From NCBI RefSeq assembly GCF_037031225.1, contig NZ_JAYEZN010000001.1, positions 2,232,001-2,296,000 of the forward strand: DNA of 64,000 nucleotides. Direction: 5' to 3'. The stretch comes from Halorientalis sp. LT38 (GTDB taxonomy: Archaea > Halobacteriota > Halobacteria > Halobacteriales > Haloarculaceae). Positions 1-64,000 of this stretch are shown one piece after another. The notes below the pieces were generated by a model. The model was not told the origin of the DNA, did not search any database, and worked only from the letters and a program-made list of their open reading frames with translations. Within the stretch, counting starts at the first letter, position 1. The number at the start of each line of letters is the position of its first letter. A program made the position numbers and the translations under genes.

Positions 1-1
1 G

Positions 2-307
2 GAAGAAGTGTTCTACGTCGTCACTGGGACTGTGACGTTCGAGACCGAGGACGGCGACGTCGAGGTGACCGGCGGCGAGTGCGTCCGCTTCGAACCGGGC
101 GAGTGGCAACTCGGCACCAACGAGGGCGACGAACGCGTCGTCGCGCTGGCCATGGGCGCCCCGAAGGAGATGGGCGAGACGGAGATGCTCCGCGAGTGCG
201 AGGACTGCGCCGGCCGGACCGAACAGGACCTCGAACTCACCGACGACCGCGACGCAATTTTGACGATCTGTACCGACTGCGGCGCCGAGACCGGCCGGTT
301 CGAGTGA
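2..307 (+). CDS. Cupin-domain protein with C-terminal CxxC pairs, 5' truncated
   Basis: The reading frame is already open at the left edge of the window, so the N-terminus is missing. A GTG lies at base 8 but is preceded in frame by EE and probably is not the start. The visible part begins with a cupin beta-strand pattern (VFYVVTGTVTFET, then a GGECVRFEPGEWQLGTN turn), like small one-domain cupins that bind a metal or small ligand. After the barrel come two CxxC pairs (CEDC and CTDC) about 25 residues apart, suggesting a small zinc site. The ligand and reaction cannot be inferred. Function beyond the fold is unknown. Confidence 0.6.
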   Translation, partial: EEVFYVVTGTVTFETEDGDVEVTGGECVRFEPGEWQLGTNEGDERVVALAMGAPKEMGETEMLRECEDCAGRTEQDLELTDDRDAILTICTDCGAETGRFE

Positions 308-335
308 GGAACGAAAGAGGAGTCGCGGTGCCCGC

Positions 336-863
336 TCACGTCGCCGGCCGGGACCCGGCGGCGGCCGCGCGGCGGAGGGCGAGCCCCGAGAGGACCGCGC
401 CGACGAGGAACACGGCCGTCGCGAGGTAGATCGGTCCCAGGTGGGTCACCCAGTCGTGTGCGAACAGGCCGCCGTAGTGCATCGGGAGCGCGAACCCGAG
501 CGCCACGACCGGAACGACGACGGCGGTGACCCACGCCCAGGTCTGGCCGCTCCGAACGCCGTACCAGGCGAGCGCGGCCACGGCGAGTCCCACGGCGATC
601 AACAGGCCCGAGATGGCCACGTGGAGATGGTTGATGTAGTTCGCCATGGCCGGATTGCTCGCGGCCAGTTGCCCGGCGGTGACGCCGCCGAGGGTGTCGA
701 CGCCCAGTTCGAATCCGCTCCCGAAGAAGGTCCGGGCGAGGAAGACGAGTCCGTACCCGACGAACCCCACCCCGGCGAGGACCATCAGCGCCGCGCCCGT
801 CCGGAGGCGACTGGCGATGCTGTGCTCCGGCGCTTCCACACTGCCTGTGTATTGTTCACCCAT
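336..863 (-). CDS. Four-helix membrane protein, unknown function
   Basis: A 175-residue hydrophobic protein with about four predicted transmembrane helices (roughly residues 22-45, 75-97, 105-125 and 135-160). A short charged N-terminus and an Arg-rich C-terminal tail flank them. I recognise no catalytic motif. I chose the ATG at 863. An in-frame GTG nine bases upstream (872) is the alternative and adds only three residues. The gene is co-directional with the acyl-CoA dehydrogenase upstream of it but separated by about 125 bp, so it probably has its own promoter. It resembles uncharacterised haloarchaeal integral membrane proteins. Confidence 0.6.
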   Translation of the reverse strand: MGEQYTGSVEAPEHSIASRLRTGAALMVLAGVGFVGYGLVFLARTFFGSGFELGVDTLGGVTAGQLAASNPAMANYINHLHVAISGLLIAVGLAVAALAWYGVRSGQTWAWVTAVVVPVVALGFALPMHYGGLFAHDWVTHLGPIYLATAVFLVGAVLSGLALRRAAAAGSRPAT

Positions 864-990
864 AGCATACACCTAGCGGTCCCTACACCGCGGACTGAAA
901 TAATCGATTTGGCCCCTCCGCTAACGCGTTTCCCGTGTCAGGTCGGCGGACGCGACGGTTTGCGACCGAACTCCAGTCGGGTACGGCCGA

Positions 991-2154
991 TTAGCTGTAC
1001 GCCTGGAGTCCGGTCAGGTCCTCTCCCAGGATCAGGGTGTGGATGTCGTGGGTGCCCTCGTAGGTATACACGGTTTCGAGGTTCGCCATGTGGCGCATCG
1101 GGGAGTAGTCCGCCGTGATCCCGTTGCCGCCGAGCATCTCGCGGGCGATGCGGGACTCGTCACGGGCCATCCTGACGTTGTTGCGCTTGGCCATCGAGAC
1201 GTGCTGGGGGCGCATCTCGCCGCGTTCCTTCAGGTCCGCGAGCCGGTGTGCCAGGAGTTGCGCCAGGGTGATCTGGGTGGCCATCTCGGCGAGTTTCTGC
1301 TGCTGGAGCTGGAATCGACCGATGGGCCCGCCGAACTGGTCGCGATCCTTCGCGTACTGGCGGGCGGTCTCGAAGCAGTCCCGCGCGGCGCCGATAGCGC
1401 CCCAGGCGATGCCGTAGCGGGCCTGCGTGAGGCATCCGAGGGGTCCGCCCATGCCCTTGGCACCCGGCAGCAGGTTCTCTTCGGGGACGAAGACGTCGTT
1501 CAGGCCGATCTCGCCCGTGATGGAGGCTCGCAGCGAGAGCTTCTCGGTGATCTTGTTGGTCGAGACGCCGTCGCGGTCGGTTTCGACCAAAAAGCCCCGG
1601 ACCGGCGTGTCGGGGTCCGTCCGATCACGTGCCCAGACGATCGCCACGTCCGAAATCGGTGAGTTCGTGATCCAGGTCTTCGACCCGTTGAGCAGGTAGC
1701 CGCCGTCGGCTTCCTCGGCTCGGGTCTCCATCGCCGTCGGGTTCGAGCCGTGTTCGGGCTCTGTGAGGCCGAAACAGCCGACCGCTTCACCGCTCCCAAG
1801 TTTGGGCAGCCACTCCTCTTTCTGTTCCTCCGAACCGTAGGCGTGGATGGGGTACATGACGAGCGCGCCCTGCACGGACGCCATCGAGCGCAGGCCCGAG
1901 TCGCAGGCTTCCAGTTCCTGCATCAGGAGTCCATACGCCGTCTCCGAGACGTTCGGCGAGCCGTACCCCTCCAGATTCGGGGCGTAAAAGCCCATCTCGC
2001 CCATCTCGGGGATGAGGTCTTTGGGGAAGGTGCCCTCGATCCAGTGCTCGCCGATGTCGGGGCGCACGTTCTCGTCGACGAAATCCCGGGCCGTGTCGCG
2101 GATCATCCGCTCTTCCTCACCGAGGTCGGCCTCCAGGCCGAAGTAATCGAGCAT
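991..2154 (-). CDS. Acyl-CoA dehydrogenase, glutaryl-CoA dehydrogenase type
   Basis: FAD-dependent acyl-CoA dehydrogenase of 387 residues, the normal family length. The N-terminal helical domain contains the run SGLRSMASVQGALVMYPI. That is the glutaryl-CoA dehydrogenase signature, and Arg89 matches the arginine that binds the distal carboxylate in GCDH. The FAD-binding run GCFGLTEPEHGSNP and KTWITNSP follow. The catalytic base Glu366 lies in YEGTHDIHTLILG. The expected reaction is oxidation, possibly with decarboxylation, of glutaryl-CoA to crotonyl-CoA in the cytoplasm. Substrate is inferred from family resemblance only, and another dicarboxylyl- or short-chain acyl-CoA remains possible. No electron-transfer flavoprotein or lysine-degradation genes are adjacent. 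It appears monocistronic. Confidence 0.85.
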   Translation of the reverse strand: MLDYFGLEADLGEEERMIRDTARDFVDENVRPDIGEHWIEGTFPKDLIPEMGEMGFYAPNLEGYGSPNVSETAYGLLMQELEACDSGLRSMASVQGALVMYPIHAYGSEEQKEEWLPKLGSGEAVGCFGLTEPEHGSNPTAMETRAEEADGGYLLNGSKTWITNSPISDVAIVWARDRTDPDTPVRGFLVETDRDGVSTNKITEKLSLRASITGEIGLNDVFVPEENLLPGAKGMGGPLGCLTQARYGIAWGAIGAARDCFETARQYAKDRDQFGGPIGRFQLQQQKLAEMATQITLAQLLAHRLADLKERGEMRPQHVSMAKRNNVRMARDESRIAREMLGGNGITADYSPMRHMANLETVYTYEGTHDIHTLILGEDLTGLQAYS

Positions 2155-2173
2155 ACCCGTGTTACGTTTCCAT

Positions 2174-2187
2174 CTGTAAAAACACTA
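2174..2187 (-). promoter_or_regulatory. TATA-like element of the acyl-CoA dehydrogenase gene
   Basis: On the minus strand a GTTTTTACAG run sits about 22-33 bp before the ATG at 2154, in otherwise GC-rich DNA. This is the position expected of a haloarchaeal TATA box serving a short-leader transcript. Confidence 0.4.
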
Positions 2188-2245
2188 CCCAACTAGCCCG
2201 CGGTTGTTAACCGGTTCGCGAGTGGTCGGGGGCGGTCGACGTCGG

Positions 2246-2974
2246 TCAGTCGTCGGCGGCACTGACGCCGGCCTCGCCGCCCGTCCGCTCGGCCTGGACC
2301 TCCCGGACGAACGCCAGGTAGTTGTCGAACAGGCGCTTTGCCTCGCAGGCCGCGTCGTAGTTCTCCGCGTGGATGCCGTCGAGGACGCGCTGGATGCGCT
2401 CGTCGCTCAACTGGTCGTCCTTGCCTTCGGTGACCGACGCCGCCGTCTCCATGTCGTACTCGGGGTGGAACTGGACGGCGAACACGCGGTCTTTCCGGAA
2501 GCCGTGGATGCCGAACTCGTTTTCGGCGAAGACGGTCGCGCCCGGCGGCGCCTCGGCCACCCGGTCGGAGTGGGTGGTGAAGACGGTGAAATCCTCGTCC
2601 ACGCCGTCGAGGAGCCGGTTGTCGCCGTCCTGTTCGACCTCTCGATACCCGATCTCGTACTCGTCCATGGGCTCGACCCGCCCGCCCGTGACGTCCGCGA
2701 GCAACTGGTGGCCGTAACACACGCCCAGGCCCGGCAGGCCGGCCTCGATGGCGTCGCCGGCCCACCGCTTCAACTGGCCGATCCACTCGCGCTCCCAGTA
2801 GACCGAGGCCCGCGACCCCGTGACGACGAACCCGTCGTACCGCATCGTCTCCGGGACCTCGCCGGACGGACAGTGGAACTCGACGAGGTCCGCGTCGAGT
2901 TCGCGGCGGAAGTTCCGCCGGGTGTCTGCGCCGTCGTGAGCCGCGTTCAGCAGGGCGATGCGTGGCCGCGTCAT
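2246..2974 (-). CDS. Class I glutamine amidotransferase-like protein
   Basis: A stand-alone class I (triad) glutamine amidotransferase domain of 242 residues. The nucleophile elbow GVCYGHQ gives Cys86. The partner residues are His170 and Glu172 in VQFHPEYD. Proteins of this kind resemble the GuaA amidotransferase subunit and gamma-glutamyl hydrolase-like GATases. No synthetase partner is adjacent, so the ammonia acceptor is unknown. I chose the ATG at 2974 (MTRPRIALLN) because the domain begins there. The 43 extra codons upstream are Arg-rich and look non-coding. Confidence 0.8.
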   Translation of the reverse strand: MTRPRIALLNAAHDGADTRRNFRRELDADLVEFHCPSGEVPETMRYDGFVVTGSRASVYWEREWIGQLKRWAGDAIEAGLPGLGVCYGHQLLADVTGGRVEPMDEYEIGYREVEQDGDNRLLDGVDEDFTVFTTHSDRVAEAPPGATVFAENEFGIHGFRKDRVFAVQFHPEYDMETAASVTEGKDDQLSDERIQRVLDGIHAENYDAACEAKRLFDNYLAFVREVQAERTGGEAGVSAADD

Positions 2975-3053
2975 TGCCACTCCCTTTCGGCTCCAGACGG
3001 ATATGCCGTTCCGTCTCGACACGACTTGCCGCACTCTCGGTCGCCCCGACCGC

Positions 3054-3233
3054 TCACGACTCCCGGTCCCCGCGCTCGCGGACCTCCTGCCACGACGAAG
3101 CATCGAAAAACGACTGCAACGCCATCAGGACGCCGACGTACGAGCCGAAGGCGACGACCAGAACCGGGACGACGAGGAGGAGGACCAGTCGACCGATACC
3201 GTACCCGCCGAGCATCTGGAGGACGACAGTCAT
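3054..3233 (-). CDS. Small single-helix membrane protein
   Basis: A 59-residue protein starting MTVVLQMLGG, with one strongly hydrophobic helix (about residues 15-38) and a charged C-terminal tail ending WQEVRERGDRES. The frame also continues upstream as an Arg-rich stretch, which I reject as the start. Small membrane proteins like this are common between larger haloarchaeal genes and usually lack assigned function. It lies between the amidotransferase and the alpha/beta hydrolase on the same strand, with gaps of about 80 and 43 bp, so co-transcription is possible. Confidence 0.55.
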   Translation of the reverse strand: MTVVLQMLGGYGIGRLVLLLVVPVLVVAFGSYVGVLMALQSFFDASSWQEVRERGDRES

Positions 3234-3276
3234 GTGCGTAGCATACACTACTGGCTGATAACTGTCACGGTCTCGC

Positions 3277-4068
3277 TCAGTACTCGCTGTCCCCGTGTTC
3301 GTCCAGCTGCCCGACCAGCAGGTCTCCGACGGCCGCCGGCTCCTCCGCCGCGACGAGGTGCCCCGCGTCGATACCCTCGAAGGAACCACGGGGCAGGTCG
3401 TCGGCGAGGTCGCGTCCGGCCGCGACCGGGACGACCGCGTCGTCCCGTCCGTGGACCACGAGCGTCGGCGTCGTCACCTCGTAAAGGGAATCGGTCGCGT
3501 CGAACTCGGTCGTCGCTTCTCGCTGGGCCGCCCAGCCGTCGGGGTCGGCGTCGTCCTCGGTCCGCCACTCGACGATCCGGTCGACGATCTCGGGGTGGGC
3601 GTCGACGACGCCGTCCGAGAACGCACGCTGCAGTGAGGATCGGAGCGCCTCGGGATCGTCCCGCGGGGCCTGCAGGGCGGCGAGGGCGTCGGCGTCGACG
3701 CGGCTCCCGTCCGCGGTCGTCCCGAGCAGCGCGAGCGTCGCCGCGCGCGAGTGTTCCTGGGCGTAGGCCAGTGCGACCATGCCGCCCAGGCCCGCGCCGA
3801 CCAGATGCGCCCGCCGGGCCCCGTGATCCGACAGGACTGCCTCGAGGTCCGCCGCGAGCGTCGCGACGTCGTACGGGCCCCGCGGCGCGTCCGAGCGCCC
3901 GGTCCCGCGAAGGTCCCAGACGAGCGTCTCGAAGGGACCCGCGAGTTCCTCGACGAGCCACGACCAGCACCACGCCCCGTAGCCGGCGGGGGTCACGAAC
4001 GCGACCGTCGGCCCGTCGCCCGCGGTCTCGTAGAACAGGTCCACGTCGCCGTTTGTCGCCGTTGGCAC
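3277..4068 (-). CDS. Alpha/beta hydrolase-fold protein with the nucleophile serine replaced by glycine
   Basis: A 263-residue alpha/beta hydrolase. An oxyanion-type loop is present (TPAGYGAWCW, where most relatives have HG), as is the strand-4 motif WDLRGTGRSD. The acid Asp210 lies in HGRDDAVVP and the base His237 in DAGHLVAAEEP. The nucleophile elbow, normally GxSxGG, reads GAGLGG (residues 91-96), so residue 93 is Gly where Ser, Cys or Asp is expected. The base sequence (ggc gcg ggc ctg ggc ggc) supports this directly. A single base change would restore AGC (Ser). The protein is therefore either non-catalytic, a binding protein, or a recently inactivated hydrolase. No other lesion is visible. 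Confidence 0.8.
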   Translation of the reverse strand: MPTATNGDVDLFYETAGDGPTVAFVTPAGYGAWCWSWLVEELAGPFETLVWDLRGTGRSDAPRGPYDVATLAADLEAVLSDHGARRAHLVGAGLGGMVALAYAQEHSRAATLALLGTTADGSRVDADALAALQAPRDDPEALRSSLQRAFSDGVVDAHPEIVDRIVEWRTEDDADPDGWAAQREATTEFDATDSLYEVTTPTLVVHGRDDAVVPVAAGRDLADDLPRGSFEGIDAGHLVAAEEPAAVGDLLVGQLDEHGDSEY

Positions 4069-4139
4069 GTCCGACCGTTTCGCCTGCAGGGGCTTCAGTC
4101 CTCCTGGTTCTGCCGCGACCGGGACTGGCTGTCTCCCGA

Positions 4140-4383
4140 CATCCGCTCACCGCGTGGTCGATGCTCGTCGGCGCGGCGATGCTGCACGCCGGTAGCCTCC
4201 TGGCCGGCGAGGCGCCGCTTTCGACCCCGTCGCCGCCGATCGCGCTGGCTGGTGCTCGACGAACCCGTGTCGGCCTGGACAGTCGCCGGGTTCTGCCTGA
4301 TCCTCGCCGGCTTCGTCCTGCTCAAACGGTCGGCGCTCCGGGGCGAACTCCGGCGGCTCCGCTCCGAGGGGCTCGCCGAGTAA
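4140..4383 (+). pseudogene. Decayed DMT (EamA-family) transporter fragment
   Basis: Two pieces of an EamA-type drug/metabolite transporter lie in different frames. The first (4140 to about 4220) reads HPLTAWSMLVGAAMLHAGSL, which matches the start of the second EamA repeat. The second (4246-4383) reads WLVLDEPVSAWTVAGFCLI and continues to a stop. That is the last two helices and tail of the family. An intact protein would have about 60 residues between these segments, and its entire first half is missing here. The remains lie between the hydrolase and alaS in a roughly 350-bp stretch with no intact gene. I infer a deletion plus frameshift. The piece could not form a ten-helix transporter. Confidence 0.7.
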
Positions 4384-4420
4384 CGGTCGTCGCCAGAAAA
4401 ACGAGGGTCCGAACCCCGCC

Positions 4421-7192
4421 TCAGGCGTTCTGGATCTGCGCGAGAATGTCCGGTGCGTCTTCGAGCGCGTCGTCGAGTTTGTCGCCGTCGGGGCCGCCGC
4501 CCTGCGCGAAGTCCGGCGGGCCGCCGCCGCCACCGCCGACGCGCCCGGCGAGTTCGCCGACCACGTCGCCGGCGTCGACGCCTGCGTCGTCGGGGACTGC
4601 CACGACGAACTGCGCCCCGTCCTGGCCGCTCCCGATCACGGCGATCTTGCCCTCCTCGACGAGGGCGTTAGCCGTCGCACGGAGTTCGTCCATGTCGGCG
4701 TCCAGTCGCTGGATCACCGCGGGGGTCCCGCCGACGTCGACCTCCTCGCCGCCGTCGCCCTCGGCGCGGACCGCGGCGAGTTCCTCCTTGAGCTGTTCGA
4801 TGGTCTTGCCCCGGGCCTTCCACTCCTCGAAGAACCGCTCGGCCGTCTCGGGGACCTCCTGCGGGCTGACGTCCAGTGTGTCGGCGGCGGCGTAGAGGGC
4901 GTCCTCGGTCTCCTGGGTGGCGGCGATGGCGGCGGCGCCGGCCGCGAAGGTGAGCCGCTCGACGCCGTCCTGGATGCGCTCCGTCCCCAGGAGCTTGATC
5001 GCGCCGATATCGCCCGTGCGGGCGACGTGGGTGCCGCCGCAGGCCTGGACGTCCTCGTCGACGTGGATCAGCCGGATCTGCTCGCCCGTCGGGATGCCGC
5101 CCTGGTAGAGGTCGAAACCGTGCTCGGCCTCTGCCTCGTGGCGGTCGGGCCATTCCTGGCTCACGGGGCCGTTCTCCATCACGACCTCGTTGGCGAGCCG
5201 TTCGATCTCCCTGACCTGCTCGCGGGTGACCGGCTCGTAGTGGCGCACGTCCAGCCGGGCGCTGTCGGTGTGTTTCTGCGCGCCGGCCTGGCGGATGTGC
5301 TCGCCCAGCACCTGCCGGGCGGCGTGGCCGACGATGTGCGTGGCGGTGTGGTGACGCATGAGCTGTCGCCGCCGGTCGGCGTCGATGCCCCCGCGGACGA
5401 ACTCGCCTTTACCCGGGTCCGCGTCGGTCCGGTGGCGGACGACGCCGTTTTCGATCTGGACGTCGGTCACCTCGGCGGTGACGTCCTCGGCCGTGATCGT
5501 CCCGCGGTCCGCGGGCTGGCCCCCGCCCTCCGGGTAGAACATCGTCTGGTCGAGGACGACGTCGAAGTCGCCGTCGTCGCGCTCGAACACGTCGAGCACC
5601 ATCGCCTCGAACTCGGTGCGGTCCTGGTCCTCGTAGTAGAGGAGGTCGGTCTCGGGCAGGTCGGACAGGCGGTCGCCGTGCCCGTCGACGTCGGCCTCGG
5701 TGGCCGCTTCCTCGGCGTCGTGGCGGTTCGCCACCAGCGAGTAGAAGTCGTCCGGCACGTCGACGGCCACGTCGCGCTCGGCGGCGATCTCCTCGACCAT
5801 GTCCGGCTGGATCCCGTGGCTGTCGTACAGTTCGATCAGCTCCTCGGTCGGAATCGCCTCGCCCGACTCGGCGTACTGGTCGGCCAGCTGGCGGACCTTC
5901 CGGCCGCCCCGATCCAGCGTCTCGCGGTACTTCTCGACCTCCGTGCGGACGATGTCGCGGACGGTGTCGCGGTTCTGGTAGCCCAGCCGGTCGGCCTGCA
6001 TGTCGACGAGTTCGTCCAGCGGCGCGTCGACGCCGACGTTGTCACAGAGGCGCTTGGTGCGCCGGAGGACCATCCGCGCGAGATAGCCCGTCCCGACGTT
6101 CGAGGGGACGATGCCGTCCCCGAGCATGTACGCGAGCGTCCGCGCGTGGTCGGAGATGGCGTAGATGTCCTCCAGCGGTTCCATCAGTTCGCGCAGTTCG
6201 TCGGCGGAGACGCCGACCTGCTCGGCGATGTCGGCGCGGGCGGCCTCCACGTCGTCGACGTCGTCGATGTCCAGACTCCCGGAGAGCCGCGCGGCGTCGT
6301 GGACGATCGACGCCTCCTCGTCGGTGAGGTCGACCCCTGCGTTGTCCTTCAGGAAGTCGATCATGTCGGGGTAGATCGCCTCGTAGACCGTCGGCGTGCC
6401 CTGGCTCATCCACGTCCAGCGCTCGATGCCGTAGCCGGTGTCGATCACTCGCCGATCCATCCGCGAGTAGGTGTTGCCGTCCTTCAGTTCGTACTCGCCC
6501 TCCGGATCCTGCTCGAAGCACATGAAGACGAGCGTGGCGAGTTCCAGTCCGCGGTAGATGACCTCGAAGGCCGGGCCGGCGTTGCCGCCGCCGACCCACG
6601 GGTCCTCGATGAACGTCAACTCGCCCATGTCCGCCCCCAGCGACTCGAAGAACTCGACGCAGTACTGCACGCACTCTTCCTTCCAGTAGACCTCGCCCTC
6701 GTAGGCGTACCCCGAGCCTTCGGCGGCGTTGAAGGCGTGGTGGCCGCCCATCTCGAAGGCCATCGTGTGCCGGCCCGTCTTGCCGACGTTGTCGATGTCC
6801 TGCATCCGGATGCAGGGCTGGGAGACGACGAGGGGGTTGGCCGGCGGCGGCGACTGCCCCGAGGTGACGTGGGGCTGGAAGTCGTAGATGGACGCCTGGG
6901 TCAAGAGGACGTCGTCGCGCCAGCGGTTGGCCGCCACGGGATACGGGTCGACCCGCTCGTGACCGTTGTCCTCGAAGAAAGAGAGAAAGGTCTCGCGCAT
7001 CTCCGTCAGCGACTGGGCCTCGTCGAAACCGGGTTCGTCGATGAAACTGTACTCAGCACACGGCGGTTCGCCGCAGGTCTCACGGCTCTCGTCGCGGGTC
7101 CAGAAGTGGTCCCCACACGATCCACACTCCAGCCGGTGAAACCCCTCATCCTCGAAGTACTGGAGCTGGTACTCCTCCTCGAGCTCGCTCAT
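4421..7192 (-). CDS. alaS: Alanyl-tRNA synthetase
   Basis: Charges tRNA-Ala with alanine in the cytoplasm. At 923 residues it has the usual length of archaeal AlaRS. It begins with the archaeal N-terminal Cys cluster ([18 protein letters not shown]) before the class II catalytic core, where [18 protein letters not shown] is visible. The editing domain carries the zinc motif residues HTATH and CGGTH. The C-terminal domain ends in a Gly-rich run typical of the DHHA1 region. I chose the ATG at 7192 ([18 protein letters not shown]). The open frame extends another 57 codons upstream but is Arg-rich and non-homologous. The gene is divergent from tspO across about 160 bp. Confidence 0.97.
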
Positions 7193-7351
7193 TCGTTGCC
7201 CTACTGTGGCCAACCTGGCGGTAAAACAGTTCCGAACAGCCGGCGAGATTCGCCGGGGCCAGCCCCACGGTCGGGCGATCCGGCCGCCGTCGCGGCCCCG
7301 TCGGGACCGCTCGCCCGGACGCTCTTTACGCTGGCCGCCGACCATCGAACC

Positions 7352-7858
7352 GTGTCCACGCACGACTCCGCTCCCACCCTCCCTCGACGCCGTCCGCTCG
7401 CCTCGCTCGCCCTCGCCGTCCTCGCCAGCGAACTGGTCGGGGCTCTCGGTAACCTCATCTCGCTGGGCGGCGTGACGACCTGGTACCCCACGCTGACGAA
7501 ACCCGGCTTCACCCCGCCGGGCTGGGTCTTCGGCCCGGTCTGGGTGACGCTCTTCGCCCTCATGGGCGCGGCAGCGTGGCTCGTCTGGCGGACCGGGCTC
7601 GACGAGCGCCGAGTCCGGCTCGCGCTGGCGCTCTTCGCCGGCCAGTTCGCGCTCAACGTGGCGTGGTCGGGCGCGTTCTTCGGCCTGCGCTCGCCCGTCG
7701 CGGGGCTGGTCGTCATCGCCCTCCTGTGGCTCGCCATCGTCGCGACCGTGTGGGCCTTCGCCCGGGTGGATCGGCGGGCGGCGCTGTTGCTCGTCCCGTA
7801 TCTGGCGTGGGTGAGCTTCGCCGCGCTCCTGAACTACGAACTCTGGCGGCTGAACTGA
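7352..7858 (+). CDS. tspO: TspO/MBR family membrane protein
   Basis: A 168-residue, five-helix membrane protein of the TspO (translocator protein / peripheral benzodiazepine receptor-like) family, which binds tetrapyrroles and related ligands in other organisms. Family landmarks are visible: [21 protein letters not shown] in the first loop, [18 protein letters not shown] in helix 3, and the C-terminal [21 protein letters not shown]. The start is a GTG at 7352. The upstream frame stays open as an artefact of the GC-rich antisense of alaS. It converges on rfcS with only seven bases between the stop codons. Confidence 0.9.
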
Positions 7859-7865
7859 GGCCGAG

Positions 7866-8843
7866 TCAGTCGTCCAGCGCCAGCGAGGCCAAAAGTGCCT
7901 CGAGCTGGATGCGCTCGTTGGCCCCCTCGGTGATCCGGTAGTCGGCCTCGCCGATGCGGTCGAGCAGCGTGACCGCGGCCTCGTCGTCGAGGTCGAACTC
8001 CCAGACCGAACGGTGCATCTGGTCGATCACGTCGCCGCCGGCGATCCCCGACTCGGTGAGCAGGTCGTCCAGTCGGGAGCGGGCCGCGACGAAGTCGCCG
8101 TCGAGCGCCAGGGTGACCATCTCCTCGATCTCCTCGGGCCGGGCCGTCGAGGTGATGGCGTACACTGACTCCTCGTCGACCACGTCGCCGGTGACCGAGG
8201 CGGCCTGCAGGCCGTTGATCGCCCGGCGCATGTCGCCGTCGGCGGCGTAACAGAGGGCGTCGACGCCCTCGTCGGTGACCTCGATGCCCTCTTCTGCGGC
8301 GATCTTGCGGACCTGCGAGGCGACGGCCTCGTCCGAGAGGGGCGCGAAGCGAAAGACCGCACAGCGGGACTGGATCGGGTCGATGATCTGGCTGGAGTAG
8401 TTACAGGAGAGGATGAAGCGGACGTTGTTCGAGAACTCCTCCATCGTCCGGCGCAGGGCCGACTGGGCGTCCGAGGTGAGCGAGTCGGCCTCGTCGAGGA
8501 AGATGATGCGGTACTTCGCGCCGCCGAAGGAGGAGCGGGCGAAGTTCTTGATCCGCTCGCGCACGACGTCGATCCCGCGCTGGTCGGAGGCGTTGAGTTC
8601 CAGGAAGTGCTCCTCCCAGTCCTCGCCGTACAGTTCCCGCGCGATGGCGAGCGCGGCGGTCGACTTGCCGATGCCGGCCTCCCCGGAGAACATGAGGTGG
8701 GGGAGGTCGTCCCGCGCGACGTAGCTCTCGAGGCGCTCGGTGATGGTGTCCTGTCCGACGATGTCTCCGAGGGTCTGGGGGCGGTACTTCTCGATCCAGA
8801 TCTCGTCCCGCCCGGCCCGCGACTCGGTGGCTCCCTCGCTCAT
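7866..8843 (-). CDS. rfcS: Replication factor C small subunit
   Basis: AAA+ subunit of the clamp loader that places PCNA on primed DNA. Its 325 residues are typical. Visible motifs are the N-terminal [18 protein letters not shown] box, Walker [11 protein letters not shown] (about 53-62), Walker B with DEAD (117-120), the arginine-finger SRC motif (QSRCAVFRF), and the C-terminal collar helices. Walker A differs from the textbook GPPGxGKT but keeps GKST. I chose the ATG at 8843 (MSEGATES), since the longer frame upstream is Pro/Gly-rich. A second, divergent small-subunit paralogue lies at 54.6 kb and the clamp gene at 35.8 kb. Confidence 0.95.
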
Positions 8844-8977
8844 GTCCCCGGGGAGGAGTGGCCCAGCCTTAAACGGTCCGGGACCGCCCGCGTCGGGGGG
8901 TCCCGCGACCACGGGATCGGGGGACAGCCGCCCGGTAAGCCCTCGATAACTACCCGCCTGGCGGCCCGCCGTCCGGC

Positions 8978-9079
8978 ATGGACAGAGACACGGACTTCCT
9001 CGTGGTCACGGCCATCGGCCTCGCGCTGTCGATCTGGGTGCTCGCGAGCATCGTGCGATCGAACCGCGCGAATCGGTGA
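8978..9079 (+). CDS. 33-residue single-helix membrane peptide
   Basis: ATG to TGA encodes a 33-residue peptide with a short acidic head (MDRDTD), one hydrophobic helix of about 20 residues ([20 protein letters not shown]), and a basic tail (RSNRANR). This is a good N-out/C-in anchor pattern. It ends 38 bp before the SAMP2 start on the same strand, so the two may be co-transcribed. I do not recognise a family. Coding is supported by the membrane-peptide organisation and the G/C third positions, but conservation would have to be tested. Confidence 0.5.
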
Positions 9080-9117
9080 GCGACACGCTCAAACCGGTCG
9101 CGGCCCCTCGTCCGGAC

Positions 9118-9324
9118 ATGGTGACGGTCGAAGTGGTCGGCGAGGACACGTACGAGATCGACCTGTCGGCGCTGGGGCCCGACCCGACCTACGCCGACCT
9201 CGTGGCGGCCGTCGACTACAGCCCCCACGAGGTGTCCGTCCTCGTCGACGACACCCCGGTCCCGGAGGACCGGCAGGTGGAGACCGATCACGTCCGAATC
9301 CTGCGACTGATCAAAGGCGGGTGA
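9118..9324 (+). CDS. samp2: Small archaeal modifier protein, SAMP2-like (ubiquitin-like)
   Basis: A 68-residue beta-grasp protein ending in a diglycine (RILRLIKGG). This closely matches the layout I recall for Haloferax volcanii SAMP2: VTVEVVGE near the N-terminus, YADLVAAVD, SPHEVSVLVDD and the final LIKGG. SAMP2 is adenylated by the E1-like UbaA, joined to lysines of target proteins, and also supplies sulfur for 2-thiolation of tRNA. The ATG at 9118 was chosen. An in-frame GTG at 9076, which overlaps the upstream stop, would add 14 residues with no counterpart in the family. No ubaA or JAMM protease gene is in the window. Confidence 0.9.
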   Translation: MVTVEVVGEDTYEIDLSALGPDPTYADLVAAVDYSPHEVSVLVDDTPVPEDRQVETDHVRILRLIKGG

Positions 9325-9328
9325 AGCG

Positions 9329-11107
9329 CTAGCACCGCTCCGACGAGGTGGCGTCCGACACCGATTCGGACGATCCGGCTGCGTCGCCGCCGAGCGTCAC
9401 GCCCGTGAACTCGACGCGCGCCCCGCCGGCGTCCTCGCACTCGGTGACGGTCGTCGTCCAGCCGTGGGCCTCGGCCATCGTCTCGACGATGGCCAGCCCC
9501 AGTCCCGTCCCGTCGTCGCGTTCGCTGACCCCGTACTCGAGCACCGCGTCCCGATCCTCGGGCCGGATGCCGGGGCCGTCGTCCGCGACGAAAAAGCCCG
9601 CTCGCCCGTCGGTGAGCGGCCCGACGGTCACCGTGACGTCGTCCGATCCGTGCTGGACCGAGTTCCGGAAGCAGTTCTCGAAGACGGTGAGCAGGCGACT
9701 GCGCTCGGCCGTGAGGGTCACAGAGTCCGCCACCGCCAGCGAGCCGGTGCCGGTGTCGACGTTCGCCCACGCCGCCCGCGCGGCCGCGTCGAGATCGACC
9801 TGTTCGGTGTCGTCCTCGGAGACTTCGGCGCCGCCGCGAGCGATCGCGAGGAGGTCGTCGATGATGGTCTCCATCCGCTCGTTGGCCCCCTGGATCTTCC
9901 GGGCGTGTTCGCGGACGCGTTCGGGGTCGTGGCCGTCGGCCACGTCGTCTTCGATCAGTTCGGCGCGCATGTTCGAGACGGAGAGGGGGTTGCGCAGGTC
10001 GTGGGAGACGGTGCTGGCGAAGCGGTCGAGGCGTTCGTTCTGTCGCTCGAGTTCCTGCCGGTACTCCTCGCGGTCGGTGATGTCGCGCAGGTGGACCGCG
10101 TAGCCGACCGGTTCGGTCGCCGCCGGGTCGCCCTCGATCCGCGAGAGGACCGCCGAGTAGTGGCGGCTGGTCCCGCCGACGTCGAGGGTCACCTCGGCGA
10201 CCGTCTCCGCCTCACGGTCGTCGAAGGCGACCTGTTCGTTCAGGCTCGGGAAGGCGGACGCGAAGGGCTGGCCGACGGCCTCGTCGACGGCCGGAAACAG
10301 CTGGGCGGCCGCCCCGTTGTAGTCCGCGACCCGTCGACCGGCGTCGAGGACGACGACCGGGTCCTCCAGGCGCTCGATGAGCCTGTTCCGGGCCACCGGC
10401 TCGAAGTCGAGCAGGTCGTACCAGAAGACCGCGGCCGTCCCCGCAAGCGCCAGCGGCAGGACGCCGAGGCTGGCGTGGTCGAAGCCCGCGACGGGGAGGG
10501 CGTCGACGATGGAGAGGGCGTTCAGGCCGACGATGAGGCTCACGGCGATCGAGAGCAGGATAATCCGGACGCGCGTCCCCCGGCGCGTCGACGCCAGGAA
10601 GACGGTGATCAGGTAGAAACTGGCGCCGACAGTCAGGTAGATGACGGCGAGGACGGCGAAATAGGCGAGGCCCCGTTCGTTGCTGACGAAGGTGAACGGC
10701 TCCGTGAACCGGGGCGTCGCCCGCCACATCAGGTGGTGGAGCGGGTTCGTCAGGGTCAACCCGACGTACGCGAGGCCGGTGCCGGCGAGTGCGGCCTGCA
10801 CCCAGCGGCGCCGGTGGAGGGTCTTGCCCGTGTACTGGCAGGCGAACACGAACCAGAGGGCGGCGTCGAGGAGGCCGAAGCCCAGTTCCAGCCTGACGAT
10901 GGTCTCCATCACGAGCCAGTTCGACGTGGCGACGTGCAGGGCCACGCTCAGCGACCACGCGACCGAGGTCGCGAGGATCATGACGAACGTCTTCGACCCG
11001 CGGACGCCCTGAATCGTGTACACCCAGTAGGCGACGCCGACGCTCGTGACCGACGCCGCGAGCAGGACCCCGGTGTAGAGGAGGCCGAGAACCGAACTGG
11101 GGGCCAT
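9329..11107 (-). CDS. Sensor histidine kinase with N-terminal 7TM domain, PAS, HisKA and HATPase
   Basis: A 592-residue membrane-bound kinase. About seven hydrophobic helices occupy residues 1-225, as in the HisKA_7TM sensor region. A PAS domain follows (about 235-345). The dimerisation domain has the H-box RFASTVSHDLRNPL (phosphoacceptor His near 367). The HATPase domain has the N-box FENCFRNSVQHG, the G1 box DDGPGI, and GTGLGLAIVETMAEAHGW. The signal sensed is unknown. No response regulator is adjacent, as is usual for haloarchaeal orphan kinases. It is divergent from the GNAT gene over 56 bp. The last residues before the stop are Ser/Asp-rich. Confidence 0.88.
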   Translation of the reverse strand: MAPSSVLGLLYTGVLLAASVTSVGVAYWVYTIQGVRGSKTFVMILATSVAWSLSVALHVATSNWLVMETIVRLELGFGLLDAALWFVFACQYTGKTLHRRRWVQAALAGTGLAYVGLTLTNPLHHLMWRATPRFTEPFTFVSNERGLAYFAVLAVIYLTVGASFYLITVFLASTRRGTRVRIILLSIAVSLIVGLNALSIVDALPVAGFDHASLGVLPLALAGTAAVFWYDLLDFEPVARNRLIERLEDPVVVLDAGRRVADYNGAAAQLFPAVDEAVGQPFASAFPSLNEQVAFDDREAETVAEVTLDVGGTSRHYSAVLSRIEGDPAATEPVGYAVHLRDITDREEYRQELERQNERLDRFASTVSHDLRNPLSVSNMRAELIEDDVADGHDPERVREHARKIQGANERMETIIDDLLAIARGGAEVSEDDTEQVDLDAAARAAWANVDTGTGSLAVADSVTLTAERSRLLTVFENCFRNSVQHGSDDVTVTVGPLTDGRAGFFVADDGPGIRPEDRDAVLEYGVSERDDGTGLGLAIVETMAEAHGWTTTVTECEDAGGARVEFTGVTLGGDAAGSSESVSDATSSERC

Positions 11108-11119
11108 TCAGTTACCGTC

Positions 11120-11145
11120 TCGGGTCGGCATCTATATGCCTTTAC
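11120..11145. promoter_or_regulatory. Shared AT-rich divergent promoter region, kinase / GNAT
   Basis: The 56-bp gap between the two divergent start codons contains the only A/T-rich patch nearby (CATCTATATGCCTTTACA). It could supply TATA elements in both directions: about 15-30 bp before the kinase ATG at 11107 and 20-40 bp before the GNAT ATG at 11164. The orientation of each element is inferred from position only. Confidence 0.4.
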
Positions 11146-11163
11146 ACCGTTTCGGCGAGCACG

Positions 11164-11529
11164 ATGCGGGTCCGCGACGCGACGCCCGAGGACGTCCCCG
11201 CGGTCGCGACCGTCGTCGACGCCGGCGGCCTCGCGCTGTCCCACGACGCACTGGTCGACGCCGTCGACGCCGACGCCGTCCTCGTCGCGGTGACGGAGGG
11301 GCGAATCCTCGGGGCACTGGTGCTCGAGGGTGACGCCATCGAGGCTATCGCGGTCCGGCCCGGCCGCCGGGATCAGGGGATCGGGACGGCGCTGGTCGCG
11401 GCCGCCGCCGACCGCCGCGAGCGACTCGTCGCCGAGTTCGACTCCCGGGTCCGGCCGTTCTGGGCGTCGCTGGGATTCGCGATCGAACCCGCCGCCGACC
11501 CCGGTCGGCTCCGGGGCGTCCGGACGTAA
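11164..11529 (+). CDS. GNAT-family N-acetyltransferase
   Basis: A short (121-residue) GNAT acetyltransferase expected to use acetyl-CoA. The fold signature is present: MRVRDATPEDVPAV at the N-terminus, strand IEAIAVRPGRRDQGIGTALVAAA with the pyrophosphate-binding R/Q-x-x-G-x-G/A loop, and the C-terminal RPFWASLGFAI. Substrate unknown. Its stop codon abuts the stop codon of the convergent gene at 11530 with no intervening bases. Confidence 0.85.
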   Translation: MRVRDATPEDVPAVATVVDAGGLALSHDALVDAVDADAVLVAVTEGRILGALVLEGDAIEAIAVRPGRRDQGIGTALVAAAADRRERLVAEFDSRVRPFWASLGFAIEPAADPGRLRGVRT

Positions 11530-12402
11530 CTAGCCCTCCAGCGGCCGGACGGTCGACAGCAGGCGGTCGAGGAGCCGGTCGTGGCGATAGTCGAGTTCTC
11601 CCGTCTGCTCGTCGTAGGCGACGGCGCCGGCGTCGACCAGCTTCGGGAGGTGCGTGTGGACGAGCGCGATCTCGATTCGATCCGGCGGCCGTCCGGCCAC
11701 GCCGTCCAGGTTCGCGAGATAGGCCGCCGCCTCCTCGACCGGGACCGTCCCGTCGGTCCCCGCGAGGTAGGCGAGCAACTCCCGGCGAGTCCGGTGTGAG
11801 AACACGTCGAGCGCCGCGTCGACGGTCTCGGGTGCGATCTGGTCGGCGAACCGCTGGATGCGACCGGCGTCCGGTTCGAAGCCGGTTCGCCCGGTCCTGA
11901 CCGCCAGTTCGAACTCGGCCCACTGGGCGAGCAGTTCGACGAGCCCTACCTCGCACGCCGTCAGCGGCTCGTCTAGCGGCTCCGAGCCGCCGAAACAGAG
12001 CGTCCCGCACCGTTCCCCGTCGAGTTCGACCGTCGAGCCCACGTAACTCTCCAGCCCGAACCGCTCGTACGCCGGATCGTCGCGCCATTCCTCGGCATTG
12101 GCGTCGGTGACTGTCATCGTCCCGCCGTCGGTCTCGATCGTCCGCCGGCAGTACGACTCCGAGAGCGGGACCGTCTCGCCCTCCCGCAGGTCGCCCGCCG
12201 AGCCGACCGCGAGCACGATCTCCTGGGTGTCGGCCACCGGATCGATGTGGGTCAGGAACCCACAGGGCAGATCGACGTGGTCGCACCCCCGCGCCAGCGC
12301 GGCGGCTACCCGCTGGACGAACGCCGCGTCCGGATTCAGGACCACGTCGGACAGGTCGAACAACTGTGACAGCTGCTCGGTCGCCTGCGAATCGACCCCC
12401 AT
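11530..12402 (-). CDS. GAF-like sensor with C-terminal winged-helix domain
   Basis: A 290-residue soluble regulator. Residues about 20-165 look like a GAF domain (a haloarchaeal variant with PCGFLTHID, ETVPLSESYCRRTIE, and FGLESYVGSTVELDGERCGTLCFGG). Residues about 195-285 form a winged-helix domain of the haloarchaeal DUF7344 kind (DALDVFSHRTRRELLAYLAG ... HTHLPKLVDAGAVAYDEQTG). The pattern suggests a DNA-binding regulator responding to a small ligand or to light/redox through GAF. The Cys residues (Cys54 region and CRR) could be sensor residues, but that is speculation. No target operon is evident. Confidence 0.75.
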   Translation of the reverse strand: MGVDSQATEQLSQLFDLSDVVLNPDAAFVQRVAAALARGCDHVDLPCGFLTHIDPVADTQEIVLAVGSAGDLREGETVPLSESYCRRTIETDGGTMTVTDANAEEWRDDPAYERFGLESYVGSTVELDGERCGTLCFGGSEPLDEPLTACEVGLVELLAQWAEFELAVRTGRTGFEPDAGRIQRFADQIAPETVDAALDVFSHRTRRELLAYLAGTDGTVPVEEAAAYLANLDGVAGRPPDRIEIALVHTHLPKLVDAGAVAYDEQTGELDYRHDRLLDRLLSTVRPLEG

Positions 12403-12498
12403 AGAGGGTAGTATTAGCCAGTCGTTTCCTTAGCTCTTTGGCTGATTCGCTGGGTAAGGGCGGCTTAGGCGCCGGAATAGACAGTTTCGATATCTGAC

Positions 12499-13875
12499 TC
12501 AGACGAGTGGTTCGACCAGGTCGCGCCCGGCCGCGAGCAGTTCGGCGACCCGCTCGTCGCTGGTCGCCTCGGCGTACACCCGGAGTTTCGGCTCGGTGCC
12601 GCTGGGCCGGACCAGCAACCACGCGCCGTCCGCGAGGAAGATCTTGAACCCGTCGACGTCGTTGACGCGGTCGACGGCCGAACCCGCGATCTCGTCGGGG
12701 AGCGCCCCGTCGAGGTCGGCCACGACCGCGGCCTTCCGGTCGTCCGGGCAGTCCACGCTAACCCGGTCCTGGTGGACCTCGCCGTGTGCGGCTTCGAGCT
12801 CCGACACGCGCTCGTCGAGCGGGCGAGCGACGCTGGCCGCCGCGGTCAGCAGCGCCAGGGTGACGCCGTCCTTGTTGCGGAGGTGGCCGCGGACGCCGAA
12901 CCCGCCGCTCTCCTCGCCGCCCATCAGGGCGTCGGTCTCGCCCATCGCCGCGGCGACGTGTTTGAACCCGACCGGCGTCTCGGCGACACTCTCGTTGTGG
13001 GCTTCGGCCACCCGGTCGACGATGGCGCTCGTCGAGACCGTCCGGACCGCCGGCCCGGACCGGGACTCGAGCAGGTAGTCGTAGACGGCGGCGAAGAAGA
13101 GCGAGGGGTCCAGAAAGCCGCGGTCGGGCGTGACGACGCCGATCCGGTCGGCGTCGCCGTCGTTGGCGATGCCCAGGTCGGCGTCCCCGGACTGGACGCG
13201 CTCGATCAAGGCGTCGAGTTTCTCGGCGCTCGGTTCGGGCGACTCGCCCCCGAACTCGGGGTCGGTCTCACAGCGCAGGCGCTCGACGTCGGCCCCGGCG
13301 GCCTCGAGCAGCCGGTCGGTCACGTCGCGGCCGCTGCCGTGCATCGCGTCGTAGGCCACCGTCAGCCCGTCGAGGTCGGCGTCCGCGAACGCCAGGGCGT
13401 GTTCGACGTAGGGGCCGACGAAGTCCGTCTCCGTGACCGCGCCGTGCTCGCTCTCGGGCAGCGGGTCGGGTTCGGCCAGGTTCGCCTCGATGCGGTCGGT
13501 GACGTCTGCGGTCGCGGGCGCCCCGTCGTCGGGGACGAACTTGACGCCGTTGTACTCCGGCGGGTTGTGCGAGGCCGTCACGACGAGCGCGCCGGCCAGG
13601 TCGCGGTCCGTGACCGTCCAGGCGGTGACCGGCGTGGGGCAGTCCCGCTCGGGGAGCATGACGTCGAACCCGTTGGCACAGAGCACGCGGGCGAGTTCCT
13701 CGGCGAATCCCCGGGAGTGTTCGCGCGCGTCGTAGCCGATGGCGACGGTTTCGCCGCCTCTCCCGTCCTCGCGAAGGACCGCGGCGACGCCCTGCCCCAC
13801 CATCCGGACGCGGCGGTCGGTGAACGTGTCCAGGGTCGCCCGCCACCCGTCCGTCCCGAACGAAATCTCGTCCAT
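12499..13875 (-). CDS. Phosphohexomutase (phosphoglucomutase/phosphomannomutase family)
   Basis: A 458-residue alpha-D-phosphohexomutase that moves phosphate between C1 and C6 of a hexose phosphate. All four signature loops are present: the phosphoserine loop TASHNPPEYNG (Ser102), the metal loop NDGDADRIG (about 238-246), the sugar loop GGEESGGFG, and the phosphate loop RPSGTEPKLRVY. Its sugar loop GEESGG is of the PGM/PMM type, whereas the paralogue at 16.7 kb has GEPSGA. It probably handles glucose- or mannose-phosphate for glycan synthesis. The start ATG at 13875 gives MDEISFGTDGWRA, the normal N-terminus. Confidence 0.92.
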   Translation of the reverse strand: MDEISFGTDGWRATLDTFTDRRVRMVGQGVAAVLREDGRGGETVAIGYDAREHSRGFAEELARVLCANGFDVMLPERDCPTPVTAWTVTDRDLAGALVVTASHNPPEYNGVKFVPDDGAPATADVTDRIEANLAEPDPLPESEHGAVTETDFVGPYVEHALAFADADLDGLTVAYDAMHGSGRDVTDRLLEAAGADVERLRCETDPEFGGESPEPSAEKLDALIERVQSGDADLGIANDGDADRIGVVTPDRGFLDPSLFFAAVYDYLLESRSGPAVRTVSTSAIVDRVAEAHNESVAETPVGFKHVAAAMGETDALMGGEESGGFGVRGHLRNKDGVTLALLTAAASVARPLDERVSELEAAHGEVHQDRVSVDCPDDRKAAVVADLDGALPDEIAGSAVDRVNDVDGFKIFLADGAWLLVRPSGTEPKLRVYAEATSDERVAELLAAGRDLVEPLV

Positions 13876-13984
13876 ACGGGGTCTCGCGCTCCCCCGTGCA
13901 AAAAGCTCCGGTCCCCGACAATCCCGACGGGGTTCTCACCGGCCCGATCCGTCAGCGTCCGCGCGAGCGAAGCGAGTGCGGGCT

Positions 13985-14011
13985 CGACTGACGAACAAAG
14001 TGAGTCAGTCG
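13985..14011. terminator. Perfect inverted repeat at the 3' end of the GIY-YIG gene
   Basis: Arms CGACTGAC (13985-13992) and GTCAGTCG (14004-14011) flank an 11-base loop. The right arm overlaps the stop codon of the GIY-YIG gene. It could end its transcript before the mutase gene downstream. No T-run follows, so a terminator role is tentative. Confidence 0.35.
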
Positions 14012-14250
14012 GCGATCAGCCGCTCTTTCGCCGGTCGCGAGCGCGCCTTGATCTCGTGTTCGCGCGACATCGCGGCCGACCGGGAGTCGAAGGCCTCGAC
14101 GTGGACCAGTTCGACCGGCGTGCGACCGCGGGTGTACTTCGCGCCCTCGCCGGCGTCGTGTTCGGCGACGCGGCGGTCCACGTCGGTGGTGTACCCGGTG
14201 TAGAGGGTGTCGTCGGCACAGCGCAGCACGTAGACGTAGTGGTCCGACAC
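14005..14250 (-). CDS. GIY-YIG endonuclease-domain protein
   Basis: An 81-residue single-domain GIY-YIG protein (YhbQ/UPF0213 type). [26 protein letters not shown] gives the YVL...YTG pair in the GIY-YIG position and the catalytic Arg. [26 protein letters not shown] (with the metal-binding Glu) and the C-terminal RLI follow. Such proteins are presumed nucleases, but most are uncharacterised. The family length is about 80-100 residues, so this copy is complete. It lies upstream of the phosphohexomutase with about 130 bp between. Confidence 0.88.
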
Positions 14251-14402
14251 GGGTGCGAAGAGCGACCGGCGGACAGTGAACGTTACGCCCGACGGCGCGG
14301 CCGCTGGGGAAGCATGGGGTGGCGTCCGGCCGGTCGCCGGACCAGCGTCAGGAGGGGGCTTCGCGTGGTGACTCCACCGCGGTGGGGGTGGCTACGGTGC
14401 CG

Positions 14403-14552
14403 TCACGCCTGGTGGGCGCGCTCGCGTGCGACCTCGGCGATGCCAGCGTTCGCCGAGCAGCTCGGACACGCGTGGACGCGGCCGAACTCGTCGCCGAATA
14501 CCCGTGCGAACTGGTCGGACACGTGCGCGCCGCAGTGGTTGCACTCTGTCAT
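14403..14552 (-). CDS. Small zinc-ribbon protein (DUF7563-like)
   Basis: A 49-residue protein, MTECNHCGAHVS...VHACPSCSANAG..., with two CxxC pairs (C4/C7 and C29/C32) forming a zinc ribbon. A near paralogue is encoded at 18.1 kb. Proteins of this type are conserved across haloarchaea and their function is not known to me. They may bind nucleic acid or protein. The start is the ATG at 14552. The longer frame upstream has no zinc-ribbon homology. Confidence 0.75.
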   Translation of the reverse strand: MTECNHCGAHVSDQFARVFGDEFGRVHACPSCSANAGIAEVARERAHQA

Positions 14553-14670
14553 TCGTCGGTGCCGACAGCCAGCGACTGCCGACAACTCGCATAGGAGGTG
14601 GGCGGATAAAGCGTCGATACCAAACCAGTCAGGTATCCCGCGGCGGCCGCCACGAACCGGCCGGAGCGGG

Positions 14671-15432
14671 CTACTCGGAGCGGGCAGCGTCGACGGCACG
14701 GGCCACCAGTCCGGCCTGTGCCCCGGCGGTGAACCCCGCGTCGACGTTGACGACGGTCAGCGCGGTACAGGACTGGAGCATACCGTCGAGCGCCGCCTCG
14801 CCCGCGCCGGCGTGGCCGTAGCCCGTCGAGACGGGGAGGCCGATCACCGGCGTATCCACGAGGCCGGCGACGACCGTCGGGAGCGCCCCCTCGCGGCCGG
14901 CCGCGACGATCAGGAGGTCGTGCTCGCGCAGGTCGGGGAGGCGGTCCAGCAGCCGGGCGATGCCGGCCACGCCCACGTCGTCGACCCGTTCGACCGTGGC
15001 GCCCATCTCCCGGGCGATGACCGCCGCCTCACCGGCCGCCTCGGCGTCGGACGTGCCGGCGGTGACGACGCCGACCGTGGCGTCGAGGTCGGGGCCGTCG
15101 TACCCCGGCTCGCGGGCCACCAGCACGCGGGCGCGTTCGTGGTAGGTGTCTTCTGCGTCGTGATCGGCCAGTCGGTCCCTGACGGTCGCCAGGGCCTCGG
15201 GGTCGAGCCGGGTCGCGATGGCCCGGCCGGTGGTCTCCAGGGCCGTCGCCGCGAGGTCGGCGACCTCCGCCGGCGTCTTTCCGTCGGCCAGGACCGCCTC
15301 CGGGACTCCCGAGCGGGTCTCCCTGGCGGCGTCGAACCGCCCGGCCTCGCCGGTCGCGTAGCCGGCCAGTTCCGCCTCCGCCTCGGCGGGGCTGACCTCC
15401 CCCGCCGCGACGGCGTCGAGCAACTCGCGCAT
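14671..15432 (-). CDS. larB: LarB-type nickel-pincer cofactor biosynthesis carboxylase
   Basis: A 253-residue PurE-like protein of the LarB family (pyridinium-3,5-biscarboxylate mononucleotide synthase). In bacteria it carboxylates and hydrolyses nicotinic acid adenine dinucleotide in the first step of nickel-pincer nucleotide synthesis. Visible landmarks are VPEAVLADGKTPAEV, the PurE-like TAGTSDAEAAGEAAV, GREGALPTVVAGL, VIGLPVSTGYG, and the LarB-specific C-terminus NVDAGFTAGAQAGLVAR. I chose the ATG at 15432 (MRELLDAVAAG), although the open frame extends much further upstream. larE lies 11.5 kb away on the other strand. larC is not in the window. Confidence 0.88.
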   Translation of the reverse strand: MRELLDAVAAGEVSPAEAEAELAGYATGEAGRFDAARETRSGVPEAVLADGKTPAEVADLAATALETTGRAIATRLDPEALATVRDRLADHDAEDTYHERARVLVAREPGYDGPDLDATVGVVTAGTSDAEAAGEAAVIAREMGATVERVDDVGVAGIARLLDRLPDLREHDLLIVAAGREGALPTVVAGLVDTPVIGLPVSTGYGHAGAGEAALDGMLQSCTALTVVNVDAGFTAGAQAGLVARAVDAARSE

Positions 15433-15584
15433 ACCACCCCTCGACGCTCGATGCACTCCTACCCATCGACTCCAGAATAGTTGGCATTCCAACACATATT
15501 CTAACGGACCAAAGCGCGCGCGAGAGTCCCGTTGCGGGGTGTAGGCGACCGAATCGGGATGTCTGACGCGACCGGCGGGCGCGA

Positions 15585-15617
15585 GGGTATATAAACCGGC
15601 CAGTGGATTTATAAATG
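15585..15617 (+). promoter_or_regulatory. Two upstream TATA-like boxes before the DUF1931 gene
   Basis: GGGTATATAAACC (15585-15597) and TTTATAAA (15608-15615) stand out in GC-rich DNA about 100-125 bp before the DUF1931 start. They are in addition to the proximal box at 15680. They could give alternative or longer transcripts. The first is also TATA-like on the minus strand and might serve larB with a leader of about 130 bases. This 280-bp gap between larB and the DUF1931 gene holds nothing else I can support. Confidence 0.45.
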
Positions 15618-15676
15618 GCCCCCCGCGAGACCGCCTCAGACCCCCGTGAATACCGGCGAGAAACCGCACGGACAGG

Positions 15677-15690
15677 AAAGTATTTAAACA
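15677..15690 (+). promoter_or_regulatory. Proximal TATA box of the DUF1931 gene
   Basis: AAAGTATTTAAACA is an excellent haloarchaeal TATA element centred about 30 bp before the ATG at 15713. It predicts a leader of only a few bases. Confidence 0.65.
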
Positions 15691-15712
15691 ACCCTCTGGA
15701 AAGGCGGCCTGT

Positions 15713-15880
15713 ATGGCAGACCTGATCGTCAAAGCCGCCGTGAAGGAAGCGCTCGATGACATGAACGTCGCATCTGACTTCTACGACGCACTCGACGACG
15801 AAGTCGAAGAACTGCTCGAGGACGCCGCGCGTCGTGCCGAGGAGAACGACCGCAAGACCGTCCAGCCGCGCGACCTCTGA
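15713..15880 (+). CDS. Small histone-fold-like protein (DUF1931)
   Basis: A 55-residue acidic helical protein, MADLIVKAAVKEALDD...LLEDAARRAEENDRKTVQPRDL. The last half matches the histone-fold pattern of a long helix followed by a short RKTVQPRDL strand-loop. It is a known small archaeal family (DUF1931). Whether it binds DNA is uncertain, since the halophilic version is strongly acidic. It has a strong proximal TATA box, lies alone, and is followed 21 bases later by a T6 run. Codon use includes several A-ending codons (GCA, GAA) that are less common in neighbours, which is usual for highly expressed small genes. Confidence 0.85.
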   Translation: MADLIVKAAVKEALDDMNVASDFYDALDDEVEELLEDAARRAEENDRKTVQPRDL

Positions 15881-15897
15881 GGCTGGGACACCATTCT

Positions 15898-15908
15898 CGT
15901 ATTTTTTA
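15898..15908 (+). terminator. T-rich terminator after the DUF1931 gene
   Basis: CGTATTTTTTAG with a run of six T begins about 20 bases after the stop codon. Archaeal transcription typically stops at such U-rich runs. Confidence 0.55.
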
Positions 15909-15942
15909 GCCCGACCAGCGACGGCGCCGATCGACGCCTCCC

Positions 15943-16629
15943 TCACTCGCCAGGCTGGCGGACCGTCACGTCGTCGTCGCTCCCGACGTGAATCTCGTCG
16001 GCCAGCCCCACGAACAGGCCGTGCTCGACCACGCCCGGGAGCGCCGAGAGATCGCTGCCCAGCGCCGCCGGGTCGTCGATCTCGCCGAAATCACAGTCGA
16101 GGACGAGGTTCCCGTTGTCGGTGACGACGGGGCCGTCCTTGCGCTCGGCCGCCCGGAGTTCCGGGTCGCCGCCGAGGTCGCCGAGTCGGTCGGCAACCGG
16201 TTCGCGGGCGTCGGGCAGGACCTCGACCGGGACGGGTGCCGAGAGCCGGTCGGTGAGCTTCGAGTCGTCGGCGACCACCAGAAATCGGTCGGCGGCCGCG
16301 TCGACGATCTTCTCGCGGGCGTGGGCCGCGCCGCCGCCCTTGATCAGGTCGCCGCCGGCCACCTGATCGGCCCCGTCGATGGCCAGGTCGGGGGTCGCCT
16401 CGTCCAGCGTCGTCAGCGGGATGCCCACGTCGCGAGCGAGGTCGCGCGACTGGTAGGAGGTCGGGATCCCCTCGATATCCAGCCCCGAGTCCACGGCCCG
16501 ACCGAGCGCCCGAATGGCGTGGGCCGCCGTGCTGCCGGTGCCGAGGCCGACCACCATCCCGTCCGCGACGGCTTCGGCGGCGGACTCGCCGGCACGTCGC
16601 TTCGCCTCGTCGCTCCCGCCGCGTTTCAT
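15943..16629 (-). CDS. rpiA: Ribose-5-phosphate isomerase A
   Basis: Interconverts ribose 5-phosphate and ribulose 5-phosphate in pentose phosphate supply. The 228 residues are normal length. Family loops are visible: [14 protein letters not shown] (phosphate binding), [22 protein letters not shown] with the catalytic region, and VVADDSKL. The start is the ATG at 16629 ([15 protein letters not shown]). Nine in-frame upstream codons are possible but not needed. It is divergent from the glmM-like gene across about 90 bp. Confidence 0.95.
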
Positions 16630-16684
16630 GGCCGAAGTGACCGCCCCGGCGGACAAAAAGCCGCGGGTTCGCCCGACATAGGAG

Positions 16685-16700
16685 GTGGATATTTTTCACG
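16685..16700 (+). promoter_or_regulatory. TATA-like element of the glmM-like gene
   Basis: GGTGGATATTTTTCACG provides an A/T core about 25-33 bp before the ATG at 16722, in the gap to the divergent rpiA gene. Confidence 0.5.
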
Positions 16701-16721
16701 GGGAGGCTCCTCGGTCCGGGT

Positions 16722-18029
16722 ATGTTCGGAACGAGCGGCATCAGGGGGCCGGTCGGCGAGACGGTGACGGCGGACCTCGCGCTCTCGGTGGGGCGCGCGC
16801 TCGGCGTCGACGCCGACCGGGTCGTCGTCGGGCGTGACTCTCGCGAGAGCGGCGAGTTGCTGACGGACGCGCTCGCGGCCGGCCTCAGGGAGTCGGGTAC
16901 CGACGTGCTGGATCTCGGACTCGCGGCGACGCCGACCGTCGCCCGCGCCGTCGGCTGGGAGGACGCCGACGCCGGCGTCTCGATCACCGCCTCGCACAAC
17001 CCGCCCGAGGACAACGGGATCAAGCTCTGGCAACCGAGCGGCCAGGCGTTCGACGCCGACCGCCGGGCGACCATCAGCGACCGCGTCCGCGAGGACGCCG
17101 CCGACCTGCAGCCCTGGGACGGACTGGGGTCGCGGCGGGAGGCCGACGCCCGCGAACGCCACCGCGCGGCGCTGGTCGACGCGGTAGACGTCGCGGACCC
17201 ACCCCACGTGATCGTGGACGTCGGCAACGGGGCCGGCGGCGTCACCGTCGACGCGCTCCAGGACCTGGGGTGTCACGTCGAGACGCTAAACGCCCAGCCC
17301 GACGGCTCGTTCCCGGCGCGACCCAGCGAGCCCACGGCGGAGAACTGCCAGTCGCTCGCGACGCTCGTCGCCGAAACCGACGCGGACCTGGGCATCGCCC
17401 ACGACGGCGACGCCGACCGGATGCGGGCGGTGGCCGGCGACGGCACCTACCTCTCGGGCGACGTGACGCTGGCGCTGTTCGCCCGCGCGGCCGCCGACCC
17501 CGGGCAGCGGGTCGCGGCGCCGGTCGACACCAGCCTCGCGGTCGCGGACCACCTCGCCGAGATCGACGTGACCGTCGAGCGGACGAAGGTCGGCGACGTG
17601 TACGTCGCCGAGCGTGTCGCCGGCGAGGGCGTGGCCTTCGGCGGCGAGCCGAGCGGGGCCTGGATCTGGCCCGACGCGACGCTGTGCCCGGACGGCCCGC
17701 TCGCGGCCTGCCGGCTGGTCGAACTGGCCGCCGAGCGCCCGCTGGCCGACCGTGCAGCAGAGATCGAGACGTATCCGATCCACCGCGACAGCGTCGAGGT
17801 CGGGGACAAGGCCGCCGTGATGGACCGGGTCCGGGACCTCGTCGCCGACCGGTACGACGACGTTCAGACGTTGGACGGTGTGCGCGTGGATCTGGGCGAC
17901 GCCTGGTTCCTGGTGCGGGCCAGCGGGACGCAGCCGCTCGTCCGGATCACCGCTGAAGGGCGCGAGGCCGACCGGGCACAGGACGCGCTGGCGGCCGCTC
18001 GGGAGTTGCTGGAGACAGCGAGGAAGTAG
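16722..18029 (+). CDS. glmM: Phosphoglucosamine mutase-like phosphohexomutase
   Basis: A 435-residue member of the same superfamily as the 12.5-kb gene, but of the archaeal GlmM-like branch. It begins MFGTSGIRGPVGE. The phosphoserine loop is TASHNPPEDNG (Ser91), the metal loop HDGDADRM, the sugar loop GGEPSGAWI, and the phosphate loop RASGTQPLVRIT. It is expected to convert glucosamine 6-phosphate to glucosamine 1-phosphate for UDP-GlcNAc synthesis, feeding protein glycosylation. Substrate preference is inferred from the GEPSGA loop and could instead be phosphomannomutase. ATG chosen with a TATA-like element 25-33 bp upstream. Confidence 0.88.
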   Translation: MFGTSGIRGPVGETVTADLALSVGRALGVDADRVVVGRDSRESGELLTDALAAGLRESGTDVLDLGLAATPTVARAVGWEDADAGVSITASHNPPEDNGIKLWQPSGQAFDADRRATISDRVREDAADLQPWDGLGSRREADARERHRAALVDAVDVADPPHVIVDVGNGAGGVTVDALQDLGCHVETLNAQPDGSFPARPSEPTAENCQSLATLVAETDADLGIAHDGDADRMRAVAGDGTYLSGDVTLALFARAAADPGQRVAAPVDTSLAVADHLAEIDVTVERTKVGDVYVAERVAGEGVAFGGEPSGAWIWPDATLCPDGPLAACRLVELAAERPLADRAAEIETYPIHRDSVEVGDKAAVMDRVRDLVADRYDDVQTLDGVRVDLGDAWFLVRASGTQPLVRITAEGREADRAQDALAAARELLETARK

Positions 18030-18068
18030 GTGGGTGGGGACGCGAAGTCCCTGCCGTCCCGGAACGGG

Positions 18069-18227
18069 CTATCCGCGCCGCGTCGACCGCGCCGCCCGGA
18101 CGTCCGCGCCGTCGCGGATCTTGTCCTCACACTGGGGGCAGACCCGTGGTTCCTGGATGCCGTTCGGTGTAAAAACACGTGCGTACGCGGCGGTGACGAA
18201 AGCGCCGCAGTTCTGACATTCCGGCAT
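18069..18227 (-). CDS. Small zinc-ribbon protein (DUF7563-like)
   Basis: A 52-residue protein beginning MPECQNCGAF, with two CxxC pairs (C4/C7 and C30/C33) and a basic C-terminal tail ARSTRRG. It is a paralogue of the protein at 14.4 kb (shared CxxCGAxV...ARVF core and second CPxC). The basic tail is unusual in an otherwise acidic proteome and would suit nucleic-acid contact, though this is inference. An A/T patch (AAAGTTAAG on the minus strand, near 18255) lies about 27-35 bp upstream of the ATG as a likely TATA box. Confidence 0.8.
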   Translation of the reverse strand: MPECQNCGAFVTAAYARVFTPNGIQEPRVCPQCEDKIRDGADVRAARSTRRG

Positions 18228-18468
18228 ACGTCTCGCTCAAAGGATGGTGTCGTCTTAACTTTGGGTGGTGGGTGAGACACTCTCCCACACCTCCTGGCGT
18301 CCCGCGTAGGGGTCACGAACGCCGTGATCGCCCGAACGCGACGCGGCCGGCGACATGTCCCGCGCGCGATCCGTCGACCCCCGGCGGGACCGCCCCGTCG
18401 TATCGGTGGGCTGTCACGACGGGGTTTCGGCGACGGGCCTTTTGCCGTCGCCGCTCGAAGGCCGAGGT

Positions 18469-19167
18469 ATGACACGCACTGTCGTCGTCGCGGGCGTCGG
18501 TCCCGGACTCGGCGAGTCGATCGCGCGGCGCTTCGCCGCCGAGGGCTGTCGCGTCGGCCTGTTCGCCCGGTCGGCGGACTACCTCGACGACCTCGCCGCG
18601 GACCTCGACGAGACGCCCGGAGCGGGACTTTCGGTGCCGACCGACCTGACCGACCCCGACGAGATCGCGGCGGGCTTCGAGGCCGTCCGGGACGCGTTCG
18701 GACCCGTCGACGTCCTCGTCAACCACGCCAGCGCCGCCTCGTGGGAGGGGCTCACCGAGATCGACACCGCGTCGTTCGAGCGCGCGCTCGCGGTCGGCCC
18801 GAAGGCGGCCCTCCACTGCTCACAGGAAGCCGTCGCCGATATGCGGGCGGGGGACGGCGGCACCGTGATCTTCACCGGTGCGACAACGTCCGTCCGGGGC
18901 CGCGAAGGCGCGATCGGGTTCTCCGCCGCGAAGTTCGCCTGCCGCGGCATGGCCGAGTCGATGGCCCGGGAACTGGGCCCCGAAGGGATTCACGTGGCCC
19001 ACGTCGTCCTCGACGGCGGGATCTTGCCGCCCGACCGCGAGGTCGAAAATCCCGACGACTACCTGGACCCCGACGCCATCGCCGACAGCTACTGGCACCT
19101 GGTCGAGCAGGACGAGTCGGCGTGGACGCTGGAACTGGACCTCAGACCGCACGTCGAGGACTTCTGA
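18469..19167 (+). CDS. Short-chain dehydrogenase-like protein with altered active site
   Basis: A 232-residue Rossmann-fold SDR. The nucleotide loop is VAGVGPGLG and the NNAG position reads NHAS. The catalytic YxxxK is FSAAKF (Phe151, Lys155), so the proton-donor tyrosine is replaced by Phe. The active-site serine region reads FTGATTS. The following MARELGPEGIHVAHVVLDG is typical of a bacterial/archaeal SDR subgroup that lacks Tyr, so this may be a subgroup property rather than decay. Activity is uncertain. The ATG at 18469 matches the family N-terminus. It converges on the HMG-CoA reductase-like gene with 10 bp between stops. Confidence 0.8.
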   Translation: MTRTVVVAGVGPGLGESIARRFAAEGCRVGLFARSADYLDDLAADLDETPGAGLSVPTDLTDPDEIAAGFEAVRDAFGPVDVLVNHASAASWEGLTEIDTASFERALAVGPKAALHCSQEAVADMRAGDGGTVIFTGATTSVRGREGAIGFSAAKFACRGMAESMARELGPEGIHVAHVVLDGGILPPDREVENPDDYLDPDAIADSYWHLVEQDESAWTLELDLRPHVEDF

Positions 19168-19177
19168 GGCCGACCGA

Positions 19178-20797
19178 TCAGCGGTTGCGGCCCAGTTCCT
19201 CGTGGCTGGTCACCCAGTCCGAGGCCGAGATGGCCGACGCCAGCGAGAGCTCGCCGGCGAGGACGACGCCGGCGGCGATCTCGGCGAACTTGTTGACGTT
19301 GCCAGCGCCGTCACAGTCCAGCATCTGGAGGGCCTCGTTCTGGGTCGGCAGGCCGGTCCCGCCGCCGTAGGTGGCGACGATGAGCGAGGGGATGGTCACC
19401 GAGACGTGGACCGAGTTGTCGTCGAGCAGGGTCGCGTTGACCAGCGCGGCCGAGGACTCGGCGACGTTGGCCTCGTCCTGGCCCGTGGCGATGAAAAGCG
19501 CTGCCAGCCCGTTGGCCGGGTGCGCGCCGTTCGTGTTGGTCCCCGCCAGCATCGACCCGATGTTGGCGACCTCGCCGTGGTGGACCAGGCTCTCGGGGTC
19601 GGCGCCGAGGTGGTGGGTGAACACCTCCTCCGGAATCGTGGCCTCGGCGGTCACCCGCTTGCCGCGGGTCATCATGTCGTTGACCTGCGAGTGTTTCTTG
19701 TCCGTCGCGAAGTTCCCCTCCAGGTAGAAGTTCTCGACGTAGCCGGGGAACTCGTTGAGGATCCAGTTGCAGGCCGCGAACGTGGCCTTCCCGACCATGT
19801 TCTGCCCGGCGGCGTCCCCCGTTTTAAAGTCGAAGCGGAGGAAGGCGTAGTTGTTGGTGAGGTAGTCTTCGATTTCGACCAGTTCGGCGACGCTCGAGGT
19901 CTCCTCGGCTTTCTCCCTGATGGTGTCGTAGTGGTCGAACACCCAGTCACGGAAGTCCCGGGCGGTCCGGGCGTCCTCGAAGACGAAGACCGGCGCGCGG
20001 TTCATCCGGTCGTCGACGACGGTCGCCTTCACGCCGCCGGACAGATTCAGCGCCTTCATCCCGCGGCTGTAGGAGGCCACGAGCGTCCCCTCCGTGGTGG
20101 CGAGCGGGATCGGGTACTCGCCGTCGGCGTGTTCGCCCTCGACCCTGAGCGGCCCGGCGAGCCCCATCGGCATCTGCGCGACGCCGACGAAGTTCTCGAT
20201 GTTGCCCTCCAGTCCCTCCGGATCGATCGAGTACTCCGTGACGTGGTCGAGTTCCGTGTCCGTCTCCTCGGCGAGGAACTCGTGGCGCTCGGCGATGGCC
20301 TCCTCGCTGTAGTTGTCGGCCTCGTCGCGCGGGACGCTCGTGACCGTCTCCTCGTCCCGGATCGCGTCGGTGACCGACAGCGAGAGCGACCCGAAGGGCG
20401 GGGCCAGGAAGTCGATCTCGATGTCGTGATCGCCGGTCGGGAGGTCCAGCCCCGCAACGGTGACGTACACCGTCCGGCCGACCGGGAAGCCGATCGGATC
20501 CGTCTCGTCGATCTCCGTCAGTTCGTAGCTGTCTCCCTCGGAGGTCTCCAGTGTCACGTCGCTCGGCAGGACCTCGTCGCCGTTGATCTCGAGGCGCTCG
20601 ACGCCCGCGAACTCGGCGTCCTGCAACCTGTTTTTGACCTCGAAGCGGACCCCCTCGTCGGTGTTCTGGAGGCTCCCGTACGTGTAGAGACGCTTGAGCA
20701 CCTTCTCCGGGACGTCCAGCGAGACGATCCCGTTGCCCCCGACGAGGTTCGCGTACAGCCTGTTCAGTATGCCGCTGTCCGGTTTCGGGACGACCAT
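19178..20797 (-). CDS. HMG-CoA reductase-family enzyme with an extra N-terminal beta domain
   Basis: The C-terminal part (about 160-539) is HMG-CoA reductase of the class I type: ENFVGVAQMPMGLAGPL, ATTEGTLVASYSRG with Glu236, TDKKHSQVN with Lys367, GQDEANVAESS with Asp441, and the C-terminal His532. These are the four catalytic residues of the family. Residues about 35-145 form an added domain (YGSLQNTDEGVRFEVKNRL ... VAGLDLPTGDHDIEIDF). It resembles the DUF6379 domain of C-glycoside deglycosidase beta subunits, going by pattern memory only. Typical haloarchaeal HmgA is about 400 residues and lacks this domain. The likely core reaction is NADPH reduction of HMG-CoA to mevalonate or a related thioester. 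I chose the ATG at 20797 because a TATA element lies inside the longer alternative reading frame. Confidence 0.82.
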   Translation of the reverse strand: MVVPKPDSGILNRLYANLVGGNGIVSLDVPEKVLKRLYTYGSLQNTDEGVRFEVKNRLQDAEFAGVERLEINGDEVLPSDVTLETSEGDSYELTEIDETDPIGFPVGRTVYVTVAGLDLPTGDHDIEIDFLAPPFGSLSLSVTDAIRDEETVTSVPRDEADNYSEEAIAERHEFLAEETDTELDHVTEYSIDPEGLEGNIENFVGVAQMPMGLAGPLRVEGEHADGEYPIPLATTEGTLVASYSRGMKALNLSGGVKATVVDDRMNRAPVFVFEDARTARDFRDWVFDHYDTIREKAEETSSVAELVEIEDYLTNNYAFLRFDFKTGDAAGQNMVGKATFAACNWILNEFPGYVENFYLEGNFATDKKHSQVNDMMTRGKRVTAEATIPEEVFTHHLGADPESLVHHGEVANIGSMLAGTNTNGAHPANGLAALFIATGQDEANVAESSAALVNATLLDDNSVHVSVTIPSLIVATYGGGTGLPTQNEALQMLDCDGAGNVNKFAEIAAGVVLAGELSLASAISASDWVTSHEELGRNR

Positions 20798-20821
20798 GGT
20801 ATCTCTTTCTTCCACAAAGCC

Positions 20822-20836
20822 GTGATTAAATTTTAC
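20822..20836 (-). promoter_or_regulatory. TATA box of the HMG-CoA reductase-like gene
   Basis: On the minus strand GGTAAAATTTAATCA lies 25-39 bp before the ATG at 20797. A start at 20848 or 20839 would put this promoter inside the coding region, so it decides for the shorter protein. Confidence 0.6.
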
Positions 20837-20871
20837 CATTCCACTCAAGAAGGGCCTAAGATATTCCCCCT

Positions 20872-20886
20872 AGGACTAAAATACCC
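20872..20886 (+). promoter_or_regulatory. TATA box of the YjdF-like membrane protein gene
   Basis: GGACTAAAATACCCG lies about 26-38 bp before the GTG at 20912. It is in the same intergenic stretch as the oppositely oriented TATA box of the reductase gene. It predicts a leaderless message starting at the GTG. Confidence 0.5.
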
Positions 20887-20911
20887 GTACTGATCCGGTC
20901 GCCTTCGCGAC

Positions 20912-22216
20912 GTGGCCGACGCGCCCGGCCCGGCGGGCCTGGAACCAGTGGGCAACCGATCCGACACGACCGATATCCGTCCGGCGAGCGAACGGGTGGT
21001 CGTGCGAACGCTCGAGACGCTCGTTCGGGACGCACGTCGAAACGCGGCCCTGGCGTGGGTCGCCGTCGTCCTTCTGGTCGTCGCGGCGGGCTGGAGTCTC
21101 GTCGGGGGCGACCTCCTCTGGGGCGGGTTCGCCCTCACGGGCGCGCTCGTCGCGGTGGCCCCGGCCGTCTGGACGCGGGACCCGGAGCGGATGCTCCCAG
21201 CGGAGATCCTCGCCGTCTTGACCGCGGTCGTGGTCGCCCGTGTCGCCGGGGTGGCCATCTCGTTCGCGGGCTACAGCGCGACGGCGGCGCTGGCGCTCGT
21301 CCTCGCCGTCGAGATCGACGTGTTCACCGACGTGGAGCTGACCGGCTGGTTCAGCGTCCCCTTCGTCACCGTCACGACCGCGGCGCTGGCGGCCGTCTGG
21401 GGCGTGCTGGAGTACGCCTCGGACCTGTTCCTCGGCACGCGGTACCTGACCGACACGGCCGACCTGATGTGGGATCTGGTCCTCGCGTCGGCGGTCGGCG
21501 TCCTCGCCGGCCTGCTCTTCTGGGGGTACGTCCGCCGGTACCACCGCGTCGCGGACGGCGCCGACCGCGACCGGACGACGCCACCGGACCGCGACCCGCA
21601 CTCACTCGCCGACTCGCGACTGCGCTACCCCGTCCGGGCGATGCAGGCCGTCCTCGTCCTCGTCGTCGTGGGCGGGCTGGTCACCGCCCGGGGCGGCCTC
21701 GTGTTCAACGCCGGCATGGGGCTGGTCGTCGCGCTGGTACCGGATCTGGTGCGCTGGCGCTACGGCCGCCCGCTCTCGGCCGGACTCGCGCTCTGGCTCA
21801 CGGTCGCCGGGTTCCTCCACGGCGTCGGCGCGCTCGGCATCTACGAGACGGTCGGCTGGTACGACCAGCTGACTCACGTCGTCTCCGCGTCGCTGGTCGC
21901 CGGCCTCGGCTACGCGACCGTCCAGGCGCTCGACCGCTACTCGCCGTCCGTCTCCCTCCCCACGTGGTTCCGCGTCTGCTGTACCGTCCTGTTCGTGCTG
22001 GCCTTCGGCGTGCTCTGGGAGGTCATGGAGTTCGCGACCGGCGGGCTCTCGGCGGTGCTCGGCGGCGAGGCGCTGCTGGCCCAGTACGGACTCCGTGACG
22101 TCGTTCTGGACCTCGCCTTCGACGGTCTCGGGGGGCTCGCCGTCGCGCTGTGGGCCACCCGCTACTTCGACGGCGTGTCGACGTTCCTGACGCGCCGGCT
22201 CCGGGCTGGCGACTGA
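20912..22216 (+). CDS. Polytopic membrane protein, YjdF (DUF2238)-like
   Basis: A 434-residue protein with about ten transmembrane helices in two blocks. A hydrophilic linker (about residues 205-235, rich in R, D and P) separates them. The second block carries the YjdF-like pattern GWYDQLTHVVSASLVAGLGY ... GVLWEVMEFATGG ... DVVLDLAFDGLGG with conserved acidic and His residues in membrane helices. The function of this family is unknown to me. A GTG start at 20912 is supported by the TATA box, and the first roughly 35 residues are a soluble tail. Confidence 0.7.
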   Translation: MADAPGPAGLEPVGNRSDTTDIRPASERVVVRTLETLVRDARRNAALAWVAVVLLVVAAGWSLVGGDLLWGGFALTGALVAVAPAVWTRDPERMLPAEILAVLTAVVVARVAGVAISFAGYSATAALALVLAVEIDVFTDVELTGWFSVPFVTVTTAALAAVWGVLEYASDLFLGTRYLTDTADLMWDLVLASAVGVLAGLLFWGYVRRYHRVADGADRDRTTPPDRDPHSLADSRLRYPVRAMQAVLVLVVVGGLVTARGGLVFNAGMGLVVALVPDLVRWRYGRPLSAGLALWLTVAGFLHGVGALGIYETVGWYDQLTHVVSASLVAGLGYATVQALDRYSPSVSLPTWFRVCCTVLFVLAFGVLWEVMEFATGGLSAVLGGEALLAQYGLRDVVLDLAFDGLGGLAVALWATRYFDGVSTFLTRRLRAGD

Positions 22217-22234
22217 TCGGGCTCCGTCGGTGGA

Positions 22235-23371
22235 TCAGGTCTCAAGCCGGTCGAGGACCGCATCGGCGTCGTAATTGAGGGTCAGCTCCCGGGATCGGCC
22301 GCGGCCGTCGACGTCGGTGTAGCTGGCGTCGATGATTCCCAGCCGATCGAGCTTGTTGATGATCTCGGAGTAGCGCGTGTAGCCCAGGTCGGTCCGCTCG
22401 TTGAAGGTCTCGTAGACCTCGCCGGCCTGCTCGCCGGAGTGGTCGGCGATCACCGCCACCAGCGACGCCTCGCTGTCGGAGAGGCCACGGAGCGCCCGCG
22501 AGAGGTGAACGAACTTCGACTTGTCGTAGGCGCTCTCGACGTCCTCGACGCTGACCTCCTTCGAGGCGCGCATCTCGGCGTTGAGCCCGGCCCGCCGGAG
22601 CAGGTCGATCCCGACCCGGAGGTCGCCGTTGGCCTCCGCCGTGAGCGCTGCCACCCGGTCGAGCACCGTCGGGGAGATCACGCCGTCGTGGAACCCGCGG
22701 TCGACCCGCTCGCCGAGGATGTCCACGATCTCGCTCTCGTCGTAGGTCGGGAAGTACACCTCCTCCGGGCGGAAGACGGACTGGACGCGGCCGTCGAGTT
22801 CCTCGATCACGTCCAGGTCCAGGTCCGAGGAGATGCAGATGACGCCGATGCGCGCGCCGGCGTGTTCCTCGTGGGCGCGCAACAGCGAGTAGAGCGTGTC
22901 GGAGGCCTCGTTCTCGTAGAAGAGGTAGTTCACGTCGTCCAGGGCCACCACGAGCACCTCCTCGTCCTCGACGAGGCGATCGGTCACCTGCTCGAACAGT
23001 CGCTTGAAGGAGATGCCCGACGAGGGCGGTTCGTAGTCGAAGATGCCCTCGAACAGCCTGGAAAAGACCGAGTAGCGGGTGCCGTTGACCTGGCAGTTGA
23101 CCCGGACCGCCCGGACCTCGGCCGTCTCGGCGCGCAACTCGGTGAACAGCTTCTGGACCGCCGTGGTCTTCCCCGTCCCGGGCGGGCCGCGGGCGATCAC
23201 GTTCAGCGGGCGCGAGCCCCGGACCGCCGGCCGGAGCGCGTACTTCAGGCTATCCATCTGCGAGTCCCGGTGGTGGAACGTCTCGGGGAGGTAGTCGATC
23301 TCGAAGACGTGTTCGTCGCGAAACACCGACTCGTCCCACGAGAGCATCCCCTCCTCGGGGTCGTCGGTCAT
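22235..23371 (-). CDS. Orc1/Cdc6-family replication initiator ATPase
   Basis: A 378-residue AAA+ protein of the archaeal origin-recognition family, which binds origin repeats and recruits MCM. Walker A is ARGPPGTGKTTAVQKL (about 60-75). Walker B is VVALDDVNYLF (DD rather than DE, as in a haloarchaeal subgroup). Sensor regions follow, then a C-terminal winged helix (ERTDLGYTRYSEIINKLDRLGIIDASYTDVDG). Haloarchaea carry many paralogues and not all fire origins. I found no origin-like repeats next to it. ATG at 23371 preferred, with a GTG nine bases upstream as the alternative. Confidence 0.9.
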   Translation of the reverse strand: MTDDPEEGMLSWDESVFRDEHVFEIDYLPETFHHRDSQMDSLKYALRPAVRGSRPLNVIARGPPGTGKTTAVQKLFTELRAETAEVRAVRVNCQVNGTRYSVFSRLFEGIFDYEPPSSGISFKRLFEQVTDRLVEDEEVLVVALDDVNYLFYENEASDTLYSLLRAHEEHAGARIGVICISSDLDLDVIEELDGRVQSVFRPEEVYFPTYDESEIVDILGERVDRGFHDGVISPTVLDRVAALTAEANGDLRVGIDLLRRAGLNAEMRASKEVSVEDVESAYDKSKFVHLSRALRGLSDSEASLVAVIADHSGEQAGEVYETFNERTDLGYTRYSEIINKLDRLGIIDASYTDVDGRGRSRELTLNYDADAVLDRLET

Positions 23372-23576
23372 CACTTTCACCACGCTCCCCACGGCACTTA
23401 GTGTTTCGCCAGGGCTCGACCGCGAACGGGCGGCTCCGGTCCGGTCAGTCCCCGGTCGGTGGCCGACGGCGTCGCGGATCCCGGACGGCGGCGGCGTTCC
23501 TAAAGAGTTAACAATGCGAGGCGAAAACCGACTGGATACCTGCCAGCGCCTCTTGGGGGAGAGGGTGACCAGTCGC

Positions 23577-23948
23577 ATGTCACGACCATCGGTGCGCTCG
23601 CACGCCGTCGCCGCGAGCGTCGCCGCCGCGCTGCCGTTGCTCGTCGGCACGGCCAGCGCCAGCGCGACCGGTCAGGTCGGATCGATCGCATGCCAGCTCG
23701 GCATCGGCGACCTCGTCACCTTCGCGTTCGCGGTCCTGGCCGCCTTCCACGTCGTGAAGGGCGCGTTCACCGCCACCGCCGCGTTCTCGCAACTCGGCTC
23801 GACCCGCGCCGACAGGCGGCGACAGGGCCGCCGCGCCATGATGGGCGCGCTCCAGGTCACCGCCGGCGCCTTCTTCCCGATCCTGGCCGGCGTCTTCCTC
23901 GAAGTCGTCCTCCAGGTGGACATCGGTGCCTGCATCCACTTTGTCTAA
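23577..23948 (+). CDS. Small membrane protein with signal-like N-terminus
   Basis: A 123-residue protein with a hydrophobic N-terminal segment (AVAASVAAALPLLVGTASASA, possibly a cleaved signal) and two further helices (LVTFAFAVLAAFHVVKGAF and MMGALQVTAGAFFPILAGVF). A basic loop (STRADRRRQGRRA) joins them. I preferred the ATG at 23577. A GAGGGTGA ribosome-site-like stretch precedes it by about 10 bases, and the apparent TATA sequence (CTAAAGAGTTAAC, 23500-23512) would lie too close to the upstream ATG at 23514. Function unknown. Its stop overlaps the convergent MutS-like gene by four bases. Confidence 0.55.
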   Translation: MSRPSVRSHAVAASVAAALPLLVGTASASATGQVGSIACQLGIGDLVTFAFAVLAAFHVVKGAFTATAAFSQLGSTRADRRRQGRRAMMGALQVTAGAFFPILAGVFLEVVLQVDIGACIHFV

Positions 23949-25957
23949 AATTTCCCCAGCAACCGCCGATAGAACGCCTTCGACCGCTCGTCCCCGTCCT
24001 CGGCCAGTTTCTCGACGATCAACTCCGGCGTCGACCGCGCCAGTTCCCCCTTCACCGGCGACCGGTTGACCTCCAGTTCGCCGTCGGAGAGTCCGACGGC
24101 CTGGATGCCGTCCACCTGCACGTCGAAGTCCGCGGCGGCCCGGATCTCGCGGGCCAGGTGCGAGACGAACACCGCCGTCGCGCCGCGCTCGTCCAGGGCC
24201 TCGAGGATGCCGGCCATGATCTTCGCGCTCGCGCCCGGCTCGGTGATCGACTCCAGTTCGTCGACCAGCACGAGTTTGCGACCGGTCCGCTCCTCGCCTT
24301 CGGCGTCGTCGCCGACGCCGGTCACCAGACCGCCGAACTCCCGGAGGGTGGACTCGAAGGCCCCCGCGTCCAGCGTCCCCTGGGTCTTGGCGTGGTAGTG
24401 TAACTCGGCCAGGCGCTCGACTCTCGCCGATTCGGCCGGCACCGGCAACCCCATGTGCGCGAGGACGACGATCAGCGCCACCAGATCGAGCGTCGAGGTC
24501 TTCCCACCGCTGTTGACGCCCGAGAGCAGCGTCACGCCGTCGACGCCGTAATCGACGGGCTCCACCGCGTCGAAGGACACGTCGAGCAGCGGCGAGCGCC
24601 CGCCTTCGATGGCAAAGCCCGGCTCGTCGTCCGTGAGCGTCGGCATCGTGCAGTCGAACTCGCGGGCGAAGCGGGCCACCGCCAGTTCCACGTCCAGGGA
24701 CAGCGCCGCGTCGACCAGTTCCTCGGCGGCGGGTCGCGCGTCGGCCAGGTCGGCCGCGAGTTCGCGCTTCTGCCGGGTCGCCCGGCGGTCCCGGGCGGCT
24801 GTCAGTTCCTCGCGGAGGCGGCTGACGACGGCCTCGTCGCGCTCGACGGGGAAGGTGGGTTCCTCCGGGAACGCCTGCCGGGCGATGCTCTCGGTGTCGC
24901 GCAACTGGAGCGCGTCCACGAGCTGGTCGCGGGCGGCCGCCACCGCGTCGGCGTACTCGTCGGCGAGTTCGCGGTCCAGAAGCGAGTCGACGCCCGCGCC
25001 GCGTTCGACCAGCGAGAGCAGGTCCGCGCCCTCGATGGTGACGTCGCGCTCCTCGATGGCCTCGCGGAGGCGGTCGTTGGCCACCGACTCGGCGGTCGAG
25101 ACCGCGGCGTCGAGGTCGTCGACGGCGGTACTCAGCCGGTCGAGTTCCTCGTCGCCTTTGACTCGGCCGTCGGCGTCCAGTCTGGCGAGTCCGTCCGCAA
25201 GCGCGTCCAGATCGACGGGGGCGTCGAGGCCCGCCTCGCGGGCGACCGTCGCGGCCGCCTGCAGGCTCTCGCGGTTGCGGGCGAAGAAGGTCAGGACGCG
25301 CTCGGGGACGACCTCCGCCGGGCTCTCGAGGGCGGTCGGGTCGACGCGCACGTCGCCGTCGACCTCGACGCCGGCGAAGGCTTCGTCGAGCGCGACGACG
25401 GTGGCGTACCCTCGCCCCAGTTCGGAGAGCTTTCGGGCGTCGTCGACGAGTTCGACGCTGACCTCGGGGACGACCTCCTGGGCGCGGGCGTAGGTCTCGG
25501 CGTCCCCCGTGGCGAGACAGCGGTCCCGGATCCGCAGGTCGCCGGGCGTTTCGAGTGGCTCGACGTCTGCCAGGGCCTCGCGGACGGCGGGGTCGGGCTC
25601 CCGTTCCATCGCGTCGGTCGCGAACGCCCGGACCTCCTCGATTCTCGACGCCGCGGCGCTGGGGTAGATCGTCTCCAGTCGCCGGGCGGCGTAGTCGGTG
25701 ACGGTCCGCTCCTGTACCAGGCCCAGCGCCTGTCGGTAGAGTTCGCGGGCCCGCTCGGTACCGAGAAAGCCGCCCGGGTCGTCGTGGTCGCGTCTGATCG
25801 CGCCGCGGGCGATGCGGGCCGCACGCCCGTCGCTGATACCCGGTGCGCGGGCGATGGCGGCCACGTCGCCCTCCCGGAGGGCGCGCTCGGGGTCGTCGAG
25901 TTCGGCCAGCCGCTCGGCCGTCTTCGCGCCGACTCCCGGAATCGCTTCCAGCTCCAT
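23945..25957 (-). CDS. MutS-like ATPase with N-terminal helix-hairpin-helix
   Basis: A 670-residue protein. Residues 1-60 contain a helix-hairpin-helix pair (MELEAIPGVGAKTAERLAEL, then APGISDGRAARIARG). A long helical core follows, then a C-terminal MutS domain V ATPase with Walker A LLSGVNSGGKTSTLDL, the signature region AGAFESTLREFGGLVTG, Walker B KLVLVDELESITEPG, and a conserved His in VFVSHLAREI. There is no mismatch-recognition domain I and no Smr nuclease domain, so it belongs with the archaeal MutS5/MutS2-like group, not with canonical MutS. A role in recombination or structure-specific DNA handling is inferred. It is monocistronic. Confidence 0.85.
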   Translation of the reverse strand: MELEAIPGVGAKTAERLAELDDPERALREGDVAAIARAPGISDGRAARIARGAIRRDHDDPGGFLGTERARELYRQALGLVQERTVTDYAARRLETIYPSAAASRIEEVRAFATDAMEREPDPAVREALADVEPLETPGDLRIRDRCLATGDAETYARAQEVVPEVSVELVDDARKLSELGRGYATVVALDEAFAGVEVDGDVRVDPTALESPAEVVPERVLTFFARNRESLQAAATVAREAGLDAPVDLDALADGLARLDADGRVKGDEELDRLSTAVDDLDAAVSTAESVANDRLREAIEERDVTIEGADLLSLVERGAGVDSLLDRELADEYADAVAAARDQLVDALQLRDTESIARQAFPEEPTFPVERDEAVVSRLREELTAARDRRATRQKRELAADLADARPAAEELVDAALSLDVELAVARFAREFDCTMPTLTDDEPGFAIEGGRSPLLDVSFDAVEPVDYGVDGVTLLSGVNSGGKTSTLDLVALIVVLAHMGLPVPAESARVERLAELHYHAKTQGTLDAGAFESTLREFGGLVTGVGDDAEGEERTGRKLVLVDELESITEPGASAKIMAGILEALDERGATAVFVSHLAREIRAAADFDVQVDGIQAVGLSDGELEVNRSPVKGELARSTPELIVEKLAEDGDERSKAFYRRLLGKF

Positions 25958-26002
25958 CGAGTGCGCACTACCGACCGCACCACAAAAGTGTTCCCGGGTC
26001 GC

Positions 26003-26818
26003 TCACGACGCGACCGTCCCGTCGGCGTCCGCCGCCTCCCCGTCCTCGTCGTCCGAACCGTCCCGATCCGCCTCGGCGTCGACGATGGCGTCCGCGACGG
26101 CCTCGGGATCCAGCGGTCGTTCGTCCCGGGGCGCGATCGTCGCCCCGTCGACCGCTGGCAGCGCCGCAGCGACCGTCCGGTAGGCTTCGGCAGCGGCGTG
26201 ATCCGGCGAGACGGCAGCCACCGGACCGCCCGTCTCGTGCGGGGGAACGACGGCCAGCAGGTAGTCGCCCAGTCGCTCGGCGGCTTCCCGCGCCTCGCGC
26301 CCCTCGCCGTGCGTCAGGACGGTCCCGATCGGCTCGGCACCCACGTCCGCGGCGAGGCCCGCCGTCCTGTTCGCATCGGCGACGGCGCCCGATTCGGGCG
26401 TCGCCACGGGGACGACGCCGTCGGCCTCCTGGTAGGCGATGACGGTCTCGTCCTGCAGGCCCGGGCCCGTGTCCACCAGCACCACGTCGTACGCGACCGA
26501 CAGCAGGTCCAGCACCTTCCGGAGTCGCGCTGGGTCCGCGTCGGCGAACGCGGTGAGGTCCCGCTCGCCCGGGATCACCGACAGCCCCGCGGGGCCGTCG
26601 ACGACGGCGTCCCTGACGGGCGTCTCGCCGGCCAGCACGCCGTGGAGCCCGCGCTCGCGGTCGAGGTTCAGCCGCCGGCCGACGTCCGGCATCGCGAGAT
26701 CCGCGTCGACGACGACCGCTTGCTCGGCCGTGCGTCCGAGGACGACCCCGAGGTTGATCGCCGTCGTCGTTTTGCCGACACCGCCCTTGCCCCCTGCCAC
26801 CGCGTACACGCCCCCCAT
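26003..26818 (-). CDS. MinD/ParA-like ATPase
   Basis: A 271-residue deviant-Walker-A ATPase: AGGKGGVGKTTTAINLG near the N-terminus, switch I VVDADLAMPDVGRRLNLD, and VVLVDTGPGLQDETV for Walker B. The C-terminal about 40 residues are an acidic Asp/Glu-rich tail with no MinD-type amphipathic membrane helix. It may therefore not act as a membrane oscillator. Haloarchaea have several MinD homologues that affect placement of motility and chemosensory complexes, and this may be one of them. It is divergent from larE across about 120 bp. A TATA-like GGAATATACC (minus strand, near 26848) precedes the ATG. Confidence 0.85.
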   Translation of the reverse strand: MGGVYAVAGGKGGVGKTTTAINLGVVLGRTAEQAVVVDADLAMPDVGRRLNLDRERGLHGVLAGETPVRDAVVDGPAGLSVIPGERDLTAFADADPARLRKVLDLLSVAYDVVLVDTGPGLQDETVIAYQEADGVVPVATPESGAVADANRTAGLAADVGAEPIGTVLTHGEGREAREAAERLGDYLLAVVPPHETGGPVAAVSPDHAAAEAYRTVAAALPAVDGATIAPRDERPLDPEAVADAIVDAEADRDGSDDEDGEAADADGTVAS

Positions 26819-26937
26819 TTGACGCGTCTCTCAGCGTCCGGCCGGTATATTCCTGCCGCTTCGCGCCGGCAATTTAGGCCCCAGGCTGCCGATCGCGAGA
26901 CGAGGGGCTTTTGCTGTGGGATCGCAAAGTCGGGGCC

Positions 26938-27834
26938 ATGGCTGCAGAGGACACGCAGGTCGACGCGGACGCGGTTTCGGAGAAAGTCGCGGCCGTCCGC
27001 GAGGACCTGGCCGACCGGGAAGCCGTCCTGGTCGCCTTCTCGGGCGGCGTGGACTCGAGCGTCGTCGCCGCCCTCGCCCACGACGCACTCGGCGCCGACG
27101 CCGTCGCCTGTACGGCAAAGAGCGAGACCCTCCCCGCCGCGGAACTCGAGGACGCGAACCAGGTCACCGACGAGATCGGCATCCGCCACGAGATCGTGGA
27201 GTTCTCCGAACTCGACAGTTCAGATTTCGTCGCGAACGACGGCGACCGCTGCTATCACTGCCGGTCGATGCGCCTCTCGGCGATGTTCGACGAGGCGCGC
27301 GACCAGGGAATCGACGTGGTCTGCGACGGCACCAACGCCTCCGACCCCGGCGAGGGCCACCGTCCCGGCCTCCGGGCCGTCGAGGAACTGAACGCCTACT
27401 CCCCCCTGTTGGAACACGGCATCACGAAACCCGAAGTCAGGGAGATCGCCCGCCGCTACGACCTCTCGGTCGCGGACAAGCCCTCCATGGCCTGTCTCTC
27501 CTCGCGGATCCCGACGGGCCTGGAAGTCACCGAGGAACGCCTCTCGCGCATCGAGAAGGCCGAACGGCTCCTGCGGACCTGGGGCTTCGAGCAGTTCCGC
27601 GTGCGCGACCACGACGATCTCGCCCGCATCGAGGTCGCCGAAGACGAACTCGACGTGGCGCTGGACCCCGACTTCGTCCGGGCCGCTCGCGACCACATCG
27701 GCGACCTCGGCTTCGAGCACGTCACGCTCGACCTCCACGGCTACCAGACCGGGAGCGTCAGCCCGGACGAGGAGGACGACGACGAACCGCTGGTCGAGGA
27801 CGTGTTCAGTACGGACTACCCGACGAGCGAGTGA
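26938..27834 (+). CDS. larE: LarE-type sulfur insertion enzyme (PP-loop)
   Basis: A 298-residue N-type ATP pyrophosphatase of the LarE family, which inserts sulfur into the pincer nucleotide of lactate racemase-type enzymes. The PP-loop is AFSGGVDSS (34-41). Three cysteines are placed as C105-x2-C108 (RCYHCR) and C186 (MACLSSR). This is the arrangement of LarE proteins thought to hold a 4Fe-4S cluster, unlike the single sacrificial-Cys enzymes. The last about 25 residues are acidic. ATG at 26938 chosen. larB is 11.5 kb away. The partner LarC and the racemase are not seen, so whether the pathway is complete is unknown. Confidence 0.87.
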   Translation: MAAEDTQVDADAVSEKVAAVREDLADREAVLVAFSGGVDSSVVAALAHDALGADAVACTAKSETLPAAELEDANQVTDEIGIRHEIVEFSELDSSDFVANDGDRCYHCRSMRLSAMFDEARDQGIDVVCDGTNASDPGEGHRPGLRAVEELNAYSPLLEHGITKPEVREIARRYDLSVADKPSMACLSSRIPTGLEVTEERLSRIEKAERLLRTWGFEQFRVRDHDDLARIEVAEDELDVALDPDFVRAARDHIGDLGFEHVTLDLHGYQTGSVSPDEEDDDEPLVEDVFSTDYPTSE

Positions 27835-27855
27835 GCGATCGGCGCGCTCGCGCCG

Positions 27856-28494
27856 TCACTCCACCGTGTCCAGTTCCCGATCCTCGACTTCGTTCTCCCG
27901 CACCACGTCGGTCTCGCCGGTCTCGTCGTCGTACCGCAGTTCGTTCACCGCGCAGTTGCGCTGTGAGAGCGTCGAGATCGCCGTCGGCAGGTCCGTCCCA
28001 CGAACGTGCGCGAGCAGGACGTAGATCGGGCCGCCGTGGGTCACCACCAGCACTTCCTCGTCCGGGCCGGCCTGTTCCAGCAGGTCGTCCCACGCCACCA
28101 GGACGCGCTCGCGGGCCTGCAGGAGGCTCTCCCCGCCGGTGGGGCAACTCTCCAGGCCGAGCATCCCAATGGAGCCGCGGTGTTCGGGGAACTCGCCGAA
28201 GACCTGCTCGTAGGTGAGGCCCTGGAACTCGCCGAAGGAGCGCTCGCGCCAGCCCCTCGTGAACTCGGGTTCGGGAAAGGGCCCGACGTCCCGGAGCTGG
28301 GCCGTGGTCTCGCGGGTGCGCCGGAGGTCGGAGGCGAGGATTCGATCGAAGTCGTACGCGTCGGCGAGGTGGCGGCCGGCGGCGCGGGCCTGGCGGCGGC
28401 CGCGGTCGTTCAGCGGCGAGGCCGCCCACCCCTGGATGCGTCCCTCGCGGTTCCACTCGGTCTCGCCGTGCCGGAGCGCCACGACCGTAGTCAT
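27856..28494 (-). CDS. Histidine phosphatase family protein (phosphoglycerate mutase-like)
   Basis: A 212-residue member of the histidine phosphatase superfamily. The phosphoacceptor motif is ALRHGETEWN (His9). The second Arg lies in ASDLRRTRETT and the C-terminal catalytic His in VVTHGGPIYVLL. RERSFGEFQGLTYEQV is typical of cofactor-dependent PGM-like phosphatases such as CobC or broad-specificity enzymes. Substrate cannot be deduced. It converges on larE with about 20 bp between. Confidence 0.9.
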   Translation of the reverse strand: MTTVVALRHGETEWNREGRIQGWAASPLNDRGRRQARAAGRHLADAYDFDRILASDLRRTRETTAQLRDVGPFPEPEFTRGWRERSFGEFQGLTYEQVFGEFPEHRGSIGMLGLESCPTGGESLLQARERVLVAWDDLLEQAGPDEEVLVVTHGGPIYVLLAHVRGTDLPTAISTLSQRNCAVNELRYDDETGETDVVRENEVEDRELDTVE

Positions 28495-28535
28495 CGCCAG
28501 TGGGTTCGACGGCCGCCGAAAAGAGCTTCGGGTTT

Positions 28536-29870
28536 CTACGCGGCGCGCCGCCAGCGCCAGAGCGCCAGGCCGCCCTCGTACACCGCCAGGACCGCGGCGA
28601 CGGCGACGGCCATCTCGACCGTGGAGAGCAGGGTCACGTCCAGGTCAGCGAGCAGGCGCGGGTCCGGGCTGGCCAGGTAGCCGGCCGCCACCGCGCCGAG
28701 CCAGACCGGGACCCGGATCCGGGCCAGCGCCCGGCGGAGCCGCCGGGGCGCGTCGTACCGGCGGAGCAGGTAGTTGAGACCCTCGAAGACGGCGATCACC
28801 GAGAGGCCGACGACGACCGGCGTCGCCGAGGTCAGGCCGAGATAGGCCAGCGCGTCGACGAAGACCTGCGGGAGGCTGCCGTAGTAGCCCGCCGGCATGG
28901 GGGCCGGGCCGGCGACGTAGCCGGCGGCCGCGGTGAGAGTGTAGACGAGCGGGCGCAGCGAGGCGGCCTGCTCGACGGCGGAGGTGTGGGCGTCTGCGCC
29001 GGTCCACCGGAGCAGGGCCAGCGTCCCCTCGAAGAGGACCACCATCGTCAGCGCGACCAGGATGGGGGCCATGCCGGTCGGGTCGGGGCTGAAGAAGAAC
29101 GCCAGGGTGAGGAACCCGCCCCAGAAGTAGAGGCGGCGGGACTCGAGCCACCGGCGGGTCGTGACGCCCATCATGATCGCGAGCATGACGAACAGTGGGA
29201 TCTGGAAGATGAAGGCGAAGAGGCCGAGCATCATCACCATCAGGTTGAACGTCTCGCTCAGCCCGAAGGCGATGACGGCCGCGCTCTCTGAGTAGTAGAG
29301 GAAGTACGTGAAGATGGCCGGCAGGACGAGGAAGAAGGCGAAGGAGACGCCCACGCCCGCGAGGATCAGGCTCGTCGGGACGGCCGCGAGGTAGTACTTC
29401 CGTTCGCGGGGGTAGAGCCCGGGCCGCATGAACAGGTAGGTCTCGTAGACGAACAGGGGGAGGGCGACGATGAACCCGGCCAGCGTGGCGACCTTCAGCC
29501 GGGCGACCATCAGCGCCAGCGGGTGGTAGACCCGCGGGCAGGCCGAAGAGGTGGTGACGGTCCCGCCGGGCGGCGGACACTGCGAGGCCGTCGCGGGGAG
29601 GAAGGAGAACCAGAGGAACTCGATCAGGCGGTCGGCGAAGGGAAAGGCGATGCCGGCGACGACGGCCATCGCGACGGCGACGACGCCGAGGCGGTGAACC
29701 ATCTCCTCGATGTGCTCCGTCAGCGGCATCTCCTCGTCGTCGGGGGCACCCGGCGTCCCGGTCCCCGTCCCCGCGCCGGGGGGTTCCCCGCCGGGGGTCG
29801 GATCGGGTTCCGGGCGGTCGGGGCCCTCGATGTCCATCTCGGAGTAGAGCCCCGGTTCGCCGTCGCTCAT
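28536..29870 (-). CDS. tatC: TatC-type twin-arginine translocase subunit (single TatC domain)
   Basis: The membrane receptor of the Tat pathway, which exports folded proteins and carries most secretion in haloarchaea. The protein has 444 residues: a Pro/Gly/Thr-rich N-terminal tail of about 45, then DEEMPLTEHIEEMVHRLG (the conserved TatC N-terminal motif), six TatC helices including FVYETYLFMRPGLYPRERKYYL, and a C-terminal extension with four or more additional helices. It corresponds to the TatCo type of Haloferax in having one TatC domain. Start ATG at 29870 (MSDGEPGLYSEMD). It is divergent from the double-TatC gene with 125 bp between, and no tatA is in the window. Confidence 0.93.
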   Translation of the reverse strand: MSDGEPGLYSEMDIEGPDRPEPDPTPGGEPPGAGTGTGTPGAPDDEEMPLTEHIEEMVHRLGVVAVAMAVVAGIAFPFADRLIEFLWFSFLPATASQCPPPGGTVTTSSACPRVYHPLALMVARLKVATLAGFIVALPLFVYETYLFMRPGLYPRERKYYLAAVPTSLILAGVGVSFAFFLVLPAIFTYFLYYSESAAVIAFGLSETFNLMVMMLGLFAFIFQIPLFVMLAIMMGVTTRRWLESRRLYFWGGFLTLAFFFSPDPTGMAPILVALTMVVLFEGTLALLRWTGADAHTSAVEQAASLRPLVYTLTAAAGYVAGPAPMPAGYYGSLPQVFVDALAYLGLTSATPVVVGLSVIAVFEGLNYLLRRYDAPRRLRRALARIRVPVWLGAVAAGYLASPDPRLLADLDVTLLSTVEMAVAVAAVLAVYEGGLALWRWRRAA

Positions 29871-29897
29871 GTGGGCGGGGATAGCCGATGGCCCGTT

Positions 29898-29970
29898 GTA
29901 AACTTTCTTTTCCCGGCGCCGGCCGGCGCGGCGGAGGTCGCGGCCGCGCGCATCGAAAAGGTTGATAACT
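29898..29970. promoter_or_regulatory. Divergent promoters of the two tatC genes
   Basis: The gap has two A/T-rich patches. AAAGAAAGTTTACAA on the minus strand (about 29898-29912) lies 28-42 bp before the 29870 ATG. GAAAAGGTTGATAACT on the plus strand (about 29954-29969) lies 27-42 bp before the 29996 ATG. Each is at TATA distance for its gene. Confidence 0.5.
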
Positions 29971-29995
29971 GCGAGCGGGCAACCCACGGACGATA

Positions 29996-32218
29996 ATGTC
30001 CGGGGCCGTCGACGAGGACACCCGCCGCGCCGTCCAGAGCGGGCGCGAGACCGTGGGCGCGATGCTGTCGTCCGCACAGTCACACCTCCAGAAGGTGTTC
30101 ATCGTCGCCGTCCTCGGCCTGATGGGGACCATCTACGGCCTCCGGGAGTTCGGCTGGACGATCCTGAAACGCGACATGCTCTCCCGCCTCGGCCCGGAAG
30201 TCGCAGACGAGGTCGTCATCGTCGCGCGGACGCCCTTCGACGTGATCCTGTTGCAGGTGAAGATCGGCCTCGCCGTCGGCCTGATCCTCGCCATCCCGCT
30301 GTTCGTCTGGTACTCCCGGGACGGCCTCCGCGAACGCGGCCTCTGGCCGGGCGAACGCGTCGCCCGCTGGAAGGTCGCCGCCATCGGATTGCTCGCCCTC
30401 GGCCTGTCGGCCGTCGGTATCTCCTACGCCTACTTCCTGTTTTTCCCCATCATGTTCGAGTTCCTGGCGACCAACGCCTACAACGTCGGGTTCCAGCCCA
30501 CCTACTCCATCGTCAAGTGGGCGGAGTTCATCTTCATGCTGACCGTCTCCTTCGGCCTGGCGGCCCAGTTGCCCCTGGCGATGAGCGGGCTCGCCTACAC
30601 CGGGATCGTCCCCTACGAGACCTTTCGGGACAAGTGGCGCCACGCAGTGGTCGGCATCTTCGTCTTCGGCGCGCTCTTCTCCCCGCCCGAGCCGTTCACG
30701 CAGATCATGTGGGCGATCCCGCTGATCGTCCTCTATGCCTTCTCGCTCCAGCTGACGCGGATCGTCGTCGTCGCCAAACGGAGCGGGAGCGAGGTGGACG
30801 CGCCGGGCGTCGCCCGCGACCACTGGAACCTGCTGGCCGGCGTCGCCTTCGTCGCCTTCGTCGCCGTCTACGGCTTCTACACCCGCGGCGGCGTCGAGGC
30901 CGCCAACGGACTCATCGCCTCGGTCCCCGTCGAGTCCTCGTTCCGCCTCGCCCAGCCCGGTTTCTTCGGCCTCCCAGTGGAAATCGCGACGGGACTGGTC
31001 GGGGTCGTCGTCGCCCTGCTCTCCGCCGGGGTCGCCCTGCTCCTCTTGCTCTCGCGAGCCCTCGGCGACGCCGACCAGGGCGTGACCGGTCCCGCGCCGG
31101 CCAGTGCCGGGTCGCCTGCCGAGATCGACCTCGCGAACCTCGACGTCGGCGGCGTGCGCGCGGCCCCGCCGGAAGTCTTCGAGGAGCTCTCGGAGGACGA
31201 GGCCGTCGCGAAAGCCCGCGCGGCGATGGACGACGAGCAGCCCGCGAAGGCCGAGGCGATCCTCGACCGCTTCGACGAGATCCAGGCGCGACTCGAAGCC
31301 CGCGAGGAGCGCGCCGCGGAGACCGACGAGTCCGGCGAGGCCCCCACGACCGAGGCCGAGGAGGAGAGCGGGACGGCGAAACAGACGGCCGCCGGGATGG
31401 TCGACGCGTTCACCGAGGACGAGACCACCGAGGAGGACATCGGCGGCTACTACTACGACGTCGCGTTCATCGTCGACTCGCTGACCTCGAAGGCCTTCCG
31501 GATCGTGGGCCTGTTCATGCTCGTGATGGGCGGGTCGTTCATCTGGCTCTACTCGGGCGGCATTCGGAAGATCAAGGACGTCTTCTTCAGGCAGATGCCC
31601 GGCGGCATAGACGCGAGCGTCGACATCGTCACGCTCCACCCGGTCGAGGCGCTCATCTTCGAGATCAAGTTCTCGACGCTGTTGGCCATCGTCACGGTGC
31701 TCCCGCTGGTGCTGTACTACGCCTGGCCGTCGATGAAGGAGCGGGGCTGGGTCCGCGGCGACCCCCGGGTGATGCTGGTCTGGGGCGGGTCGCTGATCGT
31801 CGGGATCGTCCTGGGGAGCGCGATCGGTTTCCTCTACGTCGCGCCCTCCGTCATCTCCTGGCTGGCCGCCGACTCGATCAACGCCAACATGATCATCGCC
31901 TACCGGATCAACAACTTCGGCTGGCTGGTCATCTACACGACCGTGGGGATCGGCCTGCTCATGGAGATCCCCGTCTCGATGGCGCTGTTCCACGTCGGCG
32001 GCGTCGCCTCCTTCCACACCCAGCGCAAGTACTGGCGCCAGGTCGTCGTCGGGATGTTCGCCCTCGCCGCGTTCATCTCGCCCCGGGGCGTGTTCACCAT
32101 GTTGCTCATGGCCGTCCCCGCCGCCCTGGCCTTCCTCGTCGGGCTTGGGCTCCTGTGGCTGATCACCCTGGGCGGGCGCCGAGGTCGGCCCCGGCCCGCG
32201 GACGCGAGCGCGGACTAG
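29996..32218 (+). CDS. Double-domain TatC protein (TatCt type)
   Basis: A 740-residue fusion of two TatC-like domains, an arrangement known from haloarchaeal TatCt. Domain 1 spans about residues 20-340 and includes IPLFVWYSRDGLRERGLWPGERVARW. An acidic, helical hydrophilic linker of about 120 residues follows (about 365-485, rich in E, D and A with REERAAE-like runs). Domain 2 runs to the end and includes PVEALIFEIKFSTLLAIVTVLPLVLYYAWPSMKERGW. About 14 helices in total. One polypeptide could provide two TatC units with the linker in the cytoplasm. It pairs with the divergent single TatC gene, and in Haloferax the two kinds have different substrates. Confidence 0.92.
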   Translation: MSGAVDEDTRRAVQSGRETVGAMLSSAQSHLQKVFIVAVLGLMGTIYGLREFGWTILKRDMLSRLGPEVADEVVIVARTPFDVILLQVKIGLAVGLILAIPLFVWYSRDGLRERGLWPGERVARWKVAAIGLLALGLSAVGISYAYFLFFPIMFEFLATNAYNVGFQPTYSIVKWAEFIFMLTVSFGLAAQLPLAMSGLAYTGIVPYETFRDKWRHAVVGIFVFGALFSPPEPFTQIMWAIPLIVLYAFSLQLTRIVVVAKRSGSEVDAPGVARDHWNLLAGVAFVAFVAVYGFYTRGGVEAANGLIASVPVESSFRLAQPGFFGLPVEIATGLVGVVVALLSAGVALLLLLSRALGDADQGVTGPAPASAGSPAEIDLANLDVGGVRAAPPEVFEELSEDEAVAKARAAMDDEQPAKAEAILDRFDEIQARLEAREERAAETDESGEAPTTEAEEESGTAKQTAAGMVDAFTEDETTEEDIGGYYYDVAFIVDSLTSKAFRIVGLFMLVMGGSFIWLYSGGIRKIKDVFFRQMPGGIDASVDIVTLHPVEALIFEIKFSTLLAIVTVLPLVLYYAWPSMKERGWVRGDPRVMLVWGGSLIVGIVLGSAIGFLYVAPSVISWLAADSINANMIIAYRINNFGWLVIYTTVGIGLLMEIPVSMALFHVGGVASFHTQRKYWRQVVVGMFALAAFISPRGVFTMLLMAVPAALAFLVGLGLLWLITLGGRRGRPRPADASAD

Positions 32219-32333
32219 ACGGTTCGACAACGGTTCGACCTCCCGCGACTCGCAATCGATCGGCTCTCCCTCGCAACCAGCGCGCACCCAGCCTGTCGAT
32301 TGGACTTTCCAGTGGGGCAGAGTATCCGACGAT

Positions 32334-32648
32334 ATGGGAGACGAGGAGGCGACCGGCCGTCGCGAGGGGGAGGAACGGATCTATCATCGGAAGATCGAAC
32401 CCGAACCGGAGGACGCCGACTACCGGCTCCTGCGGCTGATCGCGGACGTCGAGGGGGTCGACGTGACCGAGTTGCCGCCGATCTACGACCGGATCGACCA
32501 CCTCGTCAGTCACATGTACGAGAACCCCCCGTCCCCCGAGGCCCAGGCCCGGCTCGAGTTCTCCTACTACGGCTACCGCATCACGCTCGACCAGGACGGC
32601 AACGTCTCGCTGATGAAACTCGCCGACGGCCCACTCGGAGGGGCCTGA
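32334..32648 (+). CDS. HalOD1 output-domain protein
   Basis: A 104-residue stand-alone HalOD1 (halobacterial output domain 1) protein: a polar N-terminal stretch, YRLLRLIADVEGVDVTELPPIYDRIDHLV, then EFSYYGYRITLDQDGNVSL. The domain is often found in signalling proteins, and its molecular role is not established. A similar but shorter copy lies at 50.6 kb. It is followed 44 bp later by the RHH regulator gene on the same strand, but an A/T patch between (AATAATACCCGGG) suggests the regulator has its own promoter. Confidence 0.8.
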   Translation: MGDEEATGRREGEERIYHRKIEPEPEDADYRLLRLIADVEGVDVTELPPIYDRIDHLVSHMYENPPSPEAQARLEFSYYGYRITLDQDGNVSLMKLADGPLGGA

Positions 32649-32692
32649 CCGGGTGGGAAACCGTTAAGCCGGGGTTCCAATAATACCCGGGT

Positions 32693-32866
32693 ATGCCCAA
32701 GATAAGCGTCGAGGTGCCCGCGGAGCTACTGCAGGACCTCGACGACCACGTCGGCACGGACGGGAAGTTCGTCAACCGCAGCGAAGCCATCCGGGCGTCG
32801 ATCCGGAAGACGCTGGACCAGCTGGACGACATCGACCAGCGACAGGGGCGACTCGATGACGAGTAA
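32693..32866 (+). CDS. Ribbon-helix-helix (CopG-type) DNA-binding protein
   Basis: A 57-residue RHH protein: strand PKISVEVPAELLQDLDDHV, then FVNRSEAIRASIRKTLDQLD, followed by a short acidic tail. It has the N-terminal half of NikR-type regulators but no C-terminal ligand domain. The ORF ends inside the next gene: the transporter ATG at 32856 lies 11 bp before the RHH stop codon, so the two are translationally coupled. The natural reading is a regulator or antitoxin-like partner of the transporter gene. No toxin is adjacent. Confidence 0.85.
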   Translation: MPKISVEVPAELLQDLDDHVGTDGKFVNRSEAIRASIRKTLDQLDDIDQRQGRLDDE

Positions 32867-33581
32867 CCGGACCGCCGCCCTGGCGCCCGTCCAGGTCGCC
32901 CTGATCGCGCTGTTCGTCACGGCGCTGGTGACCGCCCAGCTGACCGCCTCGAAGGTGCTCGCCTTCTCGCTGCCCGTCGCCCTGCCGGTGACGGGCGCGA
33001 CGCTGTCGCTCCCGGGGGCCGCGCTGGCGTACGCCCTGACCTTCTTCGCCTCGGACTGCTACGCCGAACTGTACGGCAAGCGGGCCGCGCAGGTGCTCGT
33101 CAACGTCGCCTTCGCGATGAACTTCGTCCTGCTCGCGCTGGTCTGGAGCACCATCCTCGCGCCCGCCGCCCCGACGAGCATCGACCCGACCACGTTCCGG
33201 CAGGTGCTCGGTTCCAGCACGAACATCGTGATCGCCAGCCTCGCGGCCTACGTCGTCTCGCAGAACTGGGACGTGCTCGTCTTCCACCGCCTGCGCGAGC
33301 TGACCGACGGCGACAGCCTCTGGCTGCGCAACGTCGCCTCGACCGCCTCGAGCCAGCTCATCGACACGGTCATCTTCGTCACGCTCGGGTTCCTGCTCGT
33401 CCCGCAGGTTCTGGGCGTCGGCGTCGCGCTCCCCCTCGGCGCGGTCGCCGGGCTGATCGTCGGCCAGTACCTCCTGAAACTCCTGATCGCCGTCGTTGAC
33501 ACGCCCTTCGTCTACGCCGTCGTCGGCTTCGCCCGCTCGCGCGACCGGGCCGCCGAGGCGCCCACCGGCGAACCGCAGTAA
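32856..33581 (+). CDS. YhhQ-family queuosine/archaeosine precursor transporter
   Basis: A 241-residue membrane protein with about six helices of the YhhQ/VUT family, which imports 7-deazaguanine precursors in bacteria. Family landmarks are LTASKVLAF near the N-terminus, YALTFFASDCYAELYGKRAA, and WLRNVASTASSQLIDTVIFVTLGF. In archaea the likely cargo is preQ0 or a related base for archaeosine in tRNA. Cargo is inferred. It starts within the RHH gene (overlap 11 bp) and converges on rlmE with one base between stop codons. Confidence 0.87.
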   Translation: MTSNRTAALAPVQVALIALFVTALVTAQLTASKVLAFSLPVALPVTGATLSLPGAALAYALTFFASDCYAELYGKRAAQVLVNVAFAMNFVLLALVWSTILAPAAPTSIDPTTFRQVLGSSTNIVIASLAAYVVSQNWDVLVFHRLRELTDGDSLWLRNVASTASSQLIDTVIFVTLGFLLVPQVLGVGVALPLGAVAGLIVGQYLLKLLIAVVDTPFVYAVVGFARSRDRAAEAPTGEPQ

Positions 33582-33582
33582 C

Positions 33583-34341
33583 TCACTCGACTCGCTGGCC
33601 GAACGAGTAGCTCGGTTTCACGTCGTCGACGCGGACGTCGACCGTCTCGCCTTCTTCGGCGCCCGAGACGAACAGGGTGTAGCCCTCGACCTTCGCGATG
33701 CCGTCTCCCTCGTGGCCGGTGTCGACGATCTCGACCGTCACCGTCTCGCCTTCCTCGACCGGCGCGGTGAGCCGACCCTTGCCCACCAGAAACAGCTCTG
33801 AAGAGGCGTCGCGGGACGCCTCGGGGCGGACCTCGCGGACGTACTCGAACTCGGGTTCGATCTCGGCTTTCAGGTCTGCGAGGTCCTGGCCGTCGAAGAC
33901 CTTGGCCACGAAGTCCCCGCCGGGACCCAGCAGGTCGAGCGCCACCTCCAGCGCCTGCCGGACGAGGTGGACGGAGCGAGCGTGATCGAGGTCGTACTCG
34001 CCGGTCATGTTCGGCGCCATGTCCGAGAGGACCACGTCCGCCTCCCCGACGACGTCGCGCACTTCGTCCTTGGTATCCTCGTCGGTCATGTCGCCCCGCA
34101 CGGTCTGGACGCCGTCGAGGGAATCGATGCGCTGGCGGTCGACGCCGACGACGGTGCCGGCCTCGCCGACCTCCTGTTTCGCCACCTGGAGCCAGCCGCC
34201 GGGGGCGGCCCCGAGGTCCACGACGGTCGCGCCCTCGTCGAGCAGGTTCGCCGTCCGGTCGAGTTGCTTCAGCTTGTAGGCCGACCGGGAGCGATACCCC
34301 TCCTGTTTGGCCCGGTTGTAGTACTCGTCTTTCCCCGTCAT
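33583..34341 (-). CDS. rlmE: 23S rRNA 2'-O-ribose methyltransferase RlmE with C-terminal TRAM domain
   Basis: SAM-dependent methyltransferase of the FtsJ/RrmJ family, expected to methylate the 2'-O of a conserved uridine in 23S rRNA. Residues 1-190 are the Rossmann core with VVDLGAAPGGWLQ (SAM). The catalytic tetrad is Lys23, Asp107 (SDMAPN), Lys147 (VAKVFD) and Glu182 (SSELFLV). Residues about 192-252 form a TRAM RNA-binding domain (GETVTVEIVDTGHEGDGIAKVEGYTLFV), a common archaeal addition. ATG at 34341 fits the family start. Confidence 0.93.
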   Translation of the reverse strand: MTGKDEYYNRAKQEGYRSRSAYKLKQLDRTANLLDEGATVVDLGAAPGGWLQVAKQEVGEAGTVVGVDRQRIDSLDGVQTVRGDMTDEDTKDEVRDVVGEADVVLSDMAPNMTGEYDLDHARSVHLVRQALEVALDLLGPGGDFVAKVFDGQDLADLKAEIEPEFEYVREVRPEASRDASSELFLVGKGRLTAPVEEGETVTVEIVDTGHEGDGIAKVEGYTLFVSGAEEGETVDVRVDDVKPSYSFGQRVE

Positions 34342-34394
34342 CTGATTGCCGAGGATTACCCGCCGAGCCGTTTACCGGTGTCGTTCGGCCACGC

Positions 34395-34958
34395 TCAGAA
34401 CTTCGAGAAGTTCGAGTCGGGGTAGACCTTCCCGTCGGAGAGGTCGACCACGTCGAGGTCCGCCAGCCGGGCCAGTCGGTCCGCCGCCGCCTCCTCGGGG
34501 ACGCCGAGTTCGACCGCGCGGGAGAGTACCCGCTCGCGGGTCGGGACCTCATCGACGAGGCCGTCGGCGTCCAGCACGGTCTCCTCGGCGACGATGGCCT
34601 TCAGGACGGCGCCGTCGTGGCGGCGGTCCCTGACCGTCTCGCGTTCCTCCCACTGGACCGTCAGGGTCCCGTCGTCGTTGACGTGCTCGACGACGAAGCC
34701 GTCGGGCAGGTGGTCGTTCAGCGCCGCGACGAGCGCCGCGCTGTCCAGTCGCGCAGCGAGCGTCTGGAGGCTCCCGTCCTTCGACGTGTGGACGACCTCG
34801 ACGTTGACGCCCGCCTCGTCGACCGCGTCTTCGACGCCCTCGGCCAGTCGGTCGCCGACGTCCTCGAGCACGTCCGCTTTCGCCCGGCGGTACCTGGCCT
34901 CCTCGGCGGCCAGGTCGACGTAGGACTCCATCAGTTCGTGTGAGGACTGGTCGCTCAT
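34395..34958 (-). CDS. Conserved haloarchaeal protein with C-terminal winged-helix-like region
   Basis: A 187-residue acidic protein. The N-terminal half is helical ([38 protein letters not shown]) with a small beta region, [20 protein letters not shown]. The C-terminal half (about 125-187) reads like a winged helix: [43 protein letters not shown], reminiscent of a MCM- or replication-factor-associated helix-turn-helix. I do not recognise the family. Start ATG 34958 ([12 protein letters not shown]). It lies upstream of rlmE on the same strand with 53 bp between, so a shared transcript is possible. Confidence 0.6.
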
Positions 34959-35024
34959 ACCGACCCATCGGCGGCCGCACACGAAACTCCCGGGGTCGTT
35001 TCGGACGCGACCGCCGCGATCCCG

Positions 35025-35636
35025 TCACTCGCGTCGGTCGCGCCAGCGGGCGAGCGCGCCGGCACCGGCCAGTCCCGACAGGCCGGCGAGGAGACCGAAG
35101 CCCGTGCCGTCGCCCCCGGTCTGGGTCGTCTCGGGCCGATCCTCGGCCGCGCCGGCATCCACGTTCCCCGCGACCTCGCCGAGGACGGAGACGTCGGCGA
35201 CCATCTCTTCGACCTCGACCCCGACGTAGCTCCCGGCGCAGCGTTCGACGTCGTTGATGACGTACAACCCGCCGGCGGGAACGGACCGATCGTCCGGGAC
35301 GTACATCGCCGTCTCCGTCGACCAGTGGTCGTCGTCCTTGCGGTCGATCAGCAGGACCTCGTAGGCCATCGTCTCCTCCCGGGGCCAGTTGGCGTACTCG
35401 CACTCCTCGGCCAGCGGGGCCTGGACCGGGTCGGGGTCGGGATCGACGTGGATGAAGTAGCCGGGGAGGCTCTCGACCTGGTACTCCTGGGTCTGGGGCA
35501 GCGCGGCGCGGGCTGTGACGCCCTCGTCTTGCCCGAGCGCGGACCCGGTCGCGCCCGCCAGCCCGACTGTCGCGCCGAGGCCGGCGAGGACGGTCCTGCG
35601 GGAGACCGCGGGGTCGCCTTCCGTGTGCCGTGCCAT
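35025..35636 (-). CDS. Tat-exported protein with PGF-CTERM-like C-terminal anchor
   Basis: A 203-residue secreted protein. The N-terminus carries a twin-arginine signal, [25 protein letters not shown]. The mature part is about 120 residues and of no recognised family ([35 protein letters not shown]-type strands). The C-terminus has a Thr/Gly spacer, then [25 protein letters not shown], which is the hydrophobic-helix-plus-Arg architecture of PGF-CTERM tails cut by archaeosortase A. However, the PGF proline is replaced (GTGFG). Two Cys (CEYANW and CAGSYV) could form a disulfide outside the cell. Export by the local Tat proteins is an inference. Confidence 0.7.
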
Positions 35637-35808
35637 CGGTCATCGTCCACCGCTGGCACGCCTAAACCCTCGCTTCCCCTGGGGGAAGGCGCACGGAGTC
35701 GTGACCGACTGGGAACCAGTCCAGACCGCCCGACACCACCCCTCAGCATCCCGGCCTGCGTCCCGGAGCGTCCGGCAGCGACCCGGCGAGGGGGAACGGA
35801 AAGACGGG

Positions 35809-35820
35809 ACTTTTTAAGAG
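35809..35820 (+). promoter_or_regulatory. TATA box of pcn
   Basis: ACTTTTTAAGAG lies 24-35 bp before the ATG at 35844. The A/T-rich stretch is isolated in GC-rich sequence and predicts a short leader. Confidence 0.6.
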
Positions 35821-35843
35821 ATGGGGGCGTAGCCCGGGTCAAG

Positions 35844-36587
35844 ATGTTCAACGCCATCGTGAGTGCAGACACGCTCCGGGCGACGCTCGACTCCGTGAGC
35901 GTCCTGGTGGACGAGTGCAAGATCCACCTCACGGACGAGGGCATCGAGATCCGGGCGGTCGACCCGGCCAACGTCGGGATGGTCGACCTGCGACTCGACG
36001 CCTCGGCTTTCGAGTCCTACGAGACCGACGGCGGGGTCATCGGCGTCAACCTCTCGCGGCTCGAGGAGTTCGCCGGCATGGCCGACGCCGGCCAGCTCAT
36101 CCAGCTGGAACTCGACGAGGAGACCCGGAAGCTCCACGTCCAGATCGACGGGCTCGAAGGGACCCTGGCGCTGATCGACCCCGACTCCATCCGCCAGGAA
36201 CCGGACCTGCCCGACCTGGACCTGCCCGCGACGGTCGTCCTCGAGGGCAAGGACATCAACCGGGCGGTCACCGCCGCGGACATGGTCTCCGATCACATCG
36301 CGCTCGGCGTCAACGCCGACGAGGAGGTCTTCTACGTCGACGCCGAGGGCGACACCGACGACGTCCACTTCGAACTGGGCCGGGACGAACTGATCGACCT
36401 CGTGGCCGGCGACGCCCGCTCGCTGTTCTCGCTGGACTATCTGAAGGACATGAACAAGGCCATCCCGAAAGACGCCGAGGTCGAGATGGAACTTGGCGAG
36501 GAGTTCCCCGTCAAGATGCACTTCGACATCGCCGAGGGCGACGGGACGGTGACGTACATGCTCGCACCCCGCATCCAGAGCGAGTGA
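35844..36587 (+). CDS. pcn: DNA polymerase sliding clamp PCNA
   Basis: Homotrimeric ring clamp that tethers polymerase, FEN1 and ligase to DNA. The 247-residue length is typical. [49 protein letters not shown] is the standard first domain, with the interdomain connecting loop ([21 protein letters not shown]) and the C-terminal TYMLAPRIQ. Surfaces are very acidic, as in other haloarchaeal clamps. It is transcribed alone, with a clear terminator 5 bases after the stop codon. The ATG at 35844 is positioned by the TATA box. Confidence 0.97.
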
Positions 36588-36591
36588 CGAC

Positions 36592-36611
36592 GGGCTGACC
36601 ACAGCCCTTTT
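36592..36611 (+). terminator. Hairpin-plus-T terminator after pcn
   Basis: GGGCTG (36592-36597), loop ACCA, CAGCCC (36602-36607), then TTTT. A perfect six-base-pair stem with a U-run, starting 5 bases after the pcn stop codon. Confidence 0.65.
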
Positions 36612-36652
36612 CATCTCAGTGCTCCCTTCTCGTATCCGAGTACGTACCTGTC

Positions 36653-38485
36653 ATGCGTGAGCCAGACGACGGTGAGCAGCCGATCGAGCCAGACCCCGAG
36701 GAGTCCGTCCGCGAGGCGGTCGAACGGTCCCGGAGCGGCGCTCCCGCCGTCGGGCGGGTGGTCCGCGACCGCTTCTCGACGGACGAGGTGTTCCAGCGCA
36801 TCATCGCGGCGGCCGACGAGGAGATCACCTCTGGCAGCCGCGAACTGTTCTTCAGCGCGCTCGCCGGCGGGTTCGCCATCACCATCACGTTCCTGCTCTA
36901 CGCGTCGCTGACGGCCTCGACCGGCGGCGACACGGTGTTGAGCGTGATGCTCTACCCGCTCGGGTTCATCTACATCATCATCGGCGGCTATCAACTGTAC
37001 ACCGAGAACACGCTCCCGCCGGTGGCGCTGACGCTCGAACGGCTGGCCTCTATTCCGGCGATGTTGCGCAACTGGCTCGTCGTCCTCGCCGGGAACTTCG
37101 CGGGCGGGGCCCTCGGTGCGGTGGCGCTCGTCTACGGCGGCGTCTTTTCCGACGAGGTGGCGGCGACGGCCATCTCGCTCTCGATGAAGGGCGTCGAGAC
37201 GGCCTGGTGGCCGCTGTTCTCGAAGGCCGCCTTCGCCGGGCTGATCGTCGCCGGCGTCGTCTGGGTGGAGTACGCCGCCCGCGACACCATCTCCCGGCTC
37301 GTGGTCATCTACCTGGCCTTCCTCGCGATTCCGCTCGGCGGCCTCTTTCACTCCGTCGTCTCCTTTACGGAGACGATCTACCTCGTCCTGCACGGGGAAC
37401 TGCTCCTGACGACCGGGATGGTCGAGTTCGTCCTCCCGGTCCTGCTGGGCAACACCGTCGGCGGCGTGGTCCTGGTGACCATCGTCAACTACTTCCAGAC
37501 GACCGAACACCGGCTCGAATCGGCCCGGTTCGAGGGTGCGAGCCGACAGCTCTCGATCCGCGAGTGGCTGTTCGGCGGCTTCGTCGGCCGGTCGTACGTC
37601 CCCCTGATCGACACGGCCGAAGGCCCGGTGGAGAACGGCGACCACCACCGGGTGGTCGTCCCCATCGCCAACCCCCGGACCGAGGCCCACCTCGTGGAAC
37701 TGGGCTGCGTGCTCGCCAGCGAACACGAGAAAGCGACCGTCCACGTCGTCCACATCATCCAGAAACCCGACCGGCCCGTCCGGGGCTACCGCGGGTCCCG
37801 GCGACGGCGGATCATCGAGGAGTCGGAGAGCCTCCTGGAACCGCTTCACGAGACCGGCGCGGACTACGACGTCGGCTTCGAGACGTCGACGGTCGTCTCC
37901 CACCGCTCGTTCGAGGAGATCTTCGACATCGTCCGCCGCAAGGACGGGGACACCGTCGTGATGGGCTGGAGCGAGGACCGCCTCTGGAGCGCGGCCCGCT
38001 CCGACCGGTCGCTGAGCGACCTCACTCGCCGCCTCCCGAGCGACTTCCTGGTCCTCAAAGACCGCGGACTCGACACCTCGCACGTCCTCCTGCCGACCGA
38101 CGGCGGCCCCAACTGCGAGCTGAGTGCCGCCGTCGCCCGGACCCTCCAGTCGATCTCCGGGGCCGAGGTGGAACTGCTGCACGTCGTCGACGGGCCCGAC
38201 GAGCGCGAGGCCGGCGAGCAGTTCCTCTCCGACTGGGCCGTCGAACAGGACCTGGGCGGGGCGACGATGACGGTCGACGACTCCGGCGACGTGGAGACGG
38301 CCATCGAGAACGCGGCCGTCGACGCCACGCTCGTCATCATGGGCGCGACCGAACGGGGGCTGCTCTCGCGGCTGGTCGCCGACTCGCTGCACATGGACGT
38401 CGTCGACGACGTCGACTGCTCCGTCCTGCTCACAGAGCGCAAGGGCGGCTGGGGCCTGCGCGAACGCATCTTCGGTCGCCGGTAA
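36653..38485 (+). CDS. Formate/nitrite-transporter-family channel fused to two universal stress domains
   Basis: A 610-residue protein. Residues about 45-285 are an FNT-type six-helix channel of the YfdC-like branch (EEITSGSRELFFSALAGGFAITITFLLYA ... NTLPPVALTLERLASIPAMLRNW ... LVVIYLAFLAIPLGGLFHSVVSFTETIYLVLHG). Residues about 325-455 form one Usp domain (HRVVVPIANPRTEAHLVELGCVLA). Residues about 475-600 form a second (SHVLLPTDGGPNCELSAAVARTL ... ATLVIMGATERGLLSRL). Usp domains often bind ATP and would sit in the cytoplasm as regulators of the channel. The transported anion is unknown. The N-terminal about 45 residues are acidic. Confidence 0.8.
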   Translation: MREPDDGEQPIEPDPEESVREAVERSRSGAPAVGRVVRDRFSTDEVFQRIIAAADEEITSGSRELFFSALAGGFAITITFLLYASLTASTGGDTVLSVMLYPLGFIYIIIGGYQLYTENTLPPVALTLERLASIPAMLRNWLVVLAGNFAGGALGAVALVYGGVFSDEVAATAISLSMKGVETAWWPLFSKAAFAGLIVAGVVWVEYAARDTISRLVVIYLAFLAIPLGGLFHSVVSFTETIYLVLHGELLLTTGMVEFVLPVLLGNTVGGVVLVTIVNYFQTTEHRLESARFEGASRQLSIREWLFGGFVGRSYVPLIDTAEGPVENGDHHRVVVPIANPRTEAHLVELGCVLASEHEKATVHVVHIIQKPDRPVRGYRGSRRRRIIEESESLLEPLHETGADYDVGFETSTVVSHRSFEEIFDIVRRKDGDTVVMGWSEDRLWSAARSDRSLSDLTRRLPSDFLVLKDRGLDTSHVLLPTDGGPNCELSAAVARTLQSISGAEVELLHVVDGPDEREAGEQFLSDWAVEQDLGGATMTVDDSGDVETAIENAAVDATLVIMGATERGLLSRLVADSLHMDVVDDVDCSVLLTERKGGWGLRERIFGRR

Positions 38486-38605
38486 CCGGTCCCGTCCCTC
38501 GACCGCCCACTGTCCGCCTCTTGCTAGCCCACTGCCCGCTCACCGACCGCCCGTCACACGCGCGTCTGACGTATCGTTTTGTACGAGGACGGACAATAGC
38601 CGCCC

Positions 38606-39271
38606 ATGCCGAGCCTCTCGGAGGCCTACACCGACCGACGGGACCGCGGGAAGCGCGATCCGCGACGGATCGCCCTCGGTGCGGCCGTCTCGCTCGCCGG
38701 TGCCGCGGCGCTCGTGACCGCGCTGCTCGTGGTGACGACGCCGCTCGGTGCCCTCCTCGGGGCCGAAGATCCCATCGCGGCGAAACACCTCGGCGGCGTC
38801 CTCGCGGGGCTGGGCGGCCCGGCCGTCCTCCTCGGCGTCGTCGCGGTGTTGCCCTCCGAGCGCCGCCAGCAGGTCGGCGTCGTCGCCGGATCGCTCGTCG
38901 CCCTCGCCGGCGTGTACCTGTTCTCCGTCGCCTACCCCGCGCGCTGGTTCCACGCCGCCGACCCGCTCGTCTTCGAGACGGCCGTGGTCTACTTCCTGGG
39001 CGCCTTCGTCGCCCTCTGGTACGTCTTCGTCGCCGTCGCGAACTTCCGGCGGCGAAACGACCCCCACGGGACCGTCACCCTCGAGATCGAGAAGGGCGGC
39101 GAGACCCGCCGCGTCGAGGTGACGCCCGCCGAGTTGCAGGAGTACCGCTCGAAACTCGCGGACGGCGGTCCCGTGAACGACGTGATCGGGACCTCGTCGG
39201 AACTCGGTTCCGACGGCGGGACGGACGACGAACAGGTCGTCACCGAGATCGAACGCCGGCACGATCCCTGA
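38606..39271 (+). CDS. Four-helix membrane protein with cytoplasmic tail
   Basis: A 221-residue protein: a basic N-terminal stretch (YTDRRDRGKRDPRR), then four hydrophobic helices between about residues 25 and 150. An acidic 70-residue tail follows (HGTVTLEIEKGGETRRVEVTPAELQEYRSKL). The tail's strand-turn-strand plus helix may be a small binding domain. I recognise no transporter or enzyme motif. It lies between the FNT-Usp gene and priL on the same strand but with gaps of 120 and 80 bp. Confidence 0.65.
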   Translation: MPSLSEAYTDRRDRGKRDPRRIALGAAVSLAGAAALVTALLVVTTPLGALLGAEDPIAAKHLGGVLAGLGGPAVLLGVVAVLPSERRQQVGVVAGSLVALAGVYLFSVAYPARWFHAADPLVFETAVVYFLGAFVALWYVFVAVANFRRRNDPHGTVTLEIEKGGETRRVEVTPAELQEYRSKLADGGPVNDVIGTSSELGSDGGTDDEQVVTEIERRHDP

Positions 39272-39351
39272 GGCCACTTCTCGCCCGATCGAGTTAGCCC
39301 GACTGCGCCGACCGTCGGGTTTATTCGACCCCGGCCGCAACCGAAGGGTCG

Positions 39352-40443
39352 ATGAAGGCGCTCCACGCCCGGTACCCGTTTCTGGCGGCCGCTCGCGAGG
39401 CCGTCGAGACCGCGGGCGTCGACCTGGCCGATCTGGTGGCCAGCGACGAGGCGGTCGTCGAACGGGGGCTGGAGCGCGTCGAGTGGGCGATCACCGACGG
39501 CACCGTCGGCGAGCCCCACCGCCGCACCCGCGTCGAACTCCTCTCCTACCCGGTCGCTCGGGTGCTGGTGTCGCTGGTCGACCAGCACGTCCTCCTGCGC
39601 CGGTACGCCCGCGCGGAGGCGGCGACCGCCTACGAGCGCTTCTCCGAAGAACTCGACGACCGGGCGGCGTTCCAGAGCACGCGCACCGAACGACTCGATC
39701 TCCGGGACCTGCTCGCGGAGTTCGACCTCGCGGGCAGCGTCCACGGCAGCCCAGAGGACGACGGCGGCTACCGCGTCGACGTCGGCGCGTACCTCGAACA
39801 CGCCGCCGGCCAGTGGGGCGACGAGTGGCGGCTGGTCAACCGCTCGCTGGCCGACGGACAGGTGCCCGTCGACGAGACCGAACTCCTCCTCCTGGTCCGC
39901 CAGGCCGTCGAACGCCGCGTCAAGGACGGCCTCCCCTTCGCGGTCCCCGACGAGATCGCGACCGAACTCGAGGCCGAAACCGAGCGGATCAGCGAGACGC
40001 TGGCCGATCTGGACCTGACGCGGGACATCGACACAGTCGTCCCGGACCTGTTCCCGCCCTGCATGCGCCACCTGCTCGACAAGGTCCAGAAGGGCGAGCA
40101 CCTCGAACACCACTCACGGTTCGCCATCGCCGCCTTCCTGACCAGCATCGGGATGACCACCGACGAGATCGTGGACATCTTCCAGGTGAATCCGGGATTC
40201 GGCGAGGAGGCCACCCGCTACCAGGTCGACCACATCCGCGGGGAGTCGAGCCCCACCGAGTACTCCGCGCCGGCCTGTGCTACTATGCAGTCCTACGGGG
40301 ACTGCGTGAACAAGGACGACATCTGCGAGGACGTCATCAACGAGTCCCACCCGCTGAACTACTACGAGCACCGGCTCGACGAAGCCGACGAGGACGAACT
40401 GGTGGACTGGCGTGAGGATGGGGACGCGGAAGACGAGGAGTAA
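39352..40443 (+). CDS. priL: DNA primase large subunit
   Basis: Large (PriL/p58-type) subunit of the archaeal primase, which sets primer initiation and length with PriS. The 363 residues fit the family. The helical N-terminal domain contains the conserved SYPVARVLVSLV region. The C-terminal 4Fe-4S domain supplies four cysteines: Cys237 (FPPCMRHLL), Cys309 (APACATMQ), Cys318 (GDCVN) and Cys325 (DICEDV). SHPLNYYEHRL ends the conserved part. The tail is acidic. Start ATG at 39352. priS is not in the window. Confidence 0.95.
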   Translation: MKALHARYPFLAAAREAVETAGVDLADLVASDEAVVERGLERVEWAITDGTVGEPHRRTRVELLSYPVARVLVSLVDQHVLLRRYARAEAATAYERFSEELDDRAAFQSTRTERLDLRDLLAEFDLAGSVHGSPEDDGGYRVDVGAYLEHAAGQWGDEWRLVNRSLADGQVPVDETELLLLVRQAVERRVKDGLPFAVPDEIATELEAETERISETLADLDLTRDIDTVVPDLFPPCMRHLLDKVQKGEHLEHHSRFAIAAFLTSIGMTTDEIVDIFQVNPGFGEEATRYQVDHIRGESSPTEYSAPACATMQSYGDCVNKDDICEDVINESHPLNYYEHRLDEADEDELVDWREDGDAEDEE

Positions 40444-40457
40444 CGAGGCCTCGTTTT
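40444..40457 (+). terminator. Palindrome plus T-run after priL
   Basis: CGAGGCCTCG immediately follows the priL stop codon and is followed by TTTT. Likely transcription stop for priL. Confidence 0.45.
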
Positions 40458-40493
40458 ACGGCTCCACGGCTCCCTTCGGTCGCCGTTTCGCTT

Positions 40494-40526
40494 CGAGGGC
40501 TCGTTCGCTCCGCTCACTCGCCCTCG
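40494..40526. terminator. Inverted repeat between convergent genes
   Basis: CGAGGGC (40494-40500) and GCCCTCG (40520-40526) flank a 19-base interior in the gap between priL and the oppositely oriented small membrane gene. It is placed to end both transcripts. The interior contains the TTCGCTCCGCTCA-type motif frequently seen between haloarchaeal genes. Confidence 0.4.
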
Positions 40527-40532
40527 CTCTCC

Positions 40533-40739
40533 CTACTCCCGAAACGAGAGCCAGTACCCGACGGCGGTCATGACGACGATAAAGAGACCGACGGAGGCGA
40601 TGACGGCGAGACCGCCGGTCCCGGAGAGATCGCCGTTGGTCCCGAACGTCGACCCGACGACGACGAGGGCCGCGATGAAGACGAGGACTGCCGCGAGCGA
40701 GACGCCCGCTTCGACGACCGTCTCCCGCTCTATGTTCAT
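40533..40739 (-). CDS. Small two-helix membrane protein
   Basis: A 68-residue protein: MNIERETVVEAG, helix VSLAAVLVFIAALVVVG, polar loop STFGTNGDLSGTGG, helix LAVIASVGLFIVVMTAVGYWL, and tail SFRE. It is a typical conserved small haloarchaeal membrane protein of unknown function. ATG 40739 fits the family-like N-terminus. It is divergent from the SWIM zinc-finger gene across about 200 bp that hold two inverted repeats. Confidence 0.65.
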   Translation of the reverse strand: MNIERETVVEAGVSLAAVLVFIAALVVVGSTFGTNGDLSGTGGLAVIASVGLFIVVMTAVGYWLSFRE

Positions 40740-40828
40740 GGCCGGCGATTTCGCCGGCCCGAGCAAAAGGCCTTCGATGCCGCCCCCAGCCCCCGAATTC
40801 GGAGTCTTGGAGGTGCCGGAAAATGGCG

Positions 40829-40899
40829 GGTAGGACACTCCTACCGCGCGAATACGGGGGATGTGGGGCGTGTCCCTTAGGTAGCTCGGGCTCCTACCG
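40829..40899. repeat. Two related inverted repeats in a divergent promoter region
   Basis: GGTAGGA-CAC-TCCTACC (40829-40845) is a perfect seven-base-pair inverted repeat. GGTAGCTCGGGCTCCTACC (40880-40898) has GGTAG/CTACC arms. Both end in CTCCTACCG (40838-40846 and 40891-40899), so the copies are 53 bp apart, close to five helical turns. They lie before the SWIM-domain gene and may be paired operator sites. Nothing else is evident in this 200-bp gap. Confidence 0.5.
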
Positions 40900-40940
40900 G
40901 ACGGTGGACGCGGTGGAACCCAGCAGCGTCCTGATCGCCG

Positions 40941-41552
40941 ATGTCACGAGCTTCCAAGATCGCCCTCGCGCCCGACCTCAGGGACTGCGACGAGCGAACC
41001 GTCCGTGCGTGGATCGAACCGATGGCCGTCACGCCGCTCGGCGGCGGCTGTTACGACGTCGAGAGTCACGACGACACCTACACCGTCGACGTCCCGGGGG
41101 GCCGCTGCACCTGCCCCGACTACTACTTCCGCGGCACGAACTGCAAGCACCGCCGCCGGGTGGCGATCGAGATCACCCAGGGACGGGTCCCATCGCCGGG
41201 CCGGCGCCGCGCAGACTGCGACAACTGTGGCCGCGAGTCGTTCGTCCCCGAGACCGCCGTCATTCCGCTCTGTGACGACTGCCGACTCGACGACGGCGAC
41301 GTGGTCGTCGACCGCGAGTCCGCCGACACGCTGGTCGTCCGACGCCTCACTCCCGATCGGGCCGACGAGTACGTCATCGAAGCCACCGGGACGACCGTGG
41401 CCGAGCACCCGACCAACGACCGCTACCCGGCCGAGGACCCCGTGGTCGAGGCCGTCTACCTCGGCGAGCAACTCCGCACCGACGAGCCGCGCGTCTACGC
41501 GTTCCCCTACTCGCGACTCCGCAAGGCCGAGGACGCCGAGATCGTGGACTAG
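40941..41552 (+). CDS. SWIM zinc-finger protein
   Basis: A 203-residue protein with a SWIM motif CxCxnCxH (Cys56, Cys58, Cys68, His70 in [20 protein letters not shown]). A second zinc site follows (CDNC at 93-96, CDDC at 111-114). The SWIM motif binds DNA or protein in recombination and chromatin factors. The rest (about 120-203) is of unknown fold, with [18 protein letters not shown]. The stop overlaps the hjc stop on the other strand (4-base overlap), a tight convergent arrangement with a recombination enzyme. Confidence 0.8.
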
Positions 41553-42088
41553 AGCATCTCGACGGCGTCGTCCATCGAGATGTCCCCGCGCTCGAACGCC
41601 GCCAGCACGTCGCGGACGGCGTCGTCGTCCGCGTCGGCCTCGCTATCCTCCTGATCGACCTCCGCCGCGGCTTCCGCGAGCGTCACTTTCTGCGTGTCGC
41701 CGACGAACTCGGTGAAGTCGACGCCCTCGGCGAGCGCCACCTCCTTTTTGACCCGGTAGTTGCCGCCGTCGGTCGTGTAGAGGTCGCCGGGGTGGAAGAA
41801 GTACCAGTCCTCGCGGTCGAACCGGACGCCGACGCGGGGTTTCGCGCCGAAGTTCTTCGAGAAGTAGAGCAGCGCCTCGATCTCCTCGCCGTCGAGATAG
41901 ATGGGGTCGCCCGACGAGGACTTGGCCTCGACGGCGTAGAAGGCCTCGCCGTCACCGGCCAGGACGTCCGGGAGCTCGCGCTCGGTCGCGCTCCCGCTGG
42001 CCGGCGCGCGCATCACCGCGAAGCCGGCCTCGTCGAGCGCGTTGACGAGTTCCCGCTCCCTCCTGTCGCCTTTCCGGTTGGAGGACAT
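41549..42088 (-). CDS. hjc: Holliday junction resolvase Hjc
   Basis: Archaeal structure-specific nuclease that cuts four-way junctions in recombination. The PD-(D/E)xK core is at the N-terminus: [53 protein letters not shown], supplying the catalytic Glu, Asp and Glu-x-Lys. Normal Hjc is about 120-140 residues. This one has 179, with an acidic C-terminal extension (about 130-179) ending in a helix. I chose the ATG at 42088 ([15 protein letters not shown]). An upstream extension in frame has no homology. Confidence 0.93.
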
Positions 42089-42201
42089 GCCCGCCGGTTG
42101 GCCGGGTGGGGGTAAAAGGCCGACGGGACCGGGGCGGAACTGAACGGAAGCCACTTGGGCCGCCCGTGCGGACCCCCCGTCGTGTCGAGCGAGGTGCATT
42201 C

Positions 42202-43098
42202 GTGACCGGGACGCCGTTCGGCGTGTACGCGCTGGCGCTGTTGCCCGCCGTGATCTGGGGCTTCGGCCCCATCTTCGACAAGCGCGGGATGGACGCCGGC
42301 GGGGGCGCGACCCAGGCCGCCATCGTCGTGGTCGTCGTCGACACCGTGCTGTACTGGCTGGCGCTGCTCGTGACCTCCTGGCCCGATCCCTTCGCCGGGC
42401 TGACGCCGGAACTCGTCGCCGTCTTCGCCGTCGCGGGGCTGTTCGGCACGGCCATGGGCCGGATCCTCGTCTTCGCGGGCGTCGAGCGGGTCGGCGCGAG
42501 CATCAACAGCGCCGGCATCAGCACCCGCCCGCTGTTCACCACCCTCCTCGCGCTGGGCTTCCTCGGCGAGCCGCTTGGCCCCCTTACTGGGATCGGCATC
42601 GTCGTCCTCGTCGGCGGCCTGATCGTCCTGACCTACTCGAAGGGCGGCGACGTGTCGGGGTGGCGACCCCGGGACGTGCTCTTTCCCGTGAGCGCAGCGG
42701 CCGTGTTCGGGGCCGGGAACGTCCTCCGCCGGTACGGGTTCGGGGACACCGCGGCGACGCCCCTGCAGGCCGTCGCGGTCAACGAGACCGCCGCCCTCGT
42801 CGCGCTGGCTGCCTACGCGCTGGCGACGCGGGGCACAGATCCCCTCGACGCGCCACTGGCGTCCTACCAGTACTTCACGGGGAGTGGGGTCCTCACCGCC
42901 GTGGCGCTGCTCTCCTTCTTCACGGCGCTCTCGATGGATGCCGGCCGGGTCGCCGTCGTCGACTCGCTGGCCGCGACGGCGCCGCTGTTCACCACCGTCT
43001 TCGCCGCCGTCCTCCTCCGCGACGTCGAGCGGGTGACCCGGGGTGTGGTCGTCGGCGCGCTGCTGGTCGTTGTCGGGGCGATCTTCGTGACCGTGTAG
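42202..43098 (+). CDS. EamA/DMT-family transporter
   Basis: A 298-residue, ten-helix drug/metabolite transporter made of two EamA repeats: [28 protein letters not shown] in the first, and [23 protein letters not shown] in the second. [32 protein letters not shown] is the usual helix 4-5 region. Substrate unknown. The best start is the GTG at 42202 ([13 protein letters not shown]). Longer frames upstream overlap the hjc promoter. It is intact, in contrast to the EamA remnant at 4.1-4.4 kb, and belongs to a different branch. Confidence 0.85.
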
Positions 43099-43195
43099 CG
43101 GCGCGCCGGAACCGACCGCCGCGACCGCACGCGGTCGGCTCACCCGCCGACACTAAACCGACGGTTAAGGGGCCGTTCCGCGTCCGTCCGTGCGA

Positions 43196-43561
43196 ATGGC
43201 ACCGGACTCGGGATCCGCTGGCGGGAGCGACGGCTGGCAGGTGCCGGACCGGATCGAGCGCGACCTGCCGGAGTCCCACACCGTCCTCTGGACGGTGATC
43301 GTCGTCGCGGCCGTCTTCGACGTGGTGACGACGATGGTCGGACTCGCGGCGGGACTGGAGGAGGGCAACCGCGTCGCTCGCGCGTTCCTGACCACCTACG
43401 GCGACGCCGGCATCGGCCTGCTGAAATTCGCCGCCCTTGTCGCGCTCGTGATCGCCTGGTACGTCCTGCCGGACCGCGAGGCCGAACTGGTGCTGGCCGG
43501 ATTCGCCGTGATCTCGTTGCTCACGGTCACGCTCAACGCGCTCACGCTGCTCTCGCTGTGA
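43196..43561 (+). CDS. Small three-helix membrane protein (DUF5658-like)
   Basis: A 121-residue protein: a hydrophilic N-terminus of about 27 residues, then three helices with the pattern FDVVTTMVGLAAGLEEGNRVARAFL. The last resembles DUF5658-type proteins (D-x2-TT ... G-x-E-x-N-P-like). Function unknown. ATG at 43196 is preferred over the GTG two codons upstream. A TATA-like GACGGTTAAGG lies about 28-36 bp before it. It converges on the methyltransferase gene with one base between. Confidence 0.65.
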   Translation: MAPDSGSAGGSDGWQVPDRIERDLPESHTVLWTVIVVAAVFDVVTTMVGLAAGLEEGNRVARAFLTTYGDAGIGLLKFAALVALVIAWYVLPDREAELVLAGFAVISLLTVTLNALTLLSL

Positions 43562-43562
43562 G

Positions 43563-44342
43563 TCAGTCGCGAACCGCGACGAACCGAAGTCGCCGGTAGT
43601 CGGCCGTCCAGTCCTCCCCGTCGAACAGGTCCGGACGGAGGCGGTCCTCCACAGTCTCGACGACGGCCTCGCGTTCCTCGTCCGGGACCGCGGCGAACAC
43701 GCTGTCCCCGAACATCGCGAGCCAGTCCGCCAGCCCGCTCGCCCCGTCGAGTTCGGTCGGCCGGTCGAACAGGACCGCCCGCCGGACCTCGAACCCCGCC
43801 TCCTTCAGTCGCGATGCGTACTCGCCGACGCTCGGGAAGTACCACGGGTCGGTGACGTCGTAGCCGCGCGCCTCGAGCGCGTCGCGCGTCGCCGACCTGA
43901 TCCGCTCGACGTTCCCGGTCCCGCCCATCTCGGCGACGAAGCGCCCGCCCGGGCGGAGAGCGTCGCGGACCCGCGCCAGCACCGCGTCCTGCTCCCCGTC
44001 GGGAATCCAGTGGAGCGCGGCGTTCGAGAAGACCGCGTCGAACCCCTGCGCCTCGAAGGAGCGGGCGTCCGCGCGTCGGAACTCGATCTCGGGGTAGGAC
44101 TCGCGGGCCGCGTCGACCATCTCGGCCGAGCGGTCGATGCCGACCGCCTCCCCCTCTGCACCGACGACCTCGTCGATCTCGGCGGTCAGGTGGCCGGTGC
44201 CGCAACCGATGTCGAGGACGCGCTCCCCCGGTTGGGGTTCGAGCAGATCGACCAGACTCGTGCCGTACTCGTGGACGTAGGCGTGGTCGTCGTCGTAGTT
44301 CGCTGGATCCCACTCGGTGGCCGGTTCTCCGGCGTCGGTCAT
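43563..44342 (-). CDS. SAM-dependent class I methyltransferase
   Basis: A 259-residue Rossmann methyltransferase resembling the trans-aconitate/UbiE-like group: motif I VLDIGCGTGHLTAEI, acidic motif VGIDRSAEM, DAVFSNAALHWIPD, and RPGGRFVAEMGG. The substrate is a small molecule of unknown identity. It lies directly downstream of the S-adenosylhomocysteinase gene (47-bp gap, same strand). The two may be co-transcribed, with the hydrolase removing the SAH product. Confidence 0.87.
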   Translation of the reverse strand: MTDAGEPATEWDPANYDDDHAYVHEYGTSLVDLLEPQPGERVLDIGCGTGHLTAEIDEVVGAEGEAVGIDRSAEMVDAARESYPEIEFRRADARSFEAQGFDAVFSNAALHWIPDGEQDAVLARVRDALRPGGRFVAEMGGTGNVERIRSATRDALEARGYDVTDPWYFPSVGEYASRLKEAGFEVRRAVLFDRPTELDGASGLADWLAMFGDSVFAAVPDEEREAVVETVEDRLRPDLFDGEDWTADYRRLRFVAVRD

Positions 44343-44389
44343 GTCTCCGAGTCCCGCTCCCGCGAGGAAAAGGTAGTCGGTCTAACTGG

Positions 44390-45715
44390 TCACGTCCCGT
44401 GCTGCCAGGAGCCCATGTACTCGGCCTGGGCCTCGCTCAGGTCGTCGAAGGCGACGCCCTCGGCGGCGAGTTTGATCTCCGCGACCTCGCGGTCGAGGTC
44501 GTCGGGCACGTCGTGGACGCCGGGCGCGTACTCCTCGCTTTCTCGCGGCTCGTCGCCGCTCGATTCTTCCGCGGAACTCCGTTCCGCGCTCTCGACCAGT
44601 TCGCGGACGCAGACGGCCTGGACGCCGAAGGACTGGTCCATGACCTCGACGGGGTGGCCCAGCGCGACGGGCGTCGCGAGGTTGACGAGGCGGCCCTCGG
44701 CGAGGACGTTCAGTTCGCGCCCGTCGGGCATGACGTAGGCCTCGATGCCGTCGCGGGGCTGGGTGACTTCCGCGGCCATCTCCTCGAGGGCCACGAGATC
44801 GATCTCGACGTCGAAGTGGCCGGCGTTGGCCAGCAGGACGCCGTCCTGCATGTTCTGGAAGTCCTCGCGGGTGATCACGTCGCGGTTGCCCGTCGTCGTG
44901 ATGAACACGTCGCCCTCCGTCGCGGCTTCCTGCATGGGCATGACCTCGTAGCCCTCCATGTGGGCTTCGAGGGCGCGGCGGGCGTCGACCTCGGTGACGA
45001 TCACGCGGGCGTTCTGGCCGCTTGCCTTCTTGGCGACGCCGCGGCCGCAGTCGCCGTAGCCGCCGACGACGACGGTCTTGCCGGCGTAGGAGAGGTTCGT
45101 CGTCATGGCGATGGATGCGAGGGCGGACTCGCCGGTGCCGTGGACGTTGTCGAACAGCCGCTTCATCGGCGTGTCGTTGACGGCGAAGACGGGGTACTCT
45201 AGGGCGCCGTCCTCGTCCATCGCGCGGAGGCGGTGGACGCCCGTCGTCGTCTCCTCGCAGCCGCCGACGATGGTGTCGATGAGTTCGGGGTAGTCCTCGT
45301 GGATGGCGGCGATGAGGTCCATCCCGTCGTCCACGGTAATCGAGGGCTCGTGCTCGATGACGGCCTCCATGGCGGCGTAGTAGGCGTCGTCGTCGACGCC
45401 GCGCTCGGCGTAGGAGGTGACGTTCTCGTGGGCGTCCAGGGCCGCGGACACGTCGTCGTGAGTCGAGAGCGGGTTGCAGCCGGTGATGGCGACCTCGGCG
45501 CCGCCGTCGGCGAGCAGCTCGGCCAGCACGGCCGTCTTGGCCTCGACGTGCATCGCCATCCCGATCACCTCGCCCGCGAAGGGCTGGCTCTCGGCGAACT
45601 CCTCGCGGAGCGAGGCGAGAATCGGCATGTGTTCGCGCGCCCAGTCCATCTTCCGACGACCCTCCGTTCGCGCGGTCTCGAGGTCGTCGAGCCGCTCGCT
45701 GATCGGCGCAGTCAT
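44390..45715 (-). CDS. ahcY: S-adenosylhomocysteine hydrolase
   Basis: Cleaves SAH to adenosine and homocysteine, removing the inhibitor left by methyltransferases. The 441 residues include GCNPLSTHDDVSAAL, the substrate-binding core (EETTTGVHRL), the NAD loop VVVGGYGDCGRGVAKKA, and the C-terminal LAAEGVAFDDLSEAQAEYMG. A Ser/Glu-rich insertion (about 380-402, near SAERSSAEESSGDEPRESEE) is not in typical archaeal SAHases. Start ATG at 45715 (MTAPISERLDDLE). It forms a methylation-cycle group with the adjacent methyltransferase and the deaminase at 46.5 kb. Confidence 0.95.
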   Translation of the reverse strand: MTAPISERLDDLETARTEGRRKMDWAREHMPILASLREEFAESQPFAGEVIGMAMHVEAKTAVLAELLADGGAEVAITGCNPLSTHDDVSAALDAHENVTSYAERGVDDDAYYAAMEAVIEHEPSITVDDGMDLIAAIHEDYPELIDTIVGGCEETTTGVHRLRAMDEDGALEYPVFAVNDTPMKRLFDNVHGTGESALASIAMTTNLSYAGKTVVVGGYGDCGRGVAKKASGQNARVIVTEVDARRALEAHMEGYEVMPMQEAATEGDVFITTTGNRDVITREDFQNMQDGVLLANAGHFDVEIDLVALEEMAAEVTQPRDGIEAYVMPDGRELNVLAEGRLVNLATPVALGHPVEVMDQSFGVQAVCVRELVESAERSSAEESSGDEPRESEEYAPGVHDVPDDLDREVAEIKLAAEGVAFDDLSEAQAEYMGSWQHGT

Positions 45716-45798
45716 TGTGCGACAGTTAGCCAGCAGCCTCAAAACGCTGCCGAAGCCGGGGTCGGAAAACGAGTCGCTGCTCGCGTCAGGTCGGTCGG

Positions 45799-46395
45799 TT
45801 ATCGGGGCGGGCCGCCGCCGTTACCGGGGTTCGCGGGCGGGCCGCCGCCGTTGCCGCCGTTGCCGCCGGCGCTCCCGGCGTCGTCGCCGTCGTCACGGTC
45901 GGGACCGCGGTCCTCGGGCGGGCCGCGGCGCTCGGACGCGTTCTTGTCACCGCCGGGACCGGCGTGCTCGGGCGGCCCCGCGTGGTCGGGCGCGTTACCC
46001 GGGTTGTTCTCCGTCACGAACGCGGCGACCAGCAGTCCGAAGGGATCCTGCGTCCCGTTCTCGGTCGCGTTCGCGTCGTTGCGCTCCATCTTCGTCTCGT
46101 TCACGAACGAGGACACGAGCGCCCCGAACGGCGACTGCGTCTCGTTGCCGTCCGTCTCGTTCGTCTCGGTTTCGTTCGTCGACGTCTCGTTCGTGTCCGT
46201 CTCGTTACCGTCGAGTTCGGTCTCGTTCGTCTCCGTCTCGTTGGTGTCTGTCTCGTTCGTGTCGGTCTCGTCCTGTGCGAGCGCCGCGTCGCCGGCCACG
46301 GCGGCCGGCGAGCCGGCGGCCACCACCGGCCCCAGGGCCGCACCGACCAGCGCCACGACCATCGCGATTGCGAACAGGTTGCGTTTCAGTTGCAT
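45799..46395 (-). CDS. Secreted sequon-rich protein with repeated PFG motif
   Basis: A 198-residue protein with a Sec-type signal (MQLKRNLFAIAMVVALVGAA ... ASA-like cut near residue 28). Next is a 50-residue run of TNETxTNET repeats, and the whole mature chain has 12 N-x-S/T sequons, so it may be heavily N-glycosylated. Two copies of a hydrophobic unit follow: SPFGALVSSFVNE and DPFGLLVAAFVTE. The C-terminus is Gly/Pro/Asn-rich with no membrane anchor. I recognise no family. It lies between ahcY and the deaminase on the same strand but looks unrelated to them. Confidence 0.6.
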   Translation of the reverse strand: MQLKRNLFAIAMVVALVGAALGPVVAAGSPAAVAGDAALAQDETDTNETDTNETETNETELDGNETDTNETSTNETETNETDGNETQSPFGALVSSFVNETKMERNDANATENGTQDPFGLLVAAFVTENNPGNAPDHAGPPEHAGPGGDKNASERRGPPEDRGPDRDDGDDAGSAGGNGGNGGGPPANPGNGGGPPR

Positions 46396-46420
46396 CACAC
46401 CCGTGTCAAATCGCCTCCGA

Positions 46421-46431
46421 GGCATAAACCC
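46421..46431 (-). promoter_or_regulatory. TATA box of the sequon-rich protein gene
   Basis: GGTTTATGCC on the minus strand lies 26-36 bp before the ATG at 46395, predicting a leaderless message. Confidence 0.5.
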
Positions 46432-46529
46432 GGACTCTCGTTCAGGTGGTTCACCGGGTCGACGAGGCGAGTGCAGATTCCGTTAGAACGTTCAAAAACG
46501 AATCTCGGAGTTTAATTCCCGGGCGCCGA

Positions 46530-47825
46530 TCACGATTCCGCGCGGTCGATCAGCGCCGCCGCGTGCTCGCGGGCGTCGGCGAGGACCCGTTCTTCGTCCA
46601 GGGTGGTCACCTCGCGGTCACGCACGAGGACCTGTCCCTCACAGACCGTGTGGCGCACGTCCGATCCGGTGACCGCGTAGGCGAGGTGGCTCACGAGGTC
46701 GTGGGCCGGCGTCAGATGTGGCGCGTCCAGATCCACCACCGCGAGGTCGGCGGCCGCGCCGGCCTCGATCCGGCCGGCGTCGATCCCCAGCGCGTCCGCG
46801 CCGCCTCGCGTCGCCATCTCGACCACCGCGTCGGCGTCGACCGCGCTGGCGTCTCCGGCGGCGAGTTTCCCCAGCATCGCGGCGTCGCGCATCTCGTCGA
46901 ACAGCGAGAGGTCGTTGTTCGAGGCCGCGCCGTCGGTCCCGAGGCCGACGGTCACGCCGGCGTCGCGCATGGCCTGGACGGGGGCCATCCCGCTCGCGAG
47001 TTTCATGTTCGAGGCCGGGCAGTGGATCACCGCCGTCCCGCGCTCGGCCAGCAGTTCGTGCTCGGTCGCGTCCGTGTGGACGCCGTGGGCCAGGAAGTCC
47101 GACTCACCTAGCAGGCCCGCGTCGTCGGCGTATCCGAGCGGGCGCTCGCCGTGTTCCTCGACCAGCGGCTCGACCTCGCCCGTCGTCTCGTTGGCGTGGA
47201 AGGTGAGCGCCAGGCCGGCCTCGCGGGCTTCGGGAACGAACTCCCGGAGGTACTTTTCGCCGACGGTCGTCAGCGAGTGGGGCTGGAAGGTCGTCGAGAT
47301 CCGGCCGTCGGCCGCCCCCTGGAGCTCACGGGCCACGTCCAGACTCTCCCGACAGTCCGCGCGGGCCGTCTCCTCGTCCTTCCCGACGGTGATCGCGGTG
47401 TGGCCGAGGACGGCCCTGATCCCCGACTCCTCGACGGCGGCGGCGATCTCGGGGACGTGGAAGTACATGTCCGCGAAGGCCGTCGTCCCGGACTTGAGCA
47501 TCTCCAGGATGCCCAGCCGCGCCCCCGCCCGGACGTCCTCGGGGGTGAGTTCGGCCTCGACCGGCCAGATGTCCTCCTGCAGCCAGGCGTCGAGCGGTTT
47601 GTCGTCCGCGTACCCCCGCAGGAGCGTCATCGCGACGTGGGTGTGGGCGTTGACCAGGCCCGGGATCACGAGGCCGCCGTCGGCGTCGAGGACCTCGTCG
47701 CCCGCCGCGACGTCCCCGCCCACCTCGCGGATCTCGCCGGCCGCCTGGTCGACGAGGACGTCCGCCCGCTCCACGGCGTGGTCGGGTCGGAGCACCCGTC
47801 CGTCCGCGATTCGCAGTGTCGTCAT
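46530..47825 (-). CDS. Amidohydrolase, MTA/SAH/5'-deoxyadenosine deaminase type
   Basis: A 431-residue metal-dependent amidohydrolase. The metal ligands are H61 and H63 (NAHTHVAM), FHANETTGE with the third His and general-base Glu, HGV, and the Asp in GLGTDGAASNN. The layout matches the archaeal MtaD/DadD group that deaminates S-adenosylhomocysteine, methylthioadenosine or 5'-deoxyadenosine. That fits its position near ahcY. Which nucleoside is preferred cannot be told from sequence. ATG at 47825 (MTTLRIADGRVLRP). It is the first gene of a minus-strand run toward ahcY. Confidence 0.85.
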   Translation of the reverse strand: MTTLRIADGRVLRPDHAVERADVLVDQAAGEIREVGGDVAAGDEVLDADGGLVIPGLVNAHTHVAMTLLRGYADDKPLDAWLQEDIWPVEAELTPEDVRAGARLGILEMLKSGTTAFADMYFHVPEIAAAVEESGIRAVLGHTAITVGKDEETARADCRESLDVARELQGAADGRISTTFQPHSLTTVGEKYLREFVPEAREAGLALTFHANETTGEVEPLVEEHGERPLGYADDAGLLGESDFLAHGVHTDATEHELLAERGTAVIHCPASNMKLASGMAPVQAMRDAGVTVGLGTDGAASNNDLSLFDEMRDAAMLGKLAAGDASAVDADAVVEMATRGGADALGIDAGRIEAGAAADLAVVDLDAPHLTPAHDLVSHLAYAVTGSDVRHTVCEGQVLVRDREVTTLDEERVLADAREHAAALIDRAES

Positions 47826-47876
47826 GTCCGCCCGTGGGCGGGCGGCCGGCTTAAGGGCCGGGGTCTCCGTGCGACG

Positions 47877-49478
47877 TCAGGCGGTCTCGTCGTCGGGTCG
47901 CTCACCCCCGTCCGCCGCGACCGTCGCGCGCTCGCTCCCGCCCCCGACGTCGAAGTAGTCGGCCAGGTCCCGCAGTTCGGCGGTCCGCTCGGCGACGCCC
48001 TCGACGGTGTCGGTCGCCTCGGCGAGCGTCTCCTGCTGGCCCTCGACGGCCTCGGTGGCGGCCTCGGACCCTTCGCGTGTGGTGCGGCTGATCTCCGCCA
48101 CCTCCTCGACGGTCGCGACGATCTCCTGGGTGCGAGCGGCCTGCTCGTCGGTGGTCGCGTCGATCTCCTGGACCCCCTGATCGGCCTCGTCGACCAGTTC
48201 CGCCACCCGTTCGAGCGACTCCAGTTCGGTGGCGATGGTCTCCATCCCGTCCTCGACGCGGTCGCTGGTCTCGTGCATGTCGTCGACGACCGTCGCCGTC
48301 CGGTCCTGGATCCGGTCGACGCGGCCGGCGATCTCCGTCGTCGCGGACCGCGTCTCCTCGGCCAGATCCTTGACCTCGTCGGCGACGACGGCGAAGCCCT
48401 CGCCGGCCGCCCCGGCGCGGGCGGCCTCGATCGAGGCGTTCAGCGCCAGGACCGAGGTCTGTTCCGCGATGTCCTCGATGATCTCGACCACCGCCTCGAT
48501 CTCGGTCATCTCCTCGTCGAGGCCCTCGACCTCGGTGACCGTCTCGGCGGTCTTCGCGGTGATGCGGTCCATCTCGCCGACGGCCTCCTCCGCGGCGTCG
48601 CGGGCGCGCTCGCCGGCCGCCGCGGCCCGCTCCGAGACGCCCGCGACCTCGTCGGCGGTCGCCGCGATCTCCTCGACGGTCGCCGACAGTTCGTTCATCT
48701 CGTCGGTGGTCGACCGGAGCATCCGGTCCTGCTCGCTCGCGTCGTCGGCGATGGCTTCGATCTGGTCCCGGACCTCGGCGCCGGCCTCGCGGGCGGCGAC
48801 GGTCCCGGCCGTCGCGTCGTCGCTTGCGGCCGCCACGTCGTCGGTGAACGCCCGCAGATCGAGGATCGTCCCCTCGATCTCGTCCATCATCTCGTTGAAC
48901 TCGGCGGCGATGCGGTCCAGCGCCTCGCTCTCGCCGTCCGGGTCGAGCCGCCGGGTCAGGTCGCCGTCGGCGCAGGCCGCCATGGTCTCGCCGAACTCGC
49001 CGGCTTTCCGTTCGAGGTGGTCGTTCAGCCGCGCTGCCTCCTCGCTCAGCCGTTCGGCCTTCTCGCGCTCTTTCCGTGCGGTCTCCTCCGCGGCTTCGGC
49101 CTCCTCGATGCGAGACTGCAGGTCGTCGCGCATCGTCGCGAGCGCGTCGAACACCTCCCCGACTTCGTCGCGACGGGGGGTGGTCACCCGCGTGTCGAAC
49201 TCGCCGCGGCCGATGCCCGTCGCCTTGCGCTCGACGCGTTGCATCTGCCCGATGAAGTCCGCGCCGACGTAGACGCTCATCCCCGTCGAGAGGCCGAGCA
49301 GGATCGCCCATTGGGCCAGCATGGGGACGAGGGGCGCGTCGAACAGCCGGACGAGTCCACCCGTCAGCAGAAGCGACAGCACCGCCACAGTCCCCAGCGC
49401 GAACCCGAATTTGCCCCAGAGCCGCTCGCGGACGGGGGCCGGGAGCGCGAGGAAGAGCCGGTCCAGTGCGTTTGCCAT
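47877..49478 (-). CDS. Transducer (methyl-accepting chemotaxis protein) with minimal extracellular loop
   Basis: A roughly 533-residue transducer with two transmembrane helices (about 25-45 and 55-75), joined by a loop of only about 10 residues. HAMP regions follow, then a long coiled coil and the highly conserved signalling tip [37 protein letters not shown]. No ligand-binding domain is present. This is the architecture of sensory-rhodopsin transducers such as HtrII, which get their signal from a partner membrane protein. No rhodopsin gene lies nearby. Methylation-site pairs (EE, QE) surround the tip. Two ATG starts (49493 and 49478) are in frame, and I used the inner one. Confidence 0.85.
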
Positions 49479-49602
49479 GGGGATCCGTCGCATATCTCGC
49501 TACAAGTTCGTTTCTCCTGAAGTATCGCGGCTGATAACGGTCCTGCCGGGCGGGCGCGGTCGGGAGGGAAAAGCAATTGCCCGCGGGTCCGGAAGTGTCG
49601 GT

Positions 49603-50451
49603 ATGCGAATCGCCGTGCCCAACAAGGGGCGTCTACACGATCCGTCGGTCGACCTGCTCGAACGGGCCGGGCTCCACGTCGTCGACGGCGCGGACCGGAA
49701 ACTGTACGCCGACACCGTCGACCCGGACGTGACGATCCTCTACGCCCGGGCGGCCGACATCCCCGAGTACGTCAGCGACGGGGCCGCCGACCTCGGGATC
49801 ACCGGTCTCGACCAGGTCCGGGAGGCAGACACCGGCGACCTCGTCGATCTGCTGGACCTGGAGTTCGGCGCCTGTCGCCTCGTCCTCGCGGCCCCCGAGG
49901 ACGGCCCGATCACGTCGGTCACCGATCTCGAGGGCGGGACCGTCGCCACCGAGTTCCCGACGGTCACCCGGGCGTACTTCGACGACCTGGGGATCGACGT
50001 CGAGATCGCGGAGGTCTCCGGCGCGACCGAACTCACGCCACACGTCGACATCGCCGACGCCATCGTCGACATCACGAGCACGGGGACGACCCTCCGGATG
50101 AACAGGCTCGAAGTGATCGACGACGTGCTCGAGAGCTCCGTCCGGCTGTTCGCCCGCGAGGACGTCGTGGACGACCCGAAAGTCGAACAGGTGCGGACGG
50201 CCCTGGGCTCTGTCAAGACTGCCGAGGGGAAGCGCTACCTCATGCTGAACGTGCCGGAGGGGAAGGTCGAGGCCGTGAAAGACGTCATTCCGGGACTCGG
50301 CGGCCCGACGGTGATGGACGTCGCGGGCGAGGACGCGGTCGCGGTCCACGCCGTCGTCGACGAGCGCGAGGTCTTCGAGACGATCACGGCCCTCAAGGCC
50401 GAGGGGGCCAGCGACGTGCTGGTCACCGAGATCGAGCGCCTGGTCGAGTGA
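49603..50451 (+). CDS. hisG: ATP phosphoribosyltransferase, long form
   Basis: First enzyme of histidine synthesis: it condenses ATP with PRPP. The 282-residue length shows the long form with its own C-terminal regulatory domain. [23 protein letters not shown] is the family start. The PRPP loop region [15 protein letters not shown] is present. The C-terminal ACT-like domain covers about residues 205-282 ([29 protein letters not shown]). No other his genes are nearby, as is usual in haloarchaea. Divergent from the transducer gene. Confidence 0.96.
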
Positions 50452-50550
50452 CCGATTGCCCGGCACAGTACGCTCTTTAGGCTTCGAAACGTACCGACGG
50501 ACACTGCCCGCCGGCACCCGCGTCACCGGCGGGCTGCTGGGACCCATACA

Positions 50551-50811
50551 ATGACAGACGATGATGACGCCGTGGACGTGTACCGCTGGTCGGAGTCGAC
50601 GAGTCCGACGGTCGCCGTCGCCGAGGCGATCGCCGAGACACGCGGTTGCGACCCGATCGACGTCGAACCGCTCGCGACTTCGGTCGACGTCGACGCCCTG
50701 AACCTGCTGGTCGGCCGCCCCGGCACCGACTCGGTCGCCGTCTCGTTCACGCACAAAGAAACCCGCGTTACCGTCCGCAGCGAGGGGCTCGTGGAGATCC
50801 GGGTCGACTAG
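50551..50811 (+). CDS. HalOD1 output-domain protein
   Basis: An 86-residue stand-alone HalOD1 domain: VAVAEAIAETRGCDPIDVEPLATSVDVDALNLLVG, then VAVSFTHKETRVTVRSEG. It is related to, but more compact than, the copy at 32.3 kb. Its molecular function is unknown. The last codons overlap the convergent membrane-protein gene by four bases. Confidence 0.75.
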   Translation: MTDDDDAVDVYRWSESTSPTVAVAEAIAETRGCDPIDVEPLATSVDVDALNLLVGRPGTDSVAVSFTHKETRVTVRSEGLVEIRVD

Positions 50812-51197
50812 AGAAACCCGAAGATATTGCTGAGGGCCACGCCCAGGATCGCCGCGAAGCCGAAGTGCAACAGGGTGAGCGGCAGCGCCGAAGACCATTT
50901 GAGCCGGTAGACGTAGCTGATGGCGATGGCGTCGGCTGCCAGGATCGCGACCACCGCGATGCCGGCCGCCAGACTCGGGGACAGTGGACCGAACCCCTGA
51001 AGCCCCCACTGCTGGAGCAACAGGGAGGCCAGCGCGGGCGCCGGCGCGACGTAGGCGGCCCGCTGGCTGGGCACGTCGCCGATGAAGAACGTCGCCGCGA
51101 GGTGGAGGGTGACGGCGTAGAACGCGGTGGCCAGCAGGAAGGTGACGACGATGGCCAGCGGCCCGCCACCCGTCGGATCCACCTGGAGCGGGAGCAT
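50808..51197 (-). CDS. Four-helix membrane protein, conserved in haloarchaea
   Basis: A 129-residue protein with about four helices: PLAIVVTFLLATAFYAVTLHLAATFF, YVAPAPALASLLLQQW, GIAVVAILAADAIAISYVY, and LPLTLLHFGFAAILGVALSNIFGFL. It has few charges. Unknown function, with no enzyme motif visible. ATG at 51197 follows the tbp gene by only 38 bp on the same strand, so it may be co-transcribed with tbp as a downstream gene. Confidence 0.7.
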   Translation of the reverse strand: MLPLQVDPTGGGPLAIVVTFLLATAFYAVTLHLAATFFIGDVPSQRAAYVAPAPALASLLLQQWGLQGFGPLSPSLAAGIAVVAILAADAIAISYVYRLKWSSALPLTLLHFGFAAILGVALSNIFGFL

Positions 51198-51235
51198 ACC
51201 TGCGATTAGAAACCGGTGTGTATGTAGCCTGCGCT

Positions 51236-51799
51236 CTAGCCGTCCAGCAGACCCAGTTCCTCGAGTCGGGAGACGATCCGGTCCACTGCTTCCTCGGCGT
51301 CCTCGGGCTGCTTGCCGCCCGTGATGACGAGTTTGCCGGAGCCGAACAGCAGCGCGACGACGTCGGGGTCGTCGAGTCGGTAGACGAGGCCGGGGAACTG
51401 CTCGGGCTCGTACTCGATGTTCTCCAGCCCGAGGCCGATGGCGATGGCGTTGAGGTTGAGGTTCCGACCCAGGTCCGCGGAGGTGACGATGTTCTGGACG
51501 ACGATCTCGGGGTCGTCGTCGACCTGGATGTTGAGGTCCCGGAGCTTGTCGAAGACGATCCGGAGGCTCTCGTGGACGTCGTCCGTGCTCTTGGCACCGG
51601 TACAGACGATCTTCCCCGACCGGAAGATCAGCGCGGCCGACTTGGGCTCCTGGGTCCGGTAGACGAGGCCGGGGAACTGCTCGGGGTCGTAATCCGCCCC
51701 CTCGAGGTCCATAGCCACGCTCTGGAGGTCGAGCTCCTGGCCGATGCCGGTCGAGGCGACGACGTTCTCGATGTTGATTGTTTCCTTGGGGTCAACCAT
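51236..51799 (-). CDS. tbp: TATA-box binding protein
   Basis: General transcription factor that binds the TATA element and recruits TFB. The 187 residues contain two direct repeats, each with NIENVVAS/VQNIVTSA at the start and the EQFPGLVYRL...K(S/L)ALIF/LLFGSGK-type strand set. The stirrup phenylalanine positions are conserved. The protein is strongly acidic at the C-terminus (PEDAEEAVDRIVSRLEELGLLDG). Its own promoter has a textbook TATA box. Haloarchaea often carry several tbp paralogues, and this is a single copy in the window. Confidence 0.97.
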   Translation of the reverse strand: MVDPKETINIENVVASTGIGQELDLQSVAMDLEGADYDPEQFPGLVYRTQEPKSAALIFRSGKIVCTGAKSTDDVHESLRIVFDKLRDLNIQVDDDPEIVVQNIVTSADLGRNLNLNAIAIGLGLENIEYEPEQFPGLVYRLDDPDVVALLFGSGKLVITGGKQPEDAEEAVDRIVSRLEELGLLDG

Positions 51800-51824
51800 G
51801 TCTCGCCTTAAAACACGTATTTAA

Positions 51825-51836
51825 GGTTTATAAAGC
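51825..51836 (-). promoter_or_regulatory. TATA box of tbp
   Basis: GCTTTATAAACC on the minus strand lies 26-37 bp before the tbp ATG at 51799, followed by a second A/T patch (TTAAATACG) closer to the start. The product of the gene would bind its own promoter, so autoregulation is possible. Confidence 0.6.
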
Positions 51837-51953
51837 TTGGTACCTGCGGATGATAGGTCTCCGGACTTACCAGTCTCCCGGTCCCGGTGCGGGGTCGCCG
51901 CCCGGTCGCGTCCGACCGGAAGGCGTATACGCCACAGGCGGCCACCTGCGGGC

Positions 51954-52961
51954 GTGTACCTGCTGGAACTGGCCGGCGAGGACGACGCCTTCGCGGCCCG
52001 GGAAGCCGCGAGCGTCGCGACCGGCGTGGATCGGATCGCGCCCGGTCTCGCGACCGCTCGGGGCGTCGACGAGCGCGTCCGCGGGCTGGCCTACACCCAC
52101 CGCGCCAGCGAGTACCTCGGCCGGACGGACCCCGACGTCGAGAGCGCCAGCGCGCTGCTCGCGGCCGCCTCGACGGAGCGAACGGGAACGGTCGCCGTCC
52201 GCGCCCGGGACGTCCGGGGCCTGGCCGGCGTCGACACCCAGCGGGTCGAACGCGAACTCGGCGCAGCCCTCGTGGACCGCGGATTCGCGGTCGACCTCGA
52301 CGATCCGGATCACGAGCTCCGGGCGATGTTTTCCGAGGGTGTCTGTGCCCTGGGCTGGCTCGCCGTCGAGAGCGTCCGGGACTTCGGCGACCGGCGCCCG
52401 ACCGATCGCCCCTTCTTCCAGCCCGGCAGCATGGACCCGCTGCTCGCACGAGCGTTAGCGAATCTCGCCGGTGCGGGCCCGGAGGCGACTATTCTCGACC
52501 CCATGTGCGGGACGGGTGGCGGGCTGATCGAGGCCGGTCTCCTCGGCGCGGACGTGCTCGGCGTCGACGCCCAGCGGAAGATGGTCCGCGGGGCGGCCGA
52601 GAACCTGGCGCACTTCCTCGTGCCCGACCGCTCCCCGCCCGGATTCCCGGAACCGGGCGACTGGCACGTGATGCGGGGCGACGCGACGGCGCTCGCGCTC
52701 CCCGACGACGCGGTCGACGGCGTCGTCTTCGACGCGCCCTACGGCCGCCAGTCGAAGATCGCCAATCGCCCCCTCGCCGCCCTCGTCGCCGGGGCGCTCG
52801 CGGAGGCCCGCCGCGTCGCACCCCGGGCCGTCGTCGTCGCGGACCGGTCCTGGGCCGACGAGGCTCGCGAGGCCGGCTGGCGGGTCACGGACCGGTTCGA
52901 GCGACGGGTGCACCGCTCGCTGACCCGGCACGTGCTGGTCCTGACTCGCGAGCGAGGCTGA
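51954..52961 (+). CDS. tRNA (guanine-10-N2) methyltransferase, Trm-G10 type
   Basis: A 335-residue protein: an N-terminal THUMP-like RNA-binding region (about 1-130) and a Rossmann methyltransferase with motif I ILDPMCGTGGGLIEAGLLG and catalytic motif IV FDAPYGRQS. Motif IV has Ala instead of the usual first Pro of DPPY, and the D and the PY are kept. Expected to form N2-methyl- or dimethylguanosine at position 10 of tRNA. The best start is the GTG at 51954 (VYLLELAGEDD), since the upstream frame is Arg-rich and non-homologous. It is divergent from tbp. Confidence 0.85.
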   Translation: MYLLELAGEDDAFAAREAASVATGVDRIAPGLATARGVDERVRGLAYTHRASEYLGRTDPDVESASALLAAASTERTGTVAVRARDVRGLAGVDTQRVERELGAALVDRGFAVDLDDPDHELRAMFSEGVCALGWLAVESVRDFGDRRPTDRPFFQPGSMDPLLARALANLAGAGPEATILDPMCGTGGGLIEAGLLGADVLGVDAQRKMVRGAAENLAHFLVPDRSPPGFPEPGDWHVMRGDATALALPDDAVDGVVFDAPYGRQSKIANRPLAALVAGALAEARRVAPRAVVVADRSWADEAREAGWRVTDRFERRVHRSLTRHVLVLTRERG

Positions 52962-53166
52962 CGGTCGGGCGGAGCCGTCCCCGCTGCCGGTCGGCGGGAT
53001 CGCTGTGAACGCCCCTGTCGACCGGGTTTCGAGGCCCGAAAGGGGTACGAAACTACAAACCCGTGGCACTCCTTCCCGACGGTATGACAGATCGTTCGAT
53101 GGCCCGTCGCTCGCACGCTCGACCCGTCACGCCGCGGCGCTCCCGTCAGCCGGGATCGGTCGCGGC

Positions 53167-54570
53167 ATGACTGCGGGCGGCGAACTCGGGGAGAACCACG
53201 CCTGGTTCCGGGCCGTCTTCGAGAACGCCCACGACGCGCTGCTGATCGCCGACGACGAGGGACGGTACCTCGACGCCAACCCGGCGGCCTGCGAGATGTT
53301 CGGCCTGGAGCGCGAGGAGCTGGTCGGTCGCTCGATCGCTGCGTTCGCGCCCGACTGGTACGGCTTCGAGGACGCCTGGCGGGAGTTCCTCGAGAGCGAT
53401 CGCGTCCGCGGGGAGTTCCCCCTCGTCCGGGCCGACGGCGAGGAACGCACCGTCGAGTTCAGCGCCTCGAGCGACATTCTCCCCGGCAAGCACCTCTCGG
53501 TCCTCCGGGACGTCACCGAGCGCCGGGAGATGGAGGAGCAGTTGCTGGAGAGCGAGCGCCGGTTCTCCCAGATCGTCGACAGCGTCCACGAGGTCATCTG
53601 GATGACCGACCCGACCACCGACGAGGTGGTGTATCTCAGCCCGGGCTACGAGGAGCTGTCGGGCCGCGAGGGGCTCGCTGCCGGCGACGACCCGTCACCG
53701 TTCCTCGAGGCGGTCCACCCCGACGACCGCGAGACCGTCCGCGAGTGGATGCAACGGGTCCACGACCCCGCGGACGACGCCGACAGCTACGGCCTCGAAC
53801 ACCGCCTCCTGCGGCCCGACGGGACCGTCCGCTGGGTCGAGACCGACGCCTATCCCGTCCGCGACGAGGACGGCGTCGTCCGCCGCTACGTCGGCATCCT
53901 CGACGACGTGACCGAGTCCAAGGCCAGCGAGCGGGAACTGGCCGCACAGAACGAGCGCCTCGACCGGTTCGCGAGCCTGGTCTCCCACGACCTGCGCAAC
54001 CCGCTGCAGGTCGCCATGGCCCGCGTCGAGGCCGCCCGCCAGGTCTCCGGGCCGGCCGACGAACACCTGGCGGCGGCCGAGCGGAGCCTCCACCGCATGG
54101 ACCGGTTGATCGACGACGTACTGACTATCGCCCGGGAGGGCCAGTCGGCGCCCGAGCCCGAGCCGATCCGGCTCAGCGAGGCCGCGAACCTGGCCTGGGA
54201 GAGCGTCCGGTGGGCCGCGGCGACCCGGCGGCTCGAGGAAGACCGGACGCTCCGCGCGGACCTAGACCGGCTCGTCGCCCTCCTCGAGAACCTCTTCCGC
54301 AATTCGGTCGAACACGGGGGCGAGGGCGTGACCGTCACCGTCGGCGCGCTGCCGGACGGCTTCTACGTCGAGGACGACGGCCCCGGGATCCCCGCCGACG
54401 AGCGCGAGGCCGTCGCCGAGATGGGCTACTCCACGGCCGACGACGGGACCGGGTTCGGCCTCGCCATCGTGCGGGAGATCGCGAGCGCCCACGGCTGGAC
54501 GCTGGCGGTCACGGAGAGCGAGAGCGGCGGCGCCCGGTTCGAGTTCACCGGCGTCGAGCCCGCGAACTGA
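53167..54570 (+). CDS. Soluble PAS-PAS sensor histidine kinase
   Basis: A 467-residue kinase without transmembrane segments. PAS 1 is about residues 10-120 (WFRAVFENAHDALLIADDEGRYLDANPAACEMFG). PAS 2 is about 125-245 (IWMTDPTTDEVVYLSPGYEELSG). HisKA has the H-box RFASLVSHDLRNPL (His about 274). The HATPase has LENLFRNSVEHGG, DDGPGIPADEREAVAEMGYS and GTGFGLAIV. Ligand and partner unknown. The ATG at 53167 overlaps the stop (ATGA) of a possible 28-codon ORF that begins at 53084. No response regulator is adjacent. Confidence 0.87.
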   Translation: MTAGGELGENHAWFRAVFENAHDALLIADDEGRYLDANPAACEMFGLEREELVGRSIAAFAPDWYGFEDAWREFLESDRVRGEFPLVRADGEERTVEFSASSDILPGKHLSVLRDVTERREMEEQLLESERRFSQIVDSVHEVIWMTDPTTDEVVYLSPGYEELSGREGLAAGDDPSPFLEAVHPDDRETVREWMQRVHDPADDADSYGLEHRLLRPDGTVRWVETDAYPVRDEDGVVRRYVGILDDVTESKASERELAAQNERLDRFASLVSHDLRNPLQVAMARVEAARQVSGPADEHLAAAERSLHRMDRLIDDVLTIAREGQSAPEPEPIRLSEAANLAWESVRWAAATRRLEEDRTLRADLDRLVALLENLFRNSVEHGGEGVTVTVGALPDGFYVEDDGPGIPADEREAVAEMGYSTADDGTGFGLAIVREIASAHGWTLAVTESESGGARFEFTGVEPAN

Positions 54571-54571
54571 G

Positions 54572-55576
54572 TCACTCGGCGAGTTTCGTCAGCAGGTGCG
54601 AGACGTGGAGCCGGTCGTTGGTCCCCTCCGTCAGGTCGAGATCGATGTCGCCGGCGAGGCGGTGGAGTCGCGCCAGCCGGTCGGCGTCGTAGCGCGAGCG
54701 GGCCACCCGGAGCACGTCCGCCAGCACTTCCTCGCCGCTGTACCCCTCCTCGACGAGCAGGTCGTCGAGGGTCTTCCGGGCGTCCGTGAACGCGCCGGCC
54801 TCGGCGTCGTCCAGCATCTCCTCGATCCGGTCGTCCGTGCCCACCTCGCCCAGCGCCTCGTAGGCGGTCTCCATCGTGACCTCGCCCTCGGTCTCGGCGG
54901 TGGTCTGGGCACCCAGAAGCGCCGACCGGAGGTCGCCGTCGGCGTACCCGGCGACGTACTCCAGGCCGTCGTCGTCGAAGTCGACCTCCTCAGCCTCGAC
55001 GACCGACCGGAGCACGGCGACGGTCTCGTCGTGGGTCGGGGCCCGGACGGGGACGGGGAAACACCGCGAGCGGATCGGCGGGATCAGCGCCGAGGGCTGG
55101 CGGGTGGCGATGACGAACTGCGTCGTCTCGTAGTACTGCTCCATCACCCGGCGCAGCGCCTGCTGGAAGTCCTCCCGGATCGACTCGGCGTTGTCGAGCA
55201 GGACCGTCTTGTACTCCCCCGAGACCGGCGAGTAGCTGGCCGACTCCTTGAGTACGTGATTGATGAGGTCGGCCTTCGAGGAGTTGCGCCGGCGCTTGGG
55301 CGTGATGAAGGAGGCAAAGCGGGGGTCCTCGCTCAGTTCCTTCTTGGTCATCCCGAAGAAGTCGTCGACGTTGATGACGACGAAGTCGTTGTCGGGGTCG
55401 GCGTGTGTCTCGCGGGCGAGCGCCCTGACCGCCGCGGTCTTCCCGCTGCCCTTGGGCCCGTGGACGATGAGGTTGAGCGGTTCGTCGACCGCCCGCCCCA
55501 GCGACTCCCGGACCCCGGACTGCGGCAGGTCGTCGATGTCCGGCGCGTGCGCCTCTGTCCACAGCGGGGCGTCCAT
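54572..55576 (-). CDS. rfcC: Replication factor C small-subunit paralogue with altered Walker B
   Basis: A 334-residue AAA+ protein of the RFC small-subunit family, the third RFC subunit type found in haloarchaea (RfcC). Walker A is VHGPKGSGKTAAVRAL. Walker B reads TVLLDNAESI, i.e. DNAE in place of DEAD. The SRC motif is PPIRSRCFPVPV. Collar helices follow. The altered Walker B suggests weak or no ATPase of its own, so the subunit may act structurally in a mixed clamp loader with RfcS (7.9 kb). ATG at 55576 (MDAPLWTEAHAPDIDDLP) lacks the EKYRP box of canonical subunits. It converges on the kinase gene with one base between. Confidence 0.88.
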   Translation of the reverse strand: MDAPLWTEAHAPDIDDLPQSGVRESLGRAVDEPLNLIVHGPKGSGKTAAVRALARETHADPDNDFVVINVDDFFGMTKKELSEDPRFASFITPKRRRNSSKADLINHVLKESASYSPVSGEYKTVLLDNAESIREDFQQALRRVMEQYYETTQFVIATRQPSALIPPIRSRCFPVPVRAPTHDETVAVLRSVVEAEEVDFDDDGLEYVAGYADGDLRSALLGAQTTAETEGEVTMETAYEALGEVGTDDRIEEMLDDAEAGAFTDARKTLDDLLVEEGYSGEEVLADVLRVARSRYDADRLARLHRLAGDIDLDLTEGTNDRLHVSHLLTKLAE

Positions 55577-55641
55577 CGGGGTCGGATAGGGGGACCGACG
55601 GTAAGAATCGGTCGGTCGCCGGTCACCTCGACGGCCCGCGA

Positions 55642-56270
55642 TCAGGCCTCGCCGTTCTCGCCATCGCCGTCACCGTTGCCCTCGTCGTCACCGTTGCCGC
55701 CCTCGTCGTCGTCGCCATCATCACCGTCTCCGTCCTCGCCGTTGTCGTCACCGTTCTCGTCTTCCTCTCCGTTCTCCTCGTCGCCGTTCCCGTCCGCTTC
55801 CTCGTCACCGTCGTCGGCCGCCTCGTCACCGTTCTCTTCGTCGTCTTCGCCGTCTTCCGCATCGCCGTTCTCGTCCTCGGCACCGTCGCCGTTCTCGTCA
55901 TCCCCGTCCTCGCCGTCCGCCTCGTCGTCCTCGTCTTCGGGGGTATCGTCGTCCGCGCCGTCTCCGTCGATGATATCGTCCTCCGTATCGGGGGTGTCAG
56001 GACTCTCGTCGTCGGGCGATTCCCCGTCTTCGATCGGGGTGTCCGGGGCGGTCGTCGTGGTGTCGGTCGTCGTGGTATCGGTCGTCGTAGTCGTGGTCGT
56101 GGTCGTCGTGGTGTTGTTGGTCGTGGTCGTCGTCGTGGTCTCGTCATCGTCATCGTCGTCATCGTCGTCGTCATCCTCGTCGACGATCACGACGTCGCCA
56201 TCGCCATCGCCATCGCCGTCGTCTTCGTCGTCCCTGTCATCGTCGTCTCCGTTCCCATCGCCGTCGTCGA
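55642..56270 (-). repeat. Low-complexity coding DNA (Asp/Glu/Gly/Asn codons and Thr run)
   Basis: About 600 bp of simple GTC/GTT/CCG/CTC-type triplet variation, on the plus strand, encode the acidic tail, the Asp run and the poly-Thr linker of the secreted protein. The region is prone to slippage and length change. Confidence 0.6.
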
Positions 56271-56778
56271 CGCTCACGAGCGCGCCGTCCATGACCGGCC
56301 AGCCGGGGTCGGTGAGGTAGGGCGGGTCGGTCTCGCCGTCGCTACTGACGAAGTCGAAGCTCTCGTTGCCGTTCGAGTCCTCGTGGGCCATCGCGATCAG
56401 GAACTCGTCGTCCTGGAGCTCGGACCGGTCGAACTCCTGGCCCGGCACCTCGTACAGATCGACCTCGACGTCCTCGTACGTGCCGGGTTCGAGGTACTCG
56501 GAGACGCCGATCACGCTGCCGGTGATCTCGCCCTCGACGAGGCTATCGTCGTGGATCACGACGTACCCGCCGTCGGGGAGGCTCACGTTGTCGACCGTGA
56601 CCGTCTGGCCGTCGCTCTCCTGGTCGTCGAAGGTCACGCTCGGCTCGTCCGGCTGGGTCTGCTGTGCGATCTGGGACTGTCTCGGCCCGCTCGCACCGGC
56701 GTTGACCGCCATCGCCCCGCCAACGCCGAGGCCCAAGACGACGATCGCGACCGTCGCTGCGAGTACGCGCTGTCTCAT
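55642..56778 (-). CDS. Secreted DUF7282 protein with Thr-rich linker and acidic tail
   Basis: A 378-residue protein: a Sec-type signal (MRQRVLAATVAIVVLGLGVGGAMA), then one DUF7282-like beta domain (about 45-165: VTVDNVSLPDGGYVVIHDDSL, GSVIGVSEYLEPGTYEDVEVDL, FLIAMAHEDSNGNESFDFV). An Asp run and a linker of up to eleven consecutive Thr follow, likely O-glycosylated. Last comes a 150-residue tail of Asp, Glu, Gly and Asn. No membrane anchor is present, so it is probably released or bound to the S-layer by charge. It lies next to a larger paralogue. The encoding DNA is repetitive. Confidence 0.7.
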   Translation of the reverse strand: MRQRVLAATVAIVVLGLGVGGAMAVNAGASGPRQSQIAQQTQPDEPSVTFDDQESDGQTVTVDNVSLPDGGYVVIHDDSLVEGEITGSVIGVSEYLEPGTYEDVEVDLYEVPGQEFDRSELQDDEFLIAMAHEDSNGNESFDFVSSDGETDPPYLTDPGWPVMDGALVSVDDGDGNGDDDDRDDEDDGDGDGDGDVVIVDEDDDDDDDDDDDETTTTTTTNNTTTTTTTTTTTDTTTTDTTTTAPDTPIEDGESPDDESPDTPDTEDDIIDGDGADDDTPEDEDDEADGEDGDDENGDGAEDENGDAEDGEDDEENGDEAADDGDEEADGNGDEENGEEDENGDDNGEDGDGDDGDDDEGGNGDDEGNGDGDGENGEA

Positions 56779-56959
56779 GTTCGTCAGCCCGCTCCACGGA
56801 GACGCGATTAAACGCCGGCCACCGTTGCAGGGGCGTTCACGTCCCTCGACAACTGGAACCCGGCCTTACTCGCCGGGTAAGGCGGCGTTTCGACCGTTGC
56901 ACGAGCGGACGGGCGGCGAAAAAAGCGACGAGTCGGGTCGGATTCGGGCGCTCGGGCCC

Positions 56960-59317
56960 TCAGGCGACGCTCTCGACGACGATGCGGCCGTCGTCGGTGA
57001 CGGCGTCTCCGTCAGCGTCGACGTAGGGGCCGTCCTCGGAGCCGTTCGTCGCGACGAAGTCGTAGCTCTCGTTCTCGTCAGTGTCGAGGTGGGGCATCGC
57101 GATCAGCGTCTGGCCCTCCTCGAGCCGATCGGTCTCGTACTCCACGCCCGGGACGTCGAAGAGCGTGATCGTCACGTCCTCGGACTCGCCGGGCTCGAGG
57201 TACTCGGAGACCCCGACGACGCTGCCGAGCGCGTCACCGTCCGCGAGCGAGTCGTTGTGCAGCGTCACGAACCCGCCCTCGGACATGTTCACGCTCTCGA
57301 CGGTGACGGTCGTCCCGTTGGTCGCCTGATCCTGCAGGCTGACCGTCGCCATCGGCGCGTCCTCGTCCTCTTCGGCCGGCGTTTCCGTCTCGTTCTCCTC
57401 GGTGACCGGTTCTTCGGTCAGGTTATCTTCTGTCTCGTTTTCCTCGGTTGGCGTCTCCTCGGTTACCGTCTCCTCGTCCGGCGGTGCAACAGGGACCGGT
57501 TCTTCAGTAACGTTCTCCTCGGTGGTCGGCTCCTCGGTCACGTTCTCCTCGGTCACGTTCTCCTCGGTCTCTGTCTCGGTCTCGGTGGCGGGCGTCTCGG
57601 TTTCCGTCACCGGCTCCTCGGTGGTCGGCTCCTCAGTCACGTTCTCCTCGGTCTCTGTCTCTGTCTCTGTCTCGGTCTCGGTCTCGGTGGCGGGCGTCTC
57701 GGTTTCCGTCACCGGCTCCTCGGTTTCGGTCTCCGGCTCTTCGGTTTCCGGTGCCTCGGTTTCGTTCTCCGCGTCTGCGTCTTCGACGGTCACGTTGGCT
57801 ACGTCGAGAACGACGTCCCCGTCAGCGTCGACGTAGGGGCCGTCGGCCTCGCCGCCGGTCGCGACGAAGTCGTAGCTCTCGTTCTCGTTGGTGTCGAGGT
57901 GGGGCATCGCGATCAGCGTCTGGTTCTCCTCGAGCGTCTCGTTCTCGAGGTCGGCTCCGAGCACGTCGAATAGCTCCACCTCCACGTCCTCGTACTCACC
58001 GGGCTCGAGGTAATCGGAGACGCCGACGACGCTCCCGACCACGTTCCCGTCGAGCAGCGACGCGTCGTGGATGGCGACGAAGCCGCCAGCCTCGACGCTC
58101 ACCGACTCGATGGTGACCGTGTCGTTCTCAGCGGTCTGGTTCTCGAAGACGATCGTCGCCTCGGGCGGTGCCGGCGCGAGGTAGATGTCCGCGAAGGCGC
58201 CAGCGGTCGCCGTAAAGACGCCGTGGGTGTAGTTGCCCGGCGCGACGCCCGAGGAGTTCACCTCGAGCGAGACGGTCTCGGACTCACCGGCGTCGAGCGT
58301 GACAGACTCGCTGTCGACGATCGGACCGGCGAACCGGAAGTAAACCGTCTGGGTCGCCGCCGCGTCGTTCGGGTTCTGGACCGTCGCGTTGACGGTCACG
58401 GTGTCACCGACGGTGGCGTTCTCCGGGGCCTCCAGGTCGGTCAGCGCGAAGGACTCCTGGAGGGTGATCTCGCCCAGTGCCCAGTCGTCCGCCGTGAACA
58501 CGCTGTGGCGGTAGTCGCCGGCGCTGAGGTTGTACTGCCCACTCTGGACCGCGAAGTTGACCGTCGCTTCCTCGCCGGCGTCGACGCTCACGTTCCGGTT
58601 GTCGACGAGCTGGCCGTCGACGCGGAACTCGACGCGCTGGGTCGTCGCCTCCTCACCCTGGTTCTCGACCGTCGCGGTGACGTTCAGCGTCTCGCCGACG
58701 GTCGCGTTGGTCGGTGCCTCGAGGTCGGTGATCAGCAGGCCGTCGCCCTCGGTCGCGTTCTCGTCGTCGGTTACGTTGGCCTCGTCGGGCGGTCCGGCGT
58801 CCTCAGGCGGCCCGGCGTCAGCCGGCGGGCCGGGTTCGTCTTCTTCGTCCTCGTCCTCGGCCTCGTCAGCGTCCTCGGCGGTGACGGTGGCGCTGTCCGT
58901 CACGGGTTCCTCGGTCGTGTAGGGGACGTCCTCTTCCCCGTCGGACTCGACGAACGTGAACGCCTCGTCGCCGTCGGTGTCCTGATGGGCCATCGCGATG
59001 TACTCCTCTTCGTCCTCGACGTCGGTGTCGAGTTCGACCTCGATGTCCTCGGACTCTCCGGGTTCGAGGTACTCGGAGACGCCGACGACGTCACCGGCCT
59101 CGCCGTCGTCGGACTCGTGGATCACCACGAAGCCGCCGTCGGGGAGGGTGGCCGAGTCGACGGTGACGGTGTCACCGTCGACGGACTGGTCTGTGAACGA
59201 TACGGTCGCCGTTTCCTGTGCCTGCGCGTCGAGCGCTCCCGCGGGGAGGGCCGCCGCCGTCCCGAGAGAGAGCGCGACGACGCCGACGAGCAAGATCGCG
59301 TACTGTCGTGTATCCAT
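56960..59317 (-). CDS. Secreted multi-domain DUF7282 / CARDB surface protein
   Basis: A 785-residue secreted protein. Signal 1-33 (MDTRQYAILLVGVVALSLG...). First DUF7282-like domain about 38-150. An acidic Pro linker, then two CARDB-type Ig-like domains about 195-285 and 288-385, each beginning LEAPxNATVGxTxxVxATVxN. Second DUF7282 about 388-515. A Thr/Glu/Pro stalk about 520-660 with NVTEE sequons. Third DUF7282 to the end. The DUF7282 copies share GGFVxIHxxS, VGVSxYLEPGExED and LIAMPHLDTxENESYDFVA. It may form a cell-surface adhesion or scaffold stalk. There is no C-terminal anchor. A paralogue lies downstream on the same strand. Confidence 0.72.
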   Translation of the reverse strand: MDTRQYAILLVGVVALSLGTAAALPAGALDAQAQETATVSFTDQSVDGDTVTVDSATLPDGGFVVIHESDDGEAGDVVGVSEYLEPGESEDIEVELDTDVEDEEEYIAMAHQDTDGDEAFTFVESDGEEDVPYTTEEPVTDSATVTAEDADEAEDEDEEDEPGPPADAGPPEDAGPPDEANVTDDENATEGDGLLITDLEAPTNATVGETLNVTATVENQGEEATTQRVEFRVDGQLVDNRNVSVDAGEEATVNFAVQSGQYNLSAGDYRHSVFTADDWALGEITLQESFALTDLEAPENATVGDTVTVNATVQNPNDAAATQTVYFRFAGPIVDSESVTLDAGESETVSLEVNSSGVAPGNYTHGVFTATAGAFADIYLAPAPPEATIVFENQTAENDTVTIESVSVEAGGFVAIHDASLLDGNVVGSVVGVSDYLEPGEYEDVEVELFDVLGADLENETLEENQTLIAMPHLDTNENESYDFVATGGEADGPYVDADGDVVLDVANVTVEDADAENETEAPETEEPETETEEPVTETETPATETETETETETETEENVTEEPTTEEPVTETETPATETETETEENVTEENVTEEPTTEENVTEEPVPVAPPDEETVTEETPTEENETEDNLTEEPVTEENETETPAEEDEDAPMATVSLQDQATNGTTVTVESVNMSEGGFVTLHNDSLADGDALGSVVGVSEYLEPGESEDVTITLFDVPGVEYETDRLEEGQTLIAMPHLDTDENESYDFVATNGSEDGPYVDADGDAVTDDGRIVVESVA
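57514..57724 (-). repeat. Tandem duplication of about 102 bp in the Thr/Glu stalk
   Basis: A 49-bp sequence occurs identically at 57574-57622 and 57676-57724, and the flanking 50 bp are near-identical, giving a repeat period of 102 bp (34 codons). It encodes the ETETPATETETxx...NVTEEPTTEEPV unit. The near-identity at the DNA level points to a recent duplication within the stalk. Confidence 0.7.
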
Positions 59318-59348
59318 GATCCGCGTCCGAACCCCAGGGAGTTTGGGC

Positions 59349-59359
59349 GGATAAACCGG
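59349..59359 (-). promoter_or_regulatory. TATA box of the large surface-protein gene
   Basis: CCGGTTTATCC on the minus strand lies 32-42 bp before the ATG at 59317. The 265-bp gap to rnz also contains an unassigned GATTTATCC patch near 59428. Confidence 0.45.
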
Positions 59360-59548
59360 TCAGTTACTTCAACTCGTTTCACTGTCGAATTATGAACGTA
59401 CGGTGACTGTAACGTGTCTAGGACGCGATTTATCCGCGGACGAATGCGTGGAACCGAATAAGACCGCCTTTCCGGCCGAAAATCCAGCGTTGTGGGCCGC
59501 GAAACGTTCGCAACTCGCAGGAAGTCCGCAGCCAGTGGGACGTTTCGA

Positions 59549-59561
59549 AGCGGGTTTACCC
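59549..59561 (+). promoter_or_regulatory. TATA-like element of rnz
   Basis: AGCGGGTTTACCC lies 22-34 bp before the ATG at 59583, the only A/T-containing motif close to the start. Confidence 0.4.
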
Positions 59562-59582
59562 CCGCCGGCCGACATTCGTCGT

Positions 59583-60524
59583 ATGCACGTGACCTTCCTC
59601 GGGACCAGCGGGGCCGTTCCGACGACCGCGCGCAATCCGAGCGCGGTGATGGTCCGACGGGAAGGCGAGCGCTTCCTCTTCGACGCCGGCGAGGGGACCC
59701 AGCGGCAGATGATGCGCTTTTCCACCGGCTTCGCCGTCTCCCACGTTTTCGTCTCCCACCTCCACGGCGACCACGTCCTCGGCATCCCCGGCCTCCTCCA
59801 GACCTGGGACTTCAACGACCGCGAGGAGCCCGTCGCCATCCACACGCCGGGCGGCACGCGCCGCCGGATCCGCGATCTGATCACCGTCACCGGGAACGAG
59901 CCCTCCTTCCCGGTCCGGATCCACGAGGTCACGCCCGGCGACGTCGCCCTCGACGGCGAGGACTTCGAGGTCCGGGCGATCGCGACCGACCACCGCGCCA
60001 CGTCGGTCGGGTACGCCCTCGTCGAGGACGACCGCAAGGGCCGGTTCGACCGCGAGAAGGCAGAGGAGGAACTCGGGATCGAGCCCGGCCCGGAGTACAG
60101 CAAACTCCACAGCGGCGAGTCGGTGGAACTCGACGACGGCACGGTGGTCGAACCCGAGGCGGTCGTCGGCCCGCCCCGTCCCGGACGGCGCCTGGTCTAC
60201 ACCGGCGACACCAGCCCCACCCAGAGCGTCGTCGAGGCTGCCGAAGAGGCCGACCTGCTGATCCACGACGCGACCTTCGCCGAGGACCGCCGCGAGCGGG
60301 CCGGCCAGACCGGGCACTCGACGGCGAAACAGGCCGCCGAGATCGCGAACCGCGCGGGGGCGAAGCGACTGGCGCTGACGCACGTCTCGACTCGCTACGC
60401 CGGCCAGGAGGGTCGACTGGAAGACGAGGCCCGCGAGGTGTTCGAGGGGGATGCGTTCCTCCCCGACGACGGCGACGAACTCGACGTGCCGTTCCCCGAC
60501 GCCGACGGCCCGGACGAGGACTGA
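59583..60524 (+). CDS. rnz: Ribonuclease Z
   Basis: tRNA 3'-end processing endonuclease of the metallo-beta-lactamase fold. The 313 residues start MHVTFLGTSGAVPT. The metal motif is SHLHGDH (His59, His61, Asp63, His64). RRLVYTGDTSP supplies the bridging Asp and ALTHVSTRY the last His. The exosite helices that bind tRNA lie near GRFDREKAEEELGIEPGPEY. The C-terminal 20 residues are acidic. It is followed 31 bp later by the HIT gene on the same strand, so a shared message is possible. Confidence 0.95.
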   Translation: MHVTFLGTSGAVPTTARNPSAVMVRREGERFLFDAGEGTQRQMMRFSTGFAVSHVFVSHLHGDHVLGIPGLLQTWDFNDREEPVAIHTPGGTRRRIRDLITVTGNEPSFPVRIHEVTPGDVALDGEDFEVRAIATDHRATSVGYALVEDDRKGRFDREKAEEELGIEPGPEYSKLHSGESVELDDGTVVEPEAVVGPPRPGRRLVYTGDTSPTQSVVEAAEEADLLIHDATFAEDRRERAGQTGHSTAKQAAEIANRAGAKRLALTHVSTRYAGQEGRLEDEAREVFEGDAFLPDDGDELDVPFPDADGPDED

Positions 60525-60555
60525 ACTTTTTCTCGTCGGCCCCCGACTCGCCGGT

Positions 60556-60972
60556 ATGGCCGACGACTGCCCCTTCTGCGCCATCGTCGACGGCGACGCG
60601 CCGGCGAGCGTCGTCCGCGAGACCGAGGACACGCTCGCGTTCATGGACATCGCGCCCGTCACCGAGGGCCACGCGCTGGTGATTCCGAAGGCCCACTCGG
60701 CCGGCCTGGCCGGTCTCGATCCCGACACGGGTGGCGAACTCTTCAGGGTGAGCCAGGAGATCGCGGCGGCGCTCCGTGCGTCGGACCTCCCGACCGACGG
60801 GATCAACCTCTTCCTCGCCGACGGTGCGGTCGCGGGTCAGGAAGTGTTTCACGTCCACCTGCACGTCATTCCGCGGACCGAGGGGGACGACGTGGCGCTG
60901 TCCTTCGAGCGCTCTCACCCCGAGCGCGAGCGACTGGACGCCCTCGCCGACGGGATCGCGGCCGAACTGTAG
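60556..60972 (+). CDS. HIT-family nucleotide-binding protein
   Basis: A 138-residue histidine-triad protein with the catalytic motif HVHLHV (His99, His101, His103) and the N-terminal CPFCAIVDGDAPASVV. Such proteins hydrolyse AMP linked to lysine, sulfate or phosphoramidates. The CPFC pair suggests a zinc site, as in HINT-like members. It is probably co-transcribed with rnz. The true substrate is unknown. Confidence 0.92.
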   Translation: MADDCPFCAIVDGDAPASVVRETEDTLAFMDIAPVTEGHALVIPKAHSAGLAGLDPDTGGELFRVSQEIAAALRASDLPTDGINLFLADGAVAGQEVFHVHLHVIPRTEGDDVALSFERSHPERERLDALADGIAAEL

Positions 60973-61023
60973 CCCGTCGAAACTCGGGGCCGTCCCCCGA
61001 CCGGGGACCACGACCCGGCACGA

Positions 61024-61034
61024 AATTTATATCT
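61024..61034 (+). promoter_or_regulatory. TATA box of the DUF460 gene
   Basis: AATTTATATCT is centred about 30 bp before the GTG at 61060. It also lies only about 22 bp before a GTG at 61051, which favours the second GTG as the start. Confidence 0.6.
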
Positions 61035-61059
61035 CGCAGGACCCTACGGTGTGGTAGTC

Positions 61060-63036
61060 GTGAACGCCCGCACGCGAGCGCTCGACGCAGTCGTCTTCGG
61101 GGTCGACGTCCAGAGCGGGGACGTGAGAGGGGACGCGCCGTCCTACGCACTCGTTGCCTTCGACGGAGAGTCCGTCAGCCGTGACGTGGTCTCCCGGCGG
61201 AAGCTCCGTCGGCTGATCGAAGACCGGGAACCCGCCATCCTCGCCACGGACAACATGTACGAACTGGCCGCGGACAAGGACGCCCTGATCCACTTCCTCG
61301 GCGAACTCCCCGACGAGACGAAACTCGTCCAGGTGACCGGCGCCGAGCGGCCGGAACCGCTCTCCCGGGTCGCCGGCCGGCACGACGTCCCCTACGCCAA
61401 AAAGCCCATGAAGGAAGCCGAGGCCGCCGCCCGGCTGGCGGCGATGAACGTCGGCCAGGAGGTCTCGGCCTTCACGAACACCACCCGCGTGAAGGTGGCT
61501 CGCGGGCGCTCGACGGGCAAGGGCGGCTGGTCCGAGGACCGCTACACCAGGCGGATCCACGGATCGGTCAAGACGCGCGCACGCGAAGTCGAGTCGGAAC
61601 TGGACGAGGCCGGCCTCGACTACGAGCGGGACGTGACCGAGAAGTACGGCGGGTTCTCGAACGCCATCTTCGAGGTCGAGGGCCGGCCGACCGACGTGCC
61701 GGTGTCGGCCCACCGGTCGGGCGACGTGCGCGTCGAGATCGAACGCGAGCGCCGCGACGGCATCGAGTTCCGGCCGCTGGCCAAGCGCCGGGACCACGTC
61801 ATCGTCGGGATCGACCCCGGCACCACCACCGCGGCCGCGGTCGTCGACGTCCACGGGAAGGTACTGGACGTGTTCAGCACCCGGACGGCGGACACCGCCG
61901 ACGTGATCGAGTGGATCATCGAGCGCGGCCGCCCCATCGTCGTCGCGGCGGACGTCGAGCCGATGCCCGAGACCGTCGAGAAGATCCGGCGGAGCTTCGA
62001 GGCCGCCGCCTGGATCCCGACCCGCGACCTGCCGGTCGACGAGAAGAAACACCGGACCCGGGAGGCAGGGTACGACGACGACCACCAGCGCGACGCGCTG
62101 GCCGCCGCCCTCTCCGCCTTCGACGCGCACGAGGACCAGTTCGAGCGCATCGCGGAGAAGGTGCCGCCGCGTCACGACCTCGGGGACGTGCTGGCCCGGG
62201 TCGTCGCCGGCGAGGAGTCCGTCGAGGCCGTCCTCAGGGAACTCGAACGCGACCCGGAGGAAGCGTCGGAGTCGACCGAACACATCGCCCGGGAACTCAC
62301 CGCCGAGGAGAAGAAGATCAAGCGCCTGGAGGCGCGGGTCGACCGGCTTGAGTCACACAACGAGGACCTGAAAGAGACCATCGCGCGCAAGGACGACCGG
62401 ATCGAGGAGTACGAGGAAGAGCTATCCGAGGCCCGTCGGGAGGAGCGCCGCGAGGCCCGGGAGCGCCGGGAGATCACCAGGCTCGAGCGGGAGAACGAGC
62501 GCCTGGAGCGCGAAATCGAAGACCGGGACGATCGCCTCGAGGAACTCGAGGGGAAACTCGACCGGCTCAAGTCGCTGTGGAAGCTCGACCACTCGAACTT
62601 CGCGGACGTGGCGAGCGAGGACACGGATCTCGTCCCGGTGAAGGTGATCGAGGAGTTCACCACGGGCGCCATCGAGCACGCAGACGAGGCCTACGGGCTC
62701 GCCGAGGGGGACGTGATCTACCTGCGGGACGGGAGCGGTGCCGGCCGGTCGACGGCCCAGCGCCTGGCGGACGTGAACCCGCGGGTGGTCGTCCGGGACG
62801 GCGGTCGGCTCTCGGAGGTGGCCGACGACCTGCTCTTCGAGCACGACGTGCCGGTCGGACCGGCCGACGACGTCCGGGTCCAGGAGGTCGACGAACTGGC
62901 AGTGGCCCGCGAGAGCGAGATCGAGGCCGTGATCGACGACTGGGAGCGCCGCGCGGAGGAACGGGAGAAACAGAACAACGAGCAGATGGTCGACCGGTTG
63001 ATCAGCGAACACCGGGCCGATCGGCCCGAGAGCTGA
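61060..63036 (+). CDS. DUF460 protein with RNase H-like domain and coiled coil
   Basis: A 658-residue protein of the archaeal DUF460 family. An N-terminal domain (about 1-220) is followed by a RuvC/YqgF-type RNase H-like segment (about 240-340: HVIVGIDPGTTTAAAVVDVHGKVLDVF, with acidic residues in strands). Then comes a long charged coiled coil (about 405-520, rich in E, R and D) and a C-terminal part (VKVIEEFTTGAIEHADEAYGL). It could be a nucleic-acid-linked protein, but catalytic activity has not been shown to my knowledge. A GTG start at 61060 (VNARTRALDAVVFG) is favoured by the TATA box. The alternative GTG at 61051 adds three residues. Confidence 0.8.
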   Translation: MNARTRALDAVVFGVDVQSGDVRGDAPSYALVAFDGESVSRDVVSRRKLRRLIEDREPAILATDNMYELAADKDALIHFLGELPDETKLVQVTGAERPEPLSRVAGRHDVPYAKKPMKEAEAAARLAAMNVGQEVSAFTNTTRVKVARGRSTGKGGWSEDRYTRRIHGSVKTRAREVESELDEAGLDYERDVTEKYGGFSNAIFEVEGRPTDVPVSAHRSGDVRVEIERERRDGIEFRPLAKRRDHVIVGIDPGTTTAAAVVDVHGKVLDVFSTRTADTADVIEWIIERGRPIVVAADVEPMPETVEKIRRSFEAAAWIPTRDLPVDEKKHRTREAGYDDDHQRDALAAALSAFDAHEDQFERIAEKVPPRHDLGDVLARVVAGEESVEAVLRELERDPEEASESTEHIARELTAEEKKIKRLEARVDRLESHNEDLKETIARKDDRIEEYEEELSEARREERREARERREITRLERENERLEREIEDRDDRLEELEGKLDRLKSLWKLDHSNFADVASEDTDLVPVKVIEEFTTGAIEHADEAYGLAEGDVIYLRDGSGAGRSTAQRLADVNPRVVVRDGGRLSEVADDLLFEHDVPVGPADDVRVQEVDELAVARESEIEAVIDDWERRAEEREKQNNEQMVDRLISEHRADRPES

Positions 63037-63037
63037 G

Positions 63038-63232
63038 TCAGGTGACGTCCTCGATGCCCATCCCCAGGGCGCCGAGTACCGACGTCACGAACCCGTACGC
63101 CACGAGCAAGAGCCCGGCCACCACGAACGCGATGCCGCTGGCGACGTAGAGGCTCTGCGTCGCCACGACCCCGATGCCGCCGAGCAGGAGCACCAGTCCT
63201 GCGACCCCGGCCGTCCCGATCTTACCACGCAT
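63038..63232 (-). CDS. Small two-helix membrane protein
   Basis: A 64-residue protein: MRGKIGTAG, helix VAGLVLLLGGIGVVATQ, helix LYVASGIAFVVAGLLLVAYGFV, and a short Gly-rich tail ending IEDVT. It belongs to the group of tiny conserved haloarchaeal membrane proteins. Function unknown. Its stop is two bases from the DUF460 stop (convergent). Confidence 0.65.
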   Translation of the reverse strand: MRGKIGTAGVAGLVLLLGGIGVVATQSLYVASGIAFVVAGLLLVAYGFVTSVLGALGMGIEDVT

Positions 63233-63353
63233 AGATCCCTCTCGCCACTCGGGTAGCTTAAACGCGGTGACTCGTCCCGGACCCGCCGACAGCCGCAACC
63301 GGCGCGGGAACTGCACGACGGCAGGGCGATCGGCAATACATCACCAAACCATA

Positions 63354-63378
63354 CAGAAAATTTTTATCTATATCTAAA
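63354..63378 (+). promoter_or_regulatory. A/T-rich promoter of the truncated secreted-protein gene
   Basis: AGAAAATTTTTATCTATATCTAAACG, about 17-40 bp before the ATG at 63394, is the most A/T-rich segment of this part of the window and holds two overlapping TATA-like cores. Confidence 0.6.
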
Positions 63379-63393
63379 CGAAATTAATGCGCT

Positions 63394-64000
63394 ATGGGGG
63401 AGAGATGGACGATGACGGTCGTTGCCGTCGTCGCGCTCGGAATCGTGGCCGTGGGGGCCGCGGGGACCGCGGGGGCGGTCGGTGGCCCGACCGTCGACGG
63501 TGATCGCGCGGCGATCGGGGGGGTACAGACGAACGAGACGAACACCACAGGGGGCACCGTCGCGGGGACGGTGACCGACGGCGACGGTTCGCCGGTCGCG
63601 AACGCCACGGTGACCGTCGGGGAGACGGCCACCACGACGAACGCGACGGGCGGCTACGCGGTGGAACTGGCCGAAGGGTCGTACGCGCTCGCCGTGTCCG
63701 TCGACGGCGAGCAGGTCGCGACGCGGTCGGTGAACGTGACCGCAGGCGAGACGACCGTCGTCGACGTCAGCGTCACTGTCACCGCGACGGTCCGCGGGAC
63801 CGTGACGGACGTCGACGGGGAGCCGATCAGTTCGGTGTCCGTCGATCTGCGTGAACCGGGCGGGTTCGAGGACACCGCCGGGTTCCCCGACGAGTACGTG
63901 GCCCGGACGCAGCCGGCCGCCGACGGGAGCTACGAGCTCGCGGTCGAGGCGGGCGAGTACGTCCTCGGCGCCGGGAGCGTCGAGTACGCCCTCTCGGTGA
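63394..64000 (+). CDS. Secreted protein with carboxypeptidase-regulatory-like repeats, 3' truncated
   Basis: The frame is open to the right edge, so at least 202 codons are present and the C-terminus is missing. A signal (MGERWTMTVVAVVALGIVAVGAAG) is followed by a Thr/Asn stretch with sequons. Two repeats of the carboxypeptidase regulatory / CnaB-like beta fold come next: GGTVAGTVTDGDGSPVANATVTVGET ... GGYAVELAEGSYALAV, and TVRGTVTDVDGEPISSVSVDLREPGG ... GSYELAVEAGEYVLG. It is probably a cell-surface or S-layer-associated protein. The strong A/T-rich promoter suggests good expression. The total length and anchor are unknown. Confidence 0.75.
   Translation, partial: MGERWTMTVVAVVALGIVAVGAAGTAGAVGGPTVDGDRAAIGGVQTNETNTTGGTVAGTVTDGDGSPVANATVTVGETATTTNATGGYAVELAEGSYALAVSVDGEQVATRSVNVTAGETTVVDVSVTVTATVRGTVTDVDGEPISSVSVDLREPGGFEDTAGFPDEYVARTQPAADGSYELAVEAGEYVLGAGSVEYALSV

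Follow-up and report, generated by a model that had tools for sequence, protein, structure and literature searches.

An HMG-CoA reductase-like protein of Halorientalis sp. LT38 as a probable FcrA-type fatty acyl-CoA reductase, and the likely fold of its N-terminal domain

What could be the role of a protein that keeps the catalytic residues of HMG-CoA reductase (HMGR) and carries an additional domain in front of its core? The question is raised by a 539-residue protein encoded in the window, a 64,000-nucleotide stretch (contig NZ_JAYEZN010000001.1, positions 2,232,001 to 2,296,000) of the 3.58 Mb, 99.97% complete genome of the haloarchaeon Halorientalis sp. LT38. An earlier note on this DNA had suggested either a regulated second HMGR or an enzyme for another acyl-CoA linked to glycosides. 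Here, we argue that the protein is almost certainly an ortholog of FcrA, an enzyme already known, and not a new kind of reductase.

Gene, domains and distribution

The gene lies on the minus strand, on which the earlier note was silent; its coordinates were exact. The gene, its neighbours and the regions of its product are as follows.

19178..20797 (-): fcrA-type gene, 539 aa, monocistronic; ATG at 20797, stop codon at 19180-19178
20912-22216 (+): gene for a multi-pass membrane protein, divergent and upstream of fcrA; no Pfam match
downstream of fcrA, convergent: SDR gene
20702..20797 (-): residues 1-32, conserved leader with an amphipathic helix (residues 10-19), outside the Pfam domain
20357..20701 (-): residues 33-147, N-terminal domain "Lad" (PF25653), predicted CGD beta-subunit/DUF6379 fold
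20300..20356 (-): residues 148-166, interdomain linker, the low-confidence end of the AlphaFold2 model; an unstructured linker is described in PMC11948995
19187..20299 (-): residues 167-537, class I HMGR-like catalytic core (PF00368)

In a Pfam search, HMG-CoA_red (PF00368) matches residues 167-537 with 420 bits, and the core matches the structure 6hr7 with E=7.5e-82. Since HMG-CoA_red_N (PF25653) matches residues 33-147 with 133 bits, the extra domain is already named in Pfam; that a separate domain precedes the core, as had been proposed, is borne out by this match and by the structure model described below. The domain is missing from all 19 canonical haloarchaeal HMGRs of our tree set, most of which have open frames of 411-497 aa. 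In a phylum-wide sample of 393 genomes, PF25653 occurs in only two; in the family it occurs in 29 of 146 genomes, and 27 of those 29 have the full fusion. The canonical HMGRs of these genomes lack the domain. As a result, the domain is neither universal nor a simple haloarchaeal extension of HMGR, and we rejected such a general extension on this distribution. No copies of the N-terminal domain were found on plasmids.

Comparison of neighbourhoods shows that the surroundings of fcrA are kept within Halorientalis only and not in other genera. Apart from the generic SDR, none of the neighbours is obviously connected with the chemistry of lipids or sugars. An operon or a conserved partner was considered and rejected: the gene is monocistronic, and its neighbours resemble unrelated housekeeping genes conserved inside Halorientalis only. 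The membrane-protein gene at 20912-22216 (+) adjoins fcrA in part of Halorientalis only.

Active site and relation to FcrA

FcrA was described as a secondary HMGR of Halobacteriales with an added N-terminal domain, named Lad, that acts as a fatty acyl-CoA reductase and also occurs in bacteria (Grossi et al., ISME J 2025, PMC11948995). The purified-enzyme activity reported there is that of a Chloroflexota homolog and not of a haloarchaeal FcrA: Pb-FcrA of Ca. Promineifilum breve, which has the same architecture, used NADPH and acyl-CoA of C14 and longer, did not reduce HMG-CoA and was not inhibited by a statin (simvastatin). In the FcrA of Natronomonas pharaonis, three pocket residues are substituted, namely Ser684 by Glu360, a lysine (printed Lys795) by Gly411 and Leu862 by Trp528 (PMC11948995). 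The corresponding residues of the Halorientalis protein are listed here, together with its catalytic ones.

20090..20092 (-): catalytic Glu236 (human Glu559)
19697..19699 (-): catalytic Lys367 (human Lys691)
19475..19477 (-): catalytic Asp441 (human Asp767)
19202..19204 (-): catalytic His532 (human His866)
19718..19720 (-): Glu360, FcrA signature in place of human Ser684
19565..19567 (-): Ala411, FcrA signature, the HMG-carboxylate-binding lysine being lost
19214..19216 (-): Trp528, FcrA signature in place of human Leu862

The four catalytic residues, which the earlier note had numbered correctly, are invariant across all aligned relatives. The three pocket positions split the 30 Lad-FcrA rows from the 19 canonical rows of the alignment perfectly. 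Position 360 is Glu or Asp in 30/30 Lad-FcrA rows and Ser in 19/19 canonical HMGRs; the lysine of the canonical RKN motif is present in all 19 canonical rows and in no FcrA row; and position 528 is Trp in 30/30 Lad-FcrA rows, Leu in all canonical rows and Phe in two bacterial relatives, which have an acid and no lysine at the other two positions. The lysine printed as Lys795 in the published description is presumably Lys735 in human numbering. The window protein shares the core fold and the catalytic E/K/D/H with class I HMGR (canonical haloarchaeal HmgA, 6hr7 and human HMGR), but its HMG-binding Ser, Lys and C-terminal-helix Leu are replaced, it has GDAxGQN where class I has GDAMGMN, and it carries the N-terminal domain that class I lacks. 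Its score against the NCBIfam model of HMG-CoA reductase (TIGR00533) is 342.6 bits, below the cut-off of 441.8 bits.

With the published FcrA of N. pharaonis and Ca. Promineifilum breve, on the other hand, the protein shares Lad, linker and HMGR-like core, the catalytic numbering and the three pocket substitutions, and its catalytic and pocket positions are identical in number to those given for N. pharaonis FcrA, which belongs to the same haloarchaeal clade (PMC11948995). It differs in having Ala instead of Gly at residue 411 and in a host without WS/DGAT. Full-length identity to orthologs of the Haloarculaceae is 72-92% (76% to the protein of genome G502), the nearest relatives being those of Halorientalis persicus, pallida and regularis (90-92%). 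In a maximum-likelihood tree, in which the bootstrap is not fully settled, long branches make the deep order rough and the characterised Pb-FcrA is not included, the Lad-FcrA rows form one clade with support 100/99, which is joined, again with 100/99, by two bacterial FcrA-like proteins and stands apart from the 19 canonical haloarchaeal HMGRs. A canonical HMGR paralog was ruled out by the signature residues and the tree position.

Could the protein nevertheless be a second, regulated HMGR for isoprenoid synthesis, with the extra domain as a regulatory sensor? The four catalytic residues and the entire core are retained, and additional domains on HMGR can be regulatory. We found no sign of such a role and regard it as very improbable. 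An acid stands in place of the HMG-binding Ser684, the carboxylate-binding lysine is replaced as well, the protein falls outside the canonical clade, and the homolog tested in vitro does not reduce HMG-CoA. Moreover, the genome already has a normal HMGR at C1:2764006-2765124, the sole other HMGR there and the separate canonical hmgA for which the earlier note had proposed to look; a canonical HMGR is also present in each fcrA genome tested.

Taken together, these observations very probably identify the protein as FcrA, a soluble NADPH-dependent acyl-CoA reductase with a pocket for an alkyl chain and a Lad domain that likely grips the chain or hands it over; that the Halorientalis protein has the same fatty acyl-CoA reductase activity is suggested by analogy with the characterised homolog. 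The HMGR-type core would carry out a four-electron reduction of a long-chain acyl-CoA to a primary fatty alcohol and CoA, using the E/K/D/H machinery common to HMGR. Since the residues that bind the carboxylate of HMG are replaced (Ser by Glu360, Lys by Ala411) and Leu is changed to Trp528, the pocket would accept an unbranched alkyl chain and not HMG. The substrates could be supplied by AMP-binding acyl-CoA ligase-type proteins, for which the genome has 22 matches over the cut-off.

We would also like to point out that a core-only FcrA-like protein is encoded in a metagenome-assembled genome of Saprospiraceae (L015:383-10474), in a possible lipid gene cluster. Its neighbours, named by eye from the sequence, resemble UbiA, PEP-synthase-like, DUF3419/BtaA-like, dolichol-kinase-like, SRPBCC and AMP-ligase proteins. 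A literature search found nothing on BtaA/UbiA neighbours of the bacterial relative.

Fold and possible role of the Lad domain

The AlphaFold2 model of the N-terminal domain, built with 30 natural sequences, is all-beta and confident over about residues 40-150, where the mean pLDDT of successive blocks is about 80-92, suggesting that the domain folds alone. When the domain is modelled in this way, residues 1-32 have low confidence. This leader, MV(V/I)PxPDSGILxRxYANLVG, is among the most conserved parts of FcrA.

The earlier note had proposed a DUF6379/C-glycoside deglycosidase (CGD) beta-subunit fold, and our searches agree with it. In a Foldseek search of the model against the PDB, C-glycoside deglycosidases take all of ranks 1-17 (E from 4e-6 to 2e-4); they are beta-subunit chains except for the last two, with TM to target up to 0.71. 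A profile of the family searched against PDB sequences finds DgpB1 first (E=1.2e-4), followed by two DUF6379 chains (E=0.07). The Pfam family CGDB (PF19906) matches 26 of 30 Lad-family members, with a best E of 6e-6; the window protein reaches 13.9 bits against a gathering score of 27.6. These comparisons of model and sequence support the assignment of the CGD-beta (CGDB/DUF6379) fold to Lad, which is not mentioned in the main text of PMC11948995. The predicted Lad domain thus shares its fold and a weak but consistent sequence similarity (about 13-18% identity) with the CGD beta subunit (CGDB PF19906, DUF6379; DgpB, AgCarB2, 8qvc, 9m3b). The beta subunit pairs with a TIM-barrel alpha subunit; Lad is fused to a reductase instead.

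How this fold may serve a reductase is suggested by two published observations. In C-glycoside deglycosidase, the beta subunit helps to bind the substrate and has a lid that shifts toward the active site (PMC12141560), and Lad has been proposed to hold the long alkyl chain (PMC11948995). Together with the CGD-beta fold, they suggest that Lad is a substrate-gripping or handover domain; the suggestion draws on fold similarity (TM 0.5-0.7) and the published AlphaFold3 pocket. Most likely, Lad would grip or pass on the hydrophobic chain where the active site opens, much as the CGD beta subunit binds substrate and covers the cavity of its partner.

The same fold could be read differently, as a sugar-binding relative of CGD beta in an acyl-CoA reductase for glycoside-linked acyl groups. 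We give this reading hardly any credence. The neighbourhood holds no CGD alpha subunit and no sugar or sugar-cleaving genes, the core bears a fatty-acyl signature, and Lad also occurs joined to a winged helix, so that its fold has no fixed link with sugars. Of the earlier suggestion, the other acyl-CoA stands, supported by the fatty-acyl signature and the FcrA clade, and the glycosides do not.

The winged-helix relative is a further Lad protein; it is about 285 aa long, lacks the HMGR core and is encoded by 18 of the 27 genomes with fcrA, as well as by two others of the family. None was found in the genome of LT38; an example is given here.

L150:5504-6364 (-): Lad-winged-helix protein; also in L141-L155

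It consists of a Lad domain of predicted CGD-beta fold, linker helices and a C-terminus matching the winged-helix families TrmB and MarR. In searches with its model, CGD-beta matches come first, and TrmBL2 and MarR-type matches further down. The layout suggests that it may be a transcription regulator sensing the same ligand as the Lad of FcrA, alkyl or acyl. The conserved residues 1-32 of FcrA are missing from these proteins.

WS/DGAT and a candidate acyltransferase in Halorientalis

In the published survey, fcrA is almost exclusively found in genomes with WS/DGAT, and Halorientalis appears in one reference only (PMC11948995). Outside Halorientalis, 12/12 fcrA genomes tested have a WS/DGAT over the TIGR02946 cut-off; within the genus, 0/5 fcrA genomes have one. 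G502, whose fcrA ortholog was compared above, carries an NH-type WS/DGAT. That the enzyme was overlooked by a strict model was ruled out by using a WS/DGAT protein itself as the query, which gave no match in 8/8 Halorientalis genomes, that of LT38 among them. A weak PF03007 match in this genome (49.5 bits against a cut-off of 309.95) was rejected as WS/DGAT, being a PapA/condensation-type protein. As WS/DGAT is absent, the physiological product in Halorientalis could differ.

The strongest candidate left is an acyltransferase of 429-439 aa with similarity to PapA/condensation enzymes and an NHxxxDG motif. Members of the family, whose motif is (N/S)HxxxDG and which occur in Halorientalis and other fcrA genomes, include the following.

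G000 C1:918293-919579 = L045:1384-2700 (+): PapA/condensation-type acyltransferase of the LT38 genome
L082:5908-7248 (-): member of the PapA/condensation-type acyltransferase family
L076:10409-11770 (+): PapA/condensation-type acyltransferase of genome G462, divergently adjoining fcrA

The protein is FcrA by fold and clade, and it is conceivable, though we consider it unlikely, that its acyl specificity or the destination of its product has drifted in Halorientalis, toward an alkyl ester or an ether lipid whose synthesis bypasses WS/DGAT and may use this acyltransferase. This would be a refinement of the FcrA assignment more than a contradiction of it. Besides the distribution of WS/DGAT and the scant mention of the genus, it is favoured by the presence of the acyltransferase in 5/5 fcrA genomes of Halorientalis (82-84% identical to the LT38 copy in three, 58% in G462), by its position beside fcrA in G462, and by its co-occurrence with fcrA at 15/18 against 27/146 (Fisher p=1e-10, with no phylogenetic correction). 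Against it, many fcrA genomes outside Halorientalis have the acyltransferase too, and it is present in genomes with WS/DGAT; it occurs without fcrA in three genomes, two of them Halorientalis; in most Halorientalis, including those two, it has a constant location elsewhere, unconnected with fcrA; and its adjacency to fcrA was seen once. That the acyltransferase replaces WS/DGAT and esterifies the fatty alcohol of Halorientalis is, accordingly, a tentative proposal to which we give rather low odds.

For FcrA as assigned here, the annotation is to be corrected: the second "HMG-CoA reductases" of haloarchaea, a wrong label that is widespread, would yield fatty alcohols and not mevalonate. The link between Lad and the CGD beta fold is new and gives a concrete model of a substrate-gripping lid, and the Lad-winged-helix family is new as well. 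Also new is Halorientalis as a genus with the reductase but without the usual wax synthase, and with a candidate acyltransferase; if the proposed esterification is true, it would be a second, unrecognised archaeal route to wax-like esters.
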